In this document: positions 1-64,000 of the stretch, piece after piece
How positions within the stretch are numbered: the stretch's first letter is position 1
How the letters are laid out: each line of letters starts with the position of its first letter
Assembly (NCBI GenBank): GCA_021414085.1
Contig: JAIOPC010000007.1
Coordinates: 124,001-188,000 of the forward strand
DNA: 64,000 nt
Origin: Actinomycetes bacterium
Lineage (GTDB): Bacteria > Actinomycetota > Acidimicrobiia > Acidimicrobiales > Ilumatobacteraceae
Reading direction: 5' to 3'
Position numbers and translations under genes: made by a program
Notes under the pieces: generated by a model
Told to the model about the DNA's origin: nothing
Database searches by the model: none
The model's input: the letters and a program-made list of their open reading frames with translations, nothing else

Positions 1-37
1 TTGTTTCGGTTCGGCGACCCGCCATCGTGGAACTCAC

Positions 38-1291
38 ATGACAGTCCACGACCTCTTCCCGTTTCTGAGTTCGATCGCAATCGGGATGCTGATCGGACTT
101 GAGCGCGAACGGAGCCATCCTGCCGACGTTCATCAATCTGCCGGGCCACGCACCTTCGCGCTGCTTGCTCTATCGGGAACACTCGCCGCGACCATTGACC
201 CGTGGGTGGTCGTCGCCGGGCTCTGCGCCGCGGCGGCGCTGCTAGTCATCGGTTACCTGGGGACGAGCCGCCGCGACCCGGGGGCGACAACGGAAGTCGC
301 CGCGCTGTCCACGTTTCTGCTCGGCGCGCTCGCATGGCATCAGACCGCCGTCGCCGCGGCGCTCGGCATCACAGTGCTCGTGCTGCTGATGTCGAAGACT
401 CGGATCCATTCGTTCGCGAGAGACGTTGTCACTGACCGCGAGGTCGACGACGCGGTCAAGTTCCTCGTGATGGCGTTCGTCGTGCTGCCGCTGCTTCCGA
501 ATCGCGACGTCGGTCCGTACGGGGCGTTCAATCCCGAACGAATTTGGCAACTGGTGCTCGCGCTCTCGGGAATCTCTTGGGTCGGATACCTCGCAACGCG
601 CGCCCTCGGACCGAGGCGGGGACCACTGATCGCCGGACTCGCGGGCGGATTCATCTCGGCCAGCGCGACGACTGCTTCGATGGGGCGACTCTCACGAACC
701 GACAGCCAGCTGCGTCCGGCTGTCGCGGGGGCGTACATCGCCAGCATCGCAACCTTCGTCCAACTCGCGTTCATCGTCACCGTCGGCGACCGCACCCTGA
801 TGCCGCGCCTCTGGCCGGCGCTCGTCGTCGGTGCACTCGTGCTGGCTGGCGTCGCAGGTGCAATGACGATTCGACCGGCGAAGTTGGACAGCAACGAGGC
901 TGCCAACGTGAGCGCCCCGCCCGACGACGCAGCTCCCCGCCCGTTCGCTCTGAAACCCGCCCTCGTGCTGGCAGGCGTGTTGACCATCGCACTGCTGCTC
1001 GGCCGCTGGATTGTCGATGTCGCCGGACCGCGAGCAACGCTCCTTGCGACGGGCGCGGCCGGCCTCGCCGATGCCCACGCCGGCGCGCTCACCGCGGCCA
1101 CACTGCATCGGCAAGACCAGATCAGCACCTCCATCGCCTTGCTCGGCGTCGCCGTAGCTGTCACGGCCAACAGCGGCGTCAAGTGCATACTCGCCTTCGT
1201 CGCCGGAGGACGCCGGTTCGGCTGGCGAGTCGCAGCTGGGCTCGTTCCTGCATCCGCCGCGTTCCTCGTCGCCACAATGGTGGCCGCCTAA
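38..1291 (+). CDS. MgtC/SapB-DUF4010 family membrane protein
   Basis: A 417-residue integral membrane protein. The N-terminus (about residues 8-130) has the MgtC/SapB look, with the signature GMLIGLERER at about 17-26 followed by several hydrophobic helices. The second half (about 150-415) resembles DUF4010, with GGFISASATTASMGRLS at about 204-220 and a TANSGVKC-like stretch near the end. MgtC-type proteins are membrane proteins linked in other bacteria to magnesium stress; the role of the DUF4010 fusion is not known to me. The gene stands alone, 35 bases ahead of the next gene. A Mg-type P-ATPase lies 1.6 kb downstream on the other strand, which may be coincidence. Confidence 0.85.
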   Translation: MTVHDLFPFLSSIAIGMLIGLERERSHPADVHQSAGPRTFALLALSGTLAATIDPWVVVAGLCAAAALLVIGYLGTSRRDPGATTEVAALSTFLLGALAWHQTAVAAALGITVLVLLMSKTRIHSFARDVVTDREVDDAVKFLVMAFVVLPLLPNRDVGPYGAFNPERIWQLVLALSGISWVGYLATRALGPRRGPLIAGLAGGFISASATTASMGRLSRTDSQLRPAVAGAYIASIATFVQLAFIVTVGDRTLMPRLWPALVVGALVLAGVAGAMTIRPAKLDSNEAANVSAPPDDAAPRPFALKPALVLAGVLTIALLLGRWIVDVAGPRATLLATGAAGLADAHAGALTAATLHRQDQISTSIALLGVAVAVTANSGVKCILAFVAGGRRFGWRVAAGLVPASAAFLVATMVAA

Positions 1292-1326
1292 CCACCGGGT
1301 CGTAAGGCCGGACTTCTCCGGTAACA

Positions 1327-1749
1327 ATGGAACACATGAGCGACGTCAACGACTGGAACAGCAAGATCATCGAAGAGTTCCGTGCCAACGGCGGCAAAGT
1401 TGGTGGCCAGTTTGAGGGTGCCCCACTGCTGTTGCTCCACACCACCGGCGCACGCACCGGCACGGAGCGCATCAACCCGATCATGTATCAAGACCTCGGC
1501 GGACCGATCGCTGTGTTCGCCTCCAAAGCTGGCGCCGATACCGACCCGGACTGGTACCGCAACATCAACGCCAATCCTGCGGTGACTGCCGAAATCGGAA
1601 CGTCGACCCGATCCTTCAACGCTCGCACCGCGAAGGGCGACGAACGCGAAACCATCTGGACCAAGCAGAAGAAGGATTACCCAGGCTTCGCGGGTTACGA
1701 GGAAAAGACGTCACGCGAGATTCCAGTGGTCGTGCTGGACCCAATCTGA
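1327..1749 (+). CDS. F420-dependent nitroreductase (DDN) family protein
   Basis: A 140-residue protein of the deazaflavin-dependent nitroreductase family, split beta-barrel enzymes that use cofactor F420 to reduce quinones or nitro compounds. Family-like stretches are GAPLLLLHTTGARTG at about 31-45, YQDLGGPIAVFASKAGADTDPDWYRN in the middle, and a TAEIGT strand. The family is largely actinobacterial, which is one reason to place the genome there. A second in-frame ATG at 1336 would give a protein three residues shorter; neither has a clear ribosome binding site. The substrate cannot be read from the sequence. Confidence 0.85.
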   Translation: MEHMSDVNDWNSKIIEEFRANGGKVGGQFEGAPLLLLHTTGARTGTERINPIMYQDLGGPIAVFASKAGADTDPDWYRNINANPAVTAEIGTSTRSFNARTAKGDERETIWTKQKKDYPGFAGYEEKTSREIPVVVLDPI

Positions 1750-1770
1750 CCCGCGCTGTAGCTTGCGGAA

Positions 1771-2019
1771 ATGTCGGAACCCACACAATCGATCTCCGTA
1801 CGACTGCGCCGCACCGTTGTTCAGGAGGGCTACGTCAGCGTGCCCGTCACCGAAGACCTGCTGCAGCCAGCCGACGCTGACGGCACGCGTTTCCTTGATG
1901 GGGCAAAAGTGTTGGCCGCGGCAACCCTGTTGGAGCCCGTCGACGGTTGGCTGCCAGAGGGCAGCGAGGTCGAGGTGCACCCGATACAGAAGGCGCCCGA
2001 TGACCCAGACGTACCGTGA
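1771..2019 (+). CDS. small hypothetical protein ahead of nitrilase
   Basis: An 82-residue acidic soluble protein without cysteines, membrane segments or any motif I recognise. The downstream nitrilase starts at a GTG that overlaps this stop codon by 4 bases (GTGA at 2016-2019), so the two are probably co-translated. That coupling is the main argument that it is a real gene. Function unknown; an accessory role to the nitrilase is a guess from position only. Confidence 0.6.
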   Translation: MSEPTQSISVRLRRTVVQEGYVSVPVTEDLLQPADADGTRFLDGAKVLAAATLLEPVDGWLPEGSEVEVHPIQKAPDDPDVP

Positions 2020-2924
2020 AGTCTGACCAGATCAGCCGAACTCTGACGGTGGCGGCCGTGCAGGCCACACCCGTGTTCCTTGATCGCGACGCAACTCTTG
2101 CGGTTGCGGCCGGCCATGTCGGGAAAGCGAACAGCGAGCTCGTCGTGTTCCCCGAGTCGTTTGTGCCCGGCTACCCTGACTGGGTGTGGCGGCGACCACC
2201 GATGAGCGATGGCGAGTGGTACGCGCGCTTTGTCGCCAACTCCGTGCGGGTCGACAGCGCCGACCTTGATCCGTTGCGCGACGCCGCGCGCGACGCGGGC
2301 GCGTGGGTCGCGCTCGGTATCACCGAGCGATCCGAATCCGACACGCTCTACAACACGGTTGTCTACATCGACGACAAGGGCGCGATCGCTGGCCGGCATC
2401 GCAAGCTTGTACCAACCGGAGCCGAGCGTTTGGTGTGGGGCAACGGCAACGATCATCTGCTCACGGTCGTCGAGATTCACGGCGTGCGCGTCGGCTCGTT
2501 GATCTGCTGGGAGAACTACATGCCGCTCGCCCGCATGGCGATGTACGAGCGCGGCATCGACGTGCTGCTCGCACCAACATGGGACAACAGCGACGAGTGG
2601 GTGCCGACGTTGCGCCACATCGCGAAGGAGGGTCAGATCTTCGTCGTCGGCGTGACGGCGTTCTTGCGCGGCAGCGATGTGCCACGCGATCTTCCCGACG
2701 CTGAGGAGCTCTACGGCGGAGACGAAGACTTCATGTCGCGCGGTAACACCACGATCGTCGCACCTGGAGGCGAAGTCATCGCCGGCCCGTTGATCGGCGA
2801 AACCGGAGTAGTCACCGCGACGCTCGACCTCGCTCGCATCGCGGCCGGTCGACGCATGTTCGACCCGACCGGCCACTACTCGCGGCCCGACGTGTTGTCG
2901 CTGGATATCAGCGAGAAGTTGTGA
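2016..2924 (+). CDS. nitrilase / carbon-nitrogen hydrolase
   Basis: A 302-residue member of the nitrilase branch of the carbon-nitrogen hydrolase superfamily, which hydrolyses nitriles or amides through a Glu-Lys-Cys triad. All three are visible: Glu47 in VVFPESFVPGYPDWVW, Lys130 in HRKLVPTGAERLVW, and Cys164 in SLICWENYMP. The YPDWVW and CWENYMP contexts fit true nitrilases better than amidases, and the length is usual for them. The GTG start overlaps the stop of the small upstream gene. The 3' end overlaps the convergent P-type ATPase gene by 17 bases. Substrate not predictable. Confidence 0.88.
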   Translation: MKSDQISRTLTVAAVQATPVFLDRDATLAVAAGHVGKANSELVVFPESFVPGYPDWVWRRPPMSDGEWYARFVANSVRVDSADLDPLRDAARDAGAWVALGITERSESDTLYNTVVYIDDKGAIAGRHRKLVPTGAERLVWGNGNDHLLTVVEIHGVRVGSLICWENYMPLARMAMYERGIDVLLAPTWDNSDEWVPTLRHIAKEGQIFVVGVTAFLRGSDVPRDLPDAEELYGGDEDFMSRGNTTIVAPGGEVIAGPLIGETGVVTATLDLARIAAGRRMFDPTGHYSRPDVLSLDISEKL

Positions 2925-5412
2925 TCCTCCGATAGAAGACTCGCTTCGCGGCCTCAGTCGCCGCCACGTAGCCAATCAGCACCGCTGCAAGCGCGGCCAA
3001 CATCCGCGCCGGTGGACGCTCGAACCCCAAGTCGTGGGCCGCGAAGGTAAACGGGATGATCAGCGTCAAAATTGCCACGGTTGCCGACGATGCCAGCAGG
3101 GCAGTACTCGGTCGGCTGCGGATGAACGAACGCCGTGTGCGAAGGATCAACATCACCAGCAGCTCGGTGGTGACCGAGACGATGAACCAGCCGGTTCGAA
3201 ACAAGGTGGAGCTGTCCGGGAAGGCGAGGCGCAGAACAGCGAACGTGAGATAGTCAAAGCACGAACTGACCAAGCCAAACACCAGCATGAAGTTACGAAC
3301 GAAGTGGATGTCCCAATGAGTCGGGCGAGTGAGCTGTTCCTCGTCGACCGCATCGCTGGCAATCGTCGAAGCTGGAATGTCCGATACGAAATTCAGCAGC
3401 AGGATCTGCCGTGGCAACAAAGGCAGGAAGGGCAGCATGAGCGTTGCGCCCGCCATCGACACCATGTTGCCGAAGTTGGCGCTAGTGGTGACGAAGACGT
3501 ACTTGAGGGTGTTGGCGAAGCTTTGGCGGCCGCGGCGTATACCCGCGAGCAGGACATCGAGATCCTTGTCGAGCAGCACCACCGCGGCAGATTCCTTCGC
3601 AACGTCGACCGCGGTGTCGACGGAAATGCCGACGTCTGCCGCTCGGATCGCCAAGGCGTCGTTGATCCCATCTCCCAGGAACCCCACGCTGTGACCTGAT
3701 CGGCTGAGCGCGCGGACGATTCGCTCTTTGTGCGGCGGCTCAGTCTCGGCGAACACCGTGGTCGTCGCAACGCAACTCTCCAAGCCGATGTCATCGAGTT
3801 GGTCGATGTCGCGTCCGGTCACCACGGCACCAGTACCCAAACCCACTGCATCCGCAACATGCTGCGCAGCGAAGCGGTTGTCACCAGTGATCATCTTCAC
3901 CGCGACCCCAGCTGCTGCGAGGCGCTCGAGTGTTGCCTCGGCGCCCGCCTTCGGTGGATCAGCGAACGTGACGAGGCCAACAAGCACCATCTCGGTCTCG
4001 TCATCGATTGCGCATGTGGTCGTGCTTGGCGGCAGAGACCTCGTCGCAACCCCAAGCGTTCGCAGTCCGTGGCTACTGAACTTCTCCAGCATTGCGTCGA
4101 GGTCAGCGCCCACGTGCGCCAGCGGGACGACGGTTCCGTCGGCGAGCCGAGCGCTCGAGCACACGCTGCGCACAGACGTAAGGGCGCCTTTCGTTACGAG
4201 AGTGGCGCCGCCGTCGGTCCGCACCGCGACACTCAGCCGCTTCCGGATGAAGTCGTAGGGAACCTCGGCGATCTTGCTTCCCAACTGCTGCGGTTCTTCT
4301 TCAACGCTGGCCAAGATCGCCTGATCGATCGGATTGCTGAATCCGTTCTGATGATGAGCGTTCTGCCAAGCGAGCTGGGCAACGCGCGGATCTGGTTCAC
4401 CAGTCACGCCGAGCGCTGCTTCCATTCGCACCGAACCAACGGTCAGCGTTCCTGTCTTGTCGACGCACAACACGTCGATGCTGCCAAAGTCTTCGATCGA
4501 GGAGAGCCGCTTGATAATCACTCGCTCTCGAGCCATCTGTCGAGCGCCGCGCGACAGGGTGAGCGTGACGATCGCTGGCAGCAACTGCGGCGTGATGCCG
4601 ATTGCGAGCGCCATCGAGAAGAGCATGGAATCCAGCACCGGCCGATCGAAGGCGAGGTTGATGACAAAGACCGCGACCACGAGGAGAGCGCCCACCCTCA
4701 TCAGCAGATACCCGAACGAACGAAGCCCGCGCTCAAACGTTGTGGGAGGTTCGGTCTGGCTAAGTTCGGTCCCGATCTTGCCCAGCCGAGTTGCTGCGCC
4801 AGTAGCTGTCACCTCAGCGCGTGCGTAGCCGCTGACCACGTGGGTGCCGAGGAAGACCGAGCTGCGTCGGCTCGGCTCATCCACGCCTGCGTCGCGTTCC
4901 CCGATCTGCTTGCGCGCGGGATAGCTCTCGCCGGTGAGAGCGGATTCGTCAACGTGCAGATCATCCGCAGTCAGTAGTTGCGCATCTGCCGGAACGACGT
5001 CGCCAGCTCGCAGAACCACGATGTCGCCAATGACCACGCCCTCGATTGGCACTTCGGTTTCGACACCGTCGCGTATCACGTCGGCGTGGATCTGTACCGA
5101 CGCAAGCAGTGCCCGGATTGCGTGCACCGCTCCCCGTTCCTGCGTGAAGCCCAGGGCAGCACTCGCGACGATGATGGCGAGGATGATTCCCGCATCGATC
5201 GTGTCGCCGAGAAAGAGCGAGAGAACAGACGCTGCGACGAGCAGGAGGACGATCGGGTTGGCGAACTGGCGGACCAGCAACTTCAGGTCGCCAGCATGGC
5301 GATCTGCGCCAATCTGATTCGGGCCGCCCAGCGCTAAGCGATGGGCCGCTTCGGTGCTGGTGAGCCCAGTGCCCGCGGTCGTCGAACTATCGGTCGGCGT
5401 CGCGCTCGTCAA
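2908..5412 (-). CDS. P-type ATPase, Mg2+-importing (P3B) type
   Basis: An 834-residue cation P-type ATPase of the inner membrane. Landmarks: cation-ATPase N-terminal helix about 17-45, actuator TGES at 160-163, membrane motif ITPQLLPAIV at about 273-282, phosphorylation site Asp318 in DKTGTLT, hinge GDGINDA, and a six-helix C-terminal bundle. The TP-x-x-LP membrane motif is close to that of MgtA/MgtB rather than the PEGL of calcium pumps, so Mg2+ import is the best reading. The start lies 26 bases inside the upstream small acidic gene, so the three minus-strand genes (DUF6629, acidic protein, ATPase) look like one operon. No Mg riboswitch-like leader is visible. Confidence 0.88.
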   Translation of the reverse strand: MTSATPTDSSTTAGTGLTSTEAAHRLALGGPNQIGADRHAGDLKLLVRQFANPIVLLLVAASVLSLFLGDTIDAGIILAIIVASAALGFTQERGAVHAIRALLASVQIHADVIRDGVETEVPIEGVVIGDIVVLRAGDVVPADAQLLTADDLHVDESALTGESYPARKQIGERDAGVDEPSRRSSVFLGTHVVSGYARAEVTATGAATRLGKIGTELSQTEPPTTFERGLRSFGYLLMRVGALLVVAVFVINLAFDRPVLDSMLFSMALAIGITPQLLPAIVTLTLSRGARQMARERVIIKRLSSIEDFGSIDVLCVDKTGTLTVGSVRMEAALGVTGEPDPRVAQLAWQNAHHQNGFSNPIDQAILASVEEEPQQLGSKIAEVPYDFIRKRLSVAVRTDGGATLVTKGALTSVRSVCSSARLADGTVVPLAHVGADLDAMLEKFSSHGLRTLGVATRSLPPSTTTCAIDDETEMVLVGLVTFADPPKAGAEATLERLAAAGVAVKMITGDNRFAAQHVADAVGLGTGAVVTGRDIDQLDDIGLESCVATTTVFAETEPPHKERIVRALSRSGHSVGFLGDGINDALAIRAADVGISVDTAVDVAKESAAVVLLDKDLDVLLAGIRRGRQSFANTLKYVFVTTSANFGNMVSMAGATLMLPFLPLLPRQILLLNFVSDIPASTIASDAVDEEQLTRPTHWDIHFVRNFMLVFGLVSSCFDYLTFAVLRLAFPDSSTLFRTGWFIVSVTTELLVMLILRTRRSFIRSRPSTALLASSATVAILTLIIPFTFAAHDLGFERPPARMLAALAAVLIGYVAATEAAKRVFYRRITTSR

Positions 5413-5611
5413 TGTCGGCCGCCGTCAACTCGGCTTCTTCTTGTAGCGACCGCTCGGCGAACGATTCGTCGGTGACATCGGCGTCGGCGAACTGAACACC
5501 ATGCGGGCGATCCTCCGGAAATTCGGTGGCGACTTGATCGCTGGTCACTGCATCTGCGCCGATCGCGTCGTCGTCGAGACTCTCTGCAACATCTTGCGGA
5601 TCATTGCTCAT
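5387..5611 (-). CDS. small acidic hypothetical protein
   Basis: A 74-residue strongly acidic protein rich in Asp, Glu and Ala, without membrane segments. The start was chosen because its ATG overlaps the stop of the upstream DUF6629 gene in a 4-base ATGA (5608-5611); a longer in-frame extension upstream has no such support. Its 3' end overlaps the ATPase start by 26 bases. Placed between two membrane-protein genes in one apparent operon, it could be a soluble regulator of the pump, but that is inference from position. Family not recognised. Confidence 0.6.
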   Translation of the reverse strand: MSNDPQDVAESLDDDAIGADAVTSDQVATEFPEDRPHGVQFADADVTDESFAERSLQEEAELTAADIDERDADR

Positions 5612-6291
5612 GTCGCACCGTACCCTCCGGTCGCGACATCCCACCTACGCGACGTCGGCGTTCGGCCGTAACGCATGTGGATTGCGAGCGCGGCGCTCGC
5701 AATTGCCGCCCAAGCGCACCACAGTGACGCGAAGCCGTCGATCGTGAGCTTGGCAAACACCGCGACCGCGACGAGGTTGACGATGCCGAAGATCGCGAAC
5801 TCAATGTGGCTCGATAGCAGTAGCGAGCCGCAGGTCGCGACCACGTATGCCATCACGACGAGAACTCCCGCCTTCAGGTCGGTTTCATACGCGATGTTGT
5901 GGTTGTTCAGCGTGGCCGTGACGGGGCCGCGAATCATGGCTGCCAACAAAACACCCGAGACCCCAATGCCAAGGACAACGAGACCGCCCATCGCCTGGCG
6001 ACGACGGCCCTTCGGTTCGAGAAGCATTACGGCGGCGGGAACAAAGATCGGAAGGACAACGAAAGCAAACAACAAGTAGAGCCAGGTCGCGACCCGACCA
6101 ACGCCCTCGCTGACATGGCCCTGCAGTCCCCACCAGACAAACGCCTCGTCGAGTTGGTGTAACCCGAGCATCAGTGGCAGTGCCGCCAACGCGACGTGTC
6201 GGCGCCGGCCGCGGATATGACGCAGCACGTCGACTCCAATCGCGCTCACCACAACTCCGCCGACAACATCGGCCTGGGCAGAAAAGCACAT
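5608..6291 (-). CDS. DUF6629-like membrane protein
   Basis: A 227-residue membrane protein with about six or seven hydrophobic helices. The N-terminal MCFSAQADVVGG and the HQLDEAFVWWGL motif at about 45-56 match the look of the DUF6629 family, whose function is unknown. It is the first gene of an apparent three-gene operon ending in a Mg-type P-ATPase, joined to the next gene by a 4-base overlap. The C-terminal 25 residues are polar and probably cytoplasmic. Confidence 0.75.
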   Translation of the reverse strand: MCFSAQADVVGGVVVSAIGVDVLRHIRGRRRHVALAALPLMLGLHQLDEAFVWWGLQGHVSEGVGRVATWLYLLFAFVVLPIFVPAAVMLLEPKGRRRQAMGGLVVLGIGVSGVLLAAMIRGPVTATLNNHNIAYETDLKAGVLVVMAYVVATCGSLLLSSHIEFAIFGIVNLVAVAVFAKLTIDGFASLWCAWAAIASAALAIHMRYGRTPTSRRWDVATGGYGAT

Positions 6292-6361
6292 TGCCGTTCC
6301 TCGTTCCGCTCATCGACGTCGATCGACGCCCACCGAAGCCAGCTTGTGCCGCTGTCGTTGC

Positions 6362-7681
6362 TCATGAAGACACTAGACCGACCTTGTTGCGCGACAAGCG
6401 ATGCACAAACTCGGTGAGCGTCATGAAATCGAGACTTCTTGCCAACGGGTGAGCAATGAGATGCTCAATGTTGTTGCGGACATTCGCGCTTCGCGAGGGG
6501 TCGCTACCGAAGTCGCTGCGTACCTTGAGCGTTAAGAGCGAAGTGGTCGGTTCGGCGAGAATCCGGTCGATGAGCAACCCAAAGGTGAACGGGTGATGAT
6601 CGAGATAGACCGTCACCGTGTTCGAATCGGCATCAGCTGTGCCTTCAAGTATGCGCGGAGACCCGTTGAGGCCGAACTGTGATCCCGCGATACGCGCACT
6701 GATGGTGTGTGGGCGCCCGTCCTTGAGATGGCTCGGCGTCGCCAGTCGAAAGGCGTGCTTGCCATCGCCCTTCGTCGCCGCAGAGAGATCTTCTCGGTGT
6801 CGTGTCGCGCCAACGGTGGCTAGCAGCTCACCATCGCAAATGACTTCGACATCAAACACCAAACCGGGGTTGTTGCGATCCCAAACCCAGCCCGCGATCT
6901 CGATCATCGACGTCGCATCGAGCGTGCCTTCGTAGTCTGCGCCACTCGCCGACAGCACCGTCCCGCCGACGGGTGGGGTGCTCGCCCACGCTGCGGGTGC
7001 ACTGTTGATTGGAATGACAAACAGATCGAGTACGGGCTCGGGCCCCGGTGACCTGAAGTCGTGCCGCGACGGCCGATACGGAACCTGCTGAACTGGTGCG
7101 TAGTCCGGAAACGTGCCGATGTACACGTCGGGCGTCTCGGTGCCGACTCGTCCAGGCTCGATGGTCGAATCGCTCGAAGCACCTAGACGTTCGATCAGTT
7201 GCATGGTCTCGTCGTTCATCCACCGATCACCGAAACGAAACGCGCGACAGGTCGTGCCAAAGGCACTCTCAAACGTCAAGAACGCGGTCTCGACGCAGTG
7301 CGTCACCCACTCTTGATCAGCGAAGTTCTGCATCCACGACGAACGCGCCGAGTCCCATTGCCAGGGGTGCAGGTGAATCCCCATCTCGTCGCCCTCGCCA
7401 AGTAGCGCGTCGAACTGTTGGCGATATCGGGTTGCCGCCCAACCAGCGTCGCCGTACACCCGACTGATCTGCGGATCCATCCGCAAGAACCAGGTCATGT
7501 GGACGAGACGCCCAGTCGCCTCCTGAATCGTCGGGCGCAGCTGAGCGACAAGTTCGACAGCACCCTCAAAACCGATCCAGTCGGGCTGCGAGTGGAGATC
7601 GACTTCGCGCTCGTCTGGTTCTACGTCCACGCAGAGCAGCACCGGAATCGTCGTGTCTTCGAAAATGCGATCGGTACTCAT
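6362..7681 (-). CDS. polysaccharide-deacetylase-like protein with inserted GWxWD domain
   Basis: A 439-residue protein without signal peptide or membrane span. Residues 12-228 look like the NodB/polysaccharide-deacetylase barrel: LLCVDVEPD at about 15-23 could carry the catalytic aspartate and GIHLHPWQW at 101-109 the His-x-His metal pair. Residues about 248-347 form a different module (YEGTLD at 250-255, IAGWVWDRNNPG at 262-273, GDGKHAF, a SPR end) of the all-beta kind often attached to actinobacterial glycosyltransferases. The barrel appears to resume at about 355-430 (VYLDHHPFTFGLLIDRIL). It is transcribed alone. Probable role in trimming a cell-surface glycan; substrate unknown. The catalytic assignment is inference. 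Confidence 0.7.
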   Translation of the reverse strand: MSTDRIFEDTTIPVLLCVDVEPDEREVDLHSQPDWIGFEGAVELVAQLRPTIQEATGRLVHMTWFLRMDPQISRVYGDAGWAATRYRQQFDALLGEGDEMGIHLHPWQWDSARSSWMQNFADQEWVTHCVETAFLTFESAFGTTCRAFRFGDRWMNDETMQLIERLGASSDSTIEPGRVGTETPDVYIGTFPDYAPVQQVPYRPSRHDFRSPGPEPVLDLFVIPINSAPAAWASTPPVGGTVLSASGADYEGTLDATSMIEIAGWVWDRNNPGLVFDVEVICDGELLATVGATRHREDLSAATKGDGKHAFRLATPSHLKDGRPHTISARIAGSQFGLNGSPRILEGTADADSNTVTVYLDHHPFTFGLLIDRILAEPTTSLLTLKVRSDFGSDPSRSANVRNNIEHLIAHPLARSLDFMTLTEFVHRLSRNKVGLVSS

Positions 7682-7828
7682 GCGAGCTCGACGACGCCTA
7701 GAGGTTGTACCGCAGAGTCGCGCAGCGGTCGGCGGCGGCGAGGCAGCGGCCGGTCGTCATGCCGCGAAGCTAGCTATGCACCGGCCTTCGCCGAAAGCCT
7801 CCCCTTCGATCCGGAGTAAATCCGTAAT

Positions 7829-7841
7829 TGGACTTAGTCCA
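7829..7841. promoter_or_regulatory. candidate Fur-family operator ahead of furA-katG
   Basis: TGGACTTAGTCCA is a perfect 6-bp inverted repeat around one central base, ending 22 bases before the furA GTG. In mycobacteria and streptomycetes the FurA/CatR repressor controls its own furA-katG operon from a similar position, so an autoregulatory site is the likely reading. No binding data. Confidence 0.6.
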
Positions 7842-7863
7842 GAATGGTGGATAGAGTGCAGGT

Positions 7864-10534
<2,671 letters not shown>

Positions 10535-12052
10535 TCACACACCAATCACGTCGGGCTGCGCAAACGCGAGCAACGCGGCACGATCATCGGCCAACACGAA
10601 GCCGGCCTCGATCGCGGCGTCGGCAGCGGCCTCAAATCGCTGCATGTAATCCGTCGACGACGCGTACAGCTGACTAATCCGTTCGCCAGTGAACGGCACG
10701 GTTGAGCCCAGCAACAGACAAATCACCGACTCCGTTGTGGCCGGCGCGCCAGACAACGTGGCAATCGGCACGTCGACCGGCGGCGTGCGGATTCCGCCGA
10801 GTGCGATTCCGTCAGCGTCGCGCAGAATCTGCGGAGCCGCTTCGTCGGTCACCTCCAACCGCGGTGCCATTGCGGGCGCGGCGCCAGTCTCGACCCAAGT
10901 CGTCAATGCTCGCAGCGCCGCCTTGGCAACCACGTGCAGCGCTCCGCTGTTGAGGCGTCCGCCGCAATCGATGGCGACGGCAGCATCACCGAGGAGATAC
11001 TCGTCAAAGTGAGCAGCGCCGGCCACTTCCCACAGGCGGAAGCGTTCGTCGTCGGGCTGGCGCGCAAGCACGGAACTGAAGATGCCGGTCACGTCGGTTT
11101 CGGTCTGCAGGTTGAGCACCGGCGTACTTTGATCGGCGCGAAAGACGGTCGGCGTTCCCGAGAGCGCGTCGATGATTCCCGCCGATTCGCCGGCATCGAC
11201 GAGAGGTAAGAACGTTTTGCCGCGACTGTGTACGAAGAAGCCGTCGAACGCCTCGGTAAGCGGCTGCACACCGTTGTAGTAGGTGACGAGAGCGAACGCA
11301 GACTGCGACTCTCCGGCTGCGATCAGCCGTTGCGGTTGTAAGCCCGACATGCCAGCACCCGAACGAATGGCGCGCGCGATCTGCGTGTACATGTCGAACG
11401 AGAATCCATCGCCGGGATGTTGCAGCGACCCGTAACGCGCCGGGTCGATAGCGACGATGCCGGCGCCCGCAACGCTAGAGCCCGCGACATCGACCGGCAC
11501 AACAACGGGTCCGCCCATCACTCCAATCAACTGGGCCGACACGCCAACCCAAGCATCACCGCGGCGCGTGATCTCCTCGTGCACCGCCATCCATTCAGGG
11601 TCGGCGTCGAGACCACCACTGACGTTGAACCACTCGAGCACGACAGTCCCGCTGAAGTCGTCGGCATCCTCAGGTACGCGCACAAGAATGCGCGTCCGAT
11701 ACGCGGCTTCTTCCTCGGGCGCGAGCGACCATCGTCCGTCGCTGCCCAACTCGCCCACGGCGGCATACGACGTCGCCGAGCCCTCCGCGAAATACTCGTG
11801 CTCGACGTAGCCCGCCGCGTCCAGGTCGACGGTGCGCGGTTCGGCGATGAAGACGCCGTTGCCGCCAACGACTTCGGTCGATATCTCCGCTGAGAGCCCA
11901 GCCGGTCGCGGAGTACTGGTCGTCGTCGACTCAACAGCTGTGACCGCGGCGACGATCGTCGAAGTCGTCGAACCTGTTGTTGAGTCAGTTTGGCCGCTGC
12001 CGGCACACCCGGCAACGGTCAACACCAAACACAGATACCCGCGCTTCGACAT
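10535..12052 (-). CDS. alpha/beta-hydrolase-domain lipoprotein
   Basis: A 505-residue secreted lipoprotein. The N-terminus is a signal peptide with lipobox LTVAGC, the Cys at about residue 16, followed by a Ser/Thr-rich linker to about residue 50. The rest resembles the large alpha/beta-hydrolase-domain family often annotated as DUF in actinobacteria: WFNVSGGLDADPEW at about 140-153 and the nucleophile elbow AGESQSAFALV, in which the Ser of GESQS would be catalytic. Probably an extracellular esterase or amidase anchored to the membrane. Substrate unknown. Transcribed alone, convergent with katG. Confidence 0.75.
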   Translation of the reverse strand: MSKRGYLCLVLTVAGCAGSGQTDSTTGSTTSTIVAAVTAVESTTTSTPRPAGLSAEISTEVVGGNGVFIAEPRTVDLDAAGYVEHEYFAEGSATSYAAVGELGSDGRWSLAPEEEAAYRTRILVRVPEDADDFSGTVVLEWFNVSGGLDADPEWMAVHEEITRRGDAWVGVSAQLIGVMGGPVVVPVDVAGSSVAGAGIVAIDPARYGSLQHPGDGFSFDMYTQIARAIRSGAGMSGLQPQRLIAAGESQSAFALVTYYNGVQPLTEAFDGFFVHSRGKTFLPLVDAGESAGIIDALSGTPTVFRADQSTPVLNLQTETDVTGIFSSVLARQPDDERFRLWEVAGAAHFDEYLLGDAAVAIDCGGRLNSGALHVVAKAALRALTTWVETGAAPAMAPRLEVTDEAAPQILRDADGIALGGIRTPPVDVPIATLSGAPATTESVICLLLGSTVPFTGERISQLYASSTDYMQRFEAAADAAIEAGFVLADDRAALLAFAQPDVIGV

Positions 12053-12070
12053 AGCGTCATCTTGTCGCCT

Positions 12071-12631
12071 TCACTCGGGCTGCGGCGGGTCTTCTCCCAC
12101 TAAGCCGTCGATGGCCTCGCGCATGAGGTCGACGTGACCGACGTGACGTGCATATTCGTCGTGCAAGTCGACGAGGATGCGCCGCAGGTTCGGCGACCAA
12201 CCACTCTCGGACTTGAAAGCTGACGGTTGCTCGACGCCGCCGTTCGCGATCGCCTTCGCCCATGCTGCGCGGGCACGCGCTACCGAGCCAGACCACAGCG
12301 AGTAGAGCTGTTCGGGTGTGTCGGTGGGGGCAGTCTCCCAGCCCCATTCCCACGGATCGTCGTGACCGGCCCACGGCGCGACGATCGGCTCGCCGGTCAC
12401 GAAGTCGGCGACCTTGCTGTCCTCGCACAGTGCGAGGTGTTTGATCAGCCCGCCGATGGTCATCGTCGACGGCGGGAACGGTCGATTGAGCGCCGCCGAG
12501 TCGAGCCCGCCGACCTTCCAGGCAAAAGTCGCCCGTGATCGGTCGAGGCCGAAGAGCAGCATCTCAACCTCGCCGGCCGTCATTGATGGCTCGTTGATGG
12601 TGGTGTCGAGCGTGTTGTTGATTTGGTTCAT
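12071..12631 (-). CDS. DinB / DUF664-type protein
   Basis: A 186-residue four-helix-bundle protein of the DinB superfamily. Seen: TIGGLIKHLALCEDSK with its His, FAWKVGGLD, and DLHDEYARHVGHVDLMREAIDG near the C-terminus with the other His residues expected for the metal site. Family members are thiol-dependent transferases or hydrolases, some using mycothiol or bacillithiol. The ATG at 12631 was chosen over a longer frame that would run into the divergent regulator gene. The divergent WYL regulator starts 55 bases away, so it probably controls this gene. Confidence 0.75.
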   Translation of the reverse strand: MNQINNTLDTTINEPSMTAGEVEMLLFGLDRSRATFAWKVGGLDSAALNRPFPPSTMTIGGLIKHLALCEDSKVADFVTGEPIVAPWAGHDDPWEWGWETAPTDTPEQLYSLWSGSVARARAAWAKAIANGGVEQPSAFKSESGWSPNLRRILVDLHDEYARHVGHVDLMREAIDGLVGEDPPQPE

Positions 12632-12648
12632 GTGGGTCAACGTAAACT

Positions 12649-12684
12649 GAATTCCGGACGTTCTACTTCCGGAAAGCAGAATTC
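12649..12684. promoter_or_regulatory. candidate operator between DinB gene and WYL regulator
   Basis: The divergent intergenic region holds a symmetrical pattern: GAATTC at 12649-12654 and 12679-12684, and inside them TTCCGG at 12652-12657 facing CCGGAA at 12669-12674. The symmetry and position fit a dimeric regulator site for the adjacent WYL protein. Inference only. Confidence 0.4.
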
Positions 12685-12685
12685 T

Positions 12686-13672
12686 TTGAAAACCGACGTC
12701 AGCCCCACTGCCAGAGCTTTCCTGGCCCTCGAACTCATCCAAAGCAATCCAGGCATCACCGCCGACCGATTGGCCGACCAGCTCGGTGTCTCCGAGCGCG
12801 CCACTCGCCGATACGTCGGCATTCTGCGCGAGGTGGGCATGCCGATCGATTCGGTCAGCGGACCGTACGGCGGTTACCGCGTTGGCCGCGGTCTGCGACT
12901 GCCACCACTGTTGTTCAGCGCCGACGAGGCACTCGGGTTAGTGATGGCCGTGCTCGACGGACACCACAACGCAAGTGATCCCACCAACCCGGTGGGCAGT
13001 GCGCTCGGCAAGGTGGTGCGCGCACTTCCAGAGGCCGTCGCCGCGCAAGCCGAGTCGGTTCGCCGCACCACTGCGGCCGCCCCCGATCGTGCCGCCGCGC
13101 GACCCGACCCCGCGACGACGGCCGCACTCGTTCAAGCGTGTTCACGTCAGCGACGAGTGCGCCTCGCCTATCGCTCGGAAGCCGGCAACGACTGGGCGAC
13201 CGAGGTCGACCCGTGGGCAGTCGTCGTGCGCCATGGCCGGTGGTACCTGTTGTGTTACTCCCCCGCCCACGATGCCAGCCGGACGTATCGCGTCGATCGC
13301 ATTCGCGAAGTAGAAGAGCTTGATCACACCTTCATTCCGCCGGGCGCACCACCTGGCGAGTTCGACGCAGTCGCGATGCTGGAGGAACACCTCGCGGTCG
13401 GTTGGGAGTACGAAGTCGACATCGTCATCGATGCGCCCATCGACGTAGCAGCGCGCTTCGCCCCACGATCCGTGGGCCGACTCGAGCAACTCGACGAAGC
13501 AACCACTCGTTTAGTTGGTACCACCAGCAACCCGGCGTGGTACGTCGAACAACTTGTCCACATCGCGGTTCCATTCAGAATCATCGGCTGCCCAGAACTG
13601 CAGCAAGCTGCGCGCGCTCTCGGCGCTCGTCTCACGGCATCGGTTGACAGCAGTTCTACGCTGGCGCAATGA
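12686..13672 (+). CDS. WYL-domain HTH transcriptional regulator
   Basis: A 328-residue regulator. Residues about 5-60 form an HTH_11-type winged helix (ITADRLADQLGVSERATRRYVGILREVGMPI). The WYL domain lies at about 135-210, with VRLAYRSEAGN and HGRWYLLCYSPAHDASRTYRVDRI containing the name-giving Trp-Tyr-Leu. A WCX-like C-terminal domain follows. WYL regulators sense nucleic-acid or small ligands and control divergent or downstream genes. I chose the TTG at 12686, 9 bases after GGAAAG; the longer frame starts inside the divergent gene. It overlaps the pentapeptide-DinB gene by 4 bases (ATGA). Confidence 0.85.
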   Translation: MKTDVSPTARAFLALELIQSNPGITADRLADQLGVSERATRRYVGILREVGMPIDSVSGPYGGYRVGRGLRLPPLLFSADEALGLVMAVLDGHHNASDPTNPVGSALGKVVRALPEAVAAQAESVRRTTAAAPDRAAARPDPATTAALVQACSRQRRVRLAYRSEAGNDWATEVDPWAVVVRHGRWYLLCYSPAHDASRTYRVDRIREVEELDHTFIPPGAPPGEFDAVAMLEEHLAVGWEYEVDIVIDAPIDVAARFAPRSVGRLEQLDEATTRLVGTTSNPAWYVEQLVHIAVPFRIIGCPELQQAARALGARLTASVDSSSTLAQ

Positions 13673-14472
13673 CTGAATTCGTCGAACAAGACCTCAGCGG
13701 CGCTCGTTTCGAACGCATGAGCTTGCGCAACGCCAGCTTCAAGCAGGTGTATCTCAACGACGCCACCATGGAGAAGGTCGACTTCAGCGGTGTCGACATT
13801 CGCGGCGCTCTTCTTCGCGGAACGCGCATGACGGGGGTCGAGTTGTCCGACGTTGAGATTTCCGGCGATCTCCACAACGTCGTCGTCAACGGCGTCGACA
13901 TTGCCCCCTTGGTCGAGCAAGAACTGAACCGACGCGAACCCGATCGAGCAAAGATGCGGCCTGAAACGGTCGCCGGGTTCAAGGAAGCGTGGGCAATCAT
14001 TCGGCGGCTGTGGGACGCAACGATCGAAAACGCAAAGACCTTGCCCAGCGAGGCGCTGCATACCAGCGTCAATGGCGAGTGGTCGTTCATACAAACGCTG
14101 CGCCATCTCAACTTTGCGAGCGCGGCGTGGATCGACCGCATGCTTGTCGGCAACCTGTCGCCCTGGCACCCACTTGATTTGCCATGGGATGAAGCGCCCG
14201 GCTGGGATGGCATCCCTTGGGACCGCGACGCGCGCCCAACCCTGGACGAAGTACTCAACGTTCGCCACGAGCGGCAAGCGACGATGAGCCGTGTCATCGA
14301 CTCACTGACCGAGGAGCAACTCGCATCCGTCGTGTCGCGCACCGAGCCCGGCTGGCCACAGATTCAGGACTTCGCCTTCAAGAACTGCCTCATCATCGTG
14401 CTCACTGAAGAATGGGAACACCGCGGATTCGCGGAACGCGACCTCGCCAAGCTGAACGGCAAGGGTTTGTAG
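13669..14472 (+). CDS. pentapeptide-repeat / DinB fusion protein
   Basis: A 267-residue two-domain protein. Residues 8-75 are pentapeptide-type repeats (DLSGARFERMSLRNASFKQV, then DFSGVDIRGALLRGTRMTGV), which fold as a right-handed beta-helix. Residues about 95-260 are a DinB-like four-helix bundle, with WSFIQTLRHLNFASAAWIDRML and ILTEEWEHRGFAERDL giving likely metal-binding His residues. The ATG overlaps the WYL regulator stop by 4 bases, so they form an operon. Together with the divergent DinB gene this makes two DinB proteins under one regulator. The role is unknown; thiol-linked detoxification would fit the family. Confidence 0.8.
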   Translation: MTEFVEQDLSGARFERMSLRNASFKQVYLNDATMEKVDFSGVDIRGALLRGTRMTGVELSDVEISGDLHNVVVNGVDIAPLVEQELNRREPDRAKMRPETVAGFKEAWAIIRRLWDATIENAKTLPSEALHTSVNGEWSFIQTLRHLNFASAAWIDRMLVGNLSPWHPLDLPWDEAPGWDGIPWDRDARPTLDEVLNVRHERQATMSRVIDSLTEEQLASVVSRTEPGWPQIQDFAFKNCLIIVLTEEWEHRGFAERDLAKLNGKGL

Positions 14473-14498
14473 ACGCGGCAAACGGGTACGCACCCGTC

Positions 14499-15539
14499 AT
14501 GTATGCACTCGTCTACCACGGTCCCAACAATAAGGCGTGGGAAGAAGTCCCCAAGCCGACACTCATCGATGACACCGACGCGATCGTCCGAGTCGACGCC
14601 ACCACCATCTGCGGCTCTGATCTGCACATTCTGAAGGGCGACGTCCCGGCAGTCACCGACGGGCGCATCCTCGGTCACGAGGCCGTTGGCACTGTCGAAT
14701 CCGTCGGCGCCGGCGTTAAGAACGTGAAGGTGGGCGACCGCGTCTTGGTGTCGTGTATCACCTCATGCGGCACTTGTCGTTTCTGTCGCGAGTCGCGCTA
14801 CGGCCAGTGCCTCGGTGGCGGCGGCTGGATCCTCGGGCATCTCATCGACGGTACGCAAGCCGAGTTTGTGCGCGTTCCCTTCGCCGACACCTCTACCTAT
14901 CCGGTGCCCGCCAGCGCGGCGGACGAGGACATCTTGATGCTCGCCGACATCCTCCCCACCGGCTACGAAATCGGAGTGCTCAATGGGCACGTGAAACCTG
15001 GTGATGTCGTCGCCATTGTCGGTGCCGGCCCGATCGGCCTCTCCGCCATAGTTGGCGCAAAGTTGTTCAGCCCCAGCCACATCATTGCGATCGACCTCGC
15101 CGACAGCCGCCTCGATGCCGCCAAGCGATTCGGGGCCGACGTGACCATCAACAACGGCCGTGAAGACGCACTCGCCAAGGTGATGGAATTCACCGGCGGT
15201 CTCGGCGCTGATGTCGCAATCGAAGCGGTCGGGATGCCTGCGACCTTCGAACTTGCGGCCAGCCTCATCCGACCGTGCGGGCACATTGCCAACATCGGCG
15301 TGCACGGCAAGCCAGCGACCTTGCACCTCGAGAAACTGTGGATCCGAGACGTCACGATCACCACTGGCCTGGTCGATACCTACTCCACACCCACGCTGTT
15401 GCGTTTGACCACCGGCGGTCAGCTTGACGCTGCGCAGTTCGTCACCCACCAGTTCAAAATGAACGACATGCTGGCGGCCTACGACACCTCCGCCCGCGCT
15501 GCCGACACCGGTGCACTCAAGGTCGTCATCACCCCCTAA
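14499..15539 (+). CDS. zinc-dependent alcohol dehydrogenase family protein
   Basis: A 346-residue medium-chain dehydrogenase/reductase. The catalytic zinc motif TTICGSDLHILKGD holds the first Cys, ILGHEAVGTVE the His and Glu. The structural zinc is bound by the Cys residues of ITSCGTCRFCRESRYGQC. The Rossmann NAD motif is VAIVGAGPIGLSAIVGA. It resembles the NAD-dependent alcohol/formaldehyde-dehydrogenase-like subgroup. The ATG at 14499 was chosen because the protein begins there as MYALVYHGPNNKAWEEVP, typical of the family; longer in-frame starts lie inside the preceding gene. Stand-alone, 26 bases after it. Substrate unknown. Confidence 0.88.
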   Translation: MYALVYHGPNNKAWEEVPKPTLIDDTDAIVRVDATTICGSDLHILKGDVPAVTDGRILGHEAVGTVESVGAGVKNVKVGDRVLVSCITSCGTCRFCRESRYGQCLGGGGWILGHLIDGTQAEFVRVPFADTSTYPVPASAADEDILMLADILPTGYEIGVLNGHVKPGDVVAIVGAGPIGLSAIVGAKLFSPSHIIAIDLADSRLDAAKRFGADVTINNGREDALAKVMEFTGGLGADVAIEAVGMPATFELAASLIRPCGHIANIGVHGKPATLHLEKLWIRDVTITTGLVDTYSTPTLLRLTTGGQLDAAQFVTHQFKMNDMLAAYDTSARAADTGALKVVITP

Positions 15540-15628
15540 AAAAGAGGGTCGCACTCACTGGGGAGGCGGCCCAACTAGGTACTTTGGTCCCTAACTATCG
15601 CGCGGGCCCAAATGTTACGGTTGTTGTC

Positions 15629-16327
15629 ATGAGCTTCTGGCCAACCAAAGAACACTGGAGTGTGGATCTCCCCGTCCGCACCAATCACTACATCGCGCCG
15701 TCGCTGGAGCAGGACGGTTTCGTACTTCTGACACCATTTGAGGGCGAAATTCCGCCCGAAGAGTGGGAAAGCCTCGAATACTTCGATTGGAAGAGCGGTG
15801 GCGACACCAACTTCGCACCGCTGGCCTCCGCCGACGGCGAACTGGAATGCCGTGGTTTCTGGGACAAAGGCAAGCCAGACAAAGACGCCATCTGGACGGT
15901 CAACGCCGACAAAGCGCCGACGCTGAAGAAGTACGTCGAGAGCATCGGCGCCAACTTCGGGCGAGTGCGCATCATCAAGCTCCAGCCGGCAACACACGAA
16001 GAAGCCATGAAGAGCTTCCACCGCGACGACAACAATCGCCTCAATCCCGAGGGCAGCGGCTGGGTGTTGCGCACGTGGATCGAGCTCACCGACGACTCCG
16101 ACAGCTACATGCTGCTCATGGACATCGACGAGAACCGGTTGCCGATCGCCAGCACCGAGCGTCGAGTACCACTGCCGAAGAACTCGCGCTTTGTCGTCGA
16201 CACCCAGCGCCTGTGGCATGTCGTCGTCCATCGCGGCAACAAGCCGCGCTATGCGCTGATCACCTGCGTTGAATCCACCCCGCACCTTGAGGAGTGGATC
16301 CAGAGCCAGGTGCCCGCCTTCGTCTGA
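15629..16327 (+). CDS. hypothetical protein, possible 2OG-Fe(II)-type oxygenase fold
   Basis: A 232-residue soluble protein. The middle and C-terminal parts suggest a double-stranded beta-helix of the aspartyl/asparaginyl hydroxylase kind: FHRDDNNRLNPEGSGWVLRTWIEL supplies a His-x-Asp-like pair, and LWHVVVHRGNKPRYALITCV a distal His and an Arg that could bind 2-oxoglutarate. This is a weak fold impression, not a firm family match. The ATG at 15629 starts MSFWPTKEHW. No operon partner is evident; the EF-hand gene follows 35 bases downstream. Confidence 0.5.
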   Translation: MSFWPTKEHWSVDLPVRTNHYIAPSLEQDGFVLLTPFEGEIPPEEWESLEYFDWKSGGDTNFAPLASADGELECRGFWDKGKPDKDAIWTVNADKAPTLKKYVESIGANFGRVRIIKLQPATHEEAMKSFHRDDNNRLNPEGSGWVLRTWIELTDDSDSYMLLMDIDENRLPIASTERRVPLPKNSRFVVDTQRLWHVVVHRGNKPRYALITCVESTPHLEEWIQSQVPAFV

Positions 16328-16362
16328 GGTTTCACGACGAATGTCTTGGGCATACTGGCCAT

Positions 16363-16599
16363 ATGACAGACCAACCGAAAGACCCACAGCAAGACCAGCC
16401 CAACGCTCAGTCGGCGCACGACGTCGAGCTTGATGCCTACGACCTCGACGGCGACGGCAAGATCTCAATGGTTGAGTCTGAACGCGCGCGCCTCGGACTG
16501 GTTGACGCAAGGCTTGAGGAGATCGCCGAGGAAGGCGGCATCAAAGGCAAGTTGGCCGATGCTGCTCACCACGTGATCGACAAGCTCGACAACGACTGA
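16363..16599 (+). CDS. small EF-hand protein
   Basis: A 78-residue acidic protein with one clear EF-hand calcium loop, DLDGDGKISMVE, at about residues 28-39. The remainder is a short polar N-terminus and a C-terminal helix (GKLADAAHHVIDKLDND). No signal peptide is visible. It could act as a small Ca2+ sensor or buffer, perhaps as a dimer to pair its single hand. The ATG at 16363 begins a Gln/Pro-rich N-terminus. Confidence 0.7.
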   Translation: MTDQPKDPQQDQPNAQSAHDVELDAYDLDGDGKISMVESERARLGLVDARLEEIAEEGGIKGKLADAAHHVIDKLDND

Positions 16600-16669
16600 G
16601 GGCACGATTGACCACAACGATGGTCGAAAGGCCCTAGGTCTGTCTAGGTGATCGCCATACCGTGAGCCC

Positions 16670-19600
16670 ATGGCCACTGCTCACACGCACGCTGATGTTC
16701 GAGTGCGCTCCGTTGTCGATGGCAACGAGGCCGCCGCGCGGATCGCCCACCTCGCATCCGAGGTCATCGCTATCTATCCGATCACCCCGGCTTCGCCGAT
16801 GGGCGAGCTCGCCGACGATCTGAGCTCGAAGGGGCACGCCAACCTCTGGGGTGCCGTGCCCCAAGTGATCGAAATGCAGAGCGAGGCTGGCGCCGCGGGA
16901 ACGCTGCATGGAGCGATCACGCGCGGTGCGCTCGGCACTACCTTCACCTCCAGCCAGGGCCTGCTGCTGATGTTGCCGAACATGTTCAAGATCGCTGGCG
17001 AACTCACGCCCACCGTCATTCACGTCGCAGCGAGAACCGTCGCCACCCACGCGCTCAGCATCTTCGGCGACCACAGCGATGTGATGGCGGCGCGCACGAC
17101 CGGATTCGCGATGTTGTGCGCGAGCAACGTGCAGGAGGCAGCCGACTTTGCCGCCGTTGCACATGCAACAACGCTCGACACGCGCATTCCCTTCCTGCAC
17201 TTCTTCGACGGCTTTCGCACGAGTCACGAGGTCGCCACGATTGAGGCACCCACCGAACAGGACTTAGCGGCACTGATCGACCCGGCAGCGATTGCCGCTC
17301 ACCGCGCGCGGGGCCTCGACCCGGACCAACCCGTGCTGCGCGGCAGCGCGCAGAACCCCGACGTGTTCTTCCAGGCGCGCGAAGCCTGCAACTCCTTCCA
17401 CGCGAACGTTCCCGATGCCGTCCAGTCGACAATGGATCGTCTTGCCACGCTTACCTCGCGGCAGTATCACCTCGTCGACTACTACGGCGCCCCCGACGCC
17501 GACCGCGTCATTGTGCTGATGGGCTCAGGCGCCGGTGCCGCTCGGGAGACGGTCGCGGAACTCGCAACAACCGGCGAACGCGTCGGCGTAGCTGTCGTGC
17601 GCCTGTTCCGCCCGTTCCCCACCGAAGCGTTGCTGGCGGCGTTGCCGCCAAGCACGCAAACCGTCATCGTGCTTGATCGGACCAAAGAGCCGGGCGCACC
17701 CTTCGAGCCACTGCATCTCGACGTGCTGAGCGCGCTGTGGCACAGCCCGACTGAGTCGTGGGCAGATGGCCGCACCCCGCGCGTGATCGGCGGTCGCTAC
17801 GGGCTGAGCAGCAAGGAATTCACGCCGGCAATGGTGAAGGCCGTCTTCGACGAAGGCGCCAAACCCCAACCACGCAATGGCTTCACCGTCGGAATCATCG
17901 ACGACGTGACGCACAACAGCCTGACGTACGACCCGACATTCACGACCGATCACGCTCGCGTGCGCGCCGTCTTCTTCGGCCTTGGCGCGGATGGCACGGT
18001 TGGAGCGAACAAGAACACCACCAAGATTGTCGGCGGCAACACGGATCTCGCGGTGCAGGCATACTTCGTGTACGACTCGAAGAAGTCGGGCTCGATGACA
18101 GTGAGCCACCTTCGTTTCGACCCGAACCCGATCACCAGTACCTACCTGATTGATCGAGCGACCTTCGTGGGCGTGCACCAGTGGGACTTCCTTGAGCGCA
18201 TGGACGTCCTCAAGGTGGCGGCGCCGGGCGCAACCGTGTTGATCAATAGCCCGTTTCCCGCAAACGAGATTTGGGATCGCCTGACGATCGAAGTGCAGCA
18301 AGCGATCATCGAGCGCAATCTGCAACTGCACACGATCGATGCTGGTGCAGTCGCTAAAGCAGCGGGTCTACAGGGCCGGGTCAACACCGTGATGCAGACG
18401 TGCTTCTTCGCACTTTCCAACGTGCTGCCCACCGAGCAAGCCATCGCCGAGCTCAAGCATGCAATCACAACGTCCTACGGAAAGCGCGGCGATGTCGTCG
18501 TGCAGCGCAACATCGCGGCGGTCGACACCACACTGGCGCAACTGTTCCCCGTGCCGGTCGGCGACACGGTCACCGCAACCAAGCATCGACGTCCGACTTT
18601 GAACGGGGACGCCACCGATTTCGTGCAGCGCGTGACCGCCCGAATGCTTGCGGGTGAGGGCGACCTACTGCCGGTGAGCGCACTCCCACCCGATGGAACA
18701 TTCCCAACAGGAACATCGCGGTTTGAGAAGCGCACGATCGCAACTGAGATTCCGATCTGGGAAGCAGACCTGTGCATCGATTGCGGCAAGTGCGCGATTG
18801 TCTGCCCACATGCCGCGATCCGCATGAAGGTGTACGACCCTGCTCAATTGGCGGTCGGCGGCGCCGACGTGTTGAAGACCAAGTCATTTCGCAGCCGCGA
18901 AGTTCCCGGTATGTCACTGACCGTGCAGGTAGCACCCGACGATTGCACCGGCTGCGGCCTTTGTGTGACGGCATGTCCCGCGCACGACAAGAGCGAGGTC
19001 AAACGCAAGAGCATCAACCTGCAGCCGATCGGAGAACACCTTGAGGTCGAACGCGTTGCATGGGACGCATTCCGTAACCTCAACGAAGCGAACCAAGAGC
19101 TGTGGGATCCCGCATCGGTAAAGACGAGCCAGTTGCGTGAACCGCTGTTCGAATTCAGCGGTGCTTGCCTCGGGTGCGGAGAAACCCCGTACCTCAAACT
19201 GCTCACACAACTCTTCGGCGACCACCTGTTGATCGCCAACGCGACCGGCTGCAGCAGCATCTATGGCGGCAACCTGCCCACGACCCCGTACTGCACGAAC
19301 GACGACGGCCGTGGCCCGGCGTGGAGCAACAGTCTGTTCGAGGACAACGCCGAGTTCGGACTGGGAATCAGGCTTGGCGTCGATGCTCAGCAACAGGGCG
19401 CTCTCGGGTTACTCGCGCAACTCTCTGGCGGCAGCCGACCATCGATCGACCCCGCCCTCGCAGCGGCGATCGTTGAGAGTGTTCACGACAGTGGCGACAT
19501 TCCGATTCGCGAACAACGCGAGCGGGTCGAGCTGTTGCGAGCCGCGCTGAAAGGCATCGACGACCCAGCAGCGAAGCAGCTGCTCGATCTATCCGGCACG

Positions 19601-20308
19601 CTTGTGCGCAAGACCGTATGGATCGTCGGCGGTGATGGCTGGGCATACGACATCGGTGCCGGCGGGCTGGACCACATACTCGGTAGCGGACGCAACGTGA
19701 ACATCCTGGTGCTCGACACCGAGGTCTACTCCAACACCGGTGGTCAAGCATCGAAGGCAACGCCGCGCGGCGCAGTCGCCAAGTTCGCTTCCGCCGGCAA
19801 GGGCATCGCCAAGAAGGACCTCGGACTGGAAGCGATGTCGTTCGGCGATGTCTACGTCGCGCAGGTTGCACTCGGTGCCAGCGACATACAAACGGTGAAG
19901 GCAATGCTCGAGGCCGAGGCGTGGCCGGGAGTGTCGCTCGTTATCGCCTACAGCACGTGCATCGCTCACGGATTCGATATGCGGCAATCGATGACACAAC
20001 AGAAAGTGGCCGTGCACAGCGGACACTGGCCGCTGTACCGCTACCGCCCTGGCGAGGACGAGGCGACCAAGCCGTTCCAGTTGGACAGCGCCGCACCATC
20101 GGTTCCCTACGCGGACTTTGCAGGCAGCGAAGCAAGGTTCGCGATGTTGCAGCGCAGCAGTCCCGAACGCGCTGGGGAACTGATCGAACTCGCGCAGGCG
20201 GATGTGGCCGCACGATGGCGCTACTACGAGCAACTCGCCGGCGTCGAGCGGACCGCGCCCAGCCACATCGGCGCCGCGACCGTCGCAGAAACGGATGACG
20301 AGCCATGA
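16670..20308 (+). CDS. nifJ: pyruvate:ferredoxin (flavodoxin) oxidoreductase
   Basis: A full-length 1212-residue single-chain PFOR. It converts pyruvate and CoA to acetyl-CoA and CO2, passing electrons to ferredoxin or flavodoxin. Domain order is canonical: N-terminal catalytic domain with YPITPASPMGE at about 36-46, domain II, the gamma-type domain (FFGLGADGTVGANKN), a two-cluster ferredoxin domain with CIDCGKCAIVCP and CTGCGLCVTACP, then the TPP domain (CLGCGETPY, ATGCSSIYGGNLPTTPY, GGDGWAYDIG, VYSNTGGQ). It overlaps the next gene by 4 bases (ATGA). PFOR is oxygen-sensitive in many organisms. It heads a cluster with a glycyl radical enzyme, which argues for anaerobic or microoxic metabolism. 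Confidence 0.96.
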   Translation: MATAHTHADVRVRSVVDGNEAAARIAHLASEVIAIYPITPASPMGELADDLSSKGHANLWGAVPQVIEMQSEAGAAGTLHGAITRGALGTTFTSSQGLLLMLPNMFKIAGELTPTVIHVAARTVATHALSIFGDHSDVMAARTTGFAMLCASNVQEAADFAAVAHATTLDTRIPFLHFFDGFRTSHEVATIEAPTEQDLAALIDPAAIAAHRARGLDPDQPVLRGSAQNPDVFFQAREACNSFHANVPDAVQSTMDRLATLTSRQYHLVDYYGAPDADRVIVLMGSGAGAARETVAELATTGERVGVAVVRLFRPFPTEALLAALPPSTQTVIVLDRTKEPGAPFEPLHLDVLSALWHSPTESWADGRTPRVIGGRYGLSSKEFTPAMVKAVFDEGAKPQPRNGFTVGIIDDVTHNSLTYDPTFTTDHARVRAVFFGLGADGTVGANKNTTKIVGGNTDLAVQAYFVYDSKKSGSMTVSHLRFDPNPITSTYLIDRATFVGVHQWDFLERMDVLKVAAPGATVLINSPFPANEIWDRLTIEVQQAIIERNLQLHTIDAGAVAKAAGLQGRVNTVMQTCFFALSNVLPTEQAIAELKHAITTSYGKRGDVVVQRNIAAVDTTLAQLFPVPVGDTVTATKHRRPTLNGDATDFVQRVTARMLAGEGDLLPVSALPPDGTFPTGTSRFEKRTIATEIPIWEADLCIDCGKCAIVCPHAAIRMKVYDPAQLAVGGADVLKTKSFRSREVPGMSLTVQVAPDDCTGCGLCVTACPAHDKSEVKRKSINLQPIGEHLEVERVAWDAFRNLNEANQELWDPASVKTSQLREPLFEFSGACLGCGETPYLKLLTQLFGDHLLIANATGCSSIYGGNLPTTPYCTNDDGRGPAWSNSLFEDNAEFGLGIRLGVDAQQQGALGLLAQLSGGSRPSIDPALAAAIVESVHDSGDIPIREQRERVELLRAALKGIDDPAAKQLLDLSGTLVRKTVWIVGGDGWAYDIGAGGLDHILGSGRNVNILVLDTEVYSNTGGQASKATPRGAVAKFASAGKGIAKKDLGLEAMSFGDVYVAQVALGASDIQTVKAMLEAEAWPGVSLVIAYSTCIAHGFDMRQSMTQQKVAVHSGHWPLYRYRPGEDEATKPFQLDSAAPSVPYADFAGSEARFAMLQRSSPERAGELIELAQADVAARWRYYEQLAGVERTAPSHIGAATVAETDDEP

Positions 20309-21333
20309 CCCACAACGGCACGACCCTCGACACGACAAGCCCCGACATGTCGACGAAGTACCTCGGGTTGCAACTTCGTAGCCCGATTGTGGCGTCAGCC
20401 AGTCCACTCACTGGTGACTCCGATCAGTGGGAACGCATCGAGCAAGCGGGCGCTGGTGCGCTGGTTCTGCCGTCACTGTTCGAAGAGCAAATCGAGCACG
20501 ACGCCTTCGCACTCGACAGCACTCTCAACTTTGGCACCGACGCCTTCAGCGAGTCGCTCAGCTACTTCCCGGAGATGGAGAACTACGACACCGGGCCGGC
20601 ACGGCACCTTGCGTTGGTCGAACTCGCTCGCCAGCGACTGACGATCCCTGTCATCGCCAGCCTCAACGGAACATCGCCCGGCGGATGGGTGAAGTACGCG
20701 GGCTACTTGCAAGACGCGGGCGCACAGGCCATCGAGCTCAACATCTACGACGTGATCGTCGATCCGCATCGCAGCTCAGCCGACGTGGAACGCGCGTACG
20801 TGGAACTGGTCGAGGAAGTGCGTGCAGAAGTGAAGGTCCCGCTCGCCGTCAAGCTCGGACCTTGGTTCAGCTCGCTCGGCCACTTCGCGCTCGCGCTCGA
20901 AGCCGCCGGCGCCGACGGCCTCGTGCTCTTCAACCGCCTGTATCAACCCGACATCGATCTCGACACTCTGGACGTGAAGCCGCGCTTGCAGTTATCGACC
21001 TCGGCCGAGGCGCGCCTTCCGCTGCACTGGATCGGCATCCTGCGTGGCTTCACGAAGTGCTCGCTCGCCGGCACCACGGGAGTACACGATGGGGCCGACG
21101 CGCTGAAGTTGCTGCTTGCAGGCGCAGATGTCGCCATGACGACGAGCGCACTGCTACGCCACGGCCCCGGCCACATCGAGACAATGCTGAGCTGGATACG
21201 CACGTGGATGACGGAGCGCGAGTACGACAGCATCGAACAGCTGAAGGGCAGCGTCTCGCAGCGAAACGTTCCCGACCCACAGGTGTACGAGCGGGCGAAC
21301 TACTACCAAGTCCTCCAAAGTTGGAGGCACTGA
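20305..21333 (+). CDS. dihydroorotate dehydrogenase-like protein
   Basis: A 342-residue FMN-type TIM barrel of the dihydroorotate dehydrogenase-like group, distinct from true PyrD. Seen: YLGLQLRSPIVASASPLT at the N-terminus, IPVIASLNGTSPGGWVKYAGYLQDAGA, AIELNIYDV, PLAVKLGPWFSSLGHFALALEAAGADGLVLFNR, then TTGVHDGADALKLLLAGADVAMTTSALLRHGP for phosphate binding. Genes of this group often sit beside nifJ in other bacteria, as here with a 4-base overlap, so a shared redox role with PFOR is likely. The true substrate is not known to me. Confidence 0.85.
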   Translation: MTHNGTTLDTTSPDMSTKYLGLQLRSPIVASASPLTGDSDQWERIEQAGAGALVLPSLFEEQIEHDAFALDSTLNFGTDAFSESLSYFPEMENYDTGPARHLALVELARQRLTIPVIASLNGTSPGGWVKYAGYLQDAGAQAIELNIYDVIVDPHRSSADVERAYVELVEEVRAEVKVPLAVKLGPWFSSLGHFALALEAAGADGLVLFNRLYQPDIDLDTLDVKPRLQLSTSAEARLPLHWIGILRGFTKCSLAGTTGVHDGADALKLLLAGADVAMTTSALLRHGPGHIETMLSWIRTWMTEREYDSIEQLKGSVSQRNVPDPQVYERANYYQVLQSWRH

Positions 21334-21359
21334 AACTCATGCACGGAGGAGATCACCAC

Positions 21360-21728
21360 GTGAAGAAGGACGATCGCATTGATGTCGCACAGCTGGTGGG
21401 GACAGCGCGCGACATGTTGACAGTCAAAAGGGTCTTCGGTGAGCCGATCCATCACAACGACGTACGGGTGATTCCGGTGGCCAGAGTTCGCGGCGGTGGG
21501 GGCGGTGGGGGCGGCAGCGGCAGCGCTCCCGACGGCGACGGCAGCGGAGGCGGCGGTGGCTTCGGCATGATGGCGAGCCCGGCGGGTGTTTACGTGATCA
21601 AGGGCGACCACGTGACGTGGCATCCGGCGAGGGACCCAGGGCGAACCGAGCTGGCTGGCCTCACCCTTGCCGCTCTTGCGGTATTGGCAATTCGCTCGAT
21701 CGTTGTGAGGACGTTTGGTCACCGCTAG
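21360..21728 (+). CDS. GerW/YtfJ-like protein
   Basis: A 122-residue protein. MLTVKRVFGEPI, then VRVIPVARVRGGGG..GGGSG, then GGGGFGMMASPAGVYVIKGD, resemble the GerW (YtfJ) family known from Bacillus spore germination but present in many non-spore-formers. A hydrophobic helix near the C-terminus (LAGLTLAALAVLAIRSIVV) probably anchors it in the membrane. The glycine tract is encoded at about 21496-21570. The GTG start at 21360 is chosen for GGAGGA at 21345-21350, 9 bases ahead; an in-frame ATG at 21339 lacks such a site. It lies between nifJ and glycyl-radical genes. Confidence 0.7.
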   Translation: MKKDDRIDVAQLVGTARDMLTVKRVFGEPIHHNDVRVIPVARVRGGGGGGGGSGSAPDGDGSGGGGGFGMMASPAGVYVIKGDHVTWHPARDPGRTELAGLTLAALAVLAIRSIVVRTFGHR

Positions 21729-21792
21729 ATCGATGGCGAGAAAGCGACCTTTGGCCCTACCCAGTCTCTACGGCCAGCCATACGGTCCAGGC

Positions 21793-23346
21793 ATGGAAAT
21801 GAACGAGTTTCAAGAACGCGCGCGAATGCTCGTGCAGGACAGAAACCTCGGCTACGACCAGCGACTGCGTCGCCTCGCCGTGCTGGCGACGGAAGTCTTG
21901 CCCTACCCGGCGATTTCGGAAGCGTGCCGCGAAGCACTCGACAAGCGCGTGATCTGCGACATGTACGAGGGGCACGCCCCGTACACCGCCCGCTACATCC
22001 TGCCCGACTACGAGAAGGCAATTCGCCAGGGTCTGAGTTTCCTCGAACTGCCGCCGCCCACCGATCTGGACGACGCCCTCGCGTTCCTGCAAATCATGTA
22101 CGCCCACGTGCCGAGCGTGACCACTTATCCGGTGTACCTCGGCGATCTCGACAAAGTGCTCGGTCCATTCGTCGACGCGGCAACCTCCGACGAGGAACTT
22201 GATCGCAAACTCCGCCGATTCTGGATCGGAATTGATCGCATGATCCCGGACGCATTCGCCCATCTCGATATCGGCCCGAACGACAGCAGGATCGCGCGGT
22301 CGATCCTGCGCGTCGAACGCTCGCTGCGCCAATCCGTGCCCAACATCACGTTGAAGGTCGACCCGGTGCTGACGCCCGACGATCTGATTGAAGATGCGGT
22401 GCGCACAGTCTTTGAGACCGGCAAGCCACACTTCGTCAACCATCCCATGATGGTGGCCGATCACGGCGAGGGCTACGCGGCCGTCAGTTGTTACAACTCG
22501 CTCAAGATCGGCGGCGGGGCACACACGTTGGCGCGACTCAACCTGAAGGAAGTTGCGCTGCGACACACCGGCAGCGCCGACGAGTTCCTCGCCACCACCT
22601 TGCCAACGTTCGTCGAGCTGACGGCCGAACTCATCGAGGCGCGTATTCGATCGCTCGTCGAACAACAGGGGTTCTTCGAAACGCATTGGCTCGCTGCCGA
22701 GGGCGTGATCGACATCGATCGCTTCTCGGCGATGTTCGGAATCTTCGGCCTCGCCGAGTGCGTCAACCTGCTGATGTCCTACGAGGGCCACGATGAAACC
22801 GCTCGCTACGGACACGACGCCACAGCCGACGCGCTCAGTCGACGAATCATTGAACGCGTCGCGGAGCTGGTAGCCGCCAGGCCAATGCCTTACTGCAACG
22901 GTGGAGCCGGGCGCTGCTACCTGCACTCGCAGAGCGGCATCGATCTCGACAAGGGTGTCACCGCCGGCACCCGCATTCCGGTTGGCGACGAGCCAGCGAT
23001 GCTTGAGCACATCATGACGTGTGCCCCGCACCACCGTCACTTTGCTTCCGGCGTCAGCGACATCTTTCATGTCGACGAAACTGCCCTGCGTAATCCACAA
23101 GCGATCGTCGACATCATTCGTGGCGCATTCACCAGTGGCATGCGCGACTTCACCTTCAACCTCGACAGCAACGAGTTCGTGCGCATCACTGGCTACTTGG
23201 TACGCAAGAGCGACCTTGCCGCGGTCGCCGAGCACACCGGCGTTCGGCACGGAAGTGACTACCTCGCGGCTGGGTCAGAAGACGAATTCCACCTCACGCA
23301 GCGTGCGGTGAAACGCATTGGCTGCAACGAGCGTGAGCCACGGTGA
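21793..23346 (+). CDS. yjjI: YjjI-family glycyl radical enzyme
   Basis: A 517-residue protein, very close to the 516 of E. coli YjjI. The C-terminal radical motif is RITGY with the radical Gly at residue 467 (codon 23191-23193), matching the RVxGY pattern of glycyl radical enzymes. A likely thiyl Cys is Cys233 in AAVSCYNSLKIGGGAHTL (codon 22489-22491). Also seen: HPMMVADHGEGYAAVS, YCNGGAGRCYLHSQ, IDLDKGVTAGTRIPVGDEP. The radical is oxygen-labile, so the enzyme should work only without oxygen. The reaction of YjjI is not established to my knowledge. The YjjW activase follows with a 4-base overlap. The ATG at 21793 gives the family length; an earlier ATG at 21733 is possible. Confidence 0.88.
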   Translation: MEMNEFQERARMLVQDRNLGYDQRLRRLAVLATEVLPYPAISEACREALDKRVICDMYEGHAPYTARYILPDYEKAIRQGLSFLELPPPTDLDDALAFLQIMYAHVPSVTTYPVYLGDLDKVLGPFVDAATSDEELDRKLRRFWIGIDRMIPDAFAHLDIGPNDSRIARSILRVERSLRQSVPNITLKVDPVLTPDDLIEDAVRTVFETGKPHFVNHPMMVADHGEGYAAVSCYNSLKIGGGAHTLARLNLKEVALRHTGSADEFLATTLPTFVELTAELIEARIRSLVEQQGFFETHWLAAEGVIDIDRFSAMFGIFGLAECVNLLMSYEGHDETARYGHDATADALSRRIIERVAELVAARPMPYCNGGAGRCYLHSQSGIDLDKGVTAGTRIPVGDEPAMLEHIMTCAPHHRHFASGVSDIFHVDETALRNPQAIVDIIRGAFTSGMRDFTFNLDSNEFVRITGYLVRKSDLAAVAEHTGVRHGSDYLAAGSEDEFHLTQRAVKRIGCNEREPR

Positions 23347-24206
23347 AAGGTGGCACGGTGAAGGGCCTCGTCACCAATACCATCACGTTCAGCACTGTCG
23401 ACGGCCCGGGCAACCGCTTCGTCGTGTTCCTGCAGGGTTGCAACTTCAACTGCGTTGCGTGCCACAACCCGTACACGATCAACGTGTGCAACGACTGTGG
23501 GGAGTGCGTCGACACGTGTCCATCCGGCGCGCTCACCCTCGACGCAATCGGGGCCGTGCAATGGAACGAGTCGGCCTGCACGGGTGGCGACACGTGCATC
23601 AGCGTCTGCCCGTACGACTCGACTCCGAAGGCGCGCTACGCCGAGGTGGCCGACCTAGTGGCCAAAATCCGACGCGCGGCACCGTTCCTGAGCGGCATCA
23701 CGGTTTCCGGTGGCGAAGCCACGCAGCAAACCGAGTTCGTTCACGCGCTCTTCTCAGCTGTGAAAGCCGACCAGGAATTGTGTTTGCTCACGTGCTTCGT
23801 CGACTCCAACGGCGCCGCCGCGCCGGACACGTGGCTTGCGCTCTCAGACACCATGGACGGCGCAATGATCGACCTCAAGTGCCTCGATCCTGAGATCCAT
23901 CGCACGATGACCGGGCAGCCCAACGACATGGTGCTGGCGAGTATCCATCAACTGCACGCAATGGGATTGCTCTATGAGGTCAGGCTGCTGCTCTTGGCGG
24001 GCATCAACGACGACCCTGCACTGCTGCGGAGCACTGCTGCTTGGCTCGCCGACATCGATCCAGAAATGCGGGTGAAAGTGATCGGCTTCCGCAACCACGG
24101 CGTCAGGCCACACGACCCGCCGCTGATCGAGCCATCGCCGGATTCACTGCACAGCGCAGCGGAATTGCTCTTCGAGTTCGCCCAGTTCGACGTCTGCGTG
24201 ATCTGA
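23343..24206 (+). CDS. yjjW: YjjW-family glycyl radical enzyme activase (radical SAM)
   Basis: A 287-residue radical SAM activase. It should abstract hydrogen from Gly467 of the upstream enzyme. The SAM cluster motif is GCNFNCVACHNP (Cx3Cx2C) at about 37-48. A ferredoxin-like insert follows, with CNDCGECVDTCP and CTGGDTCISVCP, the two extra clusters typical of activases of this class. The SAM-binding GGE appears in ITVSGGEATQQ. The GTG start overlaps the yjjI stop (GTGA at 23343-23346). A second GTG at 23358 would shorten it by five residues. Confidence 0.9.
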   Translation: MKGGTVKGLVTNTITFSTVDGPGNRFVVFLQGCNFNCVACHNPYTINVCNDCGECVDTCPSGALTLDAIGAVQWNESACTGGDTCISVCPYDSTPKARYAEVADLVAKIRRAAPFLSGITVSGGEATQQTEFVHALFSAVKADQELCLLTCFVDSNGAAAPDTWLALSDTMDGAMIDLKCLDPEIHRTMTGQPNDMVLASIHQLHAMGLLYEVRLLLLAGINDDPALLRSTAAWLADIDPEMRVKVIGFRNHGVRPHDPPLIEPSPDSLHSAAELLFEFAQFDVCVI

Positions 24207-24215
24207 GCTGTCAAC

Positions 24216-24253
24216 TTCACACGCCGTTCACGAAGTCCACACAAGCACGAAAC
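24216..24253. promoter_or_regulatory. weak GlnR-like phased repeat ahead of winged-helix gene
   Basis: Four pentamers in 11-bp phase: TTCAC at 24216, TTCAC at 24227, CACAC at 24238 and GAAAC at 24249. The spacing is that of actinobacterial GlnR boxes (gTnAc-n6-GaAAc repeated), but only the last unit matches fully. It ends 22 bases before the ATG at 24276. Tentative; it gains some interest from the better box at 27233-27270. Confidence 0.25.
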
Positions 24254-24275
24254 ACTAAGTTCCTAAAGTCGGTTG

Positions 24276-24560
24276 ATGCCCGCTCCCACCGCGCTGACAG
24301 CTCGCGAGCGCGAAGTGCTCAGGACTTTGTTGGCGAACCGCGGCCGAGTGCTTGGTCGCCACGAACTCGCCCGACAGTCGGGGCTCGCTGAACTGCACGA
24401 TCGACGATGCGACAACGTGCTGGTGCAGTTACGCGAGCGCCTGGGTACTGACGCGATCATCACGGTGCGCTCGCGCGGCTGGATGCTGAATCTTCAAGCC
24501 GTCGCGCAGGCGACCGAGCTGCTGATTGCGGGGATGCTGGTTGATGGTGCTAGCGGTTAG
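24276..24560 (+). CDS. stand-alone OmpR-type winged-helix protein
   Basis: A 94-residue protein that is essentially only a Trans_reg_C winged helix: LTAREREVLRTLLANRGRVLGRHELARQSG, then RRCDNVLVQLRERLGTDAIITVRSRGWML. No receiver domain is present. The same domain closes OmpR/PhoB and GlnR-type regulators and some actinobacterial uroporphyrinogen-III synthases. The stop is only two bases before the antiporter GTG, so the two are very probably one transcript. An adjacent in-frame TTG at 24273 is possible; no ribosome site is clear. Likely a DNA-binding regulator of its own operon or of the adjacent nitrogen genes. Confidence 0.75.
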   Translation: MPAPTALTAREREVLRTLLANRGRVLGRHELARQSGLAELHDRRCDNVLVQLRERLGTDAIITVRSRGWMLNLQAVAQATELLIAGMLVDGASG

Positions 24561-24562
24561 CC

Positions 24563-27262
24563 GTGTTGGCAACTAACGACAGCGTCGACCTCGGGCGACT
24601 GCTCCTCGATCTGCTGATCGTTCTTGTCGCGGCGAAGGTTGCGGCCGAGTTGGCAGAACGCCTACGCGTGGCAGCAGTGCTTGGCGAGATCGCTGCCGGC
24701 ATTCTGCTGGGACCTTCTGTGTTCGGCTTGATCGTGACCACGGGCAACCGCGGCGTCTCCATTTCGCTGCTCGCCGAAATCGGAGTGCTGTTGCTGTTGC
24801 TGTCGGTCGGCTTGGAAATGGACCTCGGCGAGCTGTTAAAGGTCGGTCGAGCATCGCTCCTGGTTGCCGTTATTGGTGTGGCCGCGCCATTCGCGGCGGG
24901 TGTTGCGACCGGGCTGGCGTTTGGAGAATCGACCAACACGTCGATCTTCTTCGGCGCGGCGCTTACCGCAACCAGCGTCGGCATTACAGCGCGCGTGTTT
25001 GGTGACCTGCGCGCGCTCGCCTCGATTGAAGCGCGGATCGTGCTCGGTGCCGCCGTTGCTGACGACGTGCTTGGCCTCGTGATTCTGACCGTCGTGGTCA
25101 AGGCGGTCACCGGTGCAAGCATCGGCGTCGGAGTGATCGCTGGCACCCTCGCGCTGGCGCTGGCCTTTCTGGTGGCAACCGGAGTCGTGGGGCTCGTCGT
25201 CGTTCCGCCCGCGCTGCGTGCGATCGATCGCTATGCCAAGTCGAGCGCGACTCTGACGATTGCGGCACTCGCGGTCACGCTCGCCTTCGCGGCGCTGGCC
25301 GACGTCTCCAACCTCGCGTTCATTATCGGCGCGTTCATGGCTGGCTTGGCCATTGGACGCAGCGAACACCGCGAGCGCATCTCGCGCGACCTCGGAAGCG
25401 TTGGCCACGTCTTCATTCCCGTCTTCTTCCTGCAGATCGGCCTCAACGCCGACATCGCCGCGATGGCCAAGCCGTCGGTGCTGGCGTTCGCTGGCGTGAT
25501 GACGTTGGTCGCTATCGGTGGCAAGTTGTTGTCCGCCACCGGTGCGATCGGAACGCGGGCCGACAAGGTGCTCCTCGGCATCGGGATGATTCCGCGTGGG
25601 GAAGTTGGCCTGATCTTCGCGTCCATCGGCCTCGCCAGTGGGGTACTCGACGCAGATCTCTACGGCGCGCTGCTGCTCGTGGTTCTGCTGACCACGATCG
25701 TCACACCGCCGCTGCTACGGCTGCGGCTGGGCGTCACCGCCAAGCGGACGCTGGCGGACCAATCAACACCAACCGCGGAACCTCCGGAAGGGTGGATCAC
25801 GATCGAGAGCGGCGTCATCGAGTTACACGGCAACCCGCCGTTGAGCGCCATCGTCCACCTTGCGCTCACCACGGCGGCGATGGCAACACTGGCAACGCCA
25901 GGTGAGGCGCTGCTGAATTGGTTCAGCGCCCGTCGACACGACGCGCTCACATGGAATCCCGATGAAACTCCTTCCCTGGTCGACCTGCTGCGCGCCGACG
26001 AGGTTCGAGCATGGCGTTTCCTCGATGTCACCGGAGTGCTCGAGCGTGCGCTGCCGGAGGTAGCCGATGCGATGTCGCGCCGTCGCTCCGACATGAGTGA
26101 CCTCGACCCACTTGGTGCGCTGCGCTTCCCCACCGTTGATCGTCTTCACGAGCTTGCGGGCACCCAGGACTTCGCCTTTGAGAGCGACGAACCGCACGAA
26201 GCATTGGTGCTCGCAGCGATGGTGCACGACGTTTCGCGTGGGACCGAAGAGGCGCTCGCGCTCGCTTCGCGGCTATGTCGCGAAGCAGATGCTCGGCTCG
26301 TGGTGTCGTTGATTGCGGACGCCAACCTCCTGCGCGCGGGCGTTCGCGAACCACCGGTCTTCGACAACACTGAAATCTTGCAACTGGCGACTCACCTCGC
26401 TGGCGCCGATCATGCTCGCGACGCATACCTGCTGGCGCTCGCCATCGGTGACCTTCCGAAGCACCATCGCGGTGCGCTTGACCAGCGTTACGACCTCGTG
26501 TGCGAGGCGCTCGATCACCCGGAGCTCACCGGAACCAATGCGACCAACCTGGCCGGCGTTCGCCGGGTGGCAGCACAACGACTGCTGACCGACGCCGCGG
26601 CCATCGATCGTCTACGGCTCGCACCCGCGTCGTACTTGTTGACGCACGAGCCGGAAGAGATTGCGCGCCAGGCGCAGCTCGTTGAGCCACTACCGCGTGG
26701 TGGCGTTGTTCGCGTGGCAGTCAGTTCACAATGTAAAGCCGACTATTGGAAGGTCGACATTGCGTGCCGCGATGCCGACGGGTTACTCGCACGCTTGACC
26801 GATGTGTTGACGACACACGGCTTCGACATCGTGTCGGCCGACATTGCGACGTGGCCGGACGGCGCAGTGCTCGACAGCTTCACCGTTCGCTCCAGCGTGC
26901 CGCCGGACCCGAACGAGCTGGCGACAAGCATGGAAGCCCGACTGCGTAAGCCGCTGCGACCAACTCCGAAGCCACAGCTCGTGCTCACCTTCGACAACGA
27001 GGCGCTGCCGTGGCACACAGCGTGCGTTGTCGATGGACCCGACGAGCCTGGAGTGTTGCAAGCAGTCAGCGCAGCGTTCGCGGCGACCAAGGTCGTGGTG
27101 CACTCCGCGAGAATCGGCTCACTCAACGGTGCGGTGTCGGATCGATTCACCGTCACCGATCGGCTTGGACGCAAGCTCGATCTCGCCGCGATGAATCGGA
27201 CTCGCGCGGTGCTGAAGCGAACGGACAAGACCTTCACTCGCACGAAACACTTGCGCAACTGA
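24563..27262 (+). CDS. CPA2 cation/proton antiporter fused to GlnD C-terminal half (HD-like, ACT, ACT)
   Basis: An 899-residue fusion. Residues about 8-390 form a 12-13 helix CPA2 antiporter with the Asp pair D167-D168 in AAVADDVLGLVIL and IPRGEVGLIFASIGL at 343-357. Residues about 465-870 read as the C-terminal half of the PII uridylyltransferase GlnD: VRAWRFLDVTGVLERALPE (481-499), TVDRLHE, an HD-like LAAMVHDVSRG (550-560), YLLTHEPEEIARQAQ (691-705), ACT1 about 730-778 and ACT2 about 818-872. The nucleotidyltransferase domain of GlnD is absent and HD ligands look partly lost (no His after DVSRG). ACT domains of GlnD sense glutamine, so ligand-gated ion exchange is the inference. GTG start, two bases after the winged-helix gene and 49 bases before amt. 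Confidence 0.85.
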   Translation: MLATNDSVDLGRLLLDLLIVLVAAKVAAELAERLRVAAVLGEIAAGILLGPSVFGLIVTTGNRGVSISLLAEIGVLLLLLSVGLEMDLGELLKVGRASLLVAVIGVAAPFAAGVATGLAFGESTNTSIFFGAALTATSVGITARVFGDLRALASIEARIVLGAAVADDVLGLVILTVVVKAVTGASIGVGVIAGTLALALAFLVATGVVGLVVVPPALRAIDRYAKSSATLTIAALAVTLAFAALADVSNLAFIIGAFMAGLAIGRSEHRERISRDLGSVGHVFIPVFFLQIGLNADIAAMAKPSVLAFAGVMTLVAIGGKLLSATGAIGTRADKVLLGIGMIPRGEVGLIFASIGLASGVLDADLYGALLLVVLLTTIVTPPLLRLRLGVTAKRTLADQSTPTAEPPEGWITIESGVIELHGNPPLSAIVHLALTTAAMATLATPGEALLNWFSARRHDALTWNPDETPSLVDLLRADEVRAWRFLDVTGVLERALPEVADAMSRRRSDMSDLDPLGALRFPTVDRLHELAGTQDFAFESDEPHEALVLAAMVHDVSRGTEEALALASRLCREADARLVVSLIADANLLRAGVREPPVFDNTEILQLATHLAGADHARDAYLLALAIGDLPKHHRGALDQRYDLVCEALDHPELTGTNATNLAGVRRVAAQRLLTDAAAIDRLRLAPASYLLTHEPEEIARQAQLVEPLPRGGVVRVAVSSQCKADYWKVDIACRDADGLLARLTDVLTTHGFDIVSADIATWPDGAVLDSFTVRSSVPPDPNELATSMEARLRKPLRPTPKPQLVLTFDNEALPWHTACVVDGPDEPGVLQAVSAAFAATKVVVHSARIGSLNGAVSDRFTVTDRLGRKLDLAAMNRTRAVLKRTDKTFTRTKHLRN

Positions 27263-27270
27263 CCTGAAAC
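27233..27270. promoter_or_regulatory. candidate GlnR box upstream of amt
   Basis: TTCAC-n6-GAAAC-n6-GCAAC-n6-GAAAC. This is the four-part layout of actinobacterial GlnR sites (gTnAc-n6-GaAAc-n6-gTnAc-n6-GaAAc): both GAAAC units are exact and each of the other two differs at one fixed position. It overlaps the 3' end of the antiporter gene and ends 41 bases before the amt ATG. GlnR control of amt is well known in actinobacteria, so the position makes sense. Not tested. Confidence 0.5.
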
Positions 27271-27311
27271 CTCCCTTCGGTACGGTCCGGCGACCACACG
27301 AAAGGAGCGCA

Positions 27312-28754
27312 ATGCGCAACAACAAGGCAGTTAGGTACACACTCGGCGGTGTCGTCGGCGCGACGTTGTCGACACTGTTGGTCACAGGTCAGGCATTCGC
27401 CGCCGACCTCGACCCCGTGGATGCACTTTCGCAGCAGACAAGCTTGCTGTGGGTTGTGCTCGGCGCCGTTCTCGTCATCTTCATGCAAGCTGGCTTCGCG
27501 CTCGTCGAAACGGGGTTCTGCCAGGCGAAGAACGCAGCGCATGTGTTCTCCACCAACTTCGCGATCTTCGGCCTCGGGTTTGTTGGATTCTTTCTCATCG
27601 GCTTTCCGCTCGCGTTCGGCGGGTTCTCATACGCCGCGTTCGGCCTCGATACGCCGATAGGTAAGCCACTTGTCGGCAGCGGCAATTGGGTGTTTCTGTG
27701 GGACGGCGGCTGGGCGATGTCTGGCTCGGGTGTGACACCGGCGTTGCTCGCGTTCTTCCTCTATATGGCGGCATTCATGGACACCACTGCCACCATTCCC
27801 ACCGGGTCGATGGCCGAGCGCTGGAAGTGGAACAGCTTCGTCGGCTGGGGATTGTTCTGTGGAGCGATCTACTACCCAATCTTTGCGGCATGGACCTGGG
27901 GCGGCGGCTGGCTGGCCAAGACCTGGGACACACTCAGCGCCGGCGCCGGTTACGTCGACTTCGCCGGCAGCGGCGTTGTGCACGCAGTTGGCGGCGTCGC
28001 CGCACTCGCCGGTGCGATCGTGCTGGGGCCCCGTATTGGCAAGTACGACGCAGACCGCAAGCCGCGCACGATTGCCGGTCACAACATTCCGATGGCGCAG
28101 CTCGGCACGTTCATCCTGCTGTTCGGTTGGTTCGGATTCAACGCGGCATCGACACTGTCGGTGGCCGATGTGCAGTTCGCGACAGTCGCCACCAACACCG
28201 CGATCGCCGCCGCCTTCGGCGCCGTCATCGGAATGTTCTACGTGCAGAAGCGTCTCGGAAAGCCCGACCCGGGGATGATGGTCAACGGAATGCTCGCCGG
28301 CCTAGTCGCCATCACGGCACCATGTGCATTCACAACGCCAGCATGGTCGGCAGTGATCGGTGGCGTCGCCGCAATCATCGCCATCGAGTCGTGCCTGTTC
28401 TTCGAGCGCAAAGGCATCGACGACCCGGTGGGCGCGATCAGTGTGCACGGCATTGCTGGCACATTCGGTGTGCTGTGTGTGGGCCTTGTTGCCAACGGCA
28501 GCTACGGCGCCGGATGGAATGGCTCGCCGACCGAAGGCGTGAAGGGATTGTTCTACGGCGATGCCGGACAGCTGGGGGCACAGGCGCTTGGCGCGGCCGT
28601 CATCTGGACCGTCATCTTCGGACTCGCATTTGGGTTCTTCAAGCTGCAGAACAAGTTCACCAAGGGCGGCATCCGCCCGGAGGCAGAGATTGAAACCGCA
28701 GGTCTCGACATGCACGAGATGGGTGTGAAGGCGTACGTAGACACTTCGGTGTGA
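27312..28754 (+). CDS. amt: ammonium transporter Amt
   Basis: A 480-residue Amt/MEP ammonium channel. An N-terminal signal-like segment ends near QAFAADLDP, then about 11 membrane helices. Conserved features: MQAGFALVETGFCQAKNA at the start of the core, YVDFAGSGVVHAVGGVAAL with the first pore His, GWFGFNAAST, and ISVHGIAGTFGVL with the second pore His. A good ribosome site AAAGGAG (27301-27307) precedes the ATG. No glnK/glnB follows, although amt-glnK is the usual pair; instead the gene follows the antiporter-GlnD fusion and a GlnR-like box, and is followed by a SulP permease 28 bases away. Confidence 0.95.
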   Translation: MRNNKAVRYTLGGVVGATLSTLLVTGQAFAADLDPVDALSQQTSLLWVVLGAVLVIFMQAGFALVETGFCQAKNAAHVFSTNFAIFGLGFVGFFLIGFPLAFGGFSYAAFGLDTPIGKPLVGSGNWVFLWDGGWAMSGSGVTPALLAFFLYMAAFMDTTATIPTGSMAERWKWNSFVGWGLFCGAIYYPIFAAWTWGGGWLAKTWDTLSAGAGYVDFAGSGVVHAVGGVAALAGAIVLGPRIGKYDADRKPRTIAGHNIPMAQLGTFILLFGWFGFNAASTLSVADVQFATVATNTAIAAAFGAVIGMFYVQKRLGKPDPGMMVNGMLAGLVAITAPCAFTTPAWSAVIGGVAAIIAIESCLFFERKGIDDPVGAISVHGIAGTFGVLCVGLVANGSYGAGWNGSPTEGVKGLFYGDAGQLGAQALGAAVIWTVIFGLAFGFFKLQNKFTKGGIRPEAEIETAGLDMHEMGVKAYVDTSV

Positions 28755-28782
28755 CTCACACAGGTTGGTTTAGTCTCAATCA

Positions 28783-30075
28783 GTGAGAACGACGGATGCC
28801 GGCGGCAAGCGACGATGGTTGCGCTTGCCGCCGGCGTTCGAATGGTGTCGCGATTACCAACGCGCTTGGTTGCTGGCGGATGGCATCACCGGGTTGCTGA
28901 TCGTCACGATCGCAATCCCACTCAGCATCGGAATGGCAGAGGTTGCGGGAGTCGCTCCGGTCGTTGGGCTCTACACGTGCGTCTTTCCACTCGTCGCCTA
29001 TGCCGCGTTCGGATCGTCTCGCCATCTCGTGCTTGGGCTCGACGCGTCGACCGCAGCGATGGTCGCCGCCACTCTTGGCCCTCTCGCCGCGAGCGACCCG
29101 CAGCGCTACGTAACGCTCGCCAACATGTTGGCACTGCTGGTTGGCATCGTCTGCCTTCTCGCCGGGTTCCTTCGGCTCGGCTCGATTGCCGAGTTCTTGT
29201 CGACCGCCTCGCTGCTCGGGTACCAGGCAGGTCTCGCGGTGACTGTCATCGTCAACCAGCTTCCGCGCCTGCTGCGAGTCCCCACACGCGGTGACAGCAC
29301 GAACGAACGATTCGTAGGGCTCTTGCGGTCTCTCGACGAGACACACTTTGCTTCGCTCGTGATCGGCGCGGGCGTTCTGGCGACGGTCGTCTTCGCCCGC
29401 CGTTGGCATCCCCACATCCCTGCCGCGTTCGGCCTGCTGGTCGTGGCGTCGCTGATCGTCAGTCAAGGATGGGTCAACGACGGAGTGCAGCTCATCGGCG
29501 AGATTCCGTCCGGTGCCCCGCCACTTGCATGGCCTTCAGTCAGCTGGAGTGATCTCATCGACCTACTCCCTGCCGCCCTCGCGATCGCGTTGGTGGCCTC
29601 TGCCGACACGCTGGCGTCGGCGCGCGCGTTTGCAGCGCGTAGCGACTACTCAATCGATCCCAATCGGGAGCTTGCCGGGCTCGGCGCGGCCAATGTCGTG
29701 TCGGGGCTCTCGGGCGGCATCCCTGCAAGCGCAAGCGCGGCCCGCACCGCGGTCGCCGAATCGACCGGCGCACGAACTCCGCTCGCCAGCATCGTCGCCG
29801 CACTTGCGTTGCTGGTGGTGTTGACCACTCTCACTCGCCCACTCGAGTTAGTTCCAATCGCCGCGCTAGCCGCGGTGGTCATTGCCGCCATAGCTCGACT
29901 AGTCGACGTGTCGGCTTTTCGCCGACTGTGGCGACAAGAGCGACGCGAGTTTGTCGTCGCCTCCGCGACCGCCATCGTCGTGATCCTTGTCGGAGTACTT
30001 CAGGCCATCGCTGTCGCGCTCGCCGTGGCGTTGCTCCGCTGGCTAGGCGAGCGGCGCCGTTCGCGCCGAGCCTGA
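28783..30075 (+). CDS. SulP-family anion permease lacking STAS domain
   Basis: A 430-residue SulP/SLC26-type permease of the inner membrane, with about 12 helices. Family-like stretches: ADGITGLLIVTIAIPLSIGMAEVAGVAPVVGLYT at 32-65, SRHLVLGLDASTAAMVAA, and the conserved ANVVSGLSGGIPASASAARTAVAESTGARTPLA. The protein stops after the last helix, with only a short RRRSRRA tail, so the cytoplasmic STAS domain usual in the family is absent. Substrate could be sulfate, bicarbonate or another anion. GTG start 28 bases after amt suggests co-transcription. Its 3' end overlaps the convergent gene by 33 bases. Confidence 0.85.
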   Translation: MRTTDAGGKRRWLRLPPAFEWCRDYQRAWLLADGITGLLIVTIAIPLSIGMAEVAGVAPVVGLYTCVFPLVAYAAFGSSRHLVLGLDASTAAMVAATLGPLAASDPQRYVTLANMLALLVGIVCLLAGFLRLGSIAEFLSTASLLGYQAGLAVTVIVNQLPRLLRVPTRGDSTNERFVGLLRSLDETHFASLVIGAGVLATVVFARRWHPHIPAAFGLLVVASLIVSQGWVNDGVQLIGEIPSGAPPLAWPSVSWSDLIDLLPAALAIALVASADTLASARAFAARSDYSIDPNRELAGLGAANVVSGLSGGIPASASAARTAVAESTGARTPLASIVAALALLVVLTTLTRPLELVPIAALAAVVIAAIARLVDVSAFRRLWRQERREFVVASATAIVVILVGVLQAIAVALAVALLRWLGERRRSRRA

Positions 30076-30528
30076 TCCCGAAGCGCGTGCTTCGGCGACG
30101 GCTTGTTCCCAAGCGGAGATGTCTCGAACGAAGAACCCAACCTCGCCAGCGTCGACCATTTCAACCACGAAGTGCAATCGCCCGCCGCGGCGTTCCCCGC
30201 GGAACCATGCTGCCTGCCGAGATCCGATGATGCTGGCGACCAACACCTCCTCAACGGGGCCGGTCAACTTACGAAACACCAGTCGCCGGTTGGTGAGCGC
30301 GATCCGGCCATTGCCCTTCACGGAGCTGTGCGGCTTCGTCCCGCCGCAATAGATGGCTGACTCCGGTGACTTAATGACGGTCTCGCCCGTTAAGCGAACC
30401 TCATCGTCGAACGTCGTGACCCATTCGTTCGATCGGCGCACCATTGGGCGCAACACCACAAGCCACAGAACCCCGAAGATCAGCGCGACACCCAGCACTG
30501 GCAACGCCACAAGTAGCACTGTTGTCAT
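30043..30528 (-). CDS. membrane-anchored hypothetical protein with PH/GRAM-like domain
   Basis: A 161-residue protein with one N-terminal membrane helix (VLLVALPVLGVALIFGVLWLVV). The rest looks like a small beta-rich domain of the PH/GRAM kind: GKGRIALTNRRLVFRKL-type strands (here GNGRIALTNRRLVFRKLTG) and a final helix DISAWEQAVAEARA. Such domains are often lipid- or protein-binding at the membrane. It starts 9 bases after the AI-2E-type permease stop and is probably the last gene of that operon. Function unknown. Confidence 0.65.
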   Translation of the reverse strand: MTTVLLVALPVLGVALIFGVLWLVVLRPMVRRSNEWVTTFDDEVRLTGETVIKSPESAIYCGGTKPHSSVKGNGRIALTNRRLVFRKLTGPVEEVLVASIIGSRQAAWFRGERRGGRLHFVVEMVDAGEVGFFVRDISAWEQAVAEARASGSGSARTAPLA

Positions 30529-30537
30529 GGTGCAAAC

Positions 30538-31788
30538 CTAGTCAGGGAAATCTGGCGCCTCATCCACTTCATCGGGCAACACGAATTGCTCTCGAAGGTG
30601 TTCTTGGCGCACAGCCAATACGACCGACTGCAACGCCCCCGACACGGGCACTGCCAACAACGCGCCCAGCAGACCGAACAGTTCCACGGCGAGCAGGACG
30701 CTGAGCAGAATGCCCAGCGGGTTGACGTTCACTCGGCGCGACATGATCCACTGGTACAGCACGCTGTTCTCGATCTGTTGGTAGATCACGAAGAAGATCA
30801 GCGTGAGCAGTCCGGCTGTGGGCGAATGTAAGTAGGCAGCGATCACGCACGCTGCCGCACCGAGTGTGGCGCCGACAAGCGGGATGAGATCAGCGAATGC
30901 AACCCAAATTGCGAGCACAACTGGGCTTGGCACTCCGAGCGCGACGAGGCAGACGAAAGCTGCGGTACCAGCAATCAGACTGATCAGTACGTTGCCGACG
31001 ACGTAGCCGCTCACCGCTGAGACTGCACCTGCCGCGACGCGGCGGGCTGAGGCGCGGCGACGCGCAGGAATCAGACTCTGGGTAGCGCCACCGATTGCCT
31101 GCGCCTGACTGAGGAACAAGAAAGTGAGCAGCGTGATCGTGATGAATCCAAAGACAACTTCAAAGACTGCTTGAGCCGCTGCGAACGGCGACTCGCTGAG
31201 CCGACTCGCGGCGCGTGATAACGCAGCCTCGTTGTCTTGCACATAGGACTCGATGTGCAACCGATGCACGAGGTTGCCAATCGGTCCTTTGCCCTGCGCC
31301 GCGTCGTGGACCGCTCCGGGGAGGTCAGTGATGATGTTGACGAGTTGTGTCCTCACGGGCATTACGAACAGCAAGGTCAGGCCGACGAGTCCAGCCAACG
31401 TGGTTGCGACTACCAGCGATGTCGCAAGCGTGCGTCGGCCACCCACCTTGGCCTCGACGCGGCCAACGAGTGGGGCAAGCACGACCGCGAAGAAGCCGGC
31501 GATAACAACCCAGGTAATGATTCTTGTGACTGCCAACACGACCACAAGCGACAGATACGTCGCCGTGACGACAGCGACGGTCGCGACAATTGTTCGCCAC
31601 GGGACATCTGCCCATGTTTGAGCACGCGTATTCGACGCGGACTGGCGCGGTGCGGACGGGTTCTCCGTCGACTGGCCAGGAAGATAGAGCCCACTGTCGT
31701 GGGTAGAGGAATCCCCGCCGGCTGGCACCTGGTGGACGTTACCAATCACTCGAGATTTGAAACGTCGCCGCCGCTCGCCAGCAATCAC
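30538..31788 (-). CDS. AI-2E family transporter
   Basis: A 416-residue permease of the AI-2E (TqsA/YdiK) family: paired N-terminal helices after a polar N-terminus of about 65 residues, a long amphipathic central region (VNIITDLPGAVHDAAQGKGPIGNLVHRL), and the C-terminal helices with VAFADLIPLVGATLGAAACV and IFFVIYQQIENSVLYQWIMSRRVNVNPL, which are typical. Members export varied small molecules or ions; the family name does not prove an autoinducer substrate. The GTG start overlaps the Rieske oxygenase stop (GTGA at 31785-31788), so the genes are coupled and the permease may move a substrate or product of the oxygenase. Confidence 0.88.
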   Translation of the reverse strand: MIAGERRRRFKSRVIGNVHQVPAGGDSSTHDSGLYLPGQSTENPSAPRQSASNTRAQTWADVPWRTIVATVAVVTATYLSLVVVLAVTRIITWVVIAGFFAVVLAPLVGRVEAKVGGRRTLATSLVVATTLAGLVGLTLLFVMPVRTQLVNIITDLPGAVHDAAQGKGPIGNLVHRLHIESYVQDNEAALSRAASRLSESPFAAAQAVFEVVFGFITITLLTFLFLSQAQAIGGATQSLIPARRRASARRVAAGAVSAVSGYVVGNVLISLIAGTAAFVCLVALGVPSPVVLAIWVAFADLIPLVGATLGAAACVIAAYLHSPTAGLLTLIFFVIYQQIENSVLYQWIMSRRVNVNPLGILLSVLLAVELFGLLGALLAVPVSGALQSVVLAVRQEHLREQFVLPDEVDEAPDFPD

Positions 31789-32948
31789 TCATTGGCAATT
31801 GTCTTGGCGATGTAGCGGTCGAAGTCGTAGACGTTGCGTTCGAGATACGACAACGGGCCGCGGATCATGTCAGACCGAAGAGCGCGGAAGACACCTTCCA
31901 CTATCGGCCGGTCCTCGGAGTTCACCATGTTCAGCAGGTCGAGCAAGTCGGCGACATATGCATCCGGGTCGGCTTGATCGGCGAGCACTTCCGGCGCGAC
32001 CGAGACGTCCCAACAAATGCGAACCCTGTCGACGCCGAGCGGGCTGAGCTGCAGATACCACAACCAATCAGGCTGCAGTTGCATGACGTGGGTGGGAAAG
32101 GCAGCACCCAGCACGATCGTGCGCCGCCAATCGTCGGTCAGCGACGTGTTGGACGGGTGGGCCACCCCAGAACCGGCATCGGCTTGGTGAACAACAACAT
32201 GGTGGGCGTGGTGATGAGTGCCCGCAGACATCGTTGTGTCCAGTGTGCTGTCGCCGTCTTTGCCGAAGCTGTTCTTGTGCACCTTGAACACGTGGTACGC
32301 GTCCATGAAGTTCTCGTACAGCAACTTCCAATTCGTGTCCCACACATCGACTTGGCGAAACACCGGCACATAGGCGGCCATCTGATAACGGCCCACCACT
32401 TCGGTGAGTCCTGCAAGCCGCGCTTGTAGATCTGGCGGATCAGGATTCTGCGTGACGAATAGGAAACCTTCCCACTGTTCGACGCGCAACGACGTCAGGC
32501 GGTGATCGACAGGGTCGAACGAGTTGCCGGCGCTGTCGACGGTGCGATTCATAAACGGGGCGCCGATCAATTGACCGTCGAGCCGATACACCCACGCGTG
32601 ATAGGGGCAGGTGATCCGAGCTTCGTTGCCGCAACCATGCAGCAACGGCGAGCCGCGGTGCACGCAGATGTTGTCGAAGGCGCAGATGACGCCATCATCG
32701 CCACGCAGCAAAATGATCGAACGCTGGTCGCCATCGGCCGATGGAATCAGCGCAGTGAGGTAGTCGCCGCGCTCGGGTAAGTCGGCGGTGCGGCCGACAC
32801 AGATCCATTCTTGGGCGAAAATGTGTTGGTGCTCGCGGGCAAGCACATCAGTAGATGTGTACGCGGCCGACGGCAACATGCGGGCTTCTTCAAACGGAAG
32901 CCGCGCGTGTTCGGCGAGGTCGGACCAGATTGCGCTACTACTCGACAT
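31785..32948 (-). CDS. Rieske-type aromatic ring-hydroxylating oxygenase, large subunit
   Basis: A 387-residue oxygenase alpha subunit. The Rieske [2Fe-2S] site is CVHRGSPLLHGCGNEARITCPYH (CxH and CxxH pairs) at about residues 79-101. The mononuclear iron site is NFMDAYHVFKVHKN with two His, and the third ligand Asp probably lies in NSEDRPIVEG. It would hydroxylate an aromatic or other cyclic substrate using electrons from a separate reductase, not found here. ATG at 32948 with AAGGAG 9 bases ahead. It overlaps the upstream hypothetical gene by 11 bases. Order: hypothetical, oxygenase, AI-2E permease, PH-like protein. Confidence 0.9.
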   Translation of the reverse strand: MSSSSAIWSDLAEHARLPFEEARMLPSAAYTSTDVLAREHQHIFAQEWICVGRTADLPERGDYLTALIPSADGDQRSIILLRGDDGVICAFDNICVHRGSPLLHGCGNEARITCPYHAWVYRLDGQLIGAPFMNRTVDSAGNSFDPVDHRLTSLRVEQWEGFLFVTQNPDPPDLQARLAGLTEVVGRYQMAAYVPVFRQVDVWDTNWKLLYENFMDAYHVFKVHKNSFGKDGDSTLDTTMSAGTHHHAHHVVVHQADAGSGVAHPSNTSLTDDWRRTIVLGAAFPTHVMQLQPDWLWYLQLSPLGVDRVRICWDVSVAPEVLADQADPDAYVADLLDLLNMVNSEDRPIVEGVFRALRSDMIRGPLSYLERNVYDFDRYIAKTIANE

Positions 32949-33645
32949 CGAGAATCGCTCCTTGTCGCCACGGCAGCGTCGAAGCAGTGATTCTCCAGTC
33001 GTCGCCGTCCGGTTGGGCGACACTGAACTCGCAATCAAGCAACTCCTCAATCATCGTGCGGTCTTCCCAATACTCGTCCACCAGTTCGGAAAGTCGTGCG
33101 AGGCGCGGAATCTCAATCGCGCGATCGCGAACGAACACCGCGACGACACCCGATCTGTAAACGGCGCCCGACTCGTGCTGCGTCACGGTGAGCGGTTCGC
33201 GGCTTCCAGGAACGAGACGCCATTCCTCCACGTAGGCACCGCTGGGCGCGTGTTCCATCATCACGGTTCCGTCGGCATTCCAGGTCAGCAGCCCGGGTTC
33301 GGGGAAGGCCGACACCGGTTGAAAGTTGACGCCGTGCCCGCGGGAGTTCCAGGTGGCGGTGGCGCCACGAATACCGTCGGCTCCCGCGACCGGCGGCCCA
33401 CATTCGGTAAATCCGCTACTTGCATCGTTCAGTGCGAGCGCATGCAGTTCGTCGATGGTGCAATCGTGCAGCCCGGATCGATGAGCAATGTTCAGCGGAT
33501 CGGCGTTGATCCGAACATCGACCATCTCCGACTCGGTTTGCAACCAAACGACCAATGTTGTGTCGTCGACGGTGCCATCGGCGAACTTGATCCAGGCGCG
33601 GCGCCAGCAACCGAACAGCAGGTCAGGAACGGTCGCCATCGCCAC
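32938..33645 (-). CDS. conserved hypothetical protein, possibly lipocalin-like (HRI1-like)
   Basis: A 235-residue soluble protein rich in beta strands and tryptophan: WRRAWIKFADGTVDDTTLVVWLQTESEMVDVRI, then WNSRGHGVNFQPVSAFPEPGLLTWNADGTVMMEH, then YVEEWRLVPGSREPLTV, DRAIEIPRLARLSELVDEYW. The pattern recalls the lipocalin-like HRI1 family, with low certainty. As first gene of the Rieske oxygenase operon, overlapping it by 11 bases, it could bind the oxygenase substrate. The second Met (33639) is an equally good start. Confidence 0.6.
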   Translation of the reverse strand: MAMATVPDLLFGCWRRAWIKFADGTVDDTTLVVWLQTESEMVDVRINADPLNIAHRSGLHDCTIDELHALALNDASSGFTECGPPVAGADGIRGATATWNSRGHGVNFQPVSAFPEPGLLTWNADGTVMMEHAPSGAYVEEWRLVPGSREPLTVTQHESGAVYRSGVVAVFVRDRAIEIPRLARLSELVDEYWEDRTMIEELLDCEFSVAQPDGDDWRITASTLPWRQGAILDVE

Positions 33646-33738
33646 GTGCGCACGTTAGTTGTTGAGCTGCACACCGAACACCGCCGCAAAGTGCGGTTTC
33701 CTCACATACCGCTCACAATTGTGCGCCATGCTGCAGCC

Positions 33739-34698
33739 ATGCGGAACCTTGTTCTCTCGCTTGCGCTAGTTGCCGGGTGCTCGGGCGCAACAACAGTTGC
33801 GCGTACGAGCACGACCACGAGCACGACCACGAGCACGAGCACGACCACGACAACAACCACAACCACCACCGTCGCGGACTGCCGACAAGATGGAGTCGCG
33901 ACCACCGTGGCGTACACGACGATTGCTGGCGTCGACCCGAACCTCACCAGCCTCGACATTTATCAACCCGAGACACCCGAATGCGATGCGCCGGTCGTCA
34001 TGTGGGTTCACGGCGGTGGCTACTCAGTCGGCGACAAGGCAAACCAGATCACGAACAAGGCAAACCTGTTCAACAGTGCAGGTTGGATCTTGGTGAGCGT
34101 GAACTATTGGCTGACCGCGCCGGGGCTAGACAATTCGGCGCAATTCCCCGATCACTACAACGATGTCGCCGCCGCATTCGCGTGGGTTCACAACCACATC
34201 ACCGAGTACGGCGGCAATCCGACTCGCATCGCGCTGCTCGGCCACTCTGCTGGCGCCGACATCGTGTCGAACGTGGCCACCAATCCGCAATACCTGCAAG
34301 CGGTCGGCCTCGACCTGACGGCGATCAAGTGTGCAGGCCCGCTGGACACCGAGGGCTTCGACAAGGCACAAGCCGGATCAAGCGATCCTGATGGCGAGCG
34401 CGCCCAATGGAAGAACGCGCTCGGCAACAACCCGAACTACATCGTAGAAACCTCCGCCACCATGTTGATCGACGCAGGCATCGGCATCCCACCAATGATC
34501 GGCGTCGTCCGCGGAAGCGCCGGTCGGCAACGGATCGAGACTGCCTTTCTCGCGACGCTTGACGCCGCCGGCGTAACGACGGTCATGATCGATGCCAGAT
34601 CGTTGACGCACAACGAAGTGAACAATCACATCGGCGCTGCCAACGACCAGGTGATGACCGCGCCGCTGATGCAATTCCTGACCAAGTGCCTCATGTAG
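33739..34698 (+). CDS. lipoprotein alpha/beta hydrolase (esterase/lipase-like)
   Basis: A 319-residue membrane-anchored hydrolase. The signal peptide MRNLVLSLALVAGC ends in a lipobox with Cys14. Residues about 18-45 are an almost pure Thr/Ser linker coded by ACG/ACC/AGC repeats. The hydrolase domain has the oxyanion-hole motif VHGGGYSVGD and the nucleophile elbow LLGHSAGADIV. A likely catalytic His lies in SLTHNEVNNHIG near the end. It resembles the carboxylesterase/HSL-like group. Probably acts outside the membrane on an ester. Divergent from the Rieske operon, 93 bases away. Confidence 0.85.
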   Translation: MRNLVLSLALVAGCSGATTVARTSTTTSTTTSTSTTTTTTTTTTVADCRQDGVATTVAYTTIAGVDPNLTSLDIYQPETPECDAPVVMWVHGGGYSVGDKANQITNKANLFNSAGWILVSVNYWLTAPGLDNSAQFPDHYNDVAAAFAWVHNHITEYGGNPTRIALLGHSAGADIVSNVATNPQYLQAVGLDLTAIKCAGPLDTEGFDKAQAGSSDPDGERAQWKNALGNNPNYIVETSATMLIDAGIGIPPMIGVVRGSAGRQRIETAFLATLDAAGVTTVMIDARSLTHNEVNNHIGAANDQVMTAPLMQFLTKCLM

Positions 34699-34752
34699 TC
34701 GTGCGTGCGTTGCCAGACGAGTCCGCACGAGGTGCTGAGGTAGCTTGAGAGC

Positions 34753-36465
34753 GTGGTCGACCCCGCGGAAACGCCGCTGCTACGCAAGATTCGCGAGTCG
34801 GTCATCGGCGACGATCAGGTGATGGATGGGCCGTATGGCCCGCGCCGCATCACCTACGCCGACTACACGGCATCAGGCCGAGCGTTGACGTTCATCGAAG
34901 ACTTCATTCGCGAAGAAGTGCTGCCGCGCTACGCGAACACACACACGGAATCGTCCGGCACAGGATTGCAAACGACTCGCCTGCGCGAGGATGCGCGCCA
35001 GATCATCCATGACGCCGTTGGCGGCGACGACGAATCGTGCGTGATCTTCTGCGGCTCCGGCGCGACGGGCGCGATCGACAAGCTCATCGGCATCATGAAC
35101 TTGCGAATTCCCGCCGACCTCGACGATCGCTACCACCTCTCGCAACTCATCCCCCAGAATGAGCGGCCGATCGTGTTCGTCGGACCGTTTGAGCATCACT
35201 CCAACGAGCTTCCCTGGCGCGAGTCGATCGCCGATGTAATCACCATTCCCGAGGACTCCGACGGCCACATCGACCTCGCCCAGCTCGAACGCGAGCTGAT
35301 CGCACATGCCGATCGCACTATCAAGATCGGTTCGTTCTCTGCTGCGTCCAACGTCACCGGCATCGTGTCCAACACCTGCGCCATCGCCGACATGCTGCAC
35401 CAGCACGGCGCGCTGTCGTTCTGGGACTTCGCCGCCGCCGGGCCGTATGTCGACATCGAGATGTACCCGAAGTGCGCCGAACATCCGCTGGCCTACAAAG
35501 ACGCCATCTTCCTCAGCCCACACAAGTTCGTCGGCGGCCCCGGCACGCCGGGCGTGCTGGTTGCTCGCCGCGCCCTACTGCACAATCGCGTGCCCGACGT
35601 CGTGGGCGGCGGGACCGTGACGTACGTCAACCCGACGGAGCACCGTTTCCTGGACGACCCCATTCATCGCGAAGAAGGCGGAACGCCGGCAATCGTCGAA
35701 TCGATCCGCGCCGGGCTGGTCTTTCAGCTGAAGCAAGCGGTCGGTGTCGCGACCATCAAGGAACGCGAAGAGTCGTATTGGCATCGGGCGGTCGCTGCAT
35801 GGTCAAAGAACCCGGCATTGCAGGTGCTTGGCAACACTCACTCCGATCGACTGTCGATCCTCTCGTTCGTCGTAAAGCGACCGAACGGCCGCTACTTGCA
35901 CCACAACTACGTGGTTGCGTTGCTGAGCGATCTGTTTGGCATTCAATCGCGCGGGGGCTGCTCGTGCGCCGGGCCGTACGGCCATCGCCTGCTCGGCATC
36001 GATATCGAACGTTCACACGAGTTCGAGCATGAGATCACCGAGGGTTGCGAAGGCATCAAGCCGGGCTGGACGCGCGTCAGCTTCAACTACTTCATCTCCG
36101 AGACCGTGTTCCAATACCTTGTCGACGCGGTCGACCTGATCGGCGAGCACGGCTGGAAGTTGCTGCCCGAGTACCGGTTCAACGCGGCGAACGGTGTGTG
36201 GCACCATCGAGCCGGTGCCGTGGAGCCGCCGTTGCGCCTTGCGCAACTCTCCTACGACCCAAACACAGGCGAACTCGTGCGCCCGCCCATCGATCTCGTA
36301 CGAGCGCCCGAATCCGCGCTTGCCAGCTATCTGGACGACGCGCGCGTACGTTTCACAGCGGCCACAGCCTGGACCGACACTGCCCGCCACACCGGCACCT
36401 TGTCGGACGCGTTCGAGAATCTGCGCTGGTTCGACCTGCCAGCCGAATCGCTTAGCGCGCAATAG
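34753..36465 (+). CDS. class V aminotransferase (cysteine-desulfurase-like)
   Basis: A 570-residue PLP enzyme, longer than the usual 400. The N-terminal core resembles SufS/Csd proteins: YADYTASGRALTFIEDFI, FCGSGATGAIDKLIG, HHSNELPWRE, FWDFAAAGPYVDIEM, and FLSPHKFVGGPGTPGVLV, whose Lys should bind PLP. A Cys-containing loop SRGGCSCAGPYGHRLLG at about 396-412 sits where the desulfurase catalytic Cys loop lies. About 100 extra residues follow the core (from about 470). It could be a selenocysteine lyase, desulfurase or another class V reaction. GTG start. Overlaps the convergent phosphotransferase gene by 14 bases. Confidence 0.82.
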   Translation: MVDPAETPLLRKIRESVIGDDQVMDGPYGPRRITYADYTASGRALTFIEDFIREEVLPRYANTHTESSGTGLQTTRLREDARQIIHDAVGGDDESCVIFCGSGATGAIDKLIGIMNLRIPADLDDRYHLSQLIPQNERPIVFVGPFEHHSNELPWRESIADVITIPEDSDGHIDLAQLERELIAHADRTIKIGSFSAASNVTGIVSNTCAIADMLHQHGALSFWDFAAAGPYVDIEMYPKCAEHPLAYKDAIFLSPHKFVGGPGTPGVLVARRALLHNRVPDVVGGGTVTYVNPTEHRFLDDPIHREEGGTPAIVESIRAGLVFQLKQAVGVATIKEREESYWHRAVAAWSKNPALQVLGNTHSDRLSILSFVVKRPNGRYLHHNYVVALLSDLFGIQSRGGCSCAGPYGHRLLGIDIERSHEFEHEITEGCEGIKPGWTRVSFNYFISETVFQYLVDAVDLIGEHGWKLLPEYRFNAANGVWHHRAGAVEPPLRLAQLSYDPNTGELVRPPIDLVRAPESALASYLDDARVRFTAATAWTDTARHTGTLSDAFENLRWFDLPAESLSAQ

Positions 36466-37510
36466 CGGGCACGACCCGTTTCAGGCTGCCTTCGATGAAG
36501 GCCATCTCGTTGTCGAACTTCGCCCTGAACGATTCGTTCGTTTGCGACATCCCCGCGAACCAGAGCCCGAACGCAACCTCGCGAGCTGCGATGAAAGAAT
36601 CGAGGTGGCCCAGTACATCGTCGGCGATTGGCCGTACGGCGCGGTAGCCACTGAGGAAGGCGGAGCGGCACTCCGGATAGTTGTCTTTGTGGCGCATCTC
36701 CCACAGTGCGACGGCAATGTCGTACAGCCAGTAACCGACTCCGCAATCATCGAAATCGATCGGCCGCGCCTCACCGTGGTGGAACACGACGTTGCCCATG
36801 TGCATGTCGGCGTGAATTAGCCCGACAGCATCCGGCCCGTCGCCGAGCTCGGCCATCACCGAGCCGACATGATCGGCAACGCGTTCAAACTTGGACCGAA
36901 GATTCGACGGCAACAACGTCCAGGCCTCTTTGGCGCCGACCTTGCCGTAAACCATCACATCACCGAAGAACGTGTTCCAGTCCCACCTCATGCGAACGAA
37001 GCCCGGCGGCCGCGTCCAGCCCCGCGCGTGATCGTGCAGTTCGGCCATCGCACACCCAACGCGGGCCAGGTGCACAGGCAAGGCGCTGTGTTTGCGTTGG
37101 GTTCCATTCATCCACCGCAACACCGAGCACACCCTTTGTCCCGGAACGGCGCTGTGGTCGACCACTTCTGTTAACTCGCCCCGAGCCGACAACACAGGCA
37201 CCGGCGCACTGACGGGAGATTCGCGCGCTATAGCGGAAAGCCAATCCATCTCCGAGCGAATCGCAGCGGCGGAATCGACACCACGTCCGTGCCGCTGCGG
37301 CCGGTGAACTCGCAAGAGGTAGTCCGCGCCATCGACAGCAGTCACGCGAAAGGTCGTGTTCTCGCCATGCGAAACCTGGCGCACATGCGCAACGTCGATC
37401 GGATAGCGCTCGATCGCTTGCATCGCCACCGTGCGCAGGCGCGCGAGTTGCGTCCTCAGCGGCAACACATCGAAGCTGTCCAGCGCGGCCACCCGCGAAG
37501 TATTGTCCAC
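36452..37510 (-). CDS. aminoglycoside-phosphotransferase-like kinase
   Basis: A 352-residue APH/choline-kinase-like protein. The N-lobe has VRQVSHGENTTFRVTAVDGADYLLRVHRP. The catalytic loop LIHADMHMGNVVF gives the Asp and Asn, followed by the metal-binding PIDFDDCGVGYWLYDIAVALWEMR. Members phosphorylate small alcohols or amines such as choline, homoserine or antibiotics; nothing here points to resistance. The GTG at 37510 was chosen; the longer frame would cross the divergent lipoprotein gene, which starts 28 bases away. Confidence 0.82.
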   Translation of the reverse strand: MDNTSRVAALDSFDVLPLRTQLARLRTVAMQAIERYPIDVAHVRQVSHGENTTFRVTAVDGADYLLRVHRPQRHGRGVDSAAAIRSEMDWLSAIARESPVSAPVPVLSARGELTEVVDHSAVPGQRVCSVLRWMNGTQRKHSALPVHLARVGCAMAELHDHARGWTRPPGFVRMRWDWNTFFGDVMVYGKVGAKEAWTLLPSNLRSKFERVADHVGSVMAELGDGPDAVGLIHADMHMGNVVFHHGEARPIDFDDCGVGYWLYDIAVALWEMRHKDNYPECRSAFLSGYRAVRPIADDVLGHLDSFIAAREVAFGLWFAGMSQTNESFRAKFDNEMAFIEGSLKRVVPAIAR

Positions 37511-37538
37511 CGAACACGTTTCACCGAGGAGATTTGAA

Positions 37539-38039
37539 ATGCGCAAGCTCATGGCCTTTACCGCGGTCGGCCTACTCGTCGCCACCGCCGGTTGTTCCGA
37601 CGATGACGGCGACGAGGGCAGCGATACCGCTCGTACGGTTACCGTCACGCACCCAGAGGTACAGCCCCCAACGGTGCTCGACCTTGGCGACGAAGGCCCA
37701 TCGGTCGGCGATCAGCGGGTCTTTCACCTCGACGCGACTGCCGACGACGGCAGCGCCGTGACCGTTGAGTTTGTGATGATCACTACTGCGGTCGACACGC
37801 CTGAGGTCGGCGTGCAGACGCGCATTGCGACGGGCGTGTTCTCCTTTGGCAACGAGGGCGACCAGTTGATCCTTGAAGGAGTTGCCCTCTACCCCGGCGA
37901 AGGCGCCACGTTGAAGGTTTCGTCATCGACGATTCGCTCGCTCATCGGCGGTTCCGGCGAGTACGCCGGCGCGTCCGGCTGGGTCGAATCGATCCACCAC
38001 GACGACGGCACCTGGGAACACGTCTTCCACATCGAATAG
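37539..38039 (+). CDS. lipoprotein with allene-oxide-cyclase/dirigent-like barrel
   Basis: A 166-residue lipoprotein. The signal MRKLMAFTAVGLLVATAGC ends in a lipobox Cys at residue 19, followed by an acidic linker. The mature part looks like the small beta-barrel of the bacterial AOC/dirigent-like group: LDLGDEGPSVGDQRVFHLDATADDGSAV, VQTRIATGVFSFGNEGDQLILEG, and LIGGSGEYAGASGWVES, the last a typical closing motif. Ribosome site GAGGAG precedes the ATG. The role of these proteins in bacteria is unclear; ligand binding is plausible. Confidence 0.7.
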   Translation: MRKLMAFTAVGLLVATAGCSDDDGDEGSDTARTVTVTHPEVQPPTVLDLGDEGPSVGDQRVFHLDATADDGSAVTVEFVMITTAVDTPEVGVQTRIATGVFSFGNEGDQLILEGVALYPGEGATLKVSSSTIRSLIGGSGEYAGASGWVESIHHDDGTWEHVFHIE

Positions 38040-38066
38040 TCGCTGCGTCGTAAAGATGAGCTTGCA

Positions 38067-38098
38067 AGTCGGGATTGATCCCTCCTACAATCCCGACT
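38067..38098. promoter_or_regulatory. 11-bp perfect inverted repeat heading the siroheme/sulfite-reductase operon
   Basis: AGTCGGGATTG at 38067-38077 faces CAATCCCGACT at 38088-38098 with a 10-base spacer ATCCCTCCTA. It sits in the only gap before the siroheme synthesis operon and overlaps the annotated TTG start. It could be an operator for a dimeric sulfur or nitrogen regulator, or an RNA hairpin whose loop holds an anti-SD-like CCTCC. There is no T-run after it, so a simple terminator for the preceding lipoprotein gene is unlikely. Confidence 0.55.
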
Positions 38099-38752
38099 AT
38101 TCCTATCGGCTTTAACCCCTATAGCGCTCCGGCGTATCCCGTCAATCTGGTGCTTGCTGGCGCGCCTGTACTGGTCGTCGGCGGCGGCCCCATCGCGCTG
38201 CGCAAGGTTGAGGGTTTGCTGGAATCCGGAGCCAAGGTGACGGTCATCGCACCGCGCGTCGAGGACGGCCTCGCGAGGCGCGACGACATCAACTGGCGGC
38301 GGCGGCGCTACCGCTTCGGCGACGCAGCTGCCTACCGTTTGGTGATCTCAGCGACCGGCGTGCGCAAGGTCGACGAGAAGATCTATCGCGATGCGGTCGA
38401 CGCGGGGGTTCCGATCAACGTCGCCGACGTGCCGCATCTGTGCACGTTCACCCTGCCCGCCATTCTTCGTCGCGGCGACGTACAACTCGCGGTATCGACG
38501 AATGGCCGCAGCCCAGCGTTGGCGTCGTGGTTGCGCGATCAACTTGCCGAGTCGCTGCCCGACGCGATTGGAGAGGCACTAGATGTAGTGGCCGACGTGC
38601 GCGCAGAACTGAAAGCGGCCGGTCAATCGACCGAGATCCTCGGCTGGCACGATGCGTTCGATGCGGGCTTCGTACAGCTCGTCGCGAATGGAGAGCACGC
38701 CGCGGCGCGCAACCTGTTGCGCGATCGTCTCGGGCTCGCGGTCGCGTCGTGA
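38075..38752 (+). CDS. siroheme synthase N-terminal-type (precorrin-2 dehydrogenase / ferrochelatase)
   Basis: A protein of up to 225 residues like the N-terminal half of CysG or Met8: YPVNLVLAGAPVLVVGGGPIALRKVEGLLESGAKVTVIAP is the NAD Rossmann motif, followed by VISATGVRKVDEKIYRDAVDAGVPINVADVPHLCTFTLPAILRRGDVQLAVSTNGRSPALASWLR. It oxidises precorrin-2 and inserts iron to give siroheme. The start is uncertain: the TTG at 38075 lies inside an inverted repeat and has no ribosome site; GTG at 38150 is an alternative. The 3' end overlaps the SUMT gene by 4 bases. Confidence 0.88.
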   Translation: MIPPTIPTIPIGFNPYSAPAYPVNLVLAGAPVLVVGGGPIALRKVEGLLESGAKVTVIAPRVEDGLARRDDINWRRRRYRFGDAAAYRLVISATGVRKVDEKIYRDAVDAGVPINVADVPHLCTFTLPAILRRGDVQLAVSTNGRSPALASWLRDQLAESLPDAIGEALDVVADVRAELKAAGQSTEILGWHDAFDAGFVQLVANGEHAAARNLLRDRLGLAVAS

Positions 38753-39486
38753 CGGTCTTCCTAGTTGGAGCCGGCCCGGGCGAGCCCGACCTGTTGACTG
38801 TCAAGGCGGCGAACTTGTTGCGGCGAGCCGATGTTGTCGTGCACGACCGGCTGGTGTCGCCTGAGATTCTGGCGCTTGCGCCGCCATGGGCTGAGTTGGT
38901 GGATGTCGGCAAACGGCCCGGCGGAAGCGTGCAACAGGCCGGAATCAACGAAGTGCTCGTTGAGTTGGGCGCCCGTTTCGAATGCGTCGTGCGCCTGAAG
39001 GGCGGCGATCCGCACGTCTTTGGTCGCGCCGCCGAGGAACTGATCGCGCTGGGCAACGCGGGCATCGCGTGCGAAGTCGTCCCGGGCATTTCGTCGGCGC
39101 TCGCCGCTCCCGCGGCCGTCGGGATTCCTTTGACCACTCGGCTCGCAGCAAGCGGCTTCACCGTCGTCACCGCCCACCAAGACCCCGCCACCGACCGCAG
39201 CCTCGATTGGGAGGCACTCGCCCGGCTCGGCACAACGCTGGTCATCTTGATGGGCGCCGCCCGCGCCGCTGCGTTCCGGGATCGACTGATCGCAGGCGGC
39301 ATGGACCCACTCACACCTGTTGCGATCATCACCGACGCCACTCTCTCGACGATGCGCGAGACGCGGCTTCGTCTCGGCGAACTCGGTGTCGAGCCCGTCG
39401 CCAACCCGTCGGTCATCGTCATAGGTGCCGTCGCATCGCTCGATCTGCGCTCGTTCGCCAGCGCACGCCTGGAGGCAATGTCGTGA
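38749..39486 (+). CDS. cobA: uroporphyrinogen-III C-methyltransferase (SUMT)
   Basis: A 245-residue SAM-dependent methyltransferase making precorrin-2. It begins TVFLVGAGPGEPDLLTVKAANLLRRADVVVHD, the family signature, then VRLKGGDPHVFGRAAEE, and VPGISSALAAPAAVGIPLTTR. With the preceding gene it replaces the two halves of a fused CysG. GTG start at 38749 overlaps the previous stop (GTGA), and the same GTGA overlap joins it to the reductase gene at 39483. The product siroheme is the cofactor of the next enzyme. Confidence 0.93.
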   Translation: MTVFLVGAGPGEPDLLTVKAANLLRRADVVVHDRLVSPEILALAPPWAELVDVGKRPGGSVQQAGINEVLVELGARFECVVRLKGGDPHVFGRAAEELIALGNAGIACEVVPGISSALAAPAAVGIPLTTRLAASGFTVVTAHQDPATDRSLDWEALARLGTTLVILMGAARAAAFRDRLIAGGMDPLTPVAIITDATLSTMRETRLRLGELGVEPVANPSVIVIGAVASLDLRSFASARLEAMS

Positions 39487-41303
39487 GCCAAACTCTCTCG
39501 CCTAACACGGCGTACGTCATCGACCCCGAGATCGAAGCCGATATCAGCAAGTTCGAGATGATGCTGGCCAAGTTCAAGGCCGGCGAACTCGATGAGGACG
39601 TGTTTCGCGTGTTCCGGTTGGCCAACGGCATCTACGGCCAGCGCCAAGGCGGCAACAACCAGATGGTGCGCGTGAAAGCACCATATGGAGCAATCACGCC
39701 TGAACAGCTCGAGATGTTCGCCGAAATCGCCGAGCAGCACTCGCGCGGGTGGGGCCACATCACGACGCGCCAGAACGTGCAGTTTCACTTCGTGCAACTC
39801 GACGACATTCCGAACGTGCTGCGCAAGCTTGGTTCGGTCGGCATGACGACCCGTGAAGCGTGCGGCGACACGGTGCGCAACATTCAAGGCTGCCACCTCG
39901 CTGGCGCGTGCCCGCACGAGAAGCTCGACATCACACAGTGGGCGGAGGCGACGTTCCGACACTTGCTGCGTCATCCGTATTCACAACGACTGCCGCGCAA
40001 GTTCAAGATCAACTTTTCGGGCTGCGAGACCGATTGTGGGCAAGCGATGTTCAACGACGTTGGCGTGATCGCCGTGACGCGCACACTCGACGACGGCAGC
40101 ACCGAGGCGGGTTTCCGGGTCTTCCTTGCCGGCGGACTCGGCGCCACACCGCATGCCGCCCTGGCACTCGAACCGTTTACCGCCCGTGAAGACTTGCTGC
40201 CGACCATCGAGTCTGCGCTGCGTGTCTTCGAGCAAACCGGCAACCGCGACAATCGCATTCGCGCACGCATGAAGTGGCTCGTCGACACACTCGGCTGGGA
40301 CGAAGTGAAACGGCGCGTGATCGCACAACGTCGCCTGCTTCCCGCATCCTCCTCCTGGCCCGGAGGAATTCCTGTTGAGGTACTCGAGTTCGGCGACAAG
40401 CCCGCCGGCCGCACGGCCGATGGACCGGTGAGTGCCATCGGCCAGAACCTCGATCGCACCGTCAATCTGAACGGTAACGGCGTGCCGGTGTCGATCACAC
40501 CGCGCAACGCACGCGACCGATGGGTCGACTCGAATGTGGTGCGTGGCACAGCGAACGGCACCGTGTCGGCGTATGCATGGGCGCACCTCGGTGACATCAC
40601 ACCTGTCCAGTTTCGAGCGCTCGCCGCGATCGCGCGTGAGTTCAATGCGACGGCTCGGCTGACAAACCGACAGAACATCGTCTTCCGCGACCTCCGCGAC
40701 GACCAACTGGGTGCACTACACAGCCGACTCGACGAGATCGGGATGGCGCAGCCCGGCGCAGAGTTGGTGCGCGACGTGGTCTCGTGCCCTGGCGCCGACA
40801 CGTGCAACCTCTCGATCACACAATCGCGTGGCCTCGCTCGTGCAATCGGCGAGCGACTGGAAGAGGAAGGCCTCGCGGATGTCGGCGGCGTGCGCATCAA
40901 CATCTCCGGCTGTATGAACTCGTGCGGGCACCATCACACCGCCGACATCGGCTTCATGGGTGCCGAGCGCCGCGCACACGGTGTGGCGGCCCCCGGCTAT
41001 CAGCTCTTGCTCGGCGGCTACGTCGGCCAAGAACGCATCGAGTTTGGCGACAAAGCGATGCGGCTGCCCGCGAAGAACGGTCCAGAAGCCGTGATCCGCG
41101 TGGTGCGTCGCTTCGCAGGCGAGCGCACGGCTGGCGAAACGTTTCGCAGTTGGATGGAACGCTCGGGGGGTGCTCGCGGTATTGCTGCCACGTTGAAGGA
41201 GCTCGACTTCTTCCCGACACCTGAGGAAGCGCCCGACATGTTCGTCGACTGGGACGAATCGACACCGTTCGGCGTATCGCTCGGCGCGTCGGAATGTGCG
41301 TGA
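39483..41303 (+). CDS. siroheme nitrite/sulfite reductase
   Basis: A 606-residue assimilatory reductase with the duplicated ferredoxin-like/NirBD arrangement. ITTRQNVQFHFVQLDDIP and later LTNRQNIVFRDLRD are the two parallel substrate/siroheme motifs. The 4Fe-4S/siroheme Cys ligands are CPGADTCNL and ISGCMNSCGHHH (Cx5C and Cx3C) in the C-terminal half. It carries six-electron reduction of sulfite to sulfide or nitrite to ammonia; which one cannot be told from the sequence. Neither sulfate-activation nor nitrate-reductase genes lie nearby. GTGA overlaps join it to both neighbours. Confidence 0.92.
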   Translation: MSQTLSPNTAYVIDPEIEADISKFEMMLAKFKAGELDEDVFRVFRLANGIYGQRQGGNNQMVRVKAPYGAITPEQLEMFAEIAEQHSRGWGHITTRQNVQFHFVQLDDIPNVLRKLGSVGMTTREACGDTVRNIQGCHLAGACPHEKLDITQWAEATFRHLLRHPYSQRLPRKFKINFSGCETDCGQAMFNDVGVIAVTRTLDDGSTEAGFRVFLAGGLGATPHAALALEPFTAREDLLPTIESALRVFEQTGNRDNRIRARMKWLVDTLGWDEVKRRVIAQRRLLPASSSWPGGIPVEVLEFGDKPAGRTADGPVSAIGQNLDRTVNLNGNGVPVSITPRNARDRWVDSNVVRGTANGTVSAYAWAHLGDITPVQFRALAAIAREFNATARLTNRQNIVFRDLRDDQLGALHSRLDEIGMAQPGAELVRDVVSCPGADTCNLSITQSRGLARAIGERLEEEGLADVGGVRINISGCMNSCGHHHTADIGFMGAERRAHGVAAPGYQLLLGGYVGQERIEFGDKAMRLPAKNGPEAVIRVVRRFAGERTAGETFRSWMERSGGARGIAATLKELDFFPTPEEAPDMFVDWDESTPFGVSLGASECA

Positions 41304-41893
41304 GCAGCGACGCAGATCTGCAGGCGGCGTACGAGGCGATCGACGCGGTGAATGCCGCCGATCCGAATGTGCTGGAGTGGCACGGCCAGTCGGTGCCACG
41401 GGCGCTTCTGCAAGGGCAGCGCGCGACGACGTGGCTGCCGCGAGTCGCCGACATGCCATCGAGTGCGCTGTCGATCGCGGCCCGCGCTCATCATCTCGCG
41501 CGCTGGCAAATCGCCCGAGCGAGCTACCCCGACGGACGCGCGGGCTACCTACGGTGGCGCAAGGCCAGCAAGGCGGCATCCGCTGAGTTGCTGGTGACCA
41601 CACTCGCGCCGCTCGGTGTTGCGACCGCTGCACTGAACAGAGCGGTCGATCTCATCCAGCGCGTCGGGCTTGGCGCCGACCCGGAAGCGCAGGCAGTCGA
41701 AGATGTTGCTTGCCTCGTGTTTCTGGAAACCGACTACGTTGCGCTCTTGCAACGACTGGGCGGCGACGCCACTGCGGGCGCGGTACGCAAGACGTTGAAG
41801 AAGATGTCGCCGACAGCCATCGGTCTCGGTGTCGAGGCGACGCCCATTGGTCCGGCGCGCGACTTACTACTGGAGGTGGCTGCGACTAGTTGA
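41300..41893 (+). CDS. DUF4202 domain protein
   Basis: A 197-residue helical protein of the DUF4202 type: AYEAIDAVNAADPNVLEWHG at the N-terminus, SALSIAARAHHLARWQIARASYPDGRAGYLRWRK with a conserved His pair, then VACLVFLETDYVALLQ. The function is unknown. It is the last gene of the siroheme/reductase operon, joined by a GTGA overlap at 41300-41303 (an ATG two codons upstream is also possible). Its place suggests a link to sulfite or nitrite assimilation. It overlaps the convergent desaturase gene by 8 bases. Confidence 0.8.
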   Translation: MSSDADLQAAYEAIDAVNAADPNVLEWHGQSVPRALLQGQRATTWLPRVADMPSSALSIAARAHHLARWQIARASYPDGRAGYLRWRKASKAASAELLVTTLAPLGVATAALNRAVDLIQRVGLGADPEAQAVEDVACLVFLETDYVALLQRLGGDATAGAVRKTLKKMSPTAIGLGVEATPIGPARDLLLEVAATS

Positions 41894-42956
41894 CAGCAGC
41901 GGACGATCGCGCCGACGCGTAAGTCAGCCAGTGCCCAGCCTCGAAGTCGTACAGCTTGCAGGCGCGTGTGATCTTGAGGTAGCCGCGCAGCGACAGCCGC
42001 GACGTACGCACGGTGTTCGGATACGCCGCTTCGATAGCGGCCGATGCGGCGGGCAATTGGTGAAACGGAATGCGCGTGTCGACGTGGTGCGCAACGTGCA
42101 CGAAGATGTTGTGGAACCACAGCCGATTCACAACTGCGGGCAGATGCATCACCGTTGTCGATTCCATTTGGCCCTTGAACTGCGACCACTCCTTGCGCGG
42201 CCACCAACGAATGTCGGGCGCGATGTGGTGCACGTAGACCGCCCAGCCGATGACCTGCACAAAGATCAGGAACGGAATCACCAGCACCTTGATTGGCACC
42301 CAGATCGCAGCCAGCAAGCCGCCGTTGAACGCGCCGAATACGACGGTGCCTGCAATCGCGACGAGCATCACCGACGAGAGTGCGAGCTTGTCGCGCACGA
42401 TGGCACCATGGCGCTTGCCCGGCGCATTGAAGCGCCACATCTTCTCCCACCACACGACGCGCAAGAAGTACGCGCCGGCACCGAAACACGACCACTCAAG
42501 GCGATGCCGAACGCGCGCTAGGAAGCCGTATGCGTTGTATTGCTCGACCGTCGAGGGGTGCCATACAAAGTCGAAATCCTGGCGGGTGGTGTAGCCGTGA
42601 TGAATCCGGTTGTGGCCGAGATCCCACGCTGCCTCAACGTGCGCGCTCGGAGCCATGCATAGTCGAGCTACGAGTCGGTTGATCCGTCGTGACTCGAACA
42701 ACGCACCATGCGATGCATCGTGGCCGAGCACAAACAGTCCCGACACCGCCAACCCGGCGAGCGGCCACAGGATCAGCAACATCCACCAGGTATTGGTCAA
42801 CAGCAGCCCGGCAACCGGAATGGCGTACAAGATGGACGCCTGCACGAGGGCCACAATCGCTTTGGAGGGCGACCGGCGATAGCACGACTCAGGGATTGCG
42901 CCACGGACTTCGTTGAGCGATTCGGTGACCGGGTGAGCGAGGGTGAGGGTGTCCAT
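41886..42956 (-). CDS. fatty acid desaturase
   Basis: A 356-residue membrane desaturase/hydroxylase with the three histidine boxes that bind the di-iron centre: GHDASHGA at about 103-110, HNRIHHGY at about 137-144, and HVAHHVDTRIPFHQL near 295. Four to five membrane helices separate them. It introduces double bonds into acyl chains or modifies a similar lipid, and needs ferredoxin or cytochrome partners not seen here. A TetR-type palindrome lies 19 bases upstream of the ATG, suggesting fatty-acid-responsive repression. Confidence 0.9.
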   Translation of the reverse strand: MDTLTLAHPVTESLNEVRGAIPESCYRRSPSKAIVALVQASILYAIPVAGLLLTNTWWMLLILWPLAGLAVSGLFVLGHDASHGALFESRRINRLVARLCMAPSAHVEAAWDLGHNRIHHGYTTRQDFDFVWHPSTVEQYNAYGFLARVRHRLEWSCFGAGAYFLRVVWWEKMWRFNAPGKRHGAIVRDKLALSSVMLVAIAGTVVFGAFNGGLLAAIWVPIKVLVIPFLIFVQVIGWAVYVHHIAPDIRWWPRKEWSQFKGQMESTTVMHLPAVVNRLWFHNIFVHVAHHVDTRIPFHQLPAASAAIEAAYPNTVRTSRLSLRGYLKITRACKLYDFEAGHWLTYASARSSAAVN

Positions 42957-42974
42957 CAGCGATCACCTTACTCT

Positions 42975-42996
42975 CCCTACCGACCAGTAGGTAGGG
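42975..42996. promoter_or_regulatory. TetR-type operator candidate at the desaturase promoter
   Basis: CCCTACC at 42975-42981 faces GGTAGGG at 42990-42996, and the spacer keeps partial symmetry (ACCgACcaGTaGGT). This is the usual look of a TetR-family site, 19 bases upstream of the desaturase start. No TetR gene adjoins it, so the regulator would act in trans. Confidence 0.5.
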
Positions 42997-43047
42997 AAAT
43001 CTTGGGGGGTGAAACTCGATCCTTTGCCCGTCCCCTAGCCTCGCCGC

Positions 43048-44190
43048 ATGCGAATCCTCGTTTTGGGTGCCGGTTTCGGCGGATTAGAGGTCACCAGCAG
43101 ACTCTCTGAAGAATTCGGCGACGACGTCGACATCGTGTTGATCGATAAGGCCGAGGGCTTTGTGTTTGGCTTCTCCAAGCTCGATGTGATGTTCGGCAAG
43201 GCGCTCGCCACAAATGTGCGCCATTCGTACGCCGACATCGTCAAGCCCGGAGTGCGGTTCGTGCAAACGACGATTCGTTCGATCGACCCCGCCGCCAAGC
43301 GTGTGGAAACCGATGCCGGCACATTCGATGCCGACCTGCTGGTCGTTGCCCTCGGCGCCGATCTGCACCCGAACGCCACCCCTGGGCTGGTCGAAGGCGG
43401 CCACGAGTTCTACACAGTGGCCGGCGCGTTCGCCTTGCGCGATGTGCTTGCCGAGTTCCCCGGCGGTCGCGTGATCGTGGCGGTTTGCTCGACCCCGTTC
43501 AAATGTCCGCCGGCACCTAGTGAGACTGCCCTGTTGCTGCACGACCTGTTGACATCTCGCGGCGTGCGCGACAAGTCGTCGATCGCTCTTGTGATGCCGA
43601 TGGGCGTGCCGATTCCCCCGTCGCCCGCAGCGTCTCGGGCGTTGCTCACCGCTTTTGCCGAGCGCGGCATCGATTGGCACCCTGACCAACTTGTTGCGTC
43701 GCTGGATGCAAGTCGCAAGGTCGCGTTACTCGCCGACGGCAGCGAGATGCCATACGACCTATTCCTCGGAGTGCCGGTGCACCGCGCCCCAGACGTCGTG
43801 GTCGCATCGGGGCTCGCGGTCGATGGTTGGATTCCCGTTGATCCGTCGACGCTGCAGACTTCATTCCCTGGCGTTTACGCGGTCGGCGATGTCACCAGCG
43901 TGGGAACACCGAAGGCTGGCGTCTTCGCCGAAGGGCAGGCGATCGTTGTCGCCGACGCGCTTTCGGCAATCATCCGCAACGACGTCTCGTCGACGAGGTA
44001 CGACGGGCGCGGCATGTGTTATCTCGAGTTCGGCGACAACCAAGTTGCGCGCGTCGACGTCACGTTTCTCAGCGGGCAGGCCCCGGTGGGCGATATGGAT
44101 GGCCCGTCGATTGATTACGTTGCCGACAAGGTCGACTTTGGTTCATCTCGGATTCAACGATGGTTCGGTCGCGAATGGAGCTCCACATGA
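43048..44190 (+). CDS. FAD-dependent NDH-2 / sulfide:quinone reductase-like oxidoreductase
   Basis: A 380-residue flavoprotein of the two-dinucleotide-domain superfamily. The FAD motif is ILVLGAGFGGLEVTSRL at 3-19. The second half has YDLFLGVPVHRAPDVVVASGL and the FAD-closing FPGVYAVGDVTSVGTPKAGVFAEGQA. AVCSTPFKCPPAPSETALLLHDLL at about 149-172 resembles the Cys-containing region of sulfide:quinone reductases, but the full set of three catalytic Cys is not evident. It may feed electrons into the quinone pool or act as a ferredoxin/thioredoxin-like reductase. It overlaps the next gene by 4 bases. Confidence 0.8.
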   Translation: MRILVLGAGFGGLEVTSRLSEEFGDDVDIVLIDKAEGFVFGFSKLDVMFGKALATNVRHSYADIVKPGVRFVQTTIRSIDPAAKRVETDAGTFDADLLVVALGADLHPNATPGLVEGGHEFYTVAGAFALRDVLAEFPGGRVIVAVCSTPFKCPPAPSETALLLHDLLTSRGVRDKSSIALVMPMGVPIPPSPAASRALLTAFAERGIDWHPDQLVASLDASRKVALLADGSEMPYDLFLGVPVHRAPDVVVASGLAVDGWIPVDPSTLQTSFPGVYAVGDVTSVGTPKAGVFAEGQAIVVADALSAIIRNDVSSTRYDGRGMCYLEFGDNQVARVDVTFLSGQAPVGDMDGPSIDYVADKVDFGSSRIQRWFGREWSST

Positions 44191-44759
44191 TGCCTACACC
44201 TGTGTTCACACCAGTTGCCGAGCCGAAGCCACAGATGCGGCGGCGGTGGATCATTGCCGGAAGTGTGTGCGCCGCTGTCGGCGTCGTTGCTCTCATTGCT
44301 GGCGGCATCATGCTGCTCGTCAGTCGCGCCTCGTCGACCCTCGATCCCGTTGCCGAGAGCCGGACGCCCGGAACCGCGACCTTCACGGCCGAGAACAAGG
44401 AGTACGACATCTTGCTCGTCACTGGCCGCGGCGAACCCGCCGGGAGCCCGGAAGATTTCGCGTGTGAAGTGACGCTTGCGGATGGTCGCACGTTCTCGAT
44501 TGACGGCAGCTCGCAGTCCACCAGCAGCGAGGTCGGCAACACGGAATCAGTTGGCTCATTCGATGCGGTCGCTGGCGCAACGTCGGTGTTTTGCGAGACG
44601 GACGGCACGACCGGCAACCGATTCATCATCGACACCGACGGTGCGCTGGCGCGCCTTTCGAGATTGGCCTTCATCGCTGGCGGAGTCCTGCTTGCGATCG
44701 GCACTGGTTTGATCCTCGGCGGCGTGTTCTGGAAGAAGCGGCCACAGGTCGTCGTTTAG
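44187..44759 (+). CDS. two-helix membrane hypothetical protein
   Basis: A 190-residue protein with two membrane helices, WIIAGSVCAAVGVVALIAGGIMLLV at about 21-45 and LAFIAGGVLLAIGTGLILGGVFW near the C-terminus, flanking an extracellular domain of about 115 residues with two Cys (FACEV and FCETD) that could form a disulfide. The ATG overlaps the preceding oxidoreductase stop (ATGA at 44187-44190), so the two are co-translated. Family not recognised. Confidence 0.65.
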   Translation: MMPTPVFTPVAEPKPQMRRRWIIAGSVCAAVGVVALIAGGIMLLVSRASSTLDPVAESRTPGTATFTAENKEYDILLVTGRGEPAGSPEDFACEVTLADGRTFSIDGSSQSTSSEVGNTESVGSFDAVAGATSVFCETDGTTGNRFIIDTDGALARLSRLAFIAGGVLLAIGTGLILGGVFWKKRPQVVV

Positions 44760-44766
44760 TAGTCGG

Positions 44767-45288
44767 TCAGTCGTCTTCGCGTAAACGCTCTACGAAACGC
44801 AGTGCAGCCTGTGACGACTCGATGCGCCACAGCGCAACGACATCCGTTTGCTCGGCGCCTGCCACCTTCGCGCTGAGGGTCGTCGCAATTTGTTTGATCT
44901 GAGCGTGCTGTCGCTCCAGCATCGGCGCGACATCAATGCGGCACTCGGATGCAATGAGCAACTTCAGCAGTAACTCGCTGCGCACGTCGCGCAGATGTTC
45001 GACCGGCGTCGTCAGCCAGCGGCGCAGTTGCGCTCGCCCATCACGGGTAGCCGCGAGGATGGTGCGATTGCCGCCGGCGATCCCGGGCTCCTCTCCAACC
45101 GCTACGGCGTAACCGCGGGCGGCGAGCTGATCGAGCGCGCGATAGGTCAACGCACGCGACAGCGACCACACCCGGCCGACGTCACCACCCGGCTTCAGCC
45201 GCGCCGCAATCGCGAAGCCGTGCGTTGGGGCCGGATACAGCAGACCAAGACACGCCCACTCCCCCAGCCGCATCTCAGCGGTCGTCAT
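44767..45288 (-). CDS. PadR-family regulator in the molybdate operon
   Basis: A 173-residue PadR-type winged-helix regulator: WACLGLLYPAPTHGFAIAARL, then VWSLSRALTYRALDQLAARGYAVAV, then GRAQLRRWLTTPVEHL, with a C-terminal helical dimerisation part. It is the last gene of modABC, joined by a 4-base overlap with modC. The usual molybdate regulator is ModE, so a PadR-type protein in this place is unusual; it may control the operon in response to molybdate or another signal. Confidence 0.82.
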   Translation of the reverse strand: MTTAEMRLGEWACLGLLYPAPTHGFAIAARLKPGGDVGRVWSLSRALTYRALDQLAARGYAVAVGEEPGIAGGNRTILAATRDGRAQLRRWLTTPVEHLRDVRSELLLKLLIASECRIDVAPMLERQHAQIKQIATTLSAKVAGAEQTDVVALWRIESSQAALRFVERLREDD

Positions 45289-46340
45289 GCGGGGTAGACG
45301 TCGATGTCGGTGGCCTTCACGGTGGCATTGATCTCGTCACCAAGCTGTAAGTGCAACGCATCAAGGGCCGCGGTAGTGATCTCCGCGGTCAGTGCGAGCG
45401 TGCCGACGATGCCAACTCGCGCGCGATCGCCCAGGCGGTCGACCTCGGCGATCGTGCCGACCCACGAGTTGCGCACGCTCGAATGGGCATCCACGTCGCG
45501 ATTCAGGGCAATCGAGTGCGGACGAATGACGGCAAAGGCCGGTCCAGCTGGCGCGTCGGCAACAATTACGCGCACGCCCGCAGGTGTCGTCAACACGCCC
45601 TCGAGAACGTCGCCAGCGACAAGGTTGACACCGACCAGGTCCGCCACGTATCTAGAGCGCGGATGGGCCGTGACGTCGGCAAGTGTTCCTGTCTGCACAA
45701 TCCGGCCAGCGTCCAAAATTGCAACGCGATCGGCGAGCGCGTAGGCGTCGACCGGATCATGCGTAACCAGTAGTGCTACCCCGTCGAACGTTGCAAGATG
45801 CCGCCGCAAGTCGCGGCGAACCGTTGCGCGTGTGCCGGCATCCAACGCGGCGAGCGGCTCGTCCAACAGCAACATGCTCGGCGAAGTGACAAGCGCTCGC
45901 GCCAGTGCAACGCGCTGCGCTTGGCCACCAGACAGCGCGGGCGGACGCTGGCGTGCGTAGTCCATCAGCCCGACACGATCGATCCACGCTGTCGCCATAC
46001 GACGCGCCTCCGCCGCCCGCATGCCACGCGCACGCAGCCCGAACGCCACGTTCTCGAGCACTGTCATCTGCCGGAACAGCGTGTAGTCCTGAAACACAAA
46101 CCCGATCTCTCGTGTTTCGGGCGCTCTCAACGTGCCCGAGGATGGTTCGTCGAGCGCCACCCCATTCAGCTCGATGCGGCCAGCATCGATCGGGCAGAGG
46201 CCTGCCAGGCAACGCAACAACGTCGTCTTGCCAGAGCCGTTGGGGCCGAGAAGCGCAACCACTTCCCCCGGCTGCACATCCAGCTCGACCTGCAAGTCGA
46301 GTGTGCCCAGCCGATGCGTGATCTCCGCGTGCAGGCTCAC
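45285..46340 (-). CDS. modC: molybdate ABC transporter ATPase ModC
   Basis: A 351-residue ABC ATPase. Walker A GPNGSGKTT at about 33-41, signature LSGGQAQRVALARAL, Walker B MLLLDEPLAALD, and a C-terminal TOBE domain (about 285-350) that binds oxyanions in ModC proteins. It energises molybdate import through ModB. The GTG start overlaps the modB stop by 4 bases, and its own stop overlaps the PadR-type regulator start by 4. Confidence 0.92.
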   Translation of the reverse strand: MSLHAEITHRLGTLDLQVELDVQPGEVVALLGPNGSGKTTLLRCLAGLCPIDAGRIELNGVALDEPSSGTLRAPETREIGFVFQDYTLFRQMTVLENVAFGLRARGMRAAEARRMATAWIDRVGLMDYARQRPPALSGGQAQRVALARALVTSPSMLLLDEPLAALDAGTRATVRRDLRRHLATFDGVALLVTHDPVDAYALADRVAILDAGRIVQTGTLADVTAHPRSRYVADLVGVNLVAGDVLEGVLTTPAGVRVIVADAPAGPAFAVIRPHSIALNRDVDAHSSVRNSWVGTIAEVDRLGDRARVGIVGTLALTAEITTAALDALHLQLGDEINATVKATDIDVYPA

Positions 46341-47161
46341 AACAACACCCGCGGCGCTTCGCCTTCGCCACCGGCAAACCAGCGGTCGCGCAGTCCGATG
46401 AGAACCGCAAAGGAAACCGCGATGAGAACCAACGCGAGCACGATCGCTTGCTCAGGATTGGTGTCCAGCGCGAGGTACACCGAAAGCGGCAGTGTCTGTG
46501 TGGTGCCGGGAAAGTTGCCCGCAAACGTGATTGTCGCGCCGAACTCGCCAAGTGCCCGCGCCCACGCCAGGACTGCGCCAGCTGCGAGAGCGGGACGAAT
46601 GGCTGGCAGCGTGACGCGGCGGAACGTGTACCACGACGAGGCGCCGAGCGTTCGCGACGCATCCTCCAGGCGCCCGTCGAGTTGGCGCAATGCAGCTTCA
46701 ACCGTCACAACGAGGAACGGCATGGCGACGAAGGTCTGTGCGACGACGACTCCAGCCGTGGTGAACGGCAACCGAAAGTCGAACCAGCGATCGAGATACT
46801 GTCCGACAATTCCGCGGCGGCCGAGCGCAAAGAACAACGCAACGCCGCCGACAACAGGTGGAAGCACCATCGACAGCGTGCACAGCGCGCGCACGAAACG
46901 GCGACCGGGAAACTTCACCCGCGCCAGCAACCACGCGAGGGGCACTCCGAACACGATCGACAGAGCGGTAGCCCACACCGAACAGATCAGCGACAACTTC
47001 AACGCGGTCAACGACGCGTCGTCGGTGACGTATTCCGCGGCATGCGACCACGGTGCTCGCCACAACAACCCGATCAGTGGCAACGAGAAGAACGCAACCG
47101 CGATGGCGGCAAGCGCCTTCGCCGGAGCGGGAAATGTCGATCCAGAGCGACGGGCGTTCAC
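46337..47161 (-). CDS. modB: molybdate ABC permease ModB
   Basis: A 274-residue permease with about six helices. The ABC coupling loop is RTLGASSWYTFRRVTLPAIRPALAAGAVLAWARALGEFGATITFAGN, typical of ModB/CysT-type permeases including the GEFGAT motif. The GTG at 47161 was chosen because it overlaps the modA stop (GTGA); a longer open frame upstream runs through modA and has no membrane-protein character. Subunit of ModABC. Confidence 0.93.
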   Translation of the reverse strand: MNARRSGSTFPAPAKALAAIAVAFFSLPLIGLLWRAPWSHAAEYVTDDASLTALKLSLICSVWATALSIVFGVPLAWLLARVKFPGRRFVRALCTLSMVLPPVVGGVALFFALGRRGIVGQYLDRWFDFRLPFTTAGVVVAQTFVAMPFLVVTVEAALRQLDGRLEDASRTLGASSWYTFRRVTLPAIRPALAAGAVLAWARALGEFGATITFAGNFPGTTQTLPLSVYLALDTNPEQAIVLALVLIAVSFAVLIGLRDRWFAGGEGEAPRVLL

Positions 47162-47943
47162 CGTGCGAGAAAACCGAACAAGGCGAGAATTGCTTGCCCC
47201 TGCGCACGGGCAACGAAGTCGACGAAGGCTTGCGCTGCCGCAGCGTTCGGTGCCCCTTTGGTCACAACCATCGGATAGTTGCTGATCACGTTGAGACCGC
47301 TCGGTATCTCCACTCCCTCGGCCGCGTCGCCGGCGGCGATCACGTCGGTCACAAACACGATGCCAGCATCGGCCTCGCCCGCAGTCACTTTCGTGACGAC
47401 ACCTTTCACCTTGTCTTCGAAGCTCTTCGCCGTCACGGTTACGCCGGCGTTTGCGAGAATCGTTGACGCTCCTTTGCCACACGGCACCGTGTCCGCGCAC
47501 AGCACGACGATCAGGTCGGGGTCGGCGAGATCTGCGAGGTCAGCGATGCCCTTCGGGTTGCCGGGCTCGACGATGATCTGAAACGTGTTCTTGGCGATGA
47601 CGATGGGGTCGCCGTTGTTTTCACCGGCATCGATCAGCTTCGTCATGTTCGAATCATCAGCAGATGCGAAGACGTCGGCGGGCGCACCCTGTGTGATCTG
47701 GGTAACAAGATCGCCAGAACCGGCGAAGTTGAAAGTGACGTGCGCGTCGGGGTACTCCTCAGTGAACGCTTCCCCAATAGCCGTGAACGCTTCGGTCAAC
47801 GATGAGGCTGCGAATACAACGACCTCGCCGCTGATCGCCGCACCATCACTTGACGGTTTTGTGTCGTTGTCGTCGCCGCAAGCGACGGCGAAAACACCCA
47901 TCAGGGAGGCAAACAGAACCGACAAAGCGAGTCTTAGCCGCAT
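47158..47943 (-). CDS. modA: molybdate-binding lipoprotein ModA
   Basis: A 261-residue substrate-binding lipoprotein. Signal peptide with lipobox ending at Cys22 (FAVACGDD). Mature protein: VVFAASSLTEAFTAIGEAF (the AASSL motif contacts molybdate), FNFAGSGDLVTQITQGAPADVFASAD, and GVVTKVTAGEADAGIVFVTDV. This gives the order modA-modB-modC-padR. It supplies molybdenum for molybdoenzymes, none of which lies in this window. Confidence 0.93.
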   Translation of the reverse strand: MRLRLALSVLFASLMGVFAVACGDDNDTKPSSDGAAISGEVVVFAASSLTEAFTAIGEAFTEEYPDAHVTFNFAGSGDLVTQITQGAPADVFASADDSNMTKLIDAGENNGDPIVIAKNTFQIIVEPGNPKGIADLADLADPDLIVVLCADTVPCGKGASTILANAGVTVTAKSFEDKVKGVVTKVTAGEADAGIVFVTDVIAAGDAAEGVEIPSGLNVISNYPMVVTKGAPNAAAAQAFVDFVARAQGQAILALFGFLAR

Positions 47944-48033
47944 CTCGGCACAATAGTTACAGATTGACTAATTGCGCAACTCCCTCGCCAACAGCGCGCT
48001 CACTGCGGCGCCGGGTCCGAATAGCCTGCGGCC

Positions 48034-49464
48034 GTGCGCAAGCAAACCGGCGATGTCGAACTGATCCAGGTGTTCGCTCCCGACGACGCGGCGTTGTGGA
48101 CGGGTGCCGAAGCGGCGAGCTCCGAGCCGTTCAACGCGTCTACTGGTCAACCACTGTCGTATCGCCGCTTCGCACTCGCGAGCGCCGTCGCTCTGTTGGC
48201 GGCGATCGTCGGCGTCATCGCTCTCGGCGACGACGAGAACTCCAACTCGGCAGCCAGCACGACGACGCTGGCCGTCCCAACAACACTGCGGTCACTCCTC
48301 GACCCGACACCGAATGCAAGCCCGACCACCCACTACCTGATCGACGACCCGTCGCTCACCCCGTACTCGGCCGACATCGTCACGCCGCCGGCCGACGGCG
48401 AACAGGTTCAGGTCTGGACAAATGGATTGCCAGTCGGCCCGATCGTGATTATTGCGCTTCACCCTCACAGCTTCGAGTCGTATGGGATCGTCGGGGCATC
48501 CCGCGATCTCGTCGACGGAATTGAGATTGTGCGGCCAACGGCGCAGCCCGACACGGCAATCAGCGAGTTTGCAGTCGATGACAACTGGTCCGTCGCTGTT
48601 CGCGCCACTCGCTTGGAAGACAGCGAGGTCGCCCAGATCGTGCACAGCATCCAAGTAGTCGATGGCGAGTTAGCGGATGGCTCTGCGGTGATGGACGCAC
48701 TCGGTCTCGGCCGAACATTCGAAGCCGAGTCGCTCGACGACCTGATCTTCGGTCGCGTCGAGTCGTCGGTGCGCTACCTCACCGCCGATGGCGAAGTCGC
48801 AACGCTGCGCAGCGCAACAGGTATCTCCGCGAACCGACTCGCAGGCGTCCGATACTTGGCAATCGACGCCCAGATGTTCTTCTACGACTCGATGTACGGA
48901 CGATTGGCCGACACCGGCGACATCATCGTGGTGTGGGAGGAGGAGGGTCGATTGTTGAGCTTCGTCGCGCCAGGTGAACTCGACGAGGTCATCAGGCTGC
49001 GCGGTGCGGTGCGAGCGGCCACCGAGCAGGAATGGTCGAGCATGCTGTACGGCCTGCGCCCCGACTACACGCTGGGAGATTTCGAAACGCTGGCGACTGG
49101 GTTTACAACCAGTGGCGAATTCTGGGCCGCGGGACCGCAAATCGCCGAACGCGCCGGTCGCACCGAGTTTCTTTGGTGGTGGACCGTGCCGGGTCGGCGC
49201 AACGTCACCGATAGCACCGCCACGTCGACCGGTGTTGGGAGTCGGCCGCAAGTCGACACATTGGTGGTGCCCGGAGGAATGTTTGTCTTTGTCACGCAAC
49301 CCGGCGAGGGCGGTACCGTCACGGTCCGCACTGCGACGGGCGTCGAGTTGACGGCCGAGCTGGCGCAACCGTTCGCCGAAAGCGAAGTGTTCATGGCTGT
49401 CGTGCGTGTCGAAGAACCCGGGCTCGTGACCGTCGCGATCAACGGATTGGAGGTGGCGGTGTGA
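48034..49464 (+). CDS. membrane-anchored hypothetical protein
   Basis: A 476-residue protein with a cytoplasmic N-terminus of about 45 residues, one membrane helix (RRFALASAVALLAAIVGVIAL), a Ser/Thr-rich linker and a large extracellular part of about 390 residues rich in beta strands. It resembles anti-sigma-factor-like topology but no known anti-sigma motif or sigma factor gene is seen. GTG start; 90 bases divergent from modA. It overlaps the DUF6206 gene by 4 bases (GTGA at 49461-49464). Function unknown. Confidence 0.7.
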   Translation: MRKQTGDVELIQVFAPDDAALWTGAEAASSEPFNASTGQPLSYRRFALASAVALLAAIVGVIALGDDENSNSAASTTTLAVPTTLRSLLDPTPNASPTTHYLIDDPSLTPYSADIVTPPADGEQVQVWTNGLPVGPIVIIALHPHSFESYGIVGASRDLVDGIEIVRPTAQPDTAISEFAVDDNWSVAVRATRLEDSEVAQIVHSIQVVDGELADGSAVMDALGLGRTFEAESLDDLIFGRVESSVRYLTADGEVATLRSATGISANRLAGVRYLAIDAQMFFYDSMYGRLADTGDIIVVWEEEGRLLSFVAPGELDEVIRLRGAVRAATEQEWSSMLYGLRPDYTLGDFETLATGFTTSGEFWAAGPQIAERAGRTEFLWWWTVPGRRNVTDSTATSTGVGSRPQVDTLVVPGGMFVFVTQPGEGGTVTVRTATGVELTAELAQPFAESEVFMAVVRVEEPGLVTVAINGLEVAV

Positions 49465-50357
49465 GCCAAATCGACTTCGCCCAGGTTGAGGCGGCCGTCG
49501 CGCAGGCGATCCGGCGACGCAGCACAGCCGACCTGCAACTGCTCGGCCACGGCGAGATCAGCGTCGTGATGGCATGGCCGGCCGGCGCGCCGGTCGCGGC
49601 CGTCAAACGCGTGCCGCCGTTTCGCGACCTGGCACGCGCGCAGCAGTACGTCACGGTCTGCGACGACTTCTTCGCAACGCTACGCGCGGCCAACGTCGGC
49701 ATTTGGCCGACGACGCTGCACATCCACGAGCGCCCCGATGGGCGTGCCGTCGTGTACCACCAGCAACCGATCGCCGACATCACGCAACTGGGCAGCAATG
49801 TTCTGCGGTCGGCAGCGCCGGCAGATTCTCATCCACTGCTCGACGCGATTGTCGATGCCGCCGCGCGGGTTTGTACTCGGACGCTGGGATTCGATTGCCA
49901 GTTGGCCAACTGGTTGTGGGACGGCAGCACCGCCACGCAGATCGATTTCACGTCGCCCTTCGCGCTGACCGAGAGCCGCGACGACTTGCTGTACGACACG
50001 CACACGTTTCTGCAGGAGTACCCCGTGGTCGTGCGGCCGTATTTGCGCAAGGAGTTCACGTCGCTACTGCGCCGGTTCACCTCCGCCGAGGGAGCGCTCG
50101 CCGACATGGTGGCCAACATGATGAAGGAAGGCCTCGATCAGTGGGTCGACCCTGCGATCAACACGATTAACTCCCGGTTGGGCATCAACCTCAGTAGGGA
50201 GAAAGCGCAGTGGATGTACGACAACGATCGCAAACTGCTGCCAACGGTGCTGAAGATAAAGAAGGTGCAGCGCTGGTGGCTGACGCACACCGGCCGCAAC
50301 TACGAACAACTACTCCCCGAGAAGACGACCTACGAATTGCTGGCACGCGAGCACTAG
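49461..50357 (+). CDS. DUF6206-like protein
   Basis: A 298-residue soluble protein. GHGEISVVMAWP, AVKRVPPFRDLARAQQYV and CQLANWLWDGSTATQIDFTSPF give the impression of a degenerate kinase-like fold (compare a phosphotransferase N-lobe and Asp-containing catalytic region), and overall it matches the look of DUF6206. Function unknown. Co-translated with the preceding membrane-anchored gene through a GTGA overlap; 4-base overlap with the convergent sulfatase. Confidence 0.65.
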   Translation: MSQIDFAQVEAAVAQAIRRRSTADLQLLGHGEISVVMAWPAGAPVAAVKRVPPFRDLARAQQYVTVCDDFFATLRAANVGIWPTTLHIHERPDGRAVVYHQQPIADITQLGSNVLRSAAPADSHPLLDAIVDAAARVCTRTLGFDCQLANWLWDGSTATQIDFTSPFALTESRDDLLYDTHTFLQEYPVVVRPYLRKEFTSLLRRFTSAEGALADMVANMMKEGLDQWVDPAINTINSRLGINLSREKAQWMYDNDRKLLPTVLKIKKVQRWWLTHTGRNYEQLLPEKTTYELLAREH

Positions 50358-51889
50358 ACGGGCGCCTCGACGGCGCGCAGTGGCAAGGCCATCGCCGGTT
50401 GGTGATCCCACAGGTCGGCGAGCAAATCACCGCGTAGCGCGGCAAGCGCTGGGTCGGCCCAGCGGTTCTCGCGCTGCAGCGGATCGTCGGCCAGGTTGTA
50501 CAACTCGCCCTCGGTGCCATCGTGCGCGGTGCCGGGCAGGTACGCCGAGCACACCCACCCGTCGCGGGTGATTGTGCGCAGGTGCACACCGACGCCCCAC
50601 AGTTCGCTGTCCCATTCGGTCAGCACTCGCTCGAAGCCGCGCGCATCGGCGTCGCCATCGTCGAGCGGCAGCGCCTTACCTTCCATCCAGGGAGCGGCGG
50701 GCAATCCGGCGATCGCGCAGAACGTCGGAGCGAGGTCGATCAGTCCAACCGGCCGAGTAACTGTCGCTGCGGTTGAACCCGCCGATGCAGCCGGCCGCCA
50801 GATCAGCGGTAGCCGCATGAGACCGTCGACGTGGTACGGACCCTTGAACATCAAACCAAAGTCGCCACCAAGTTCACCGTGATCGGTGGTGAAGATGATG
50901 TCGACATCGTCGTCCCACCCACGCGAAGCGATTGCCGCCAGTACTCGACCGATCGCTTCGTCGATCAACTCGCACTCCACTGCATTCAACGCCGTGACCT
51001 CGCGCAGCTGATCGGCCGTCAGCGTTGACGGTTTCCACTCGAGCGGTGCCTCGTAGTTGCTGACCATGCGGCCGTCGTACCACGCACGCCAGTGGCGCGG
51101 TTTGGCATCCAGCACTCGTTCTCGTTCAGAGGCGTCCGCGATGTAACCGGCCGGCAGCGGCACCTCGCGCCAATCGATGCGACCGACCTCGCTGGCAGGT
51201 GGATCCCATGGGTGGTGCGGATCAGGGAAACTCATCCAGCAAAACCAGTCGTCATCAATGGGAAGCGAATCGAGCCAAGCGATCGTGCGATCGGCGACCC
51301 AATCGGTGTGGTACCACTCGCGCGGGATGTTGTTCTTCCACGCTTGCGGTGCGCCGGTGTCGCCGCCACCCATGGCATTGACCTCCAGCGCTGAATCGAG
51401 CACCGGGTAGAACATGTTGACCACTTCTGGGTGGGTGGCCGCCAACCAACGCGCGTAATGCAACGGACCGGCGGCACCGTGTGTTGCCGACTCAAAGTGT
51501 TCGAAACCGCGGTGCGGGCCAAACGTGGCAGCGCGAGAGAACCCGTTCTCCGGGAAGCGCGCAAAGGCATCGAGAAAGGGCTCGAAGTGCGGCTTGCCAA
51601 TGATGGCCGTGCGATAACCAGCGTCGGCCAGTACTTCCGCGACCGAAGGGGCGTCCTCCGATAACGGCACCCCATTCATCCACACGCCATGTGTGCTCGG
51701 GCATTGTCCGGTCAGCATCGTGCTGCGCGAGGGCATGCACACCACGCTCTGCGGATGCGCACGCTCGTAGCGGATGCCTTGCGCTGCCACGGCATCGATC
51801 ACTGGAGTGCGTGCAATAGTTCCGCCGTTGCAACCCAGCGTGTCGTAGCGCTGCTGATCGGTAGTGATGAACAGAATCTTGCGGCCCAT
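50354..51889 (-). CDS. type I sulfatase (Cys-type)
   Basis: A 511-residue sulfatase without signal peptide. MGRKILFITTDQQRYDTLGCNG holds the metal Asp pair; the CxPSR motif VVCMPSRSTMLTG supplies the Cys to be converted to formylglycine; IIFTTDHGELGGDFGLMFKGPYH gives further metal and substrate residues. It hydrolyses a sulfate (or possibly phosphonate) ester. The formylglycine-generating enzyme is not in the window. The ATG shares one base with the stop of the SRPBCC gene (TGATG). Last gene of a five-gene minus-strand operon (DsbA-like, TetR, MBL, SRPBCC, sulfatase). Confidence 0.9.
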   Translation of the reverse strand: MGRKILFITTDQQRYDTLGCNGGTIARTPVIDAVAAQGIRYERAHPQSVVCMPSRSTMLTGQCPSTHGVWMNGVPLSEDAPSVAEVLADAGYRTAIIGKPHFEPFLDAFARFPENGFSRAATFGPHRGFEHFESATHGAAGPLHYARWLAATHPEVVNMFYPVLDSALEVNAMGGGDTGAPQAWKNNIPREWYHTDWVADRTIAWLDSLPIDDDWFCWMSFPDPHHPWDPPASEVGRIDWREVPLPAGYIADASERERVLDAKPRHWRAWYDGRMVSNYEAPLEWKPSTLTADQLREVTALNAVECELIDEAIGRVLAAIASRGWDDDVDIIFTTDHGELGGDFGLMFKGPYHVDGLMRLPLIWRPAASAGSTAATVTRPVGLIDLAPTFCAIAGLPAAPWMEGKALPLDDGDADARGFERVLTEWDSELWGVGVHLRTITRDGWVCSAYLPGTAHDGTEGELYNLADDPLQRENRWADPALAALRGDLLADLWDHQPAMALPLRAVEAPV

Positions 51890-52284
51890 CAGACGCTTGC
51901 CTCCATCTGTCGTTTCAGCTCCCGGCACGCAGCCGCGGTACCGCCGCCGATAACCATCGCCATCGTGCGCGGGTCGGCTTCCGTGGAGTACACAACCAGA
52001 CATGTTTCGTCGCCAAGATCGATGACATCGATCGTGCCGCGGTGGTGTTTGAAGATCGGTGTCGTAATGCGGTACTGGAAGCGGCGTTGGGTGTCGTCGC
52101 ACACGAGAATCTCTTCCGGCATGGGGATACCGGTGGCCGTCACGATCGTGCGCATGTTGCCCTCAACCGTGCACTCGACGATGCCCGGGAACCAAGTGTG
52201 CAACTTGGTCGCGTCGCCGGCCAGCGCCCACACCACGTCGGCCGGGCGCGCAATGCGGATCTCGTGACGAATCGTGCCGTACAT
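51889..52284 (-). CDS. SRPBCC (START-like) family protein
   Basis: A 131-residue single-domain polyketide-cyclase/START-like protein: IRHEIRIARPADVVWALAGDATKLHTWFPGIVECTVEG at the N-terminus, ETCLVVYSTEADP, and a long C-terminal helix. The fold has a deep cavity for hydrophobic ligands. Both ends are joined to neighbours by one-base TGATG overlaps, so it is firmly part of the sulfatase operon and may bind its substrate or product. Confidence 0.8.
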   Translation of the reverse strand: MYGTIRHEIRIARPADVVWALAGDATKLHTWFPGIVECTVEGNMRTIVTATGIPMPEEILVCDDTQRRFQYRITTPIFKHHRGTIDVIDLGDETCLVVYSTEADPRTMAMVIGGGTAAACRELKRQMEASV

Positions 52285-53108
52285 CAGAGCTGCACGCTCG
52301 TGAGATCGTCGCCGAGCACAACACTGCCGGCGAAGTGGGCAGCAGCGAGCGCCGACCACTCGCTCTCCTGCCCGCGTTGCATTGCAGGCACGTAGTGGGT
52401 CAGTACGAGAGTTGTTACGCCAGCCCTGTGCGCAGTCTGCGCCGCCTGCTCGACAGTCGAGTGGTAGTCGAGGATGTCCTGCAGGCGGGCACTCGGCACC
52501 TTCTGCACGAGGTCGCCGCGAATGACGGCTTGCACATACGCATCGGCGCCGAGGCACAGCTCGTCAAGCGTCGCGCACGGAACGCCGTCGCCCGCCAGCA
52601 CGGCGGCGCTTCCGCCAGCTTCGATACGAAAGGCGATCGTGGGCTCGACCGGCTTGTGCTCCGTCGCGCCAACCCGCACGGTCGCCGAACCAACGCTGAA
52701 CACATCCGCGGCGCTCACTTCGTCGACCGCAACCGAGGGACCTTCAGTGAGGTCTGCATGATGATCGATCCTGTAGCGAACATCGCGCGATAGCGACGCC
52801 AGGGTGAGCTCGACGACTTCGCGAGTTCCGACCGGCCCGTAGATCGTGAGTGGTCGTGGCATCGGGCTCATCACCCAACGGGTGGTGATGACATCACCCA
52901 GGTCGCTGATGTGATCGCTGTGCAAGTGCGTCAGGAGCAACGCGTCGAGCATCGGGGGCAGGAACCCTGCCGCGGCCAAACGCATCAGCACGCCGCGGCC
53001 ACAATCGACCAACACGGTCAGCCCATCGGCGGTGACCAGTGTTGCCGGCCCGGCTCGGTTCGGGTCTGGCAGCGGACTGCCTGTTCCCAGCAGCGTGATG
53101 CGCATCAT
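52284..53108 (-). CDS. MBL-fold metallo-hydrolase (RNase Z/arylsulfatase-like)
   Basis: A 274-residue metallo-beta-lactamase-fold hydrolase. It starts [20 protein letters not shown], with the zinc motif LLLTHLHSDHISDLGD, and further metal ligands in ATEHKPVEP, LAGDGVPC, DYHST and VLTHYVP. The form resembles the RNase Z-like branch that includes alkylsulfatases and phosphodiesterases. In a sulfatase operon a small-molecule ester is more likely than tRNA as substrate. ATGA overlap with the TetR gene, TGATG with the SRPBCC gene. Confidence 0.85.
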   Translation of the reverse strand: MMRITLLGTGSPLPDPNRAGPATLVTADGLTVLVDCGRGVLMRLAAAGFLPPMLDALLLTHLHSDHISDLGDVITTRWVMSPMPRPLTIYGPVGTREVVELTLASLSRDVRYRIDHHADLTEGPSVAVDEVSAADVFSVGSATVRVGATEHKPVEPTIAFRIEAGGSAAVLAGDGVPCATLDELCLGADAYVQAVIRGDLVQKVPSARLQDILDYHSTVEQAAQTAHRAGVTTLVLTHYVPAMQRGQESEWSALAAAHFAGSVVLGDDLTSVQL

Positions 53109-53749
53109 GGCGTAACCGGCACGTTCACCAATGCCGTGATTGAGTGCACCAAGGCGGCCGCGATTTGCGTCGCCGACAGCCCTTGGTCGTCGCGCATCAA
53201 CTGCACTGATTCATACGACGCGAGCACATCGATGCTGGCAACAACATGTGCGGCGGTCGACTTACCCATCGCTCGCAACTCGGGCGCGAACAGCTGGCGG
53301 AGTTGCTCGCGCCAGAAGGCACGGGCCGTCGCCAGCTCGGCAGCGATCAGTGGCTGAAACGGAGCTCGCACCCGGGCAACAGTGCCGACCGACGCGATCG
53401 CGTCGAACAGCCGCAGGCGTTGTTCGACGAGCCGCCGCACGCGCTCGGCGATCGGTGCCGCGCTAGCTGTGTCGAGCTCTGCAAGCGGAACCACCCGGTG
53501 GTGGTGACGAGCGACCGCCACCCGCACGAGGTCGTCGATGTCGTCGAAGTACCGAAACAACGATCTGGGTGACAGGCCAGCGCGTTCGGCGATCTGGTCG
53601 CTTGAGGGATCGAGGTTGCCGCTGGCGTACAGCGTGAGCATCGCGTCGACGACTGCCATCCGGTTGCGTTCCCGAATTGCGTGGCGCCCATCCTCAGCAG
53701 CGCCCGCTGCCGTCTTCGCCGCGCTCGGCCGCACCGCAGTGATCGTCAC
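53105..53749 (-). CDS. TetR-family regulator of the sulfatase region
   Basis: A 214-residue TetR-type repressor. Residues about 25-70 are the [43 protein letters not shown]. The C-terminal part (about 80-214) is the helical ligand domain. GTG start overlaps the DsbA-like gene stop (GTGA). Likely to control this operon and perhaps the divergent sulfatase, through the imperfect palindrome at 54476-54494. Confidence 0.88.
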
Positions 53750-54459
53750 GTGCGCTCCACGCCCGAGCGACCGACGTTGATCACTTCGCCGCGGTCGACG
53801 CTGACCCAGTCGCGACCTTCGATGTATGGCGTGAACGCGCTGACAATCGCGCGCTCGTCGGCAGCAACCTTTGGGCGCTGCATCTCGTAAAGATGCGGGA
53901 ACTCCAGCCATGCGGTCACCGCGTTCCACAACCGCAACGCAGCCTCGCCCGTCGGTGGGTCGAGCAATACCGGACCGAACAATGTCTGCCCGTCGGCGAA
54001 GATCAACGTCGGTACGCCGTAGCCGCCCGCAGCAACAACCTTGTCGTGCTCGGCGCGCACTTCGTCGTGCGTGGTCGGGTCGGCGATGGCGGCATCGACG
54101 AGTGCCGGGTCGAGGCCGATCTCGGCCATCAACTCGCGCGCCACAACCGGATCGTGGGGTTTACGACCCTCCACATGCAGAGCCTTGCCCGTGCGGGCAT
54201 ACCAGGCGTCGATCAAGGCCATGTCGGTGCGGCGCAGCAGCGCGCCGATGCGCATGAGCGACCAGCCGTAACTCCACTCGCGCTCCCACGGGTGCTTCTT
54301 GCCCTCGCGCCGATTGATTTCCTCAAGGCTAAAGAAGCACCAGTTGACGGTGAGGCCGAGCTGATCGCGCACGTCGCGCATCCACAGCGACGTTTGGTAC
54401 GCCCAAGGACACATACCGTCGTAGTGGAAGTCGACCGTCGTTGGCGCTGAAGCAACCAT
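53746..54459 (-). CDS. DsbA-family thioredoxin-fold protein with CPWA site
   Basis: A 237-residue DsbA-like protein: [22 protein letters not shown] at the N-terminus, the helical insertion, and [18 protein letters not shown] with the cis-proline loop. The active-site motif is CPWA, so the second Cys of a CxxC redox pair is missing. This recalls 2-hydroxychromene-2-carboxylate isomerases or the mycothiol-dependent DsbA-like group rather than a disulfide oxidase. No signal peptide; probably cytoplasmic and thiol-cofactor dependent. First gene of the five-gene operon, divergent from the second sulfatase. Confidence 0.82.
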
Positions 54460-54475
54460 CGCTGCAACGTAACAG

Positions 54476-54504
54476 TTGACAGTCACTCTGACAAGTCCTA
54501 CCGT
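54476..54504 (+). promoter_or_regulatory. TTGACA promoter and TetR-like palindrome before sulfatase gene
   Basis: TTGACA at 54476-54481 is a consensus -35, with a 17-base spacer to a weak -10 TACCGT at 54499-54504, ahead of the ATG at 54515. The same stretch is an imperfect palindrome, TTGACAG (54476-54482), five bases, CTGACAA (54488-54494), which fits a TetR-family operator covering the promoter of both divergent units. Confidence 0.45.
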
Positions 54505-54514
54505 AGGCGCCCTG

Positions 54515-56764
54515 ATGCTGAGCGAACCGGACTTCCAGGGCCGAATCGGGCGCACGCACCACGACTCGACACCGTCGTGGCCCGCGCCGCCCGCCGGACT
54601 CGGCGGACCGAACGTCGTGATGATCGTGCTCGACGACACCGGCTTCGCGCATTTCAACTGCTACGGCAGCACATTGGAAACACCGAACATCGATCGCCTC
54701 GCCGCGGGGGGATTGCGCTACACCGGCTTCCATACGACCGCGCTGTGTTCGCCGACGCGTGCGTGCTTGCTGTCCGGACGCAACCATCACGCCGTCGGGA
54801 TGCGCGCTATTTCTAACTGGAACACCGGCTATCCGAACATGCGCGGTGGCATCAGCCCGCGCGCGGCCACGATCGCCGAGTTGTTGCGCACTCATGGCTA
54901 TGCGACGTACGCGGCCGGCAAGTGGCACCTCGCGCCAATGGAGGAGACCTCGGCGGCAGGGCCACATCACAACTGGCCGCTGCAAAAGGGATTCGACCGC
55001 TTCTACGGCTTCTTGCAAGGCGAGACCGATCAGTTTCATCCCGAACTGACCCACGACAACCACCACATCGATCCGCCAACGCGCGACGACTATCACGTCA
55101 GCGAAGACATCGTCGATCAGAGTTGCGGCTGGATTCGCGATCTCATCTCGGTGCGGCCCGACCGCCCCTTCTTCCTGTACCTCGCGTTCGGCGCGATGCA
55201 CGCGCCACACCAGGCTCCCGACGACTACCTCGCTCGCTGGCGTGGCCGCTTTGATGAGGGTTACGACGTGCTGCGTGAGCGCTGGTTCCAGCGGCAACTG
55301 CAGCTGGGCATCATTCCAGCGGGCACCTCGATGGCGCCGCGCAATCCAGGTGTGCCGCCGTGGGACGACCTGACACCGAATCAGAAGCGCTTCTCGTGTC
55401 GGTTGCAGGAGGCGTACGCGGCGATGCTCGAGCACACCGACGCCCAGATCGGACGCCTCGTCGCGTTTCTGGAGAACACCGGGCAACTCGACAACACGCT
55501 GCTGATGGTGCTCAGCGACAACGGGGCCAGCCGCGAGGGCGGACCATTCGGAGTCATGGACGAGTTCAGCTTCTTCAACGGATTGTGGGAGAACGTGGAT
55601 GAGCTCGTCGAGAATCGGCTCGACGACATCGGCACCGAGCGCTCGCACAGCAACTACCCGTGGGGTTGGGCGCAAGCCGGCAATAGCCCACTGCGTTGGT
55701 ACAAGCAGAACACGTATGGCGGCGGTGTCCGCGATCCGTTGGTGATGCATTGGCCAACCGGGTTCACGGCCCGCGGCGAGGTGCGCACGCAGTTCTGTCA
55801 CGCCATCGATCTCGCGGCCACTGTGCTGGATATCACCAGTGCGCCGACGCCGGGAGTGGTGGCCGGGGTGGAACAGATCCCCATGCACGGCCGCTCACTG
55901 CGACCAACCTTCGACGACGCCGCCGCGCCAGCACAGCGACCCGTGCAGTACTTCGAGCAGATGGGTCACCGCGGCATCTGGGCCGATGGTTGGAAGGCGA
56001 CCACCTATCACGAGCCTGGTCATGCGTACGACGACGAGGAGTGGGAGTTGTTTCACCTCGACGCCGACTTCTCCGAGTGTCACAACCTGGCGAGCGCGCA
56101 TCCCGACAAGCTGCGCGAGATGATCGACCTGTGGTGGAGCCAGGCCGGCGAGATGGGCGTTTTACCGCTCGACGATCGCACGATCGAATTGTTTGGCGGC
56201 ACGCCCCGGCCAGGCACGCCGCAGGCGCGCACGCGCTACGACTACCTCGCACCGATCTCGCACATTCCATCCGATGTTTGCCCACCACTCGGCGGGCGCC
56301 CCTGGACGCTCACGATCTCTGTGACCGTGGGGAGCCCTCACGTGGAAGGCGTGTTGTACGCCCGCGGCAGTCACAACGTTGGCCAAACGTTCTTCATCAA
56401 GGACAACTTGCTGCAATTCGATTACAACGCGCTGGGAACACACTTCCGGGCGACCGCTCCCCTCTCGCTCGCGATCGGCCACCACACGCTCACCGCCCGC
56501 TTCGAGCGCGAAAAGTCAGCAGGAACGGTCGTGATTGGGGTCGACGGCGCCGACGTTGGCTCAGTCGCGATTCCCAAACTGGTGCGCATGCTCGGCTCCA
56601 CCGGGCTCGACATTGGGCGCGATGCGCTTTCCACAGTGGTGTCCGACTACGAAGGGCCGTTTGCGTTCACCGGCACGATCGAGCGCGCTTCGTTCGAGAT
56701 CCACAGCCGCCGCGACCGCGCCGATGTCCTGGCCCAAGCGAACACCGAACTGGCACGGGAGTAG
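54515..56764 (+). CDS. arylsulfatase with C-terminal beta domain
   Basis: A 749-residue type I sulfatase. [20 protein letters not shown] carries the metal Asp pair, [18 protein letters not shown] the CxPTR motif for formylglycine, and YAAGKWHL the conserved Lys and His. [13 protein letters not shown] supplies Asp and Asn metal ligands. Residues about 600-745 are an added all-beta domain ([29 protein letters not shown]..). It resembles the large arylsulfatases of actinobacteria and planctomycetes. No signal peptide visible. The ATG at 54515 was chosen; a TTG at 54476 lies in the promoter. DinB gene follows at 2 bases. Confidence 0.9.
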
Positions 56765-56766
56765 CA

Positions 56767-57351
56767 ATGACCTCGGAAAGAACGACAGACAACCAGACCC
56801 TCGATTCACTCCAGCGCCGGATGCGGGCAATGCATTCGCTCTACCACCAAGCGGTGGCGACGATGGACATCGAGCACGTCAACCATTTCGAACGCGAAGG
56901 CGTCGTGCCGATCGCGTTTTGTCTCTTCCACATCACCAACATGATCGACGCTTCATTCATGCTGATGACCGGCACAGCGCCGATCTGGAACGACGAGTGG
57001 CAGGCCCGCGTTGGAATGTCCATCAACGATCACGGCAAACACAAGACGGTCGACGAGATGGTGTATCAGCGCATCGGCGATTACGAGGCGTTTCAGGATT
57101 ACATGCGCGCCGTTTTCGAGCGCACAGAGGCGTGGCTTGATCAACTGGACCCAGCCGAACTCACGAGGGTCGTGATCCCCCGCCCATTTCCACCGCAGAT
57201 CGCCACTACCTACAGCGCCCGAGTCGCCGGGCCGGAAGGCATCACGCTGCTCGACGCGACCGAGTGTTGGATCTACCAACACGGGCTACGTCACATGGGC
57301 GAGATCGAGTTGGCCCGCGGCCTCGTTGGCCTGGGCGGCATGACGAGCTAG
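56767..57351 (+). CDS. DinB-superfamily protein
   Basis: A 194-residue four-helix-bundle protein of the DinB type: [43 protein letters not shown] with a likely metal His, and [22 protein letters not shown] with two more. It starts 2 bases after the arylsulfatase stop, so it belongs to that unit. Many DinB-like proteins are thiol-S-transferases, which would fit with the thiol-type DsbA-like gene across the divergent promoter. It overlaps the convergent aminolevulinate synthase by 4 bases. Confidence 0.82.
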
Positions 57352-58553
57352 CGAGGAAGCTCGAGTCGCTTCCACACATCGACCAGTGCGTCGGCGAGCG
57401 CACTGGTCAGCTCGTCGTCGTGCAGCGGCGTCGGCGTGATGCGCAGGCGCTCGGTGCCTTTGCGCACCGTCGGGTAGTTGATCGGCTGGATGTAGATGCC
57501 GTGTTCTTCGAGCAACAAGTCGGTCGCTTCCTTGCACTTGTCGGGGTCGCCGACGAACACCGGAACGATGTGGGTGTCGTTGTGCATTACCGGCAATCCT
57601 GCCGCAGCGAGCACTTGCTTGACGCGACGGACACTGTCCTGATGCCGATGGCGCTCCATGTCTGACGCCTTGAGGTGGCGCACGGCAGCGGTGGCCGCCG
57701 CGCAAATCGCGGGAGGTAGCGCCGTGGTGAAGATGAACCCGGGCGCGTAGCCGCGCAAGGCGTCGATGATGTTGGTATCGGCGGCGATGTAGCCGCCCAG
57801 GCAACCGAAGGCCTTCGCAAGCGTGCCCTCCATCACATCGACCCGGTGCATCTCGCCCTGCTGCGCGGCCATGCCCGCGCCGCGCGGGCCGTACAAGCCG
57901 ACGGCGTGAACCTCATCGGCGTACGTCATTGCGTCGAAACGATCAGCGAGGTCGCAGATTTGTCCGACGGGAGCGACGTCGCCGTCCATGGAGTACAGCG
58001 TCTCGAACACGATCAGCTTGGGAGCCTTCGGATCGGCGGCGGCCAACAACTCTTCGAGATGCGCGACATCGTTGTGGCGGAAAATGTGCTTGGTAGCGCC
58101 CGACTGACGAACACCCTCAATCATTGAGTTGTGGTTCATCGCGTCGCAGAAGACAATGCAGCCCGGCATCAGCTTGACGAGCGTCGAGATTCCGGTTTCG
58201 TTCGACACGTAGCCGGAGGTGAACACCAGCGCTGCGTCCTTGCCGTGCAGGTCGGCGAGCTCCTGCTCGAGCTCGACCATCGGATGATGCGAGCCCGCGA
58301 TATTGCGTGTGCCGCCGGCGCCAGTGCCCATGCGGGTAGCAGTGGCCACCATCGCCGCGATGACATCTGGGTGTTGCCCCATGCCGAGGTAATCGTTGGA
58401 ACACCACACGACTACTTTGCGAGGACCATCAACCGAATGCCAGGTGGCGTGTGGGAAACACCCCGCGTGGCGTTCCAGATCGGCGAACACCCGGTAACGC
58501 CGCTCGTCGTGCAGTTGATCAACTGCGTCGGTGAAGAAGGCTTGGTAGTTCAT
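57348..58553 (-). CDS. hemA: 5-aminolevulinate synthase
   Basis: A 401-residue PLP enzyme, close in length and motifs to alphaproteobacterial HemA. Conserved: [93 protein letters not shown], and [15 protein letters not shown] with the PLP Lys. It condenses glycine with succinyl-CoA (the C4 route). The ATG at 58553 gives the family-type N-terminus. Most actinobacteria make aminolevulinate by the C5 route; a C4 enzyme would serve either haem or a secondary metabolite (C5N unit). No C5N partner genes are seen here. Possible horizontal transfer. Confidence 0.92.
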
Positions 58554-58701
58554 CGCAAGGGTCGTCAGCAAACTAGGTCGTGCGCCGCTTCGAGCACAGC
58601 GAATCAGCGCAGGAGCGACGCTATCGCATGCCTACCACTAGCGGTGCCTCAGACTCAGCGTGGGCGTCGGGCAGGCGGTCTCTCGTTCAGGGTTTCAGCA
58701 G

Positions 58702-58730
58702 TTGATTTACACGATGTATGTTTCATAGAC
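58702..58730 (+). promoter_or_regulatory. possible promoter of the ABC transporter operon
   Basis: The 243-base gap at 58554-58796 lies between divergent genes and is AT-richer near its right end. TTGATT at 58702-58707 with a 17-base spacer to ATAGAC at 58725-58730 could be a promoter; a small inverted repeat TATG-TTT-CATA at 58717-58727 lies inside it. The rest of the gap shows nothing I can name. Confidence 0.3.
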
Positions 58731-58796
58731 ACGCGCCAGCCATCCAGGGATGCGTAATCTGCGAACCACATCAAACACCAACATGGGGAGACATTA

Positions 58797-59990
58797 ATGA
58801 GAATGCGTTTTTCATCGAGCCGTCGGCTCGCTAGTGCCGTCGTAGTCGGGGCCTTGTTGCTCGTGGCTTGTGGCGACGACGAGAAGTCGGAGTCAACGAC
58901 CGCACCGGCAGAAACCGACGCCGTCGACACCACCACCGCTGGTGCCGACACCACAGCTGCTCCGGCAGAAGATCCGCTCGCGGCGCTCTACCAGGAGTGC
59001 CTCGATAACGGTGCCAAGGTCAACCTGATCGCCCTTCCGGACGAATGGGCCAACTACAAGGGCGTTCTCGCCTCATTCGGCGAGAAGTACCCCGGTGTCG
59101 AGTACCCCGTGCAGAACCCGAACGGTTCTTCGCAGGAAGAACTCGACGCAGTCGTGAACCTGGCTGGCCAGGACGACATGCCCGACGCCATCGACGTCAG
59201 CCCAGCGAAGGCCATTATTGCCGCCGACACCGGTCTGTGGGAGCCGTACTCGCCGACACTGATCGACGAAGTTCCGGACAACATGAAGGACCCCGATGGC
59301 AACTGGGTGTCGGCGTATTACGGCATCATCTCCATCGGCACCATCACCACCATCGTGCCCAACGCTCCGACCAGCTTTGCTGATCTGATGAAGCCAGAGT
59401 ACGAGGGCTTGGTTGCGCTCAACGGCGACCCACGTACTTCGGGTTCGGCGCTGGCCGCAGTTATGGCTGCCTCAATCGCCAATGGCGGTTCCGCCGACGA
59501 CATCATGCCCGGCATTCAGTTCTTCGCTGACCTGAAGGCAGCCGGCAACCTCATCCCGACCGAGGTCACACAGGCCACGGTTCTCTCGGGCGAGACGCCG
59601 ATTGCAATCGACTGGAGCTACAACTATCCGGGCTTGGCAGCTGCGGTTGCCGACGCTGGCTTGGAAATCGACGTCAACTTCCCGACCGACGTTGCATACG
59701 GTGCGCCGTACGCTCAGGGCGTTGTCGCCGGCTCGCCGCACCAGGCTTGCGCCAAGCTGTGGATCGAGCACATCTTGTCGAACGAGGGTGCGTTGGCATA
59801 CCTCCAGGGTGGTGGCATGCCGGCTCGCTATGCGGCTGTCGACGCTGCTGGCGCCATCAGCGAAGCCGACAAGGCGAACTTGCCGCCGGCTGAGCTGCTC
59901 GACCAGGTGATCTTCCTCACCCCCGAGCAGAGCACTGCAGCCAACGACGTCCTCGCGGCCAACTGGGGCCCGATGGTCGCCGACGTCTGA
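58797..59990 (+). CDS. ABC transporter substrate-binding lipoprotein
   Basis: A 397-residue extracellular binding protein of the iron/polyamine class (SBP_bac type). Signal peptide with lipobox ending at Cys25 (LLLVACGDDEK), a Thr/Ala-rich linker to about residue 60, then the two-lobed domain: VNLIALPDEWANYKGVLASFGEKYPGVEY, DAIDVSPAKAIIAADTGLWEPYSP, FADLMKPEYEGLVALNGDPRTSGSALAAVMA, and IDWSYNYPGLAAAVADAG. GGGGAG (58785-58790) precedes the ATG. Substrate unknown; putrescine, spermidine, Fe3+ or an aminophosphonate are all possible for this type. Confidence 0.9.
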   Translation: MRMRFSSSRRLASAVVVGALLLVACGDDEKSESTTAPAETDAVDTTTAGADTTAAPAEDPLAALYQECLDNGAKVNLIALPDEWANYKGVLASFGEKYPGVEYPVQNPNGSSQEELDAVVNLAGQDDMPDAIDVSPAKAIIAADTGLWEPYSPTLIDEVPDNMKDPDGNWVSAYYGIISIGTITTIVPNAPTSFADLMKPEYEGLVALNGDPRTSGSALAAVMAASIANGGSADDIMPGIQFFADLKAAGNLIPTEVTQATVLSGETPIAIDWSYNYPGLAAAVADAGLEIDVNFPTDVAYGAPYAQGVVAGSPHQACAKLWIEHILSNEGALAYLQGGGMPARYAAVDAAGAISEADKANLPPAELLDQVIFLTPEQSTAANDVLAANWGPMVADV

Positions 59991-60020
59991 GCTGAAAGCA
60001 AAGCATTGTCCAACTCGTTT

Positions 60021-60025
60021 GGAGA
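60021..60025 (+). promoter_or_regulatory. ribosome binding site of ABC permease 1
   Basis: GGAGA 10 bases before the ATG at 60036 supports that codon as the start rather than the in-frame TTG at 60006. Confidence 0.5.
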
Positions 60026-60033
60026 TCCGATTG

Positions 60034-60070
60034 CCATGGGGGCTCTCATAGAAGATGAGAGCCCCCATGG
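60034..60070 (+). promoter_or_regulatory. 16-bp perfect hairpin over the permease start codon
   Basis: CCATGGGGGCTCTCAT (60034-60049) and ATGAGAGCCCCCATGG (60055-60070) are exact inverted repeats around the loop AGAAG. The 5' arm contains the permease ATG at 60036. As RNA it would hold the start codon in a very stable stem, limiting permease synthesis relative to the binding protein, or protect the upstream message. No T-run follows, so it is not an intrinsic terminator. Confidence 0.7.
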
Positions 60071-60944
60071 TGCCAACGGTCCAGCCGCGCCGCGCAAGCG
60101 GTTCGGCTGGACCTGGCTCGGGTTGTTGCCGTTTTTTGCGTTCCTCAGCATTTTCTTGTTGCTGCCGACCGTGGGACTCATCCGCAAAGCGTTCGTGGCC
60201 AACGACAGCTCGTACACGACAAAGGGTTTCACCGACGCCATCTCCACCGAAGGCGCAGCCTTCTGGAACTCATTCAAGATCTCAATCATCACCGCGATTC
60301 TGGGCGTCATCTTCGGCACCGCCCTTGCATATGCCGCAGCGACCGCCAAGCGCCCCAAGTGGCTGCGCTCGCTGGTCTCGGCGTTCAGCGGTGTCGCCGC
60401 CAACATGGGCGGCATCATCCTGGCCTTCCTGTTCCTCACGTTGCTTGGCCGCCAAGGCCTCGGAACGAAGATCCTCGCCGACAACTTCTGGGACCCATAC
60501 AAGTCGTGGTTCAGCATCAACGACTTCTCGGGTGTCGTTCTTGTCTACATGTACTTCCAGATTCCCCTGATGGTGCTCGTCACTCTGCCCGCCATCGACG
60601 GGTTGAAGTCCTCTTGGCGGGAAGCATCCGCCAACTTGGGTGGCACCAGCTTCACCTACTGGCGCCGCGTCGGGGTGCCAGTTCTGGCGCCATCCATGCT
60701 CGGTGGTTTTCTGCTTCTTTTCGCCAACGCCTACAGCGCGTATGCAACGGCGTACGCGTTGAACACGCAGTCGAACCTGGTTCCGGTGAAGATCAGCTTC
60801 TTCTTGCGCGGTGATGTCACCGGCCGTTCACCGATGCCGTTCGCGCTTGCTACTTGGATGATCTTGTTCATGGCTGTCTCAATGGGCGGCTATCTAGTGC
60901 TGCGCAAGCGAGCGGAAAGGTGGCAAAAATCAGCGGCCGCGTAA
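60036..60944 (+). CDS. ABC transporter permease 1 (PotB-like)
   Basis: A 302-residue permease with six helices after a polar N-terminus of about 25 residues. The coupling loop is SSWREASANLGGTSFTYWRRVGVPVLAPSMLGGFLLLF, of the PotB/FbpB kind. It pairs with the next permease. The first codons lie within a perfect hairpin (see 60034-60070). A start at TTG 60006 would add ten residues. The 3' end overlaps the second permease by 25 bases. Confidence 0.88.
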   Translation: MGALIEDESPHGANGPAAPRKRFGWTWLGLLPFFAFLSIFLLLPTVGLIRKAFVANDSSYTTKGFTDAISTEGAAFWNSFKISIITAILGVIFGTALAYAAATAKRPKWLRSLVSAFSGVAANMGGIILAFLFLTLLGRQGLGTKILADNFWDPYKSWFSINDFSGVVLVYMYFQIPLMVLVTLPAIDGLKSSWREASANLGGTSFTYWRRVGVPVLAPSMLGGFLLLFANAYSAYATAYALNTQSNLVPVKISFFLRGDVTGRSPMPFALATWMILFMAVSMGGYLVLRKRAERWQKSAAA

Positions 60945-61759
60945 AGGCATACCTGGGCCGCATCGGGCCGACACTGGTGTTGCTTGCAGCAGCAGTGTTC
61001 TTCATCGCGCCAATTCTTTCGACGGCGCGCGCCGCCTTCCACAAGGTGCCGACGATTCTGCTCAATCGTCACACGTGGTTCCAGAAGTGGTCGCTGGAGG
61101 GGCTGCGCAGGGCGTTCAAAGAGGAGTACTTCTGGACGACCCTTTCGTTGAGCCTGAAGTTGGCAGTGATCACGGTTCTGATCACCATGCTGTTGCTCGT
61201 TCCCACGGCGCTGTTCGTACATCTCAAGCTTCCCCGGGCTCGCGCCTTGGTTGAATTCCTGACCGTTCTGCCGTACGTCGTTCCGCCAATCGCCCTCGTC
61301 GCGGGCGTCGCGGCGTTCTTTCGACCAAACGCACGCTGGTTCTTGAATAGCGACTTTGCGTTGGCACCGTTCTACGTCGTGATGGCGATGCCGTTCACGT
61401 ATCGCGCGATCGACGCGGGTATCAAAGCGATCGACGTTCGCACGCTGGTTGATGCATCGCGCAGTTTGGGTGGCAGTTGGTTCACCACCCTGCGCAAAGC
61501 GTTGCTGCCGAATATGGCGTCCAGCCTGCTTTCGTCAGCATTCCTCACCGCCACAATTGTGCTGGGCGAGTTCACGATCGCGAACAGCCTGGCCAAGAAC
61601 ACGTTCGCAACTTTCAGTTTCGAGTACTTCAGTCGCGACGCTCAAGGCGGTGTTGGGCTGGCCTTGCTCACCCTGGTCGCCACGACGGCGTTGCTTGGCA
61701 TGATGACGTTGCTGACGCGCACAAAGAGTCGTAAAGCCGCGACCATGACCCGTTTCTAA
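60920..61759 (+). CDS. ABC transporter permease 2 (PotC-like)
   Basis: A 279-residue permease with six helices. PTLVLLAAAVFFIAPILSTARAAF forms the first; the coupling loop is LVDASRSLGGSWFTTLRKALLPNMASSLLSSAFLTATIVLGEFTIANSL, which includes the EFTIANSL-type end common to PotC/FbpB proteins. The GTG at 60920 was chosen since earlier in-frame codons lie inside permease 1 and would add a non-membrane extension. It forms the channel with permease 1. Confidence 0.87.
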   Translation: MAKISGRVKAYLGRIGPTLVLLAAAVFFIAPILSTARAAFHKVPTILLNRHTWFQKWSLEGLRRAFKEEYFWTTLSLSLKLAVITVLITMLLLVPTALFVHLKLPRARALVEFLTVLPYVVPPIALVAGVAAFFRPNARWFLNSDFALAPFYVVMAMPFTYRAIDAGIKAIDVRTLVDASRSLGGSWFTTLRKALLPNMASSLLSSAFLTATIVLGEFTIANSLAKNTFATFSFEYFSRDAQGGVGLALLTLVATTALLGMMTLLTRTKSRKAATMTRF

Positions 61760-61792
61760 CCCCGTTCCTCAACGACTGGAATTGTCATCCCG

Positions 61793-62836
61793 ATGAGCGC
61801 ACTCACATTCGCAGGTGTCCGCAAGACGTTCGGTACCAACGTCGCGCTGCACGGCTTCGACCTCAATCTGCAGCAGGGCGAGCTCGTCACGCTGCTCGGG
61901 CCAAGTGGTTGTGGCAAGACCACAGCCCTACGCGTCGCCGCCGGCTTCGAGCGCGCCGACAGCGGCGCGATTCTCATCGAAGGTTCCGACATCAGCAAGA
62001 TGCCACCCCATAAGCGCAACATGGGAATGGTCTTCCAGAGCTACAGCTTGTTTCCCAACCTCACCGTGGCGGGCAACGTCGAGTACGGCCTGCGCACACG
62101 ACGTATCGCCAAGCCCGAGCGCGACCGACGCGTTGCTGAGGTTCTCGAACTCGTGCAATTGACAGCCCTCGGCGCGCGCTACGCCCACCAACTGTCAGGC
62201 GGGCAACAACAACGTGTTGCCCTCGCTCGCGCATTGGCGGTTCGACCGAGCGTCTTGCTGCTTGACGAACCGCTGAGCGCCCTTGATGCCAAAGTGCGGA
62301 CAACGCTGCGCGACGAAATACGTCGCATCCAAACCGAAGTGGGCATCACCACCTTGTTCGTCACCCACGACCAAGAAGAAGCCTTGGCGATCAGCGATCG
62401 CATTTGCGTGATGTCGCAGGGTCAGATTGAGCAGATCGGTTCCCCGACGGAGGTGTATCGCAAGCCGGCAACAGCATTTGTGGCCCGTTTCGTGGGCACC
62501 ATGAACGAGTTACCCGGAGTCGTCAGTGGTGCCAGCGAAGTAACCGTGATGGACAACCGTCTCAGCACACCGGCCGCCAAGGGCCTCGCCAAAGGTTCGT
62601 CGGTCAAGCTGCTCGTCCGCCCGGAGGACTTGACGATCGACGCGAACGGGATGCCCGGGTCGGTGACTTCCGTGACCTTTCAGGGTGCCAGCACGCTTGT
62701 AGGTGTGCGTCTTGATGTCATCGACCGTTTGGTGAGCATCGATGTCGGTCAGGGCGTCGCCGATTCCTTGACGATTGGTGATCGCATCGGCGTCGGGGTC
62801 AACGGATCCCACGCCGTGTGCGAGCCCGAAGAGTGA
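61793..62836 (+). CDS. ABC transporter ATPase (PotA/FbpC-like)
   Basis: A 347-residue ATPase. Walker A GPSGCGKTT at about 36-44, Q-loop MVFQSYSLFPNLTVAGN, signature LSGGQQQRVALARAL, Walker B VLLLDEPLSALDAK, switch His in FVTHDQEEALAISD, and a C-terminal TOBE domain from about 245. It drives the binding-protein-dependent importer encoded by the three preceding genes. The MgtC-like gene starts inside its stop codon (GTGA at 62833-62836). Confidence 0.93.
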   Translation: MSALTFAGVRKTFGTNVALHGFDLNLQQGELVTLLGPSGCGKTTALRVAAGFERADSGAILIEGSDISKMPPHKRNMGMVFQSYSLFPNLTVAGNVEYGLRTRRIAKPERDRRVAEVLELVQLTALGARYAHQLSGGQQQRVALARALAVRPSVLLLDEPLSALDAKVRTTLRDEIRRIQTEVGITTLFVTHDQEEALAISDRICVMSQGQIEQIGSPTEVYRKPATAFVARFVGTMNELPGVVSGASEVTVMDNRLSTPAAKGLAKGSSVKLLVRPEDLTIDANGMPGSVTSVTFQGASTLVGVRLDVIDRLVSIDVGQGVADSLTIGDRIGVGVNGSHAVCEPEE

Positions 62837-63321
62837 GGTTTTCGACCTTCACCCTCGCCGATCAGGCGTGGATGGTGGCGCGAGTCAGCTTCGCTGCCGC
62901 CCTCGGTGGGTTGATCGGTTTCGAGCGTCGCAATGCGGGCAAGAGTGCTGGCATCCGGACACACATGTTGGTCGCCGCCGCCTCTGCGCTCGCCGTGGGT
63001 TTGGGTGAACTCGTCCGCATCCAGGCCGGCACCGGCGATCCCACCCGCATGATGCACGCGGTCGTCACCGGAATTGGTTTCATCGGCGGCGGCATGATCT
63101 ATGTGCAGAAGCGAGCTCGCGGGCCGTACGGCCTGACGAGCGCCGCGACCGTTGTGCTGGTCGCTGGCCTCGGCATGGCGGCGGGCGCAGGGGCACCACT
63201 ACTTGCTGCTGCGGGCACGGTGCTGGCGCTCATCACGCTTCGCGGCGTACAGACAGTTGAGGACCGGATTCATTTGCGAACGTCTGGGGAAGACGAGCGA
63301 GACGAGGTTGACGACGACTGA
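62833..63321 (+). CDS. MgtC/SapB family membrane protein
   Basis: A 162-residue MgtC-type protein with about four or five helices: RVSFAAALGGLIGFERRNAGKSAGIRTHMLVAAASALAVG holds the family ER motif, then MMHAVVTGIGFIGGGMIYVQKRARGPYGLTSAATVVLVAGLGMAAGAG. Proteins of this family modulate magnesium and phosphate homeostasis or ATP synthase elsewhere. The GTG overlaps the ABC ATPase stop by 4 bases; a GTG at 62818 is an alternative. Being in the transporter operon suggests a metal or polyamine link. Confidence 0.88.
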   Translation: MRFSTFTLADQAWMVARVSFAAALGGLIGFERRNAGKSAGIRTHMLVAAASALAVGLGELVRIQAGTGDPTRMMHAVVTGIGFIGGGMIYVQKRARGPYGLTSAATVVLVAGLGMAAGAGAPLLAAAGTVLALITLRGVQTVEDRIHLRTSGEDERDEVDDD

Positions 63322-63347
63322 CCTCGTCGCCGACACTGGGACACCGC

Positions 63348-64000
63348 ATGCTCACCAATCCGACTCAGCAACACGCCCGCCGCTCGCTGGGCACTATCAC
63401 CGAGGCGGCGCGTGCGGTTGACGTGATTCACGAGACCGATGTACTAGTCGTCGGGTCTGGCCCCGCCGGGTTGTCCGCCGCACTCGCCGCCGCCCGTGCT
63501 GGCGTCGACGTCACGATGGTCGAGCGCTACGGCTGCTTCGGCGGCAACATCACCGCCGTCGGCGTTGAGGGCATGGCCTGGTACCGCCACGAGCAGACGG
63601 TCGAAGCCAATGGCATCGGCCGCGAGTTCGAGACACGCGCATTCGAAATGGGTGCCGCCGTGCAGGAGAGCCAGTCGCAGTCCTACGAGCTGGATGCCGA
63701 AGGATTCAAGGTCGTCGCCGATCGCATGGTTGAAGAGTCCGGCATGCGCGCGATGCTGCACCGCACCTTCGTCGCCCCGATCATGGACGGCGACGCAGTT
63801 GTGGGCATCATCACCGAGTCGAAGGCTGGTCGGGAGGCGATCCGCGCCCGGCGAGTGATCGATGCATCGGGCGATGCCGATGTCGCGTTTCGCGCTGGCG
63901 CTCCGACGCATCACACCCCTCGGGAACAGATGATGGCCGCTTCGGTCATGTTCCATATCTCTGGTGTCGACAAGCACGCCTTCATCGAGGGCATCAAGGC
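63348..64000 (+). CDS. FAD-dependent oxidoreductase, cut by window end
   Basis: The first 217 codons of a flavoprotein that runs past the right edge. The FAD motif ETDVLVVGSGPAGLSAALAAARAG lies at about residues 29-52, then VERYGCFGGNITAVGVEGMAWYRHE, and RARRVIDASGDADVAFRAGAP, a pattern of the FAD_oxidored family (fumarate-reductase-like). Starts at ATG 63348, 26 bases after the MgtC-type gene, so possibly in the transporter operon. Substrate unknown. Confidence 0.85.
   Translation, partial: MLTNPTQQHARRSLGTITEAARAVDVIHETDVLVVGSGPAGLSAALAAARAGVDVTMVERYGCFGGNITAVGVEGMAWYRHEQTVEANGIGREFETRAFEMGAAVQESQSQSYELDAEGFKVVADRMVEESGMRAMLHRTFVAPIMDGDAVVGIITESKAGREAIRARRVIDASGDADVAFRAGAPTHHTPREQMMAASVMFHISGVDKHAFIEGIK

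Follow-up and report, generated by a model that had tools for sequence, protein, structure and literature searches.

Juxtaposed gene pairs for pyruvate:ferredoxin oxidoreductase and the glycyl radical enzyme YjjI in an Ilumatobacteraceae genome: a probable species-level arrangement

The stretch of DNA analysed here (the window) comprises 64,000 nucleotides of an Ilumatobacteraceae genome (contig JAIOPC010000007.1, positions 124,001 to 188,000). A preliminary description recognised a same-strand cluster of five genes at positions 16670-24206 and noted furA-katG in the same genome. Indeed, all five genes lie on the + strand and pass the cut-offs of their families, and furA and katG both reside within the window (Table 1). 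The PFOR and DHOD-like genes overlap by 4 bases, as do those encoding YjjI and YjjW, and a gap of 5 bases separates the DHOD-like gene from that of the GerW-domain protein. The likeliest start of YjjI is the ATG at 21796, picked by eye from the usual length of the family and from the locus of the nearest relative (L039), with ATG 21736 and TTG 21715 as alternatives. A consensus scan of positions 16000-24800 returned no promoter-like site and, on the + strand, two terminator-like sites, one within the PFOR gene and one past YjjW (24607), with none between the five genes. Since no terminator-like site intervenes and the totals of promoter-like and terminator-like sites are both lower than in shuffled sequence, a single transcript across the five genes is plausible.

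Table 1. Positions in the window and family matches of the five clustered genes and of furA and katG.
Feature	Position	Strand	Family match
PFOR, single-chain pyruvate:ferredoxin oxidoreductase	16670..20308	+	TIGR02176, 1627 bits (cut-off 911)
DHOD-like protein	20305..21333	+	NF005741, 437 bits (cut-off 303)
Spore_YtfJ/GerW-domain small protein, glycine-rich	21339..21728	+	PF09579, 34.4 bits (cut-off 25)
YjjI glycyl radical enzyme	21796 (or 21736)..23346	+	TIGR04040, 664 bits (cut-off 498)
YjjW radical-SAM activase, ferredoxin-like insert	23343..24206	+	TIGR04041, 312 bits (cut-off 250)
furA	7864-8325		PF01475
katG	8282-10534		PF00141 peroxidase (name katG given by eye)

By its motifs and predicted fold, YjjI would belong to the glycyl radical enzyme superfamily. 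The window protein carries a SCYN cysteine loop and a RITGY glycyl loop, and a glycyl loop of the form R[IV][ST]G[YF] with the opposing cysteine loop is present in all 70 aligned YjjI proteins (the window's and those from 69 of 80 surveyed loci); SAYH replaces SCYN in L008, a YjjI protein outside this alignment. In the numbering of a 499-residue row of the alignment, the Cys, Tyr and Asn of the loop are C215, Y216 and N217. The predicted model (pLDDT 90) has the glycyl-radical-enzyme fold, also by comparison with the PDB, and the YjjI profile, when run against PDB sequences, yielded a single match at the level of chance. YjjW carries the radical-SAM CxxxCxxC motif as CNFNCVAC, and its ferredoxin-like insert retains 7 of the usual 8 cysteines; the insert was classed in 78 of 86 proteins, with L118, which has a masked stretch, not to be counted. 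NCBIfam labels TIGR04040 and TIGR04041 as hypothetical equivalogs, and no paper on YjjI biochemistry appeared among those listed from the open-licence PMC literature. Searches with PF11230 gave matches at E 0.001 in 19 of 396 genomes, 9 of them over the cut-off, and in 40 of 197 genomes, 8 of them over the cut-off, from which the 6 above 600 bits were kept. Weak matches, below or barely above the cut-off, were discarded; among these, the match in G066 falls within an NrdD gene, and those in G012 and G088 fall within genes of the PFL type.

Which glycyl radical enzymes stand closest to YjjI? Pyruvate formate-lyase has adjacent catalytic cysteines, and glycyl-radical dehydratases have CxE in the cysteine loop. 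The 5 PFL rows examined read ACC[VI] and the 5 dehydratase-type rows GC[VI]E, whereas all 70 YjjI proteins read SCYN, with no adjacent cysteines and with an Asn two places past the Cys, and both identities were rejected on these grounds. The cysteine loop of NrdD aligns with that of YjjI, and the two families match by profile at E 1e-12. With alignment sizes matched and a wrong YjjI row (L158) removed, hhalign returned 1.5e-11, 2.5e-12 and 2.6e-12 for 10-row NrdD sets versus 2.8e-10 for 10 rows of mixed glycyl radical enzymes, and 4.6e-13, 8.5e-10 and 1.5e-8 for 5-row NrdD sets versus 2.8e-6 for dehydratase-type enzymes and 4.3e-4 for PFL, the comparison rows all coming from E. coli and Coriobacteriia and thus being a narrow sample. 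At equal alignment size, the YjjI profile therefore appears to lean towards NrdD rather than other glycyl radical enzymes. NrdD and the PFL/dehydratase-type proteins share the fold of YjjI. The 15 best VIA rows are all NrdD (Z 26.2-30.2, a score that depends on chain length), but PflD is the best row besides these leaders (Z 25.9), further NrdD rows reach just 24.3-25.6, and PflB, YbiW, PflD and glycerol dehydratase together span Z 23.8-25.9 among the matches listed. PFL-type proteins also superpose on the model at an rmsd of 2.6-3.1 Å, versus 3.1-3.7 Å for NrdD. Structure thus does not decide between NrdD and PFL kinship, the predicted fold leaning to NrdD less clearly than the profile, and weakly.

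Nor does YjjI appear to be an NrdD itself. It is about 516 residues long, its start sits opposite NrdD residue 110 in a global alignment of 15 rows, and it has no Pfam match to the ATP-cone regulatory domain, which some NrdD proteins possibly lack too. NrdD has a C-terminal Cys4 metal site; a C-terminal CxxC...CxxC occurs in none of the 70 YjjI proteins versus 10 of 15 NrdD rows, so that by this test not every NrdD carries it, and the motif control is imperfect, the glycyl motif as written being found in just 9 of 15 NrdD and 1 of 5 PFL rows. Searches of the window's genome and of 20 relatives revealed no NrdD.

The name of the DHOD-like protein likewise requires qualification. In dihydroorotate dehydrogenase, a Cys or Ser of the SCPN loop acts as the catalytic base. 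The window protein aligns to the class 1 enzyme 1ep1 over residues 113-281, but where 1ep1 reads ELNISCPN it reads ELNIYDV, and the catalytic Cys is therefore missing. In a motif survey of 62 loci (10 without a DHOD-like match and 7 without a readable motif), Tyr or Phe follows ELN[ILVM] in all 45 readable sequences, the window's included. The protein was therefore rejected as a dihydroorotate dehydrogenase and, more weakly, as a pyrimidine enzyme, NF005741 being a far better fit than the PreA or PyrD models; the likeness named in the preliminary description holds for the family match, but does not extend to the catalytic motif. The GerW-like membrane protein of that description (129 residues before the stop) retains its modest PF09579 match, with no NCBIfam match, while its membrane part rests on a single candidate helix near the C-terminus, picked out by eye. 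GerW (Spore_YtfJ) proteins have a role in spore germination. Within the genus, just 4 of 15 genomes have the family, and overall it occurs in 5 of 61, own included, a distribution on which GerW was rejected as a functional partner, and the gene is probably incidental at this locus.

Are the five genes kept together elsewhere? Of 457 YjjI relatives found, 80 loci were surveyed, 42 of which extend 10 kb upstream, the remainder being cut by contig ends; adjacency was counted from tblastn because gene calling missed YjjI in 8 loci. PFOR, DHOD-like and GerW genes lie near YjjI in 1 of the 80, L039, such that all five occur together only there and in the window. Even in L039, two genes separate GerW from YjjI, including a fatty acid desaturase gene on the opposite strand. 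The window has a 77% identical homologue of this desaturase 18 kb downstream, which hints at local rearrangement without proving it. The pairs, on the other hand, are well kept: YjjW is matched in 79 of the 80 loci and the DHOD-like gene adjoins PFOR in 28 of 30, own included. Within the genus, 14 of 15 genomes have YjjI (the exception, G405, is 63% complete), and in the 12 same-genus YjjI genomes other than the window's and G396, draft assemblies that in some cases do not give the distance, no PFOR lay on the YjjI contig among the matches listed. Co-occurrence of the five genes, the survey proposed in the preliminary description, thus came out negative, and a conserved five-gene module or operon was rejected. 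For the window itself the outcome is sobering, in that the cluster does not represent a conserved pathway. On balance, we favour a species-level juxtaposition of two oxygen-sensitive pairs, PFOR plus DHOD-like and YjjI plus YjjW, each widely conserved on its own and here flanking a stray GerW gene, in which PFOR would be linked to YjjW through ferredoxin and YjjI would act on a nucleoside-type substrate.

The link to PFOR draws on co-occurrence by genome. PFOR exceeds its cut-off in 18 of 20 YjjI-positive relatives (14 from one genus, and one, G494, holding only a YjjI fragment) versus 18 of 100 YjjI-negative ones (Fisher 1.1e-9); all 6 YjjI-positive genera, G494's included, fall within the 19 of 74 genera that have PFOR (1.5e-4); and PFOR is found in 29 of 50 YjjI-positive genomes from elsewhere (50 being used out of an initial list of 64 loci) versus 77 of 296 sampled from the whole phylum (2e-5), in statistics that ignore shared ancestry and include many incomplete MAGs. 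An over-cut-off single-chain PFOR is absent from the other 21 of the 50, and PFOR is therefore not obligatory. Such co-occurrence is the expected outcome if PFOR-reduced ferredoxin powers YjjW: PFOR would oxidise pyruvate and reduce ferredoxin, ferredoxin would reduce the radical-SAM cluster of YjjW, and the activase would then install the glycyl radical on YjjI. Because YjjI genomes are enriched in PFOR and YjjI is nearly constant in the genus, a genome-level oxygen-sensitive toolkit is plausible, and to this extent the proposed module for anoxic life endures, but not as a five-gene unit. However, PFOR alone is no proof of anoxic life, since a report on another Acidimicrobiia strain places PFOR among the most abundant transcripts, with carbon fixation when oxic (PMC11697166), and in this class the enzyme may contribute to carbon fixation in the presence of oxygen. 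It is possible, though doubtful, that the adjacency is pure chance without a functional link, both gene pairs sharing a genome because both suit low oxygen. The confinement of the linkage to two sister species and the hint of rearrangement given by the desaturase would agree with chance, but the enrichment of PFOR at three sampling scales and the reasonable electron-supply link do not favour it.

For the substrate, we look to gene neighbourhoods in other lineages. In E. coli, yjjWI is divergent from deoCABD. In Coriobacteriia, YjjI resides inside psuG/deoB/deoD/nucleoside-ABC clusters, and 5 of 6 YjjI regions have a deoC match or a deoB-deoD-Bmp-ABC cluster; in Propionibacteriaceae, YjjI adjoins or lies inside nucleoside-ABC/cdd/add clusters. 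Across the 80 loci, Bmp/PnrA matches occur in 13, accompanied by cytidine and adenosine deaminase genes in 7, and in L063 the transporter genes lie between yjjI and yjjW. Searches for nucleoside genes near YjjI turned up neither deo nor deaminase nor Bmp genes in the genus of the window, Nanopelagicales, Vibrio L229, Aeromonas L230, Proteus L231 and Coriobacteriia L223, nor did queries and gene tables show such a gene on the Haliovirga and Chloroflexota plasmids. Because of the neighbourhoods in E. coli, Coriobacteriia and Propionibacteriaceae, we propose nucleosides or their pentoses as the substrates of YjjI, which are only putative in the window's genus; a thiyl radical of its cysteine loop would attack the nucleoside or nucleoside-derived pentose. 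Perhaps, and we advance this tentatively, YjjI is a minimal NrdD-leaning radical enzyme for anaerobic use of nucleosides or pentose (phosphates), here wired to PFOR as the electron source of YjjW. A more specific version, in which YjjI is a catabolic NrdD-like reductase that makes the deoxy forms of ribonucleosides or ribose phosphates, to be cleaved by DeoC, would accord with the NrdD-leaning profile (and, weakly, fold) and with the deo neighbours, but is unlikely given the missing C-terminal cysteine pattern, the lack of an ATP-cone family match and the slightly lower rmsd of PFL-type proteins.

A little less likely still is the scenario of the preliminary description, a single functional operon of all five genes that would encode an undescribed anoxic pathway and in which YjjI and the DHOD-like protein would share one metabolite stream with PFOR. 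Tight spacing on a single strand, no intervening + strand terminator-like site and the co-occurrence of YjjI and PFOR by genome speak for it; however, the set recurs in one surveyed locus, is split there by two genes including the opposite-strand desaturase, and includes a GerW gene that most genomes of the genus lack, and no route joining YjjI to the carbon flow of PFOR was found. A role in nitrogen assimilation, proposed for E. coli by a co-expression study in which yjjI biclusters with nitrogen-metabolism genes (PMC3228777), would agree with the Amt gene that the window carries 4 kb downstream of yjjI, but is very improbable, since FNR control by itself could account for shared anaerobic expression, yjjI and yjjW being marked FNR-activated in PMC2634741, and no recurrent nitrogen gene was noticed around the 80 YjjI loci, most clusters being read by eye.

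Set beside known systems, the window PFOR matches the solved enzymes 6cin and 1b0p over its full length (>1150 bits, phmmer) with no notable difference seen, and appears to be a typical PFOR with a DHOD-like neighbour. YjjI, which E. coli and many other bacteria possess, is an orphan glycyl radical enzyme, and the recurrence of nucleoside genes around it in E. coli, Coriobacteriia and Propionibacteriaceae, albeit in differing arrangements, yields a short list of substrates that could be assayed in E. coli K-12. The E. coli YjjI and YjjW proteins belong to the same families as the window pair, are encoded in the same order and are 46% and 43% identical, respectively, over the tblastn matches; but whereas the E. 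coli pair diverges from deoCABD, that of the window comes after PFOR, DHOD-like and GerW genes.

The five genes named in the preliminary description form a same-strand run in which each passes a curated Pfam or NCBIfam cut-off, and the furA-katG pair also ascribed to this genome is indeed there. Intergenic gaps are, in gene order, -4, 5, 67 (or 7) and -4 bases. The host genome comprises 18 contigs (3.2 Mb, 97% complete), and the closest YjjI loci lie in metagenome-assembled genomes (MAGs) labelled Actinomycetota, Acidimicrobiaceae, Acidimicrobiia and Ilumatobacteraceae, among others. All five gene families are already known. Their side-by-side arrangement is new as far as this survey goes, but local.

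Features of the window discussed in the text
Feature	Position	Strand	Remark
furA, katG	7864-10534		
PFOR, DHOD-like, small Spore_YtfJ/GerW protein, YjjI, YjjW	16670-24206	+	five-gene run
DHOD-like	20305-21333	+	
YjjW	23343-24206	+	ferredoxin-like insert, 7/8 Cys
Stand-alone Trans_reg_C winged-helix protein	24273-24560		95 aa; 66 bases past yjjW
CPA2-type cation/proton antiporter	24563-27262		C-terminal half GlnD uridylyltransferase-like, with ACT domain
Ammonium transporter	27312-28754		directly downstream of the antiporter gene
Fatty acid desaturase	41886-42956		77% identical to that of L039

The expectation that the five genes would be found together elsewhere was not borne out, and the cluster is not conserved. 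Scanning the YjjI alignment against 84,980 species, one genome each, gave 457 relatives; the best 80 loci were kept, 42 of them with 10 kb of sequence ahead of the match and the rest ending at contig ends. Of these, L039, the locus of the closest relative, whose YjjI is 88% identical to that of the window, is the only one to match all of PFOR, DHOD-like and GerW strongly. There two genes come between GerW and YjjI and split the set, one of 209 aa and one for a fatty acid desaturase on the opposite strand; since a similar desaturase lies elsewhere in the window, a local rearrangement is suggested. Two other loci (L102, L104) give DHOD matches that are weak and on the opposite strand only. Within the genus, YjjI is present in 14/15 genomes, PFOR above cut-off in 12/15 (with fragments in 2 more) and a GerW-domain gene in 4/15, and no PFOR match is listed on the YjjI contig in the 12 same-genus YjjI genomes other than the window's own and G396. 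The PFOR contig of G396 matches L039 at both points tested from base 301 on, and at none of three points tested within its first 300 bases; because of the match from base 301 on, the five-gene set is probably contiguous in G396.

What recurs is pairs. The DHOD-like gene follows PFOR in 28 of 30 PFOR loci including the window's (exceptions L135 and L148), GerW being found in the window's alone, with some loci cut by the contig; it is also matched in 22 of 30 further PFOR loci from YjjI genomes, some of which end at contig ends; the pairing is common. Aligned to 1ep1, the DHOD-like protein carries ELNIYDV in place of ELNISCPN, and all 45 sequences with a readable motif (from 62 loci, 7 unreadable and 10 without a match) have Tyr or Phe after ELN[ILVM] rather than the catalytic loop SCPN. 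We therefore regard it as a probable flavoprotein that is not a dihydroorotate dehydrogenase. To our knowledge, no reaction has been established for this partner of PFOR, be it in the window or at loci L120-L149 and L241-L270.

YjjW is matched in 79/80 YjjI loci, the exception (L069) ending just past YjjI; L063 has it 5 kb off, on the far side of transporter genes. Two forms of YjjW exist: of 78 classed sequences, 43, one of them masked, carry a ferredoxin-like insert and 35 lack it. On the YjjI tree this distribution needs at least six changes, three of them forced by starred branches. The L039 YjjW shares the insert and 7/8 Cys of the window's protein, and the insert is missing in the same-genus loci L043, L044, L047-L049, L051 and L052. 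An apparent remnant of it is seen in L057.

YjjI and PFOR are also linked at the level of genomes. Among 120 relatives, PFOR is above cut-off in 18/20 with YjjI versus 18/100 without (Fisher 1.1e-9, kinship ignored), and in 20/20 once PFOR fragments are counted, although 14 of the 20 belong to a single genus and G494 contributes just a fragment of YjjI covering 61 profile positions. By genus, all six with YjjI, including that of G494, are among the 19 of 74 with PFOR (hypergeometric 1.5e-4, kinship again ignored). In other groups, PFOR is above cut-off in 29 of 50 YjjI genomes versus 77 of 296 drawn across the phylum (2e-5, kinship ignored), where the 50, of unstated completeness, are not all of that phylum, the 296 still include any YjjI carriers and the lineage make-up differs. 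In several of the 21 YjjI genomes lacking PFOR above cut-off, we read the match patterns as those of 2-oxoacid oxidoreductases that are either multi-subunit or fused into a long chain. These figures agree with PFOR being a source of low-potential electrons for YjjW, though not the sole one. In E. coli, PFL activation is served by PFOR and flavodoxin.

With these gene identities, pairings and co-occurrences in hand, the likely course is that PFOR oxidises pyruvate, that the reduced ferredoxin would supply YjjW, which would form the glycyl radical on YjjI, and that YjjI would act on a substrate derived from nucleosides; the carbon products of the two enzymes could stay separate. Taking PFOR as a sign of anoxic life is unsafe, because in Salinilacustristhrix flava (Acidimicrobiia) PFOR is among the top 30 transcripts and carbon fixation occurs under oxic conditions, according to an excerpt of PMC11697166.

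It is the YjjI neighbourhoods of other lineages that point to nucleosides. The yjjW-yjjI pair of E. coli K-12 lies beside deoCABD in divergent orientation; the excerpts consulted report a CRP ChIP peak in the yjjI/deoC gap of one strain (PMC4287617), mark both genes as FNR-activated (PMC2634741) and list them in the gene table of a Yersinia intermedia anaerobic-growth transcriptome (PMC3792023). A YjjI match of more than 600 bits is present in six of 197 Coriobacteriia genomes, and the surrounding region was read in each. Four (L180, L220, L221, L222) contain a PfkB-type kinase, deoB, deoD, a Bmp/PnrA receptor and ABC genes, accompanied in three cases by a PF04227 gene, which we take to be the pseudouridine glycosidase psuG; L180 and L222 add deoC and an iron alcohol dehydrogenase, and L180 has a Crp-type regulator gene immediately upstream of yjjI. 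L181 has a deoC match, its contig stopping 1.4 kb past YjjI, and none of these genes was found in L223. Bmp is matched in 13/80 YjjI loci, namely 11 belonging to Propionibacteriaceae or their near relatives, L099, and L095 with a weak match (31%, about 5 kb off); seven of the 11, including L070, the query source, have cytidine and adenosine deaminase genes. The deo, deaminase and Bmp queries gave no match around YjjI in Vibrio (L229), Aeromonas (L230) or Proteus (L231), on plasmids of Haliovirga (L227) and Chloroflexota (L228), or at YjjI in the window's genus and Nanopelagicales, some negative loci giving weak ABC-ATPase matches only. The link is recurrent, but far from universal, and given shared descent within each group we estimate about four independent cases. 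A nucleoside role for YjjI did not surface in the searches made of the open-licence PMC literature; an excerpt of PMC3228777 proposes a role in nitrogen assimilation and notes a predicted NRDD-like domain.

In L101 and L111 (a SAR324 MAG), YjjI-YjjW is followed by a gene of one common family, whose L111 member Pfam assigns to the FAD-linked oxidases; in L111 a nucleoside-recognition Gate-domain gene comes next, and cyanophycin-synthase-like genes lie upstream. Downstream of yjjW in the window, the Trans_reg_C protein has no receiver-domain match. Residues 462-884 of the antiporter match TIGR01693 with 78.6 bits, under the model cut-off, and the protein is possibly a nitrogen-sensing transporter fusion.

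The predicted YjjI model (70 input sequences, mean pLDDT 90.1) retrieves class III ribonucleotide reductases at Foldseek ranks 1-6 and PflD at rank 7, followed by mixed enzymes. VIA-align gives Z up to 30.2 for NrdD (rmsd 3.2, 452 aligned) and 25.9 for PflD (rmsd 2.8, 455 aligned), the lower NrdD rows (down to 24.3) overlapping other enzymes. Since Z varies with chain length, the NrdD rows overlap and rmsd favours others, the predicted structure only leans towards NrdD, as does profile comparison at equal alignment sizes. NrdD itself was sought without success in the window's genome and 20 relatives. The YjjI homologue L008 (G378 contig 225), outside the 70-row alignment, has SAYH in place of SCYN in its catalytic Cys loop and is possibly inactive or altered. 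Within the alignment, SCYN and R[IV][ST]G[YF] are both present in 70/70 sequences. The C-terminal CxxC...CxxC occurs in 0/70 YjjI versus 10/15 NrdD. C215, the sole Cys invariant across the 70 rows, aligns with the Cys of GCRSFL in E. coli NrdD.
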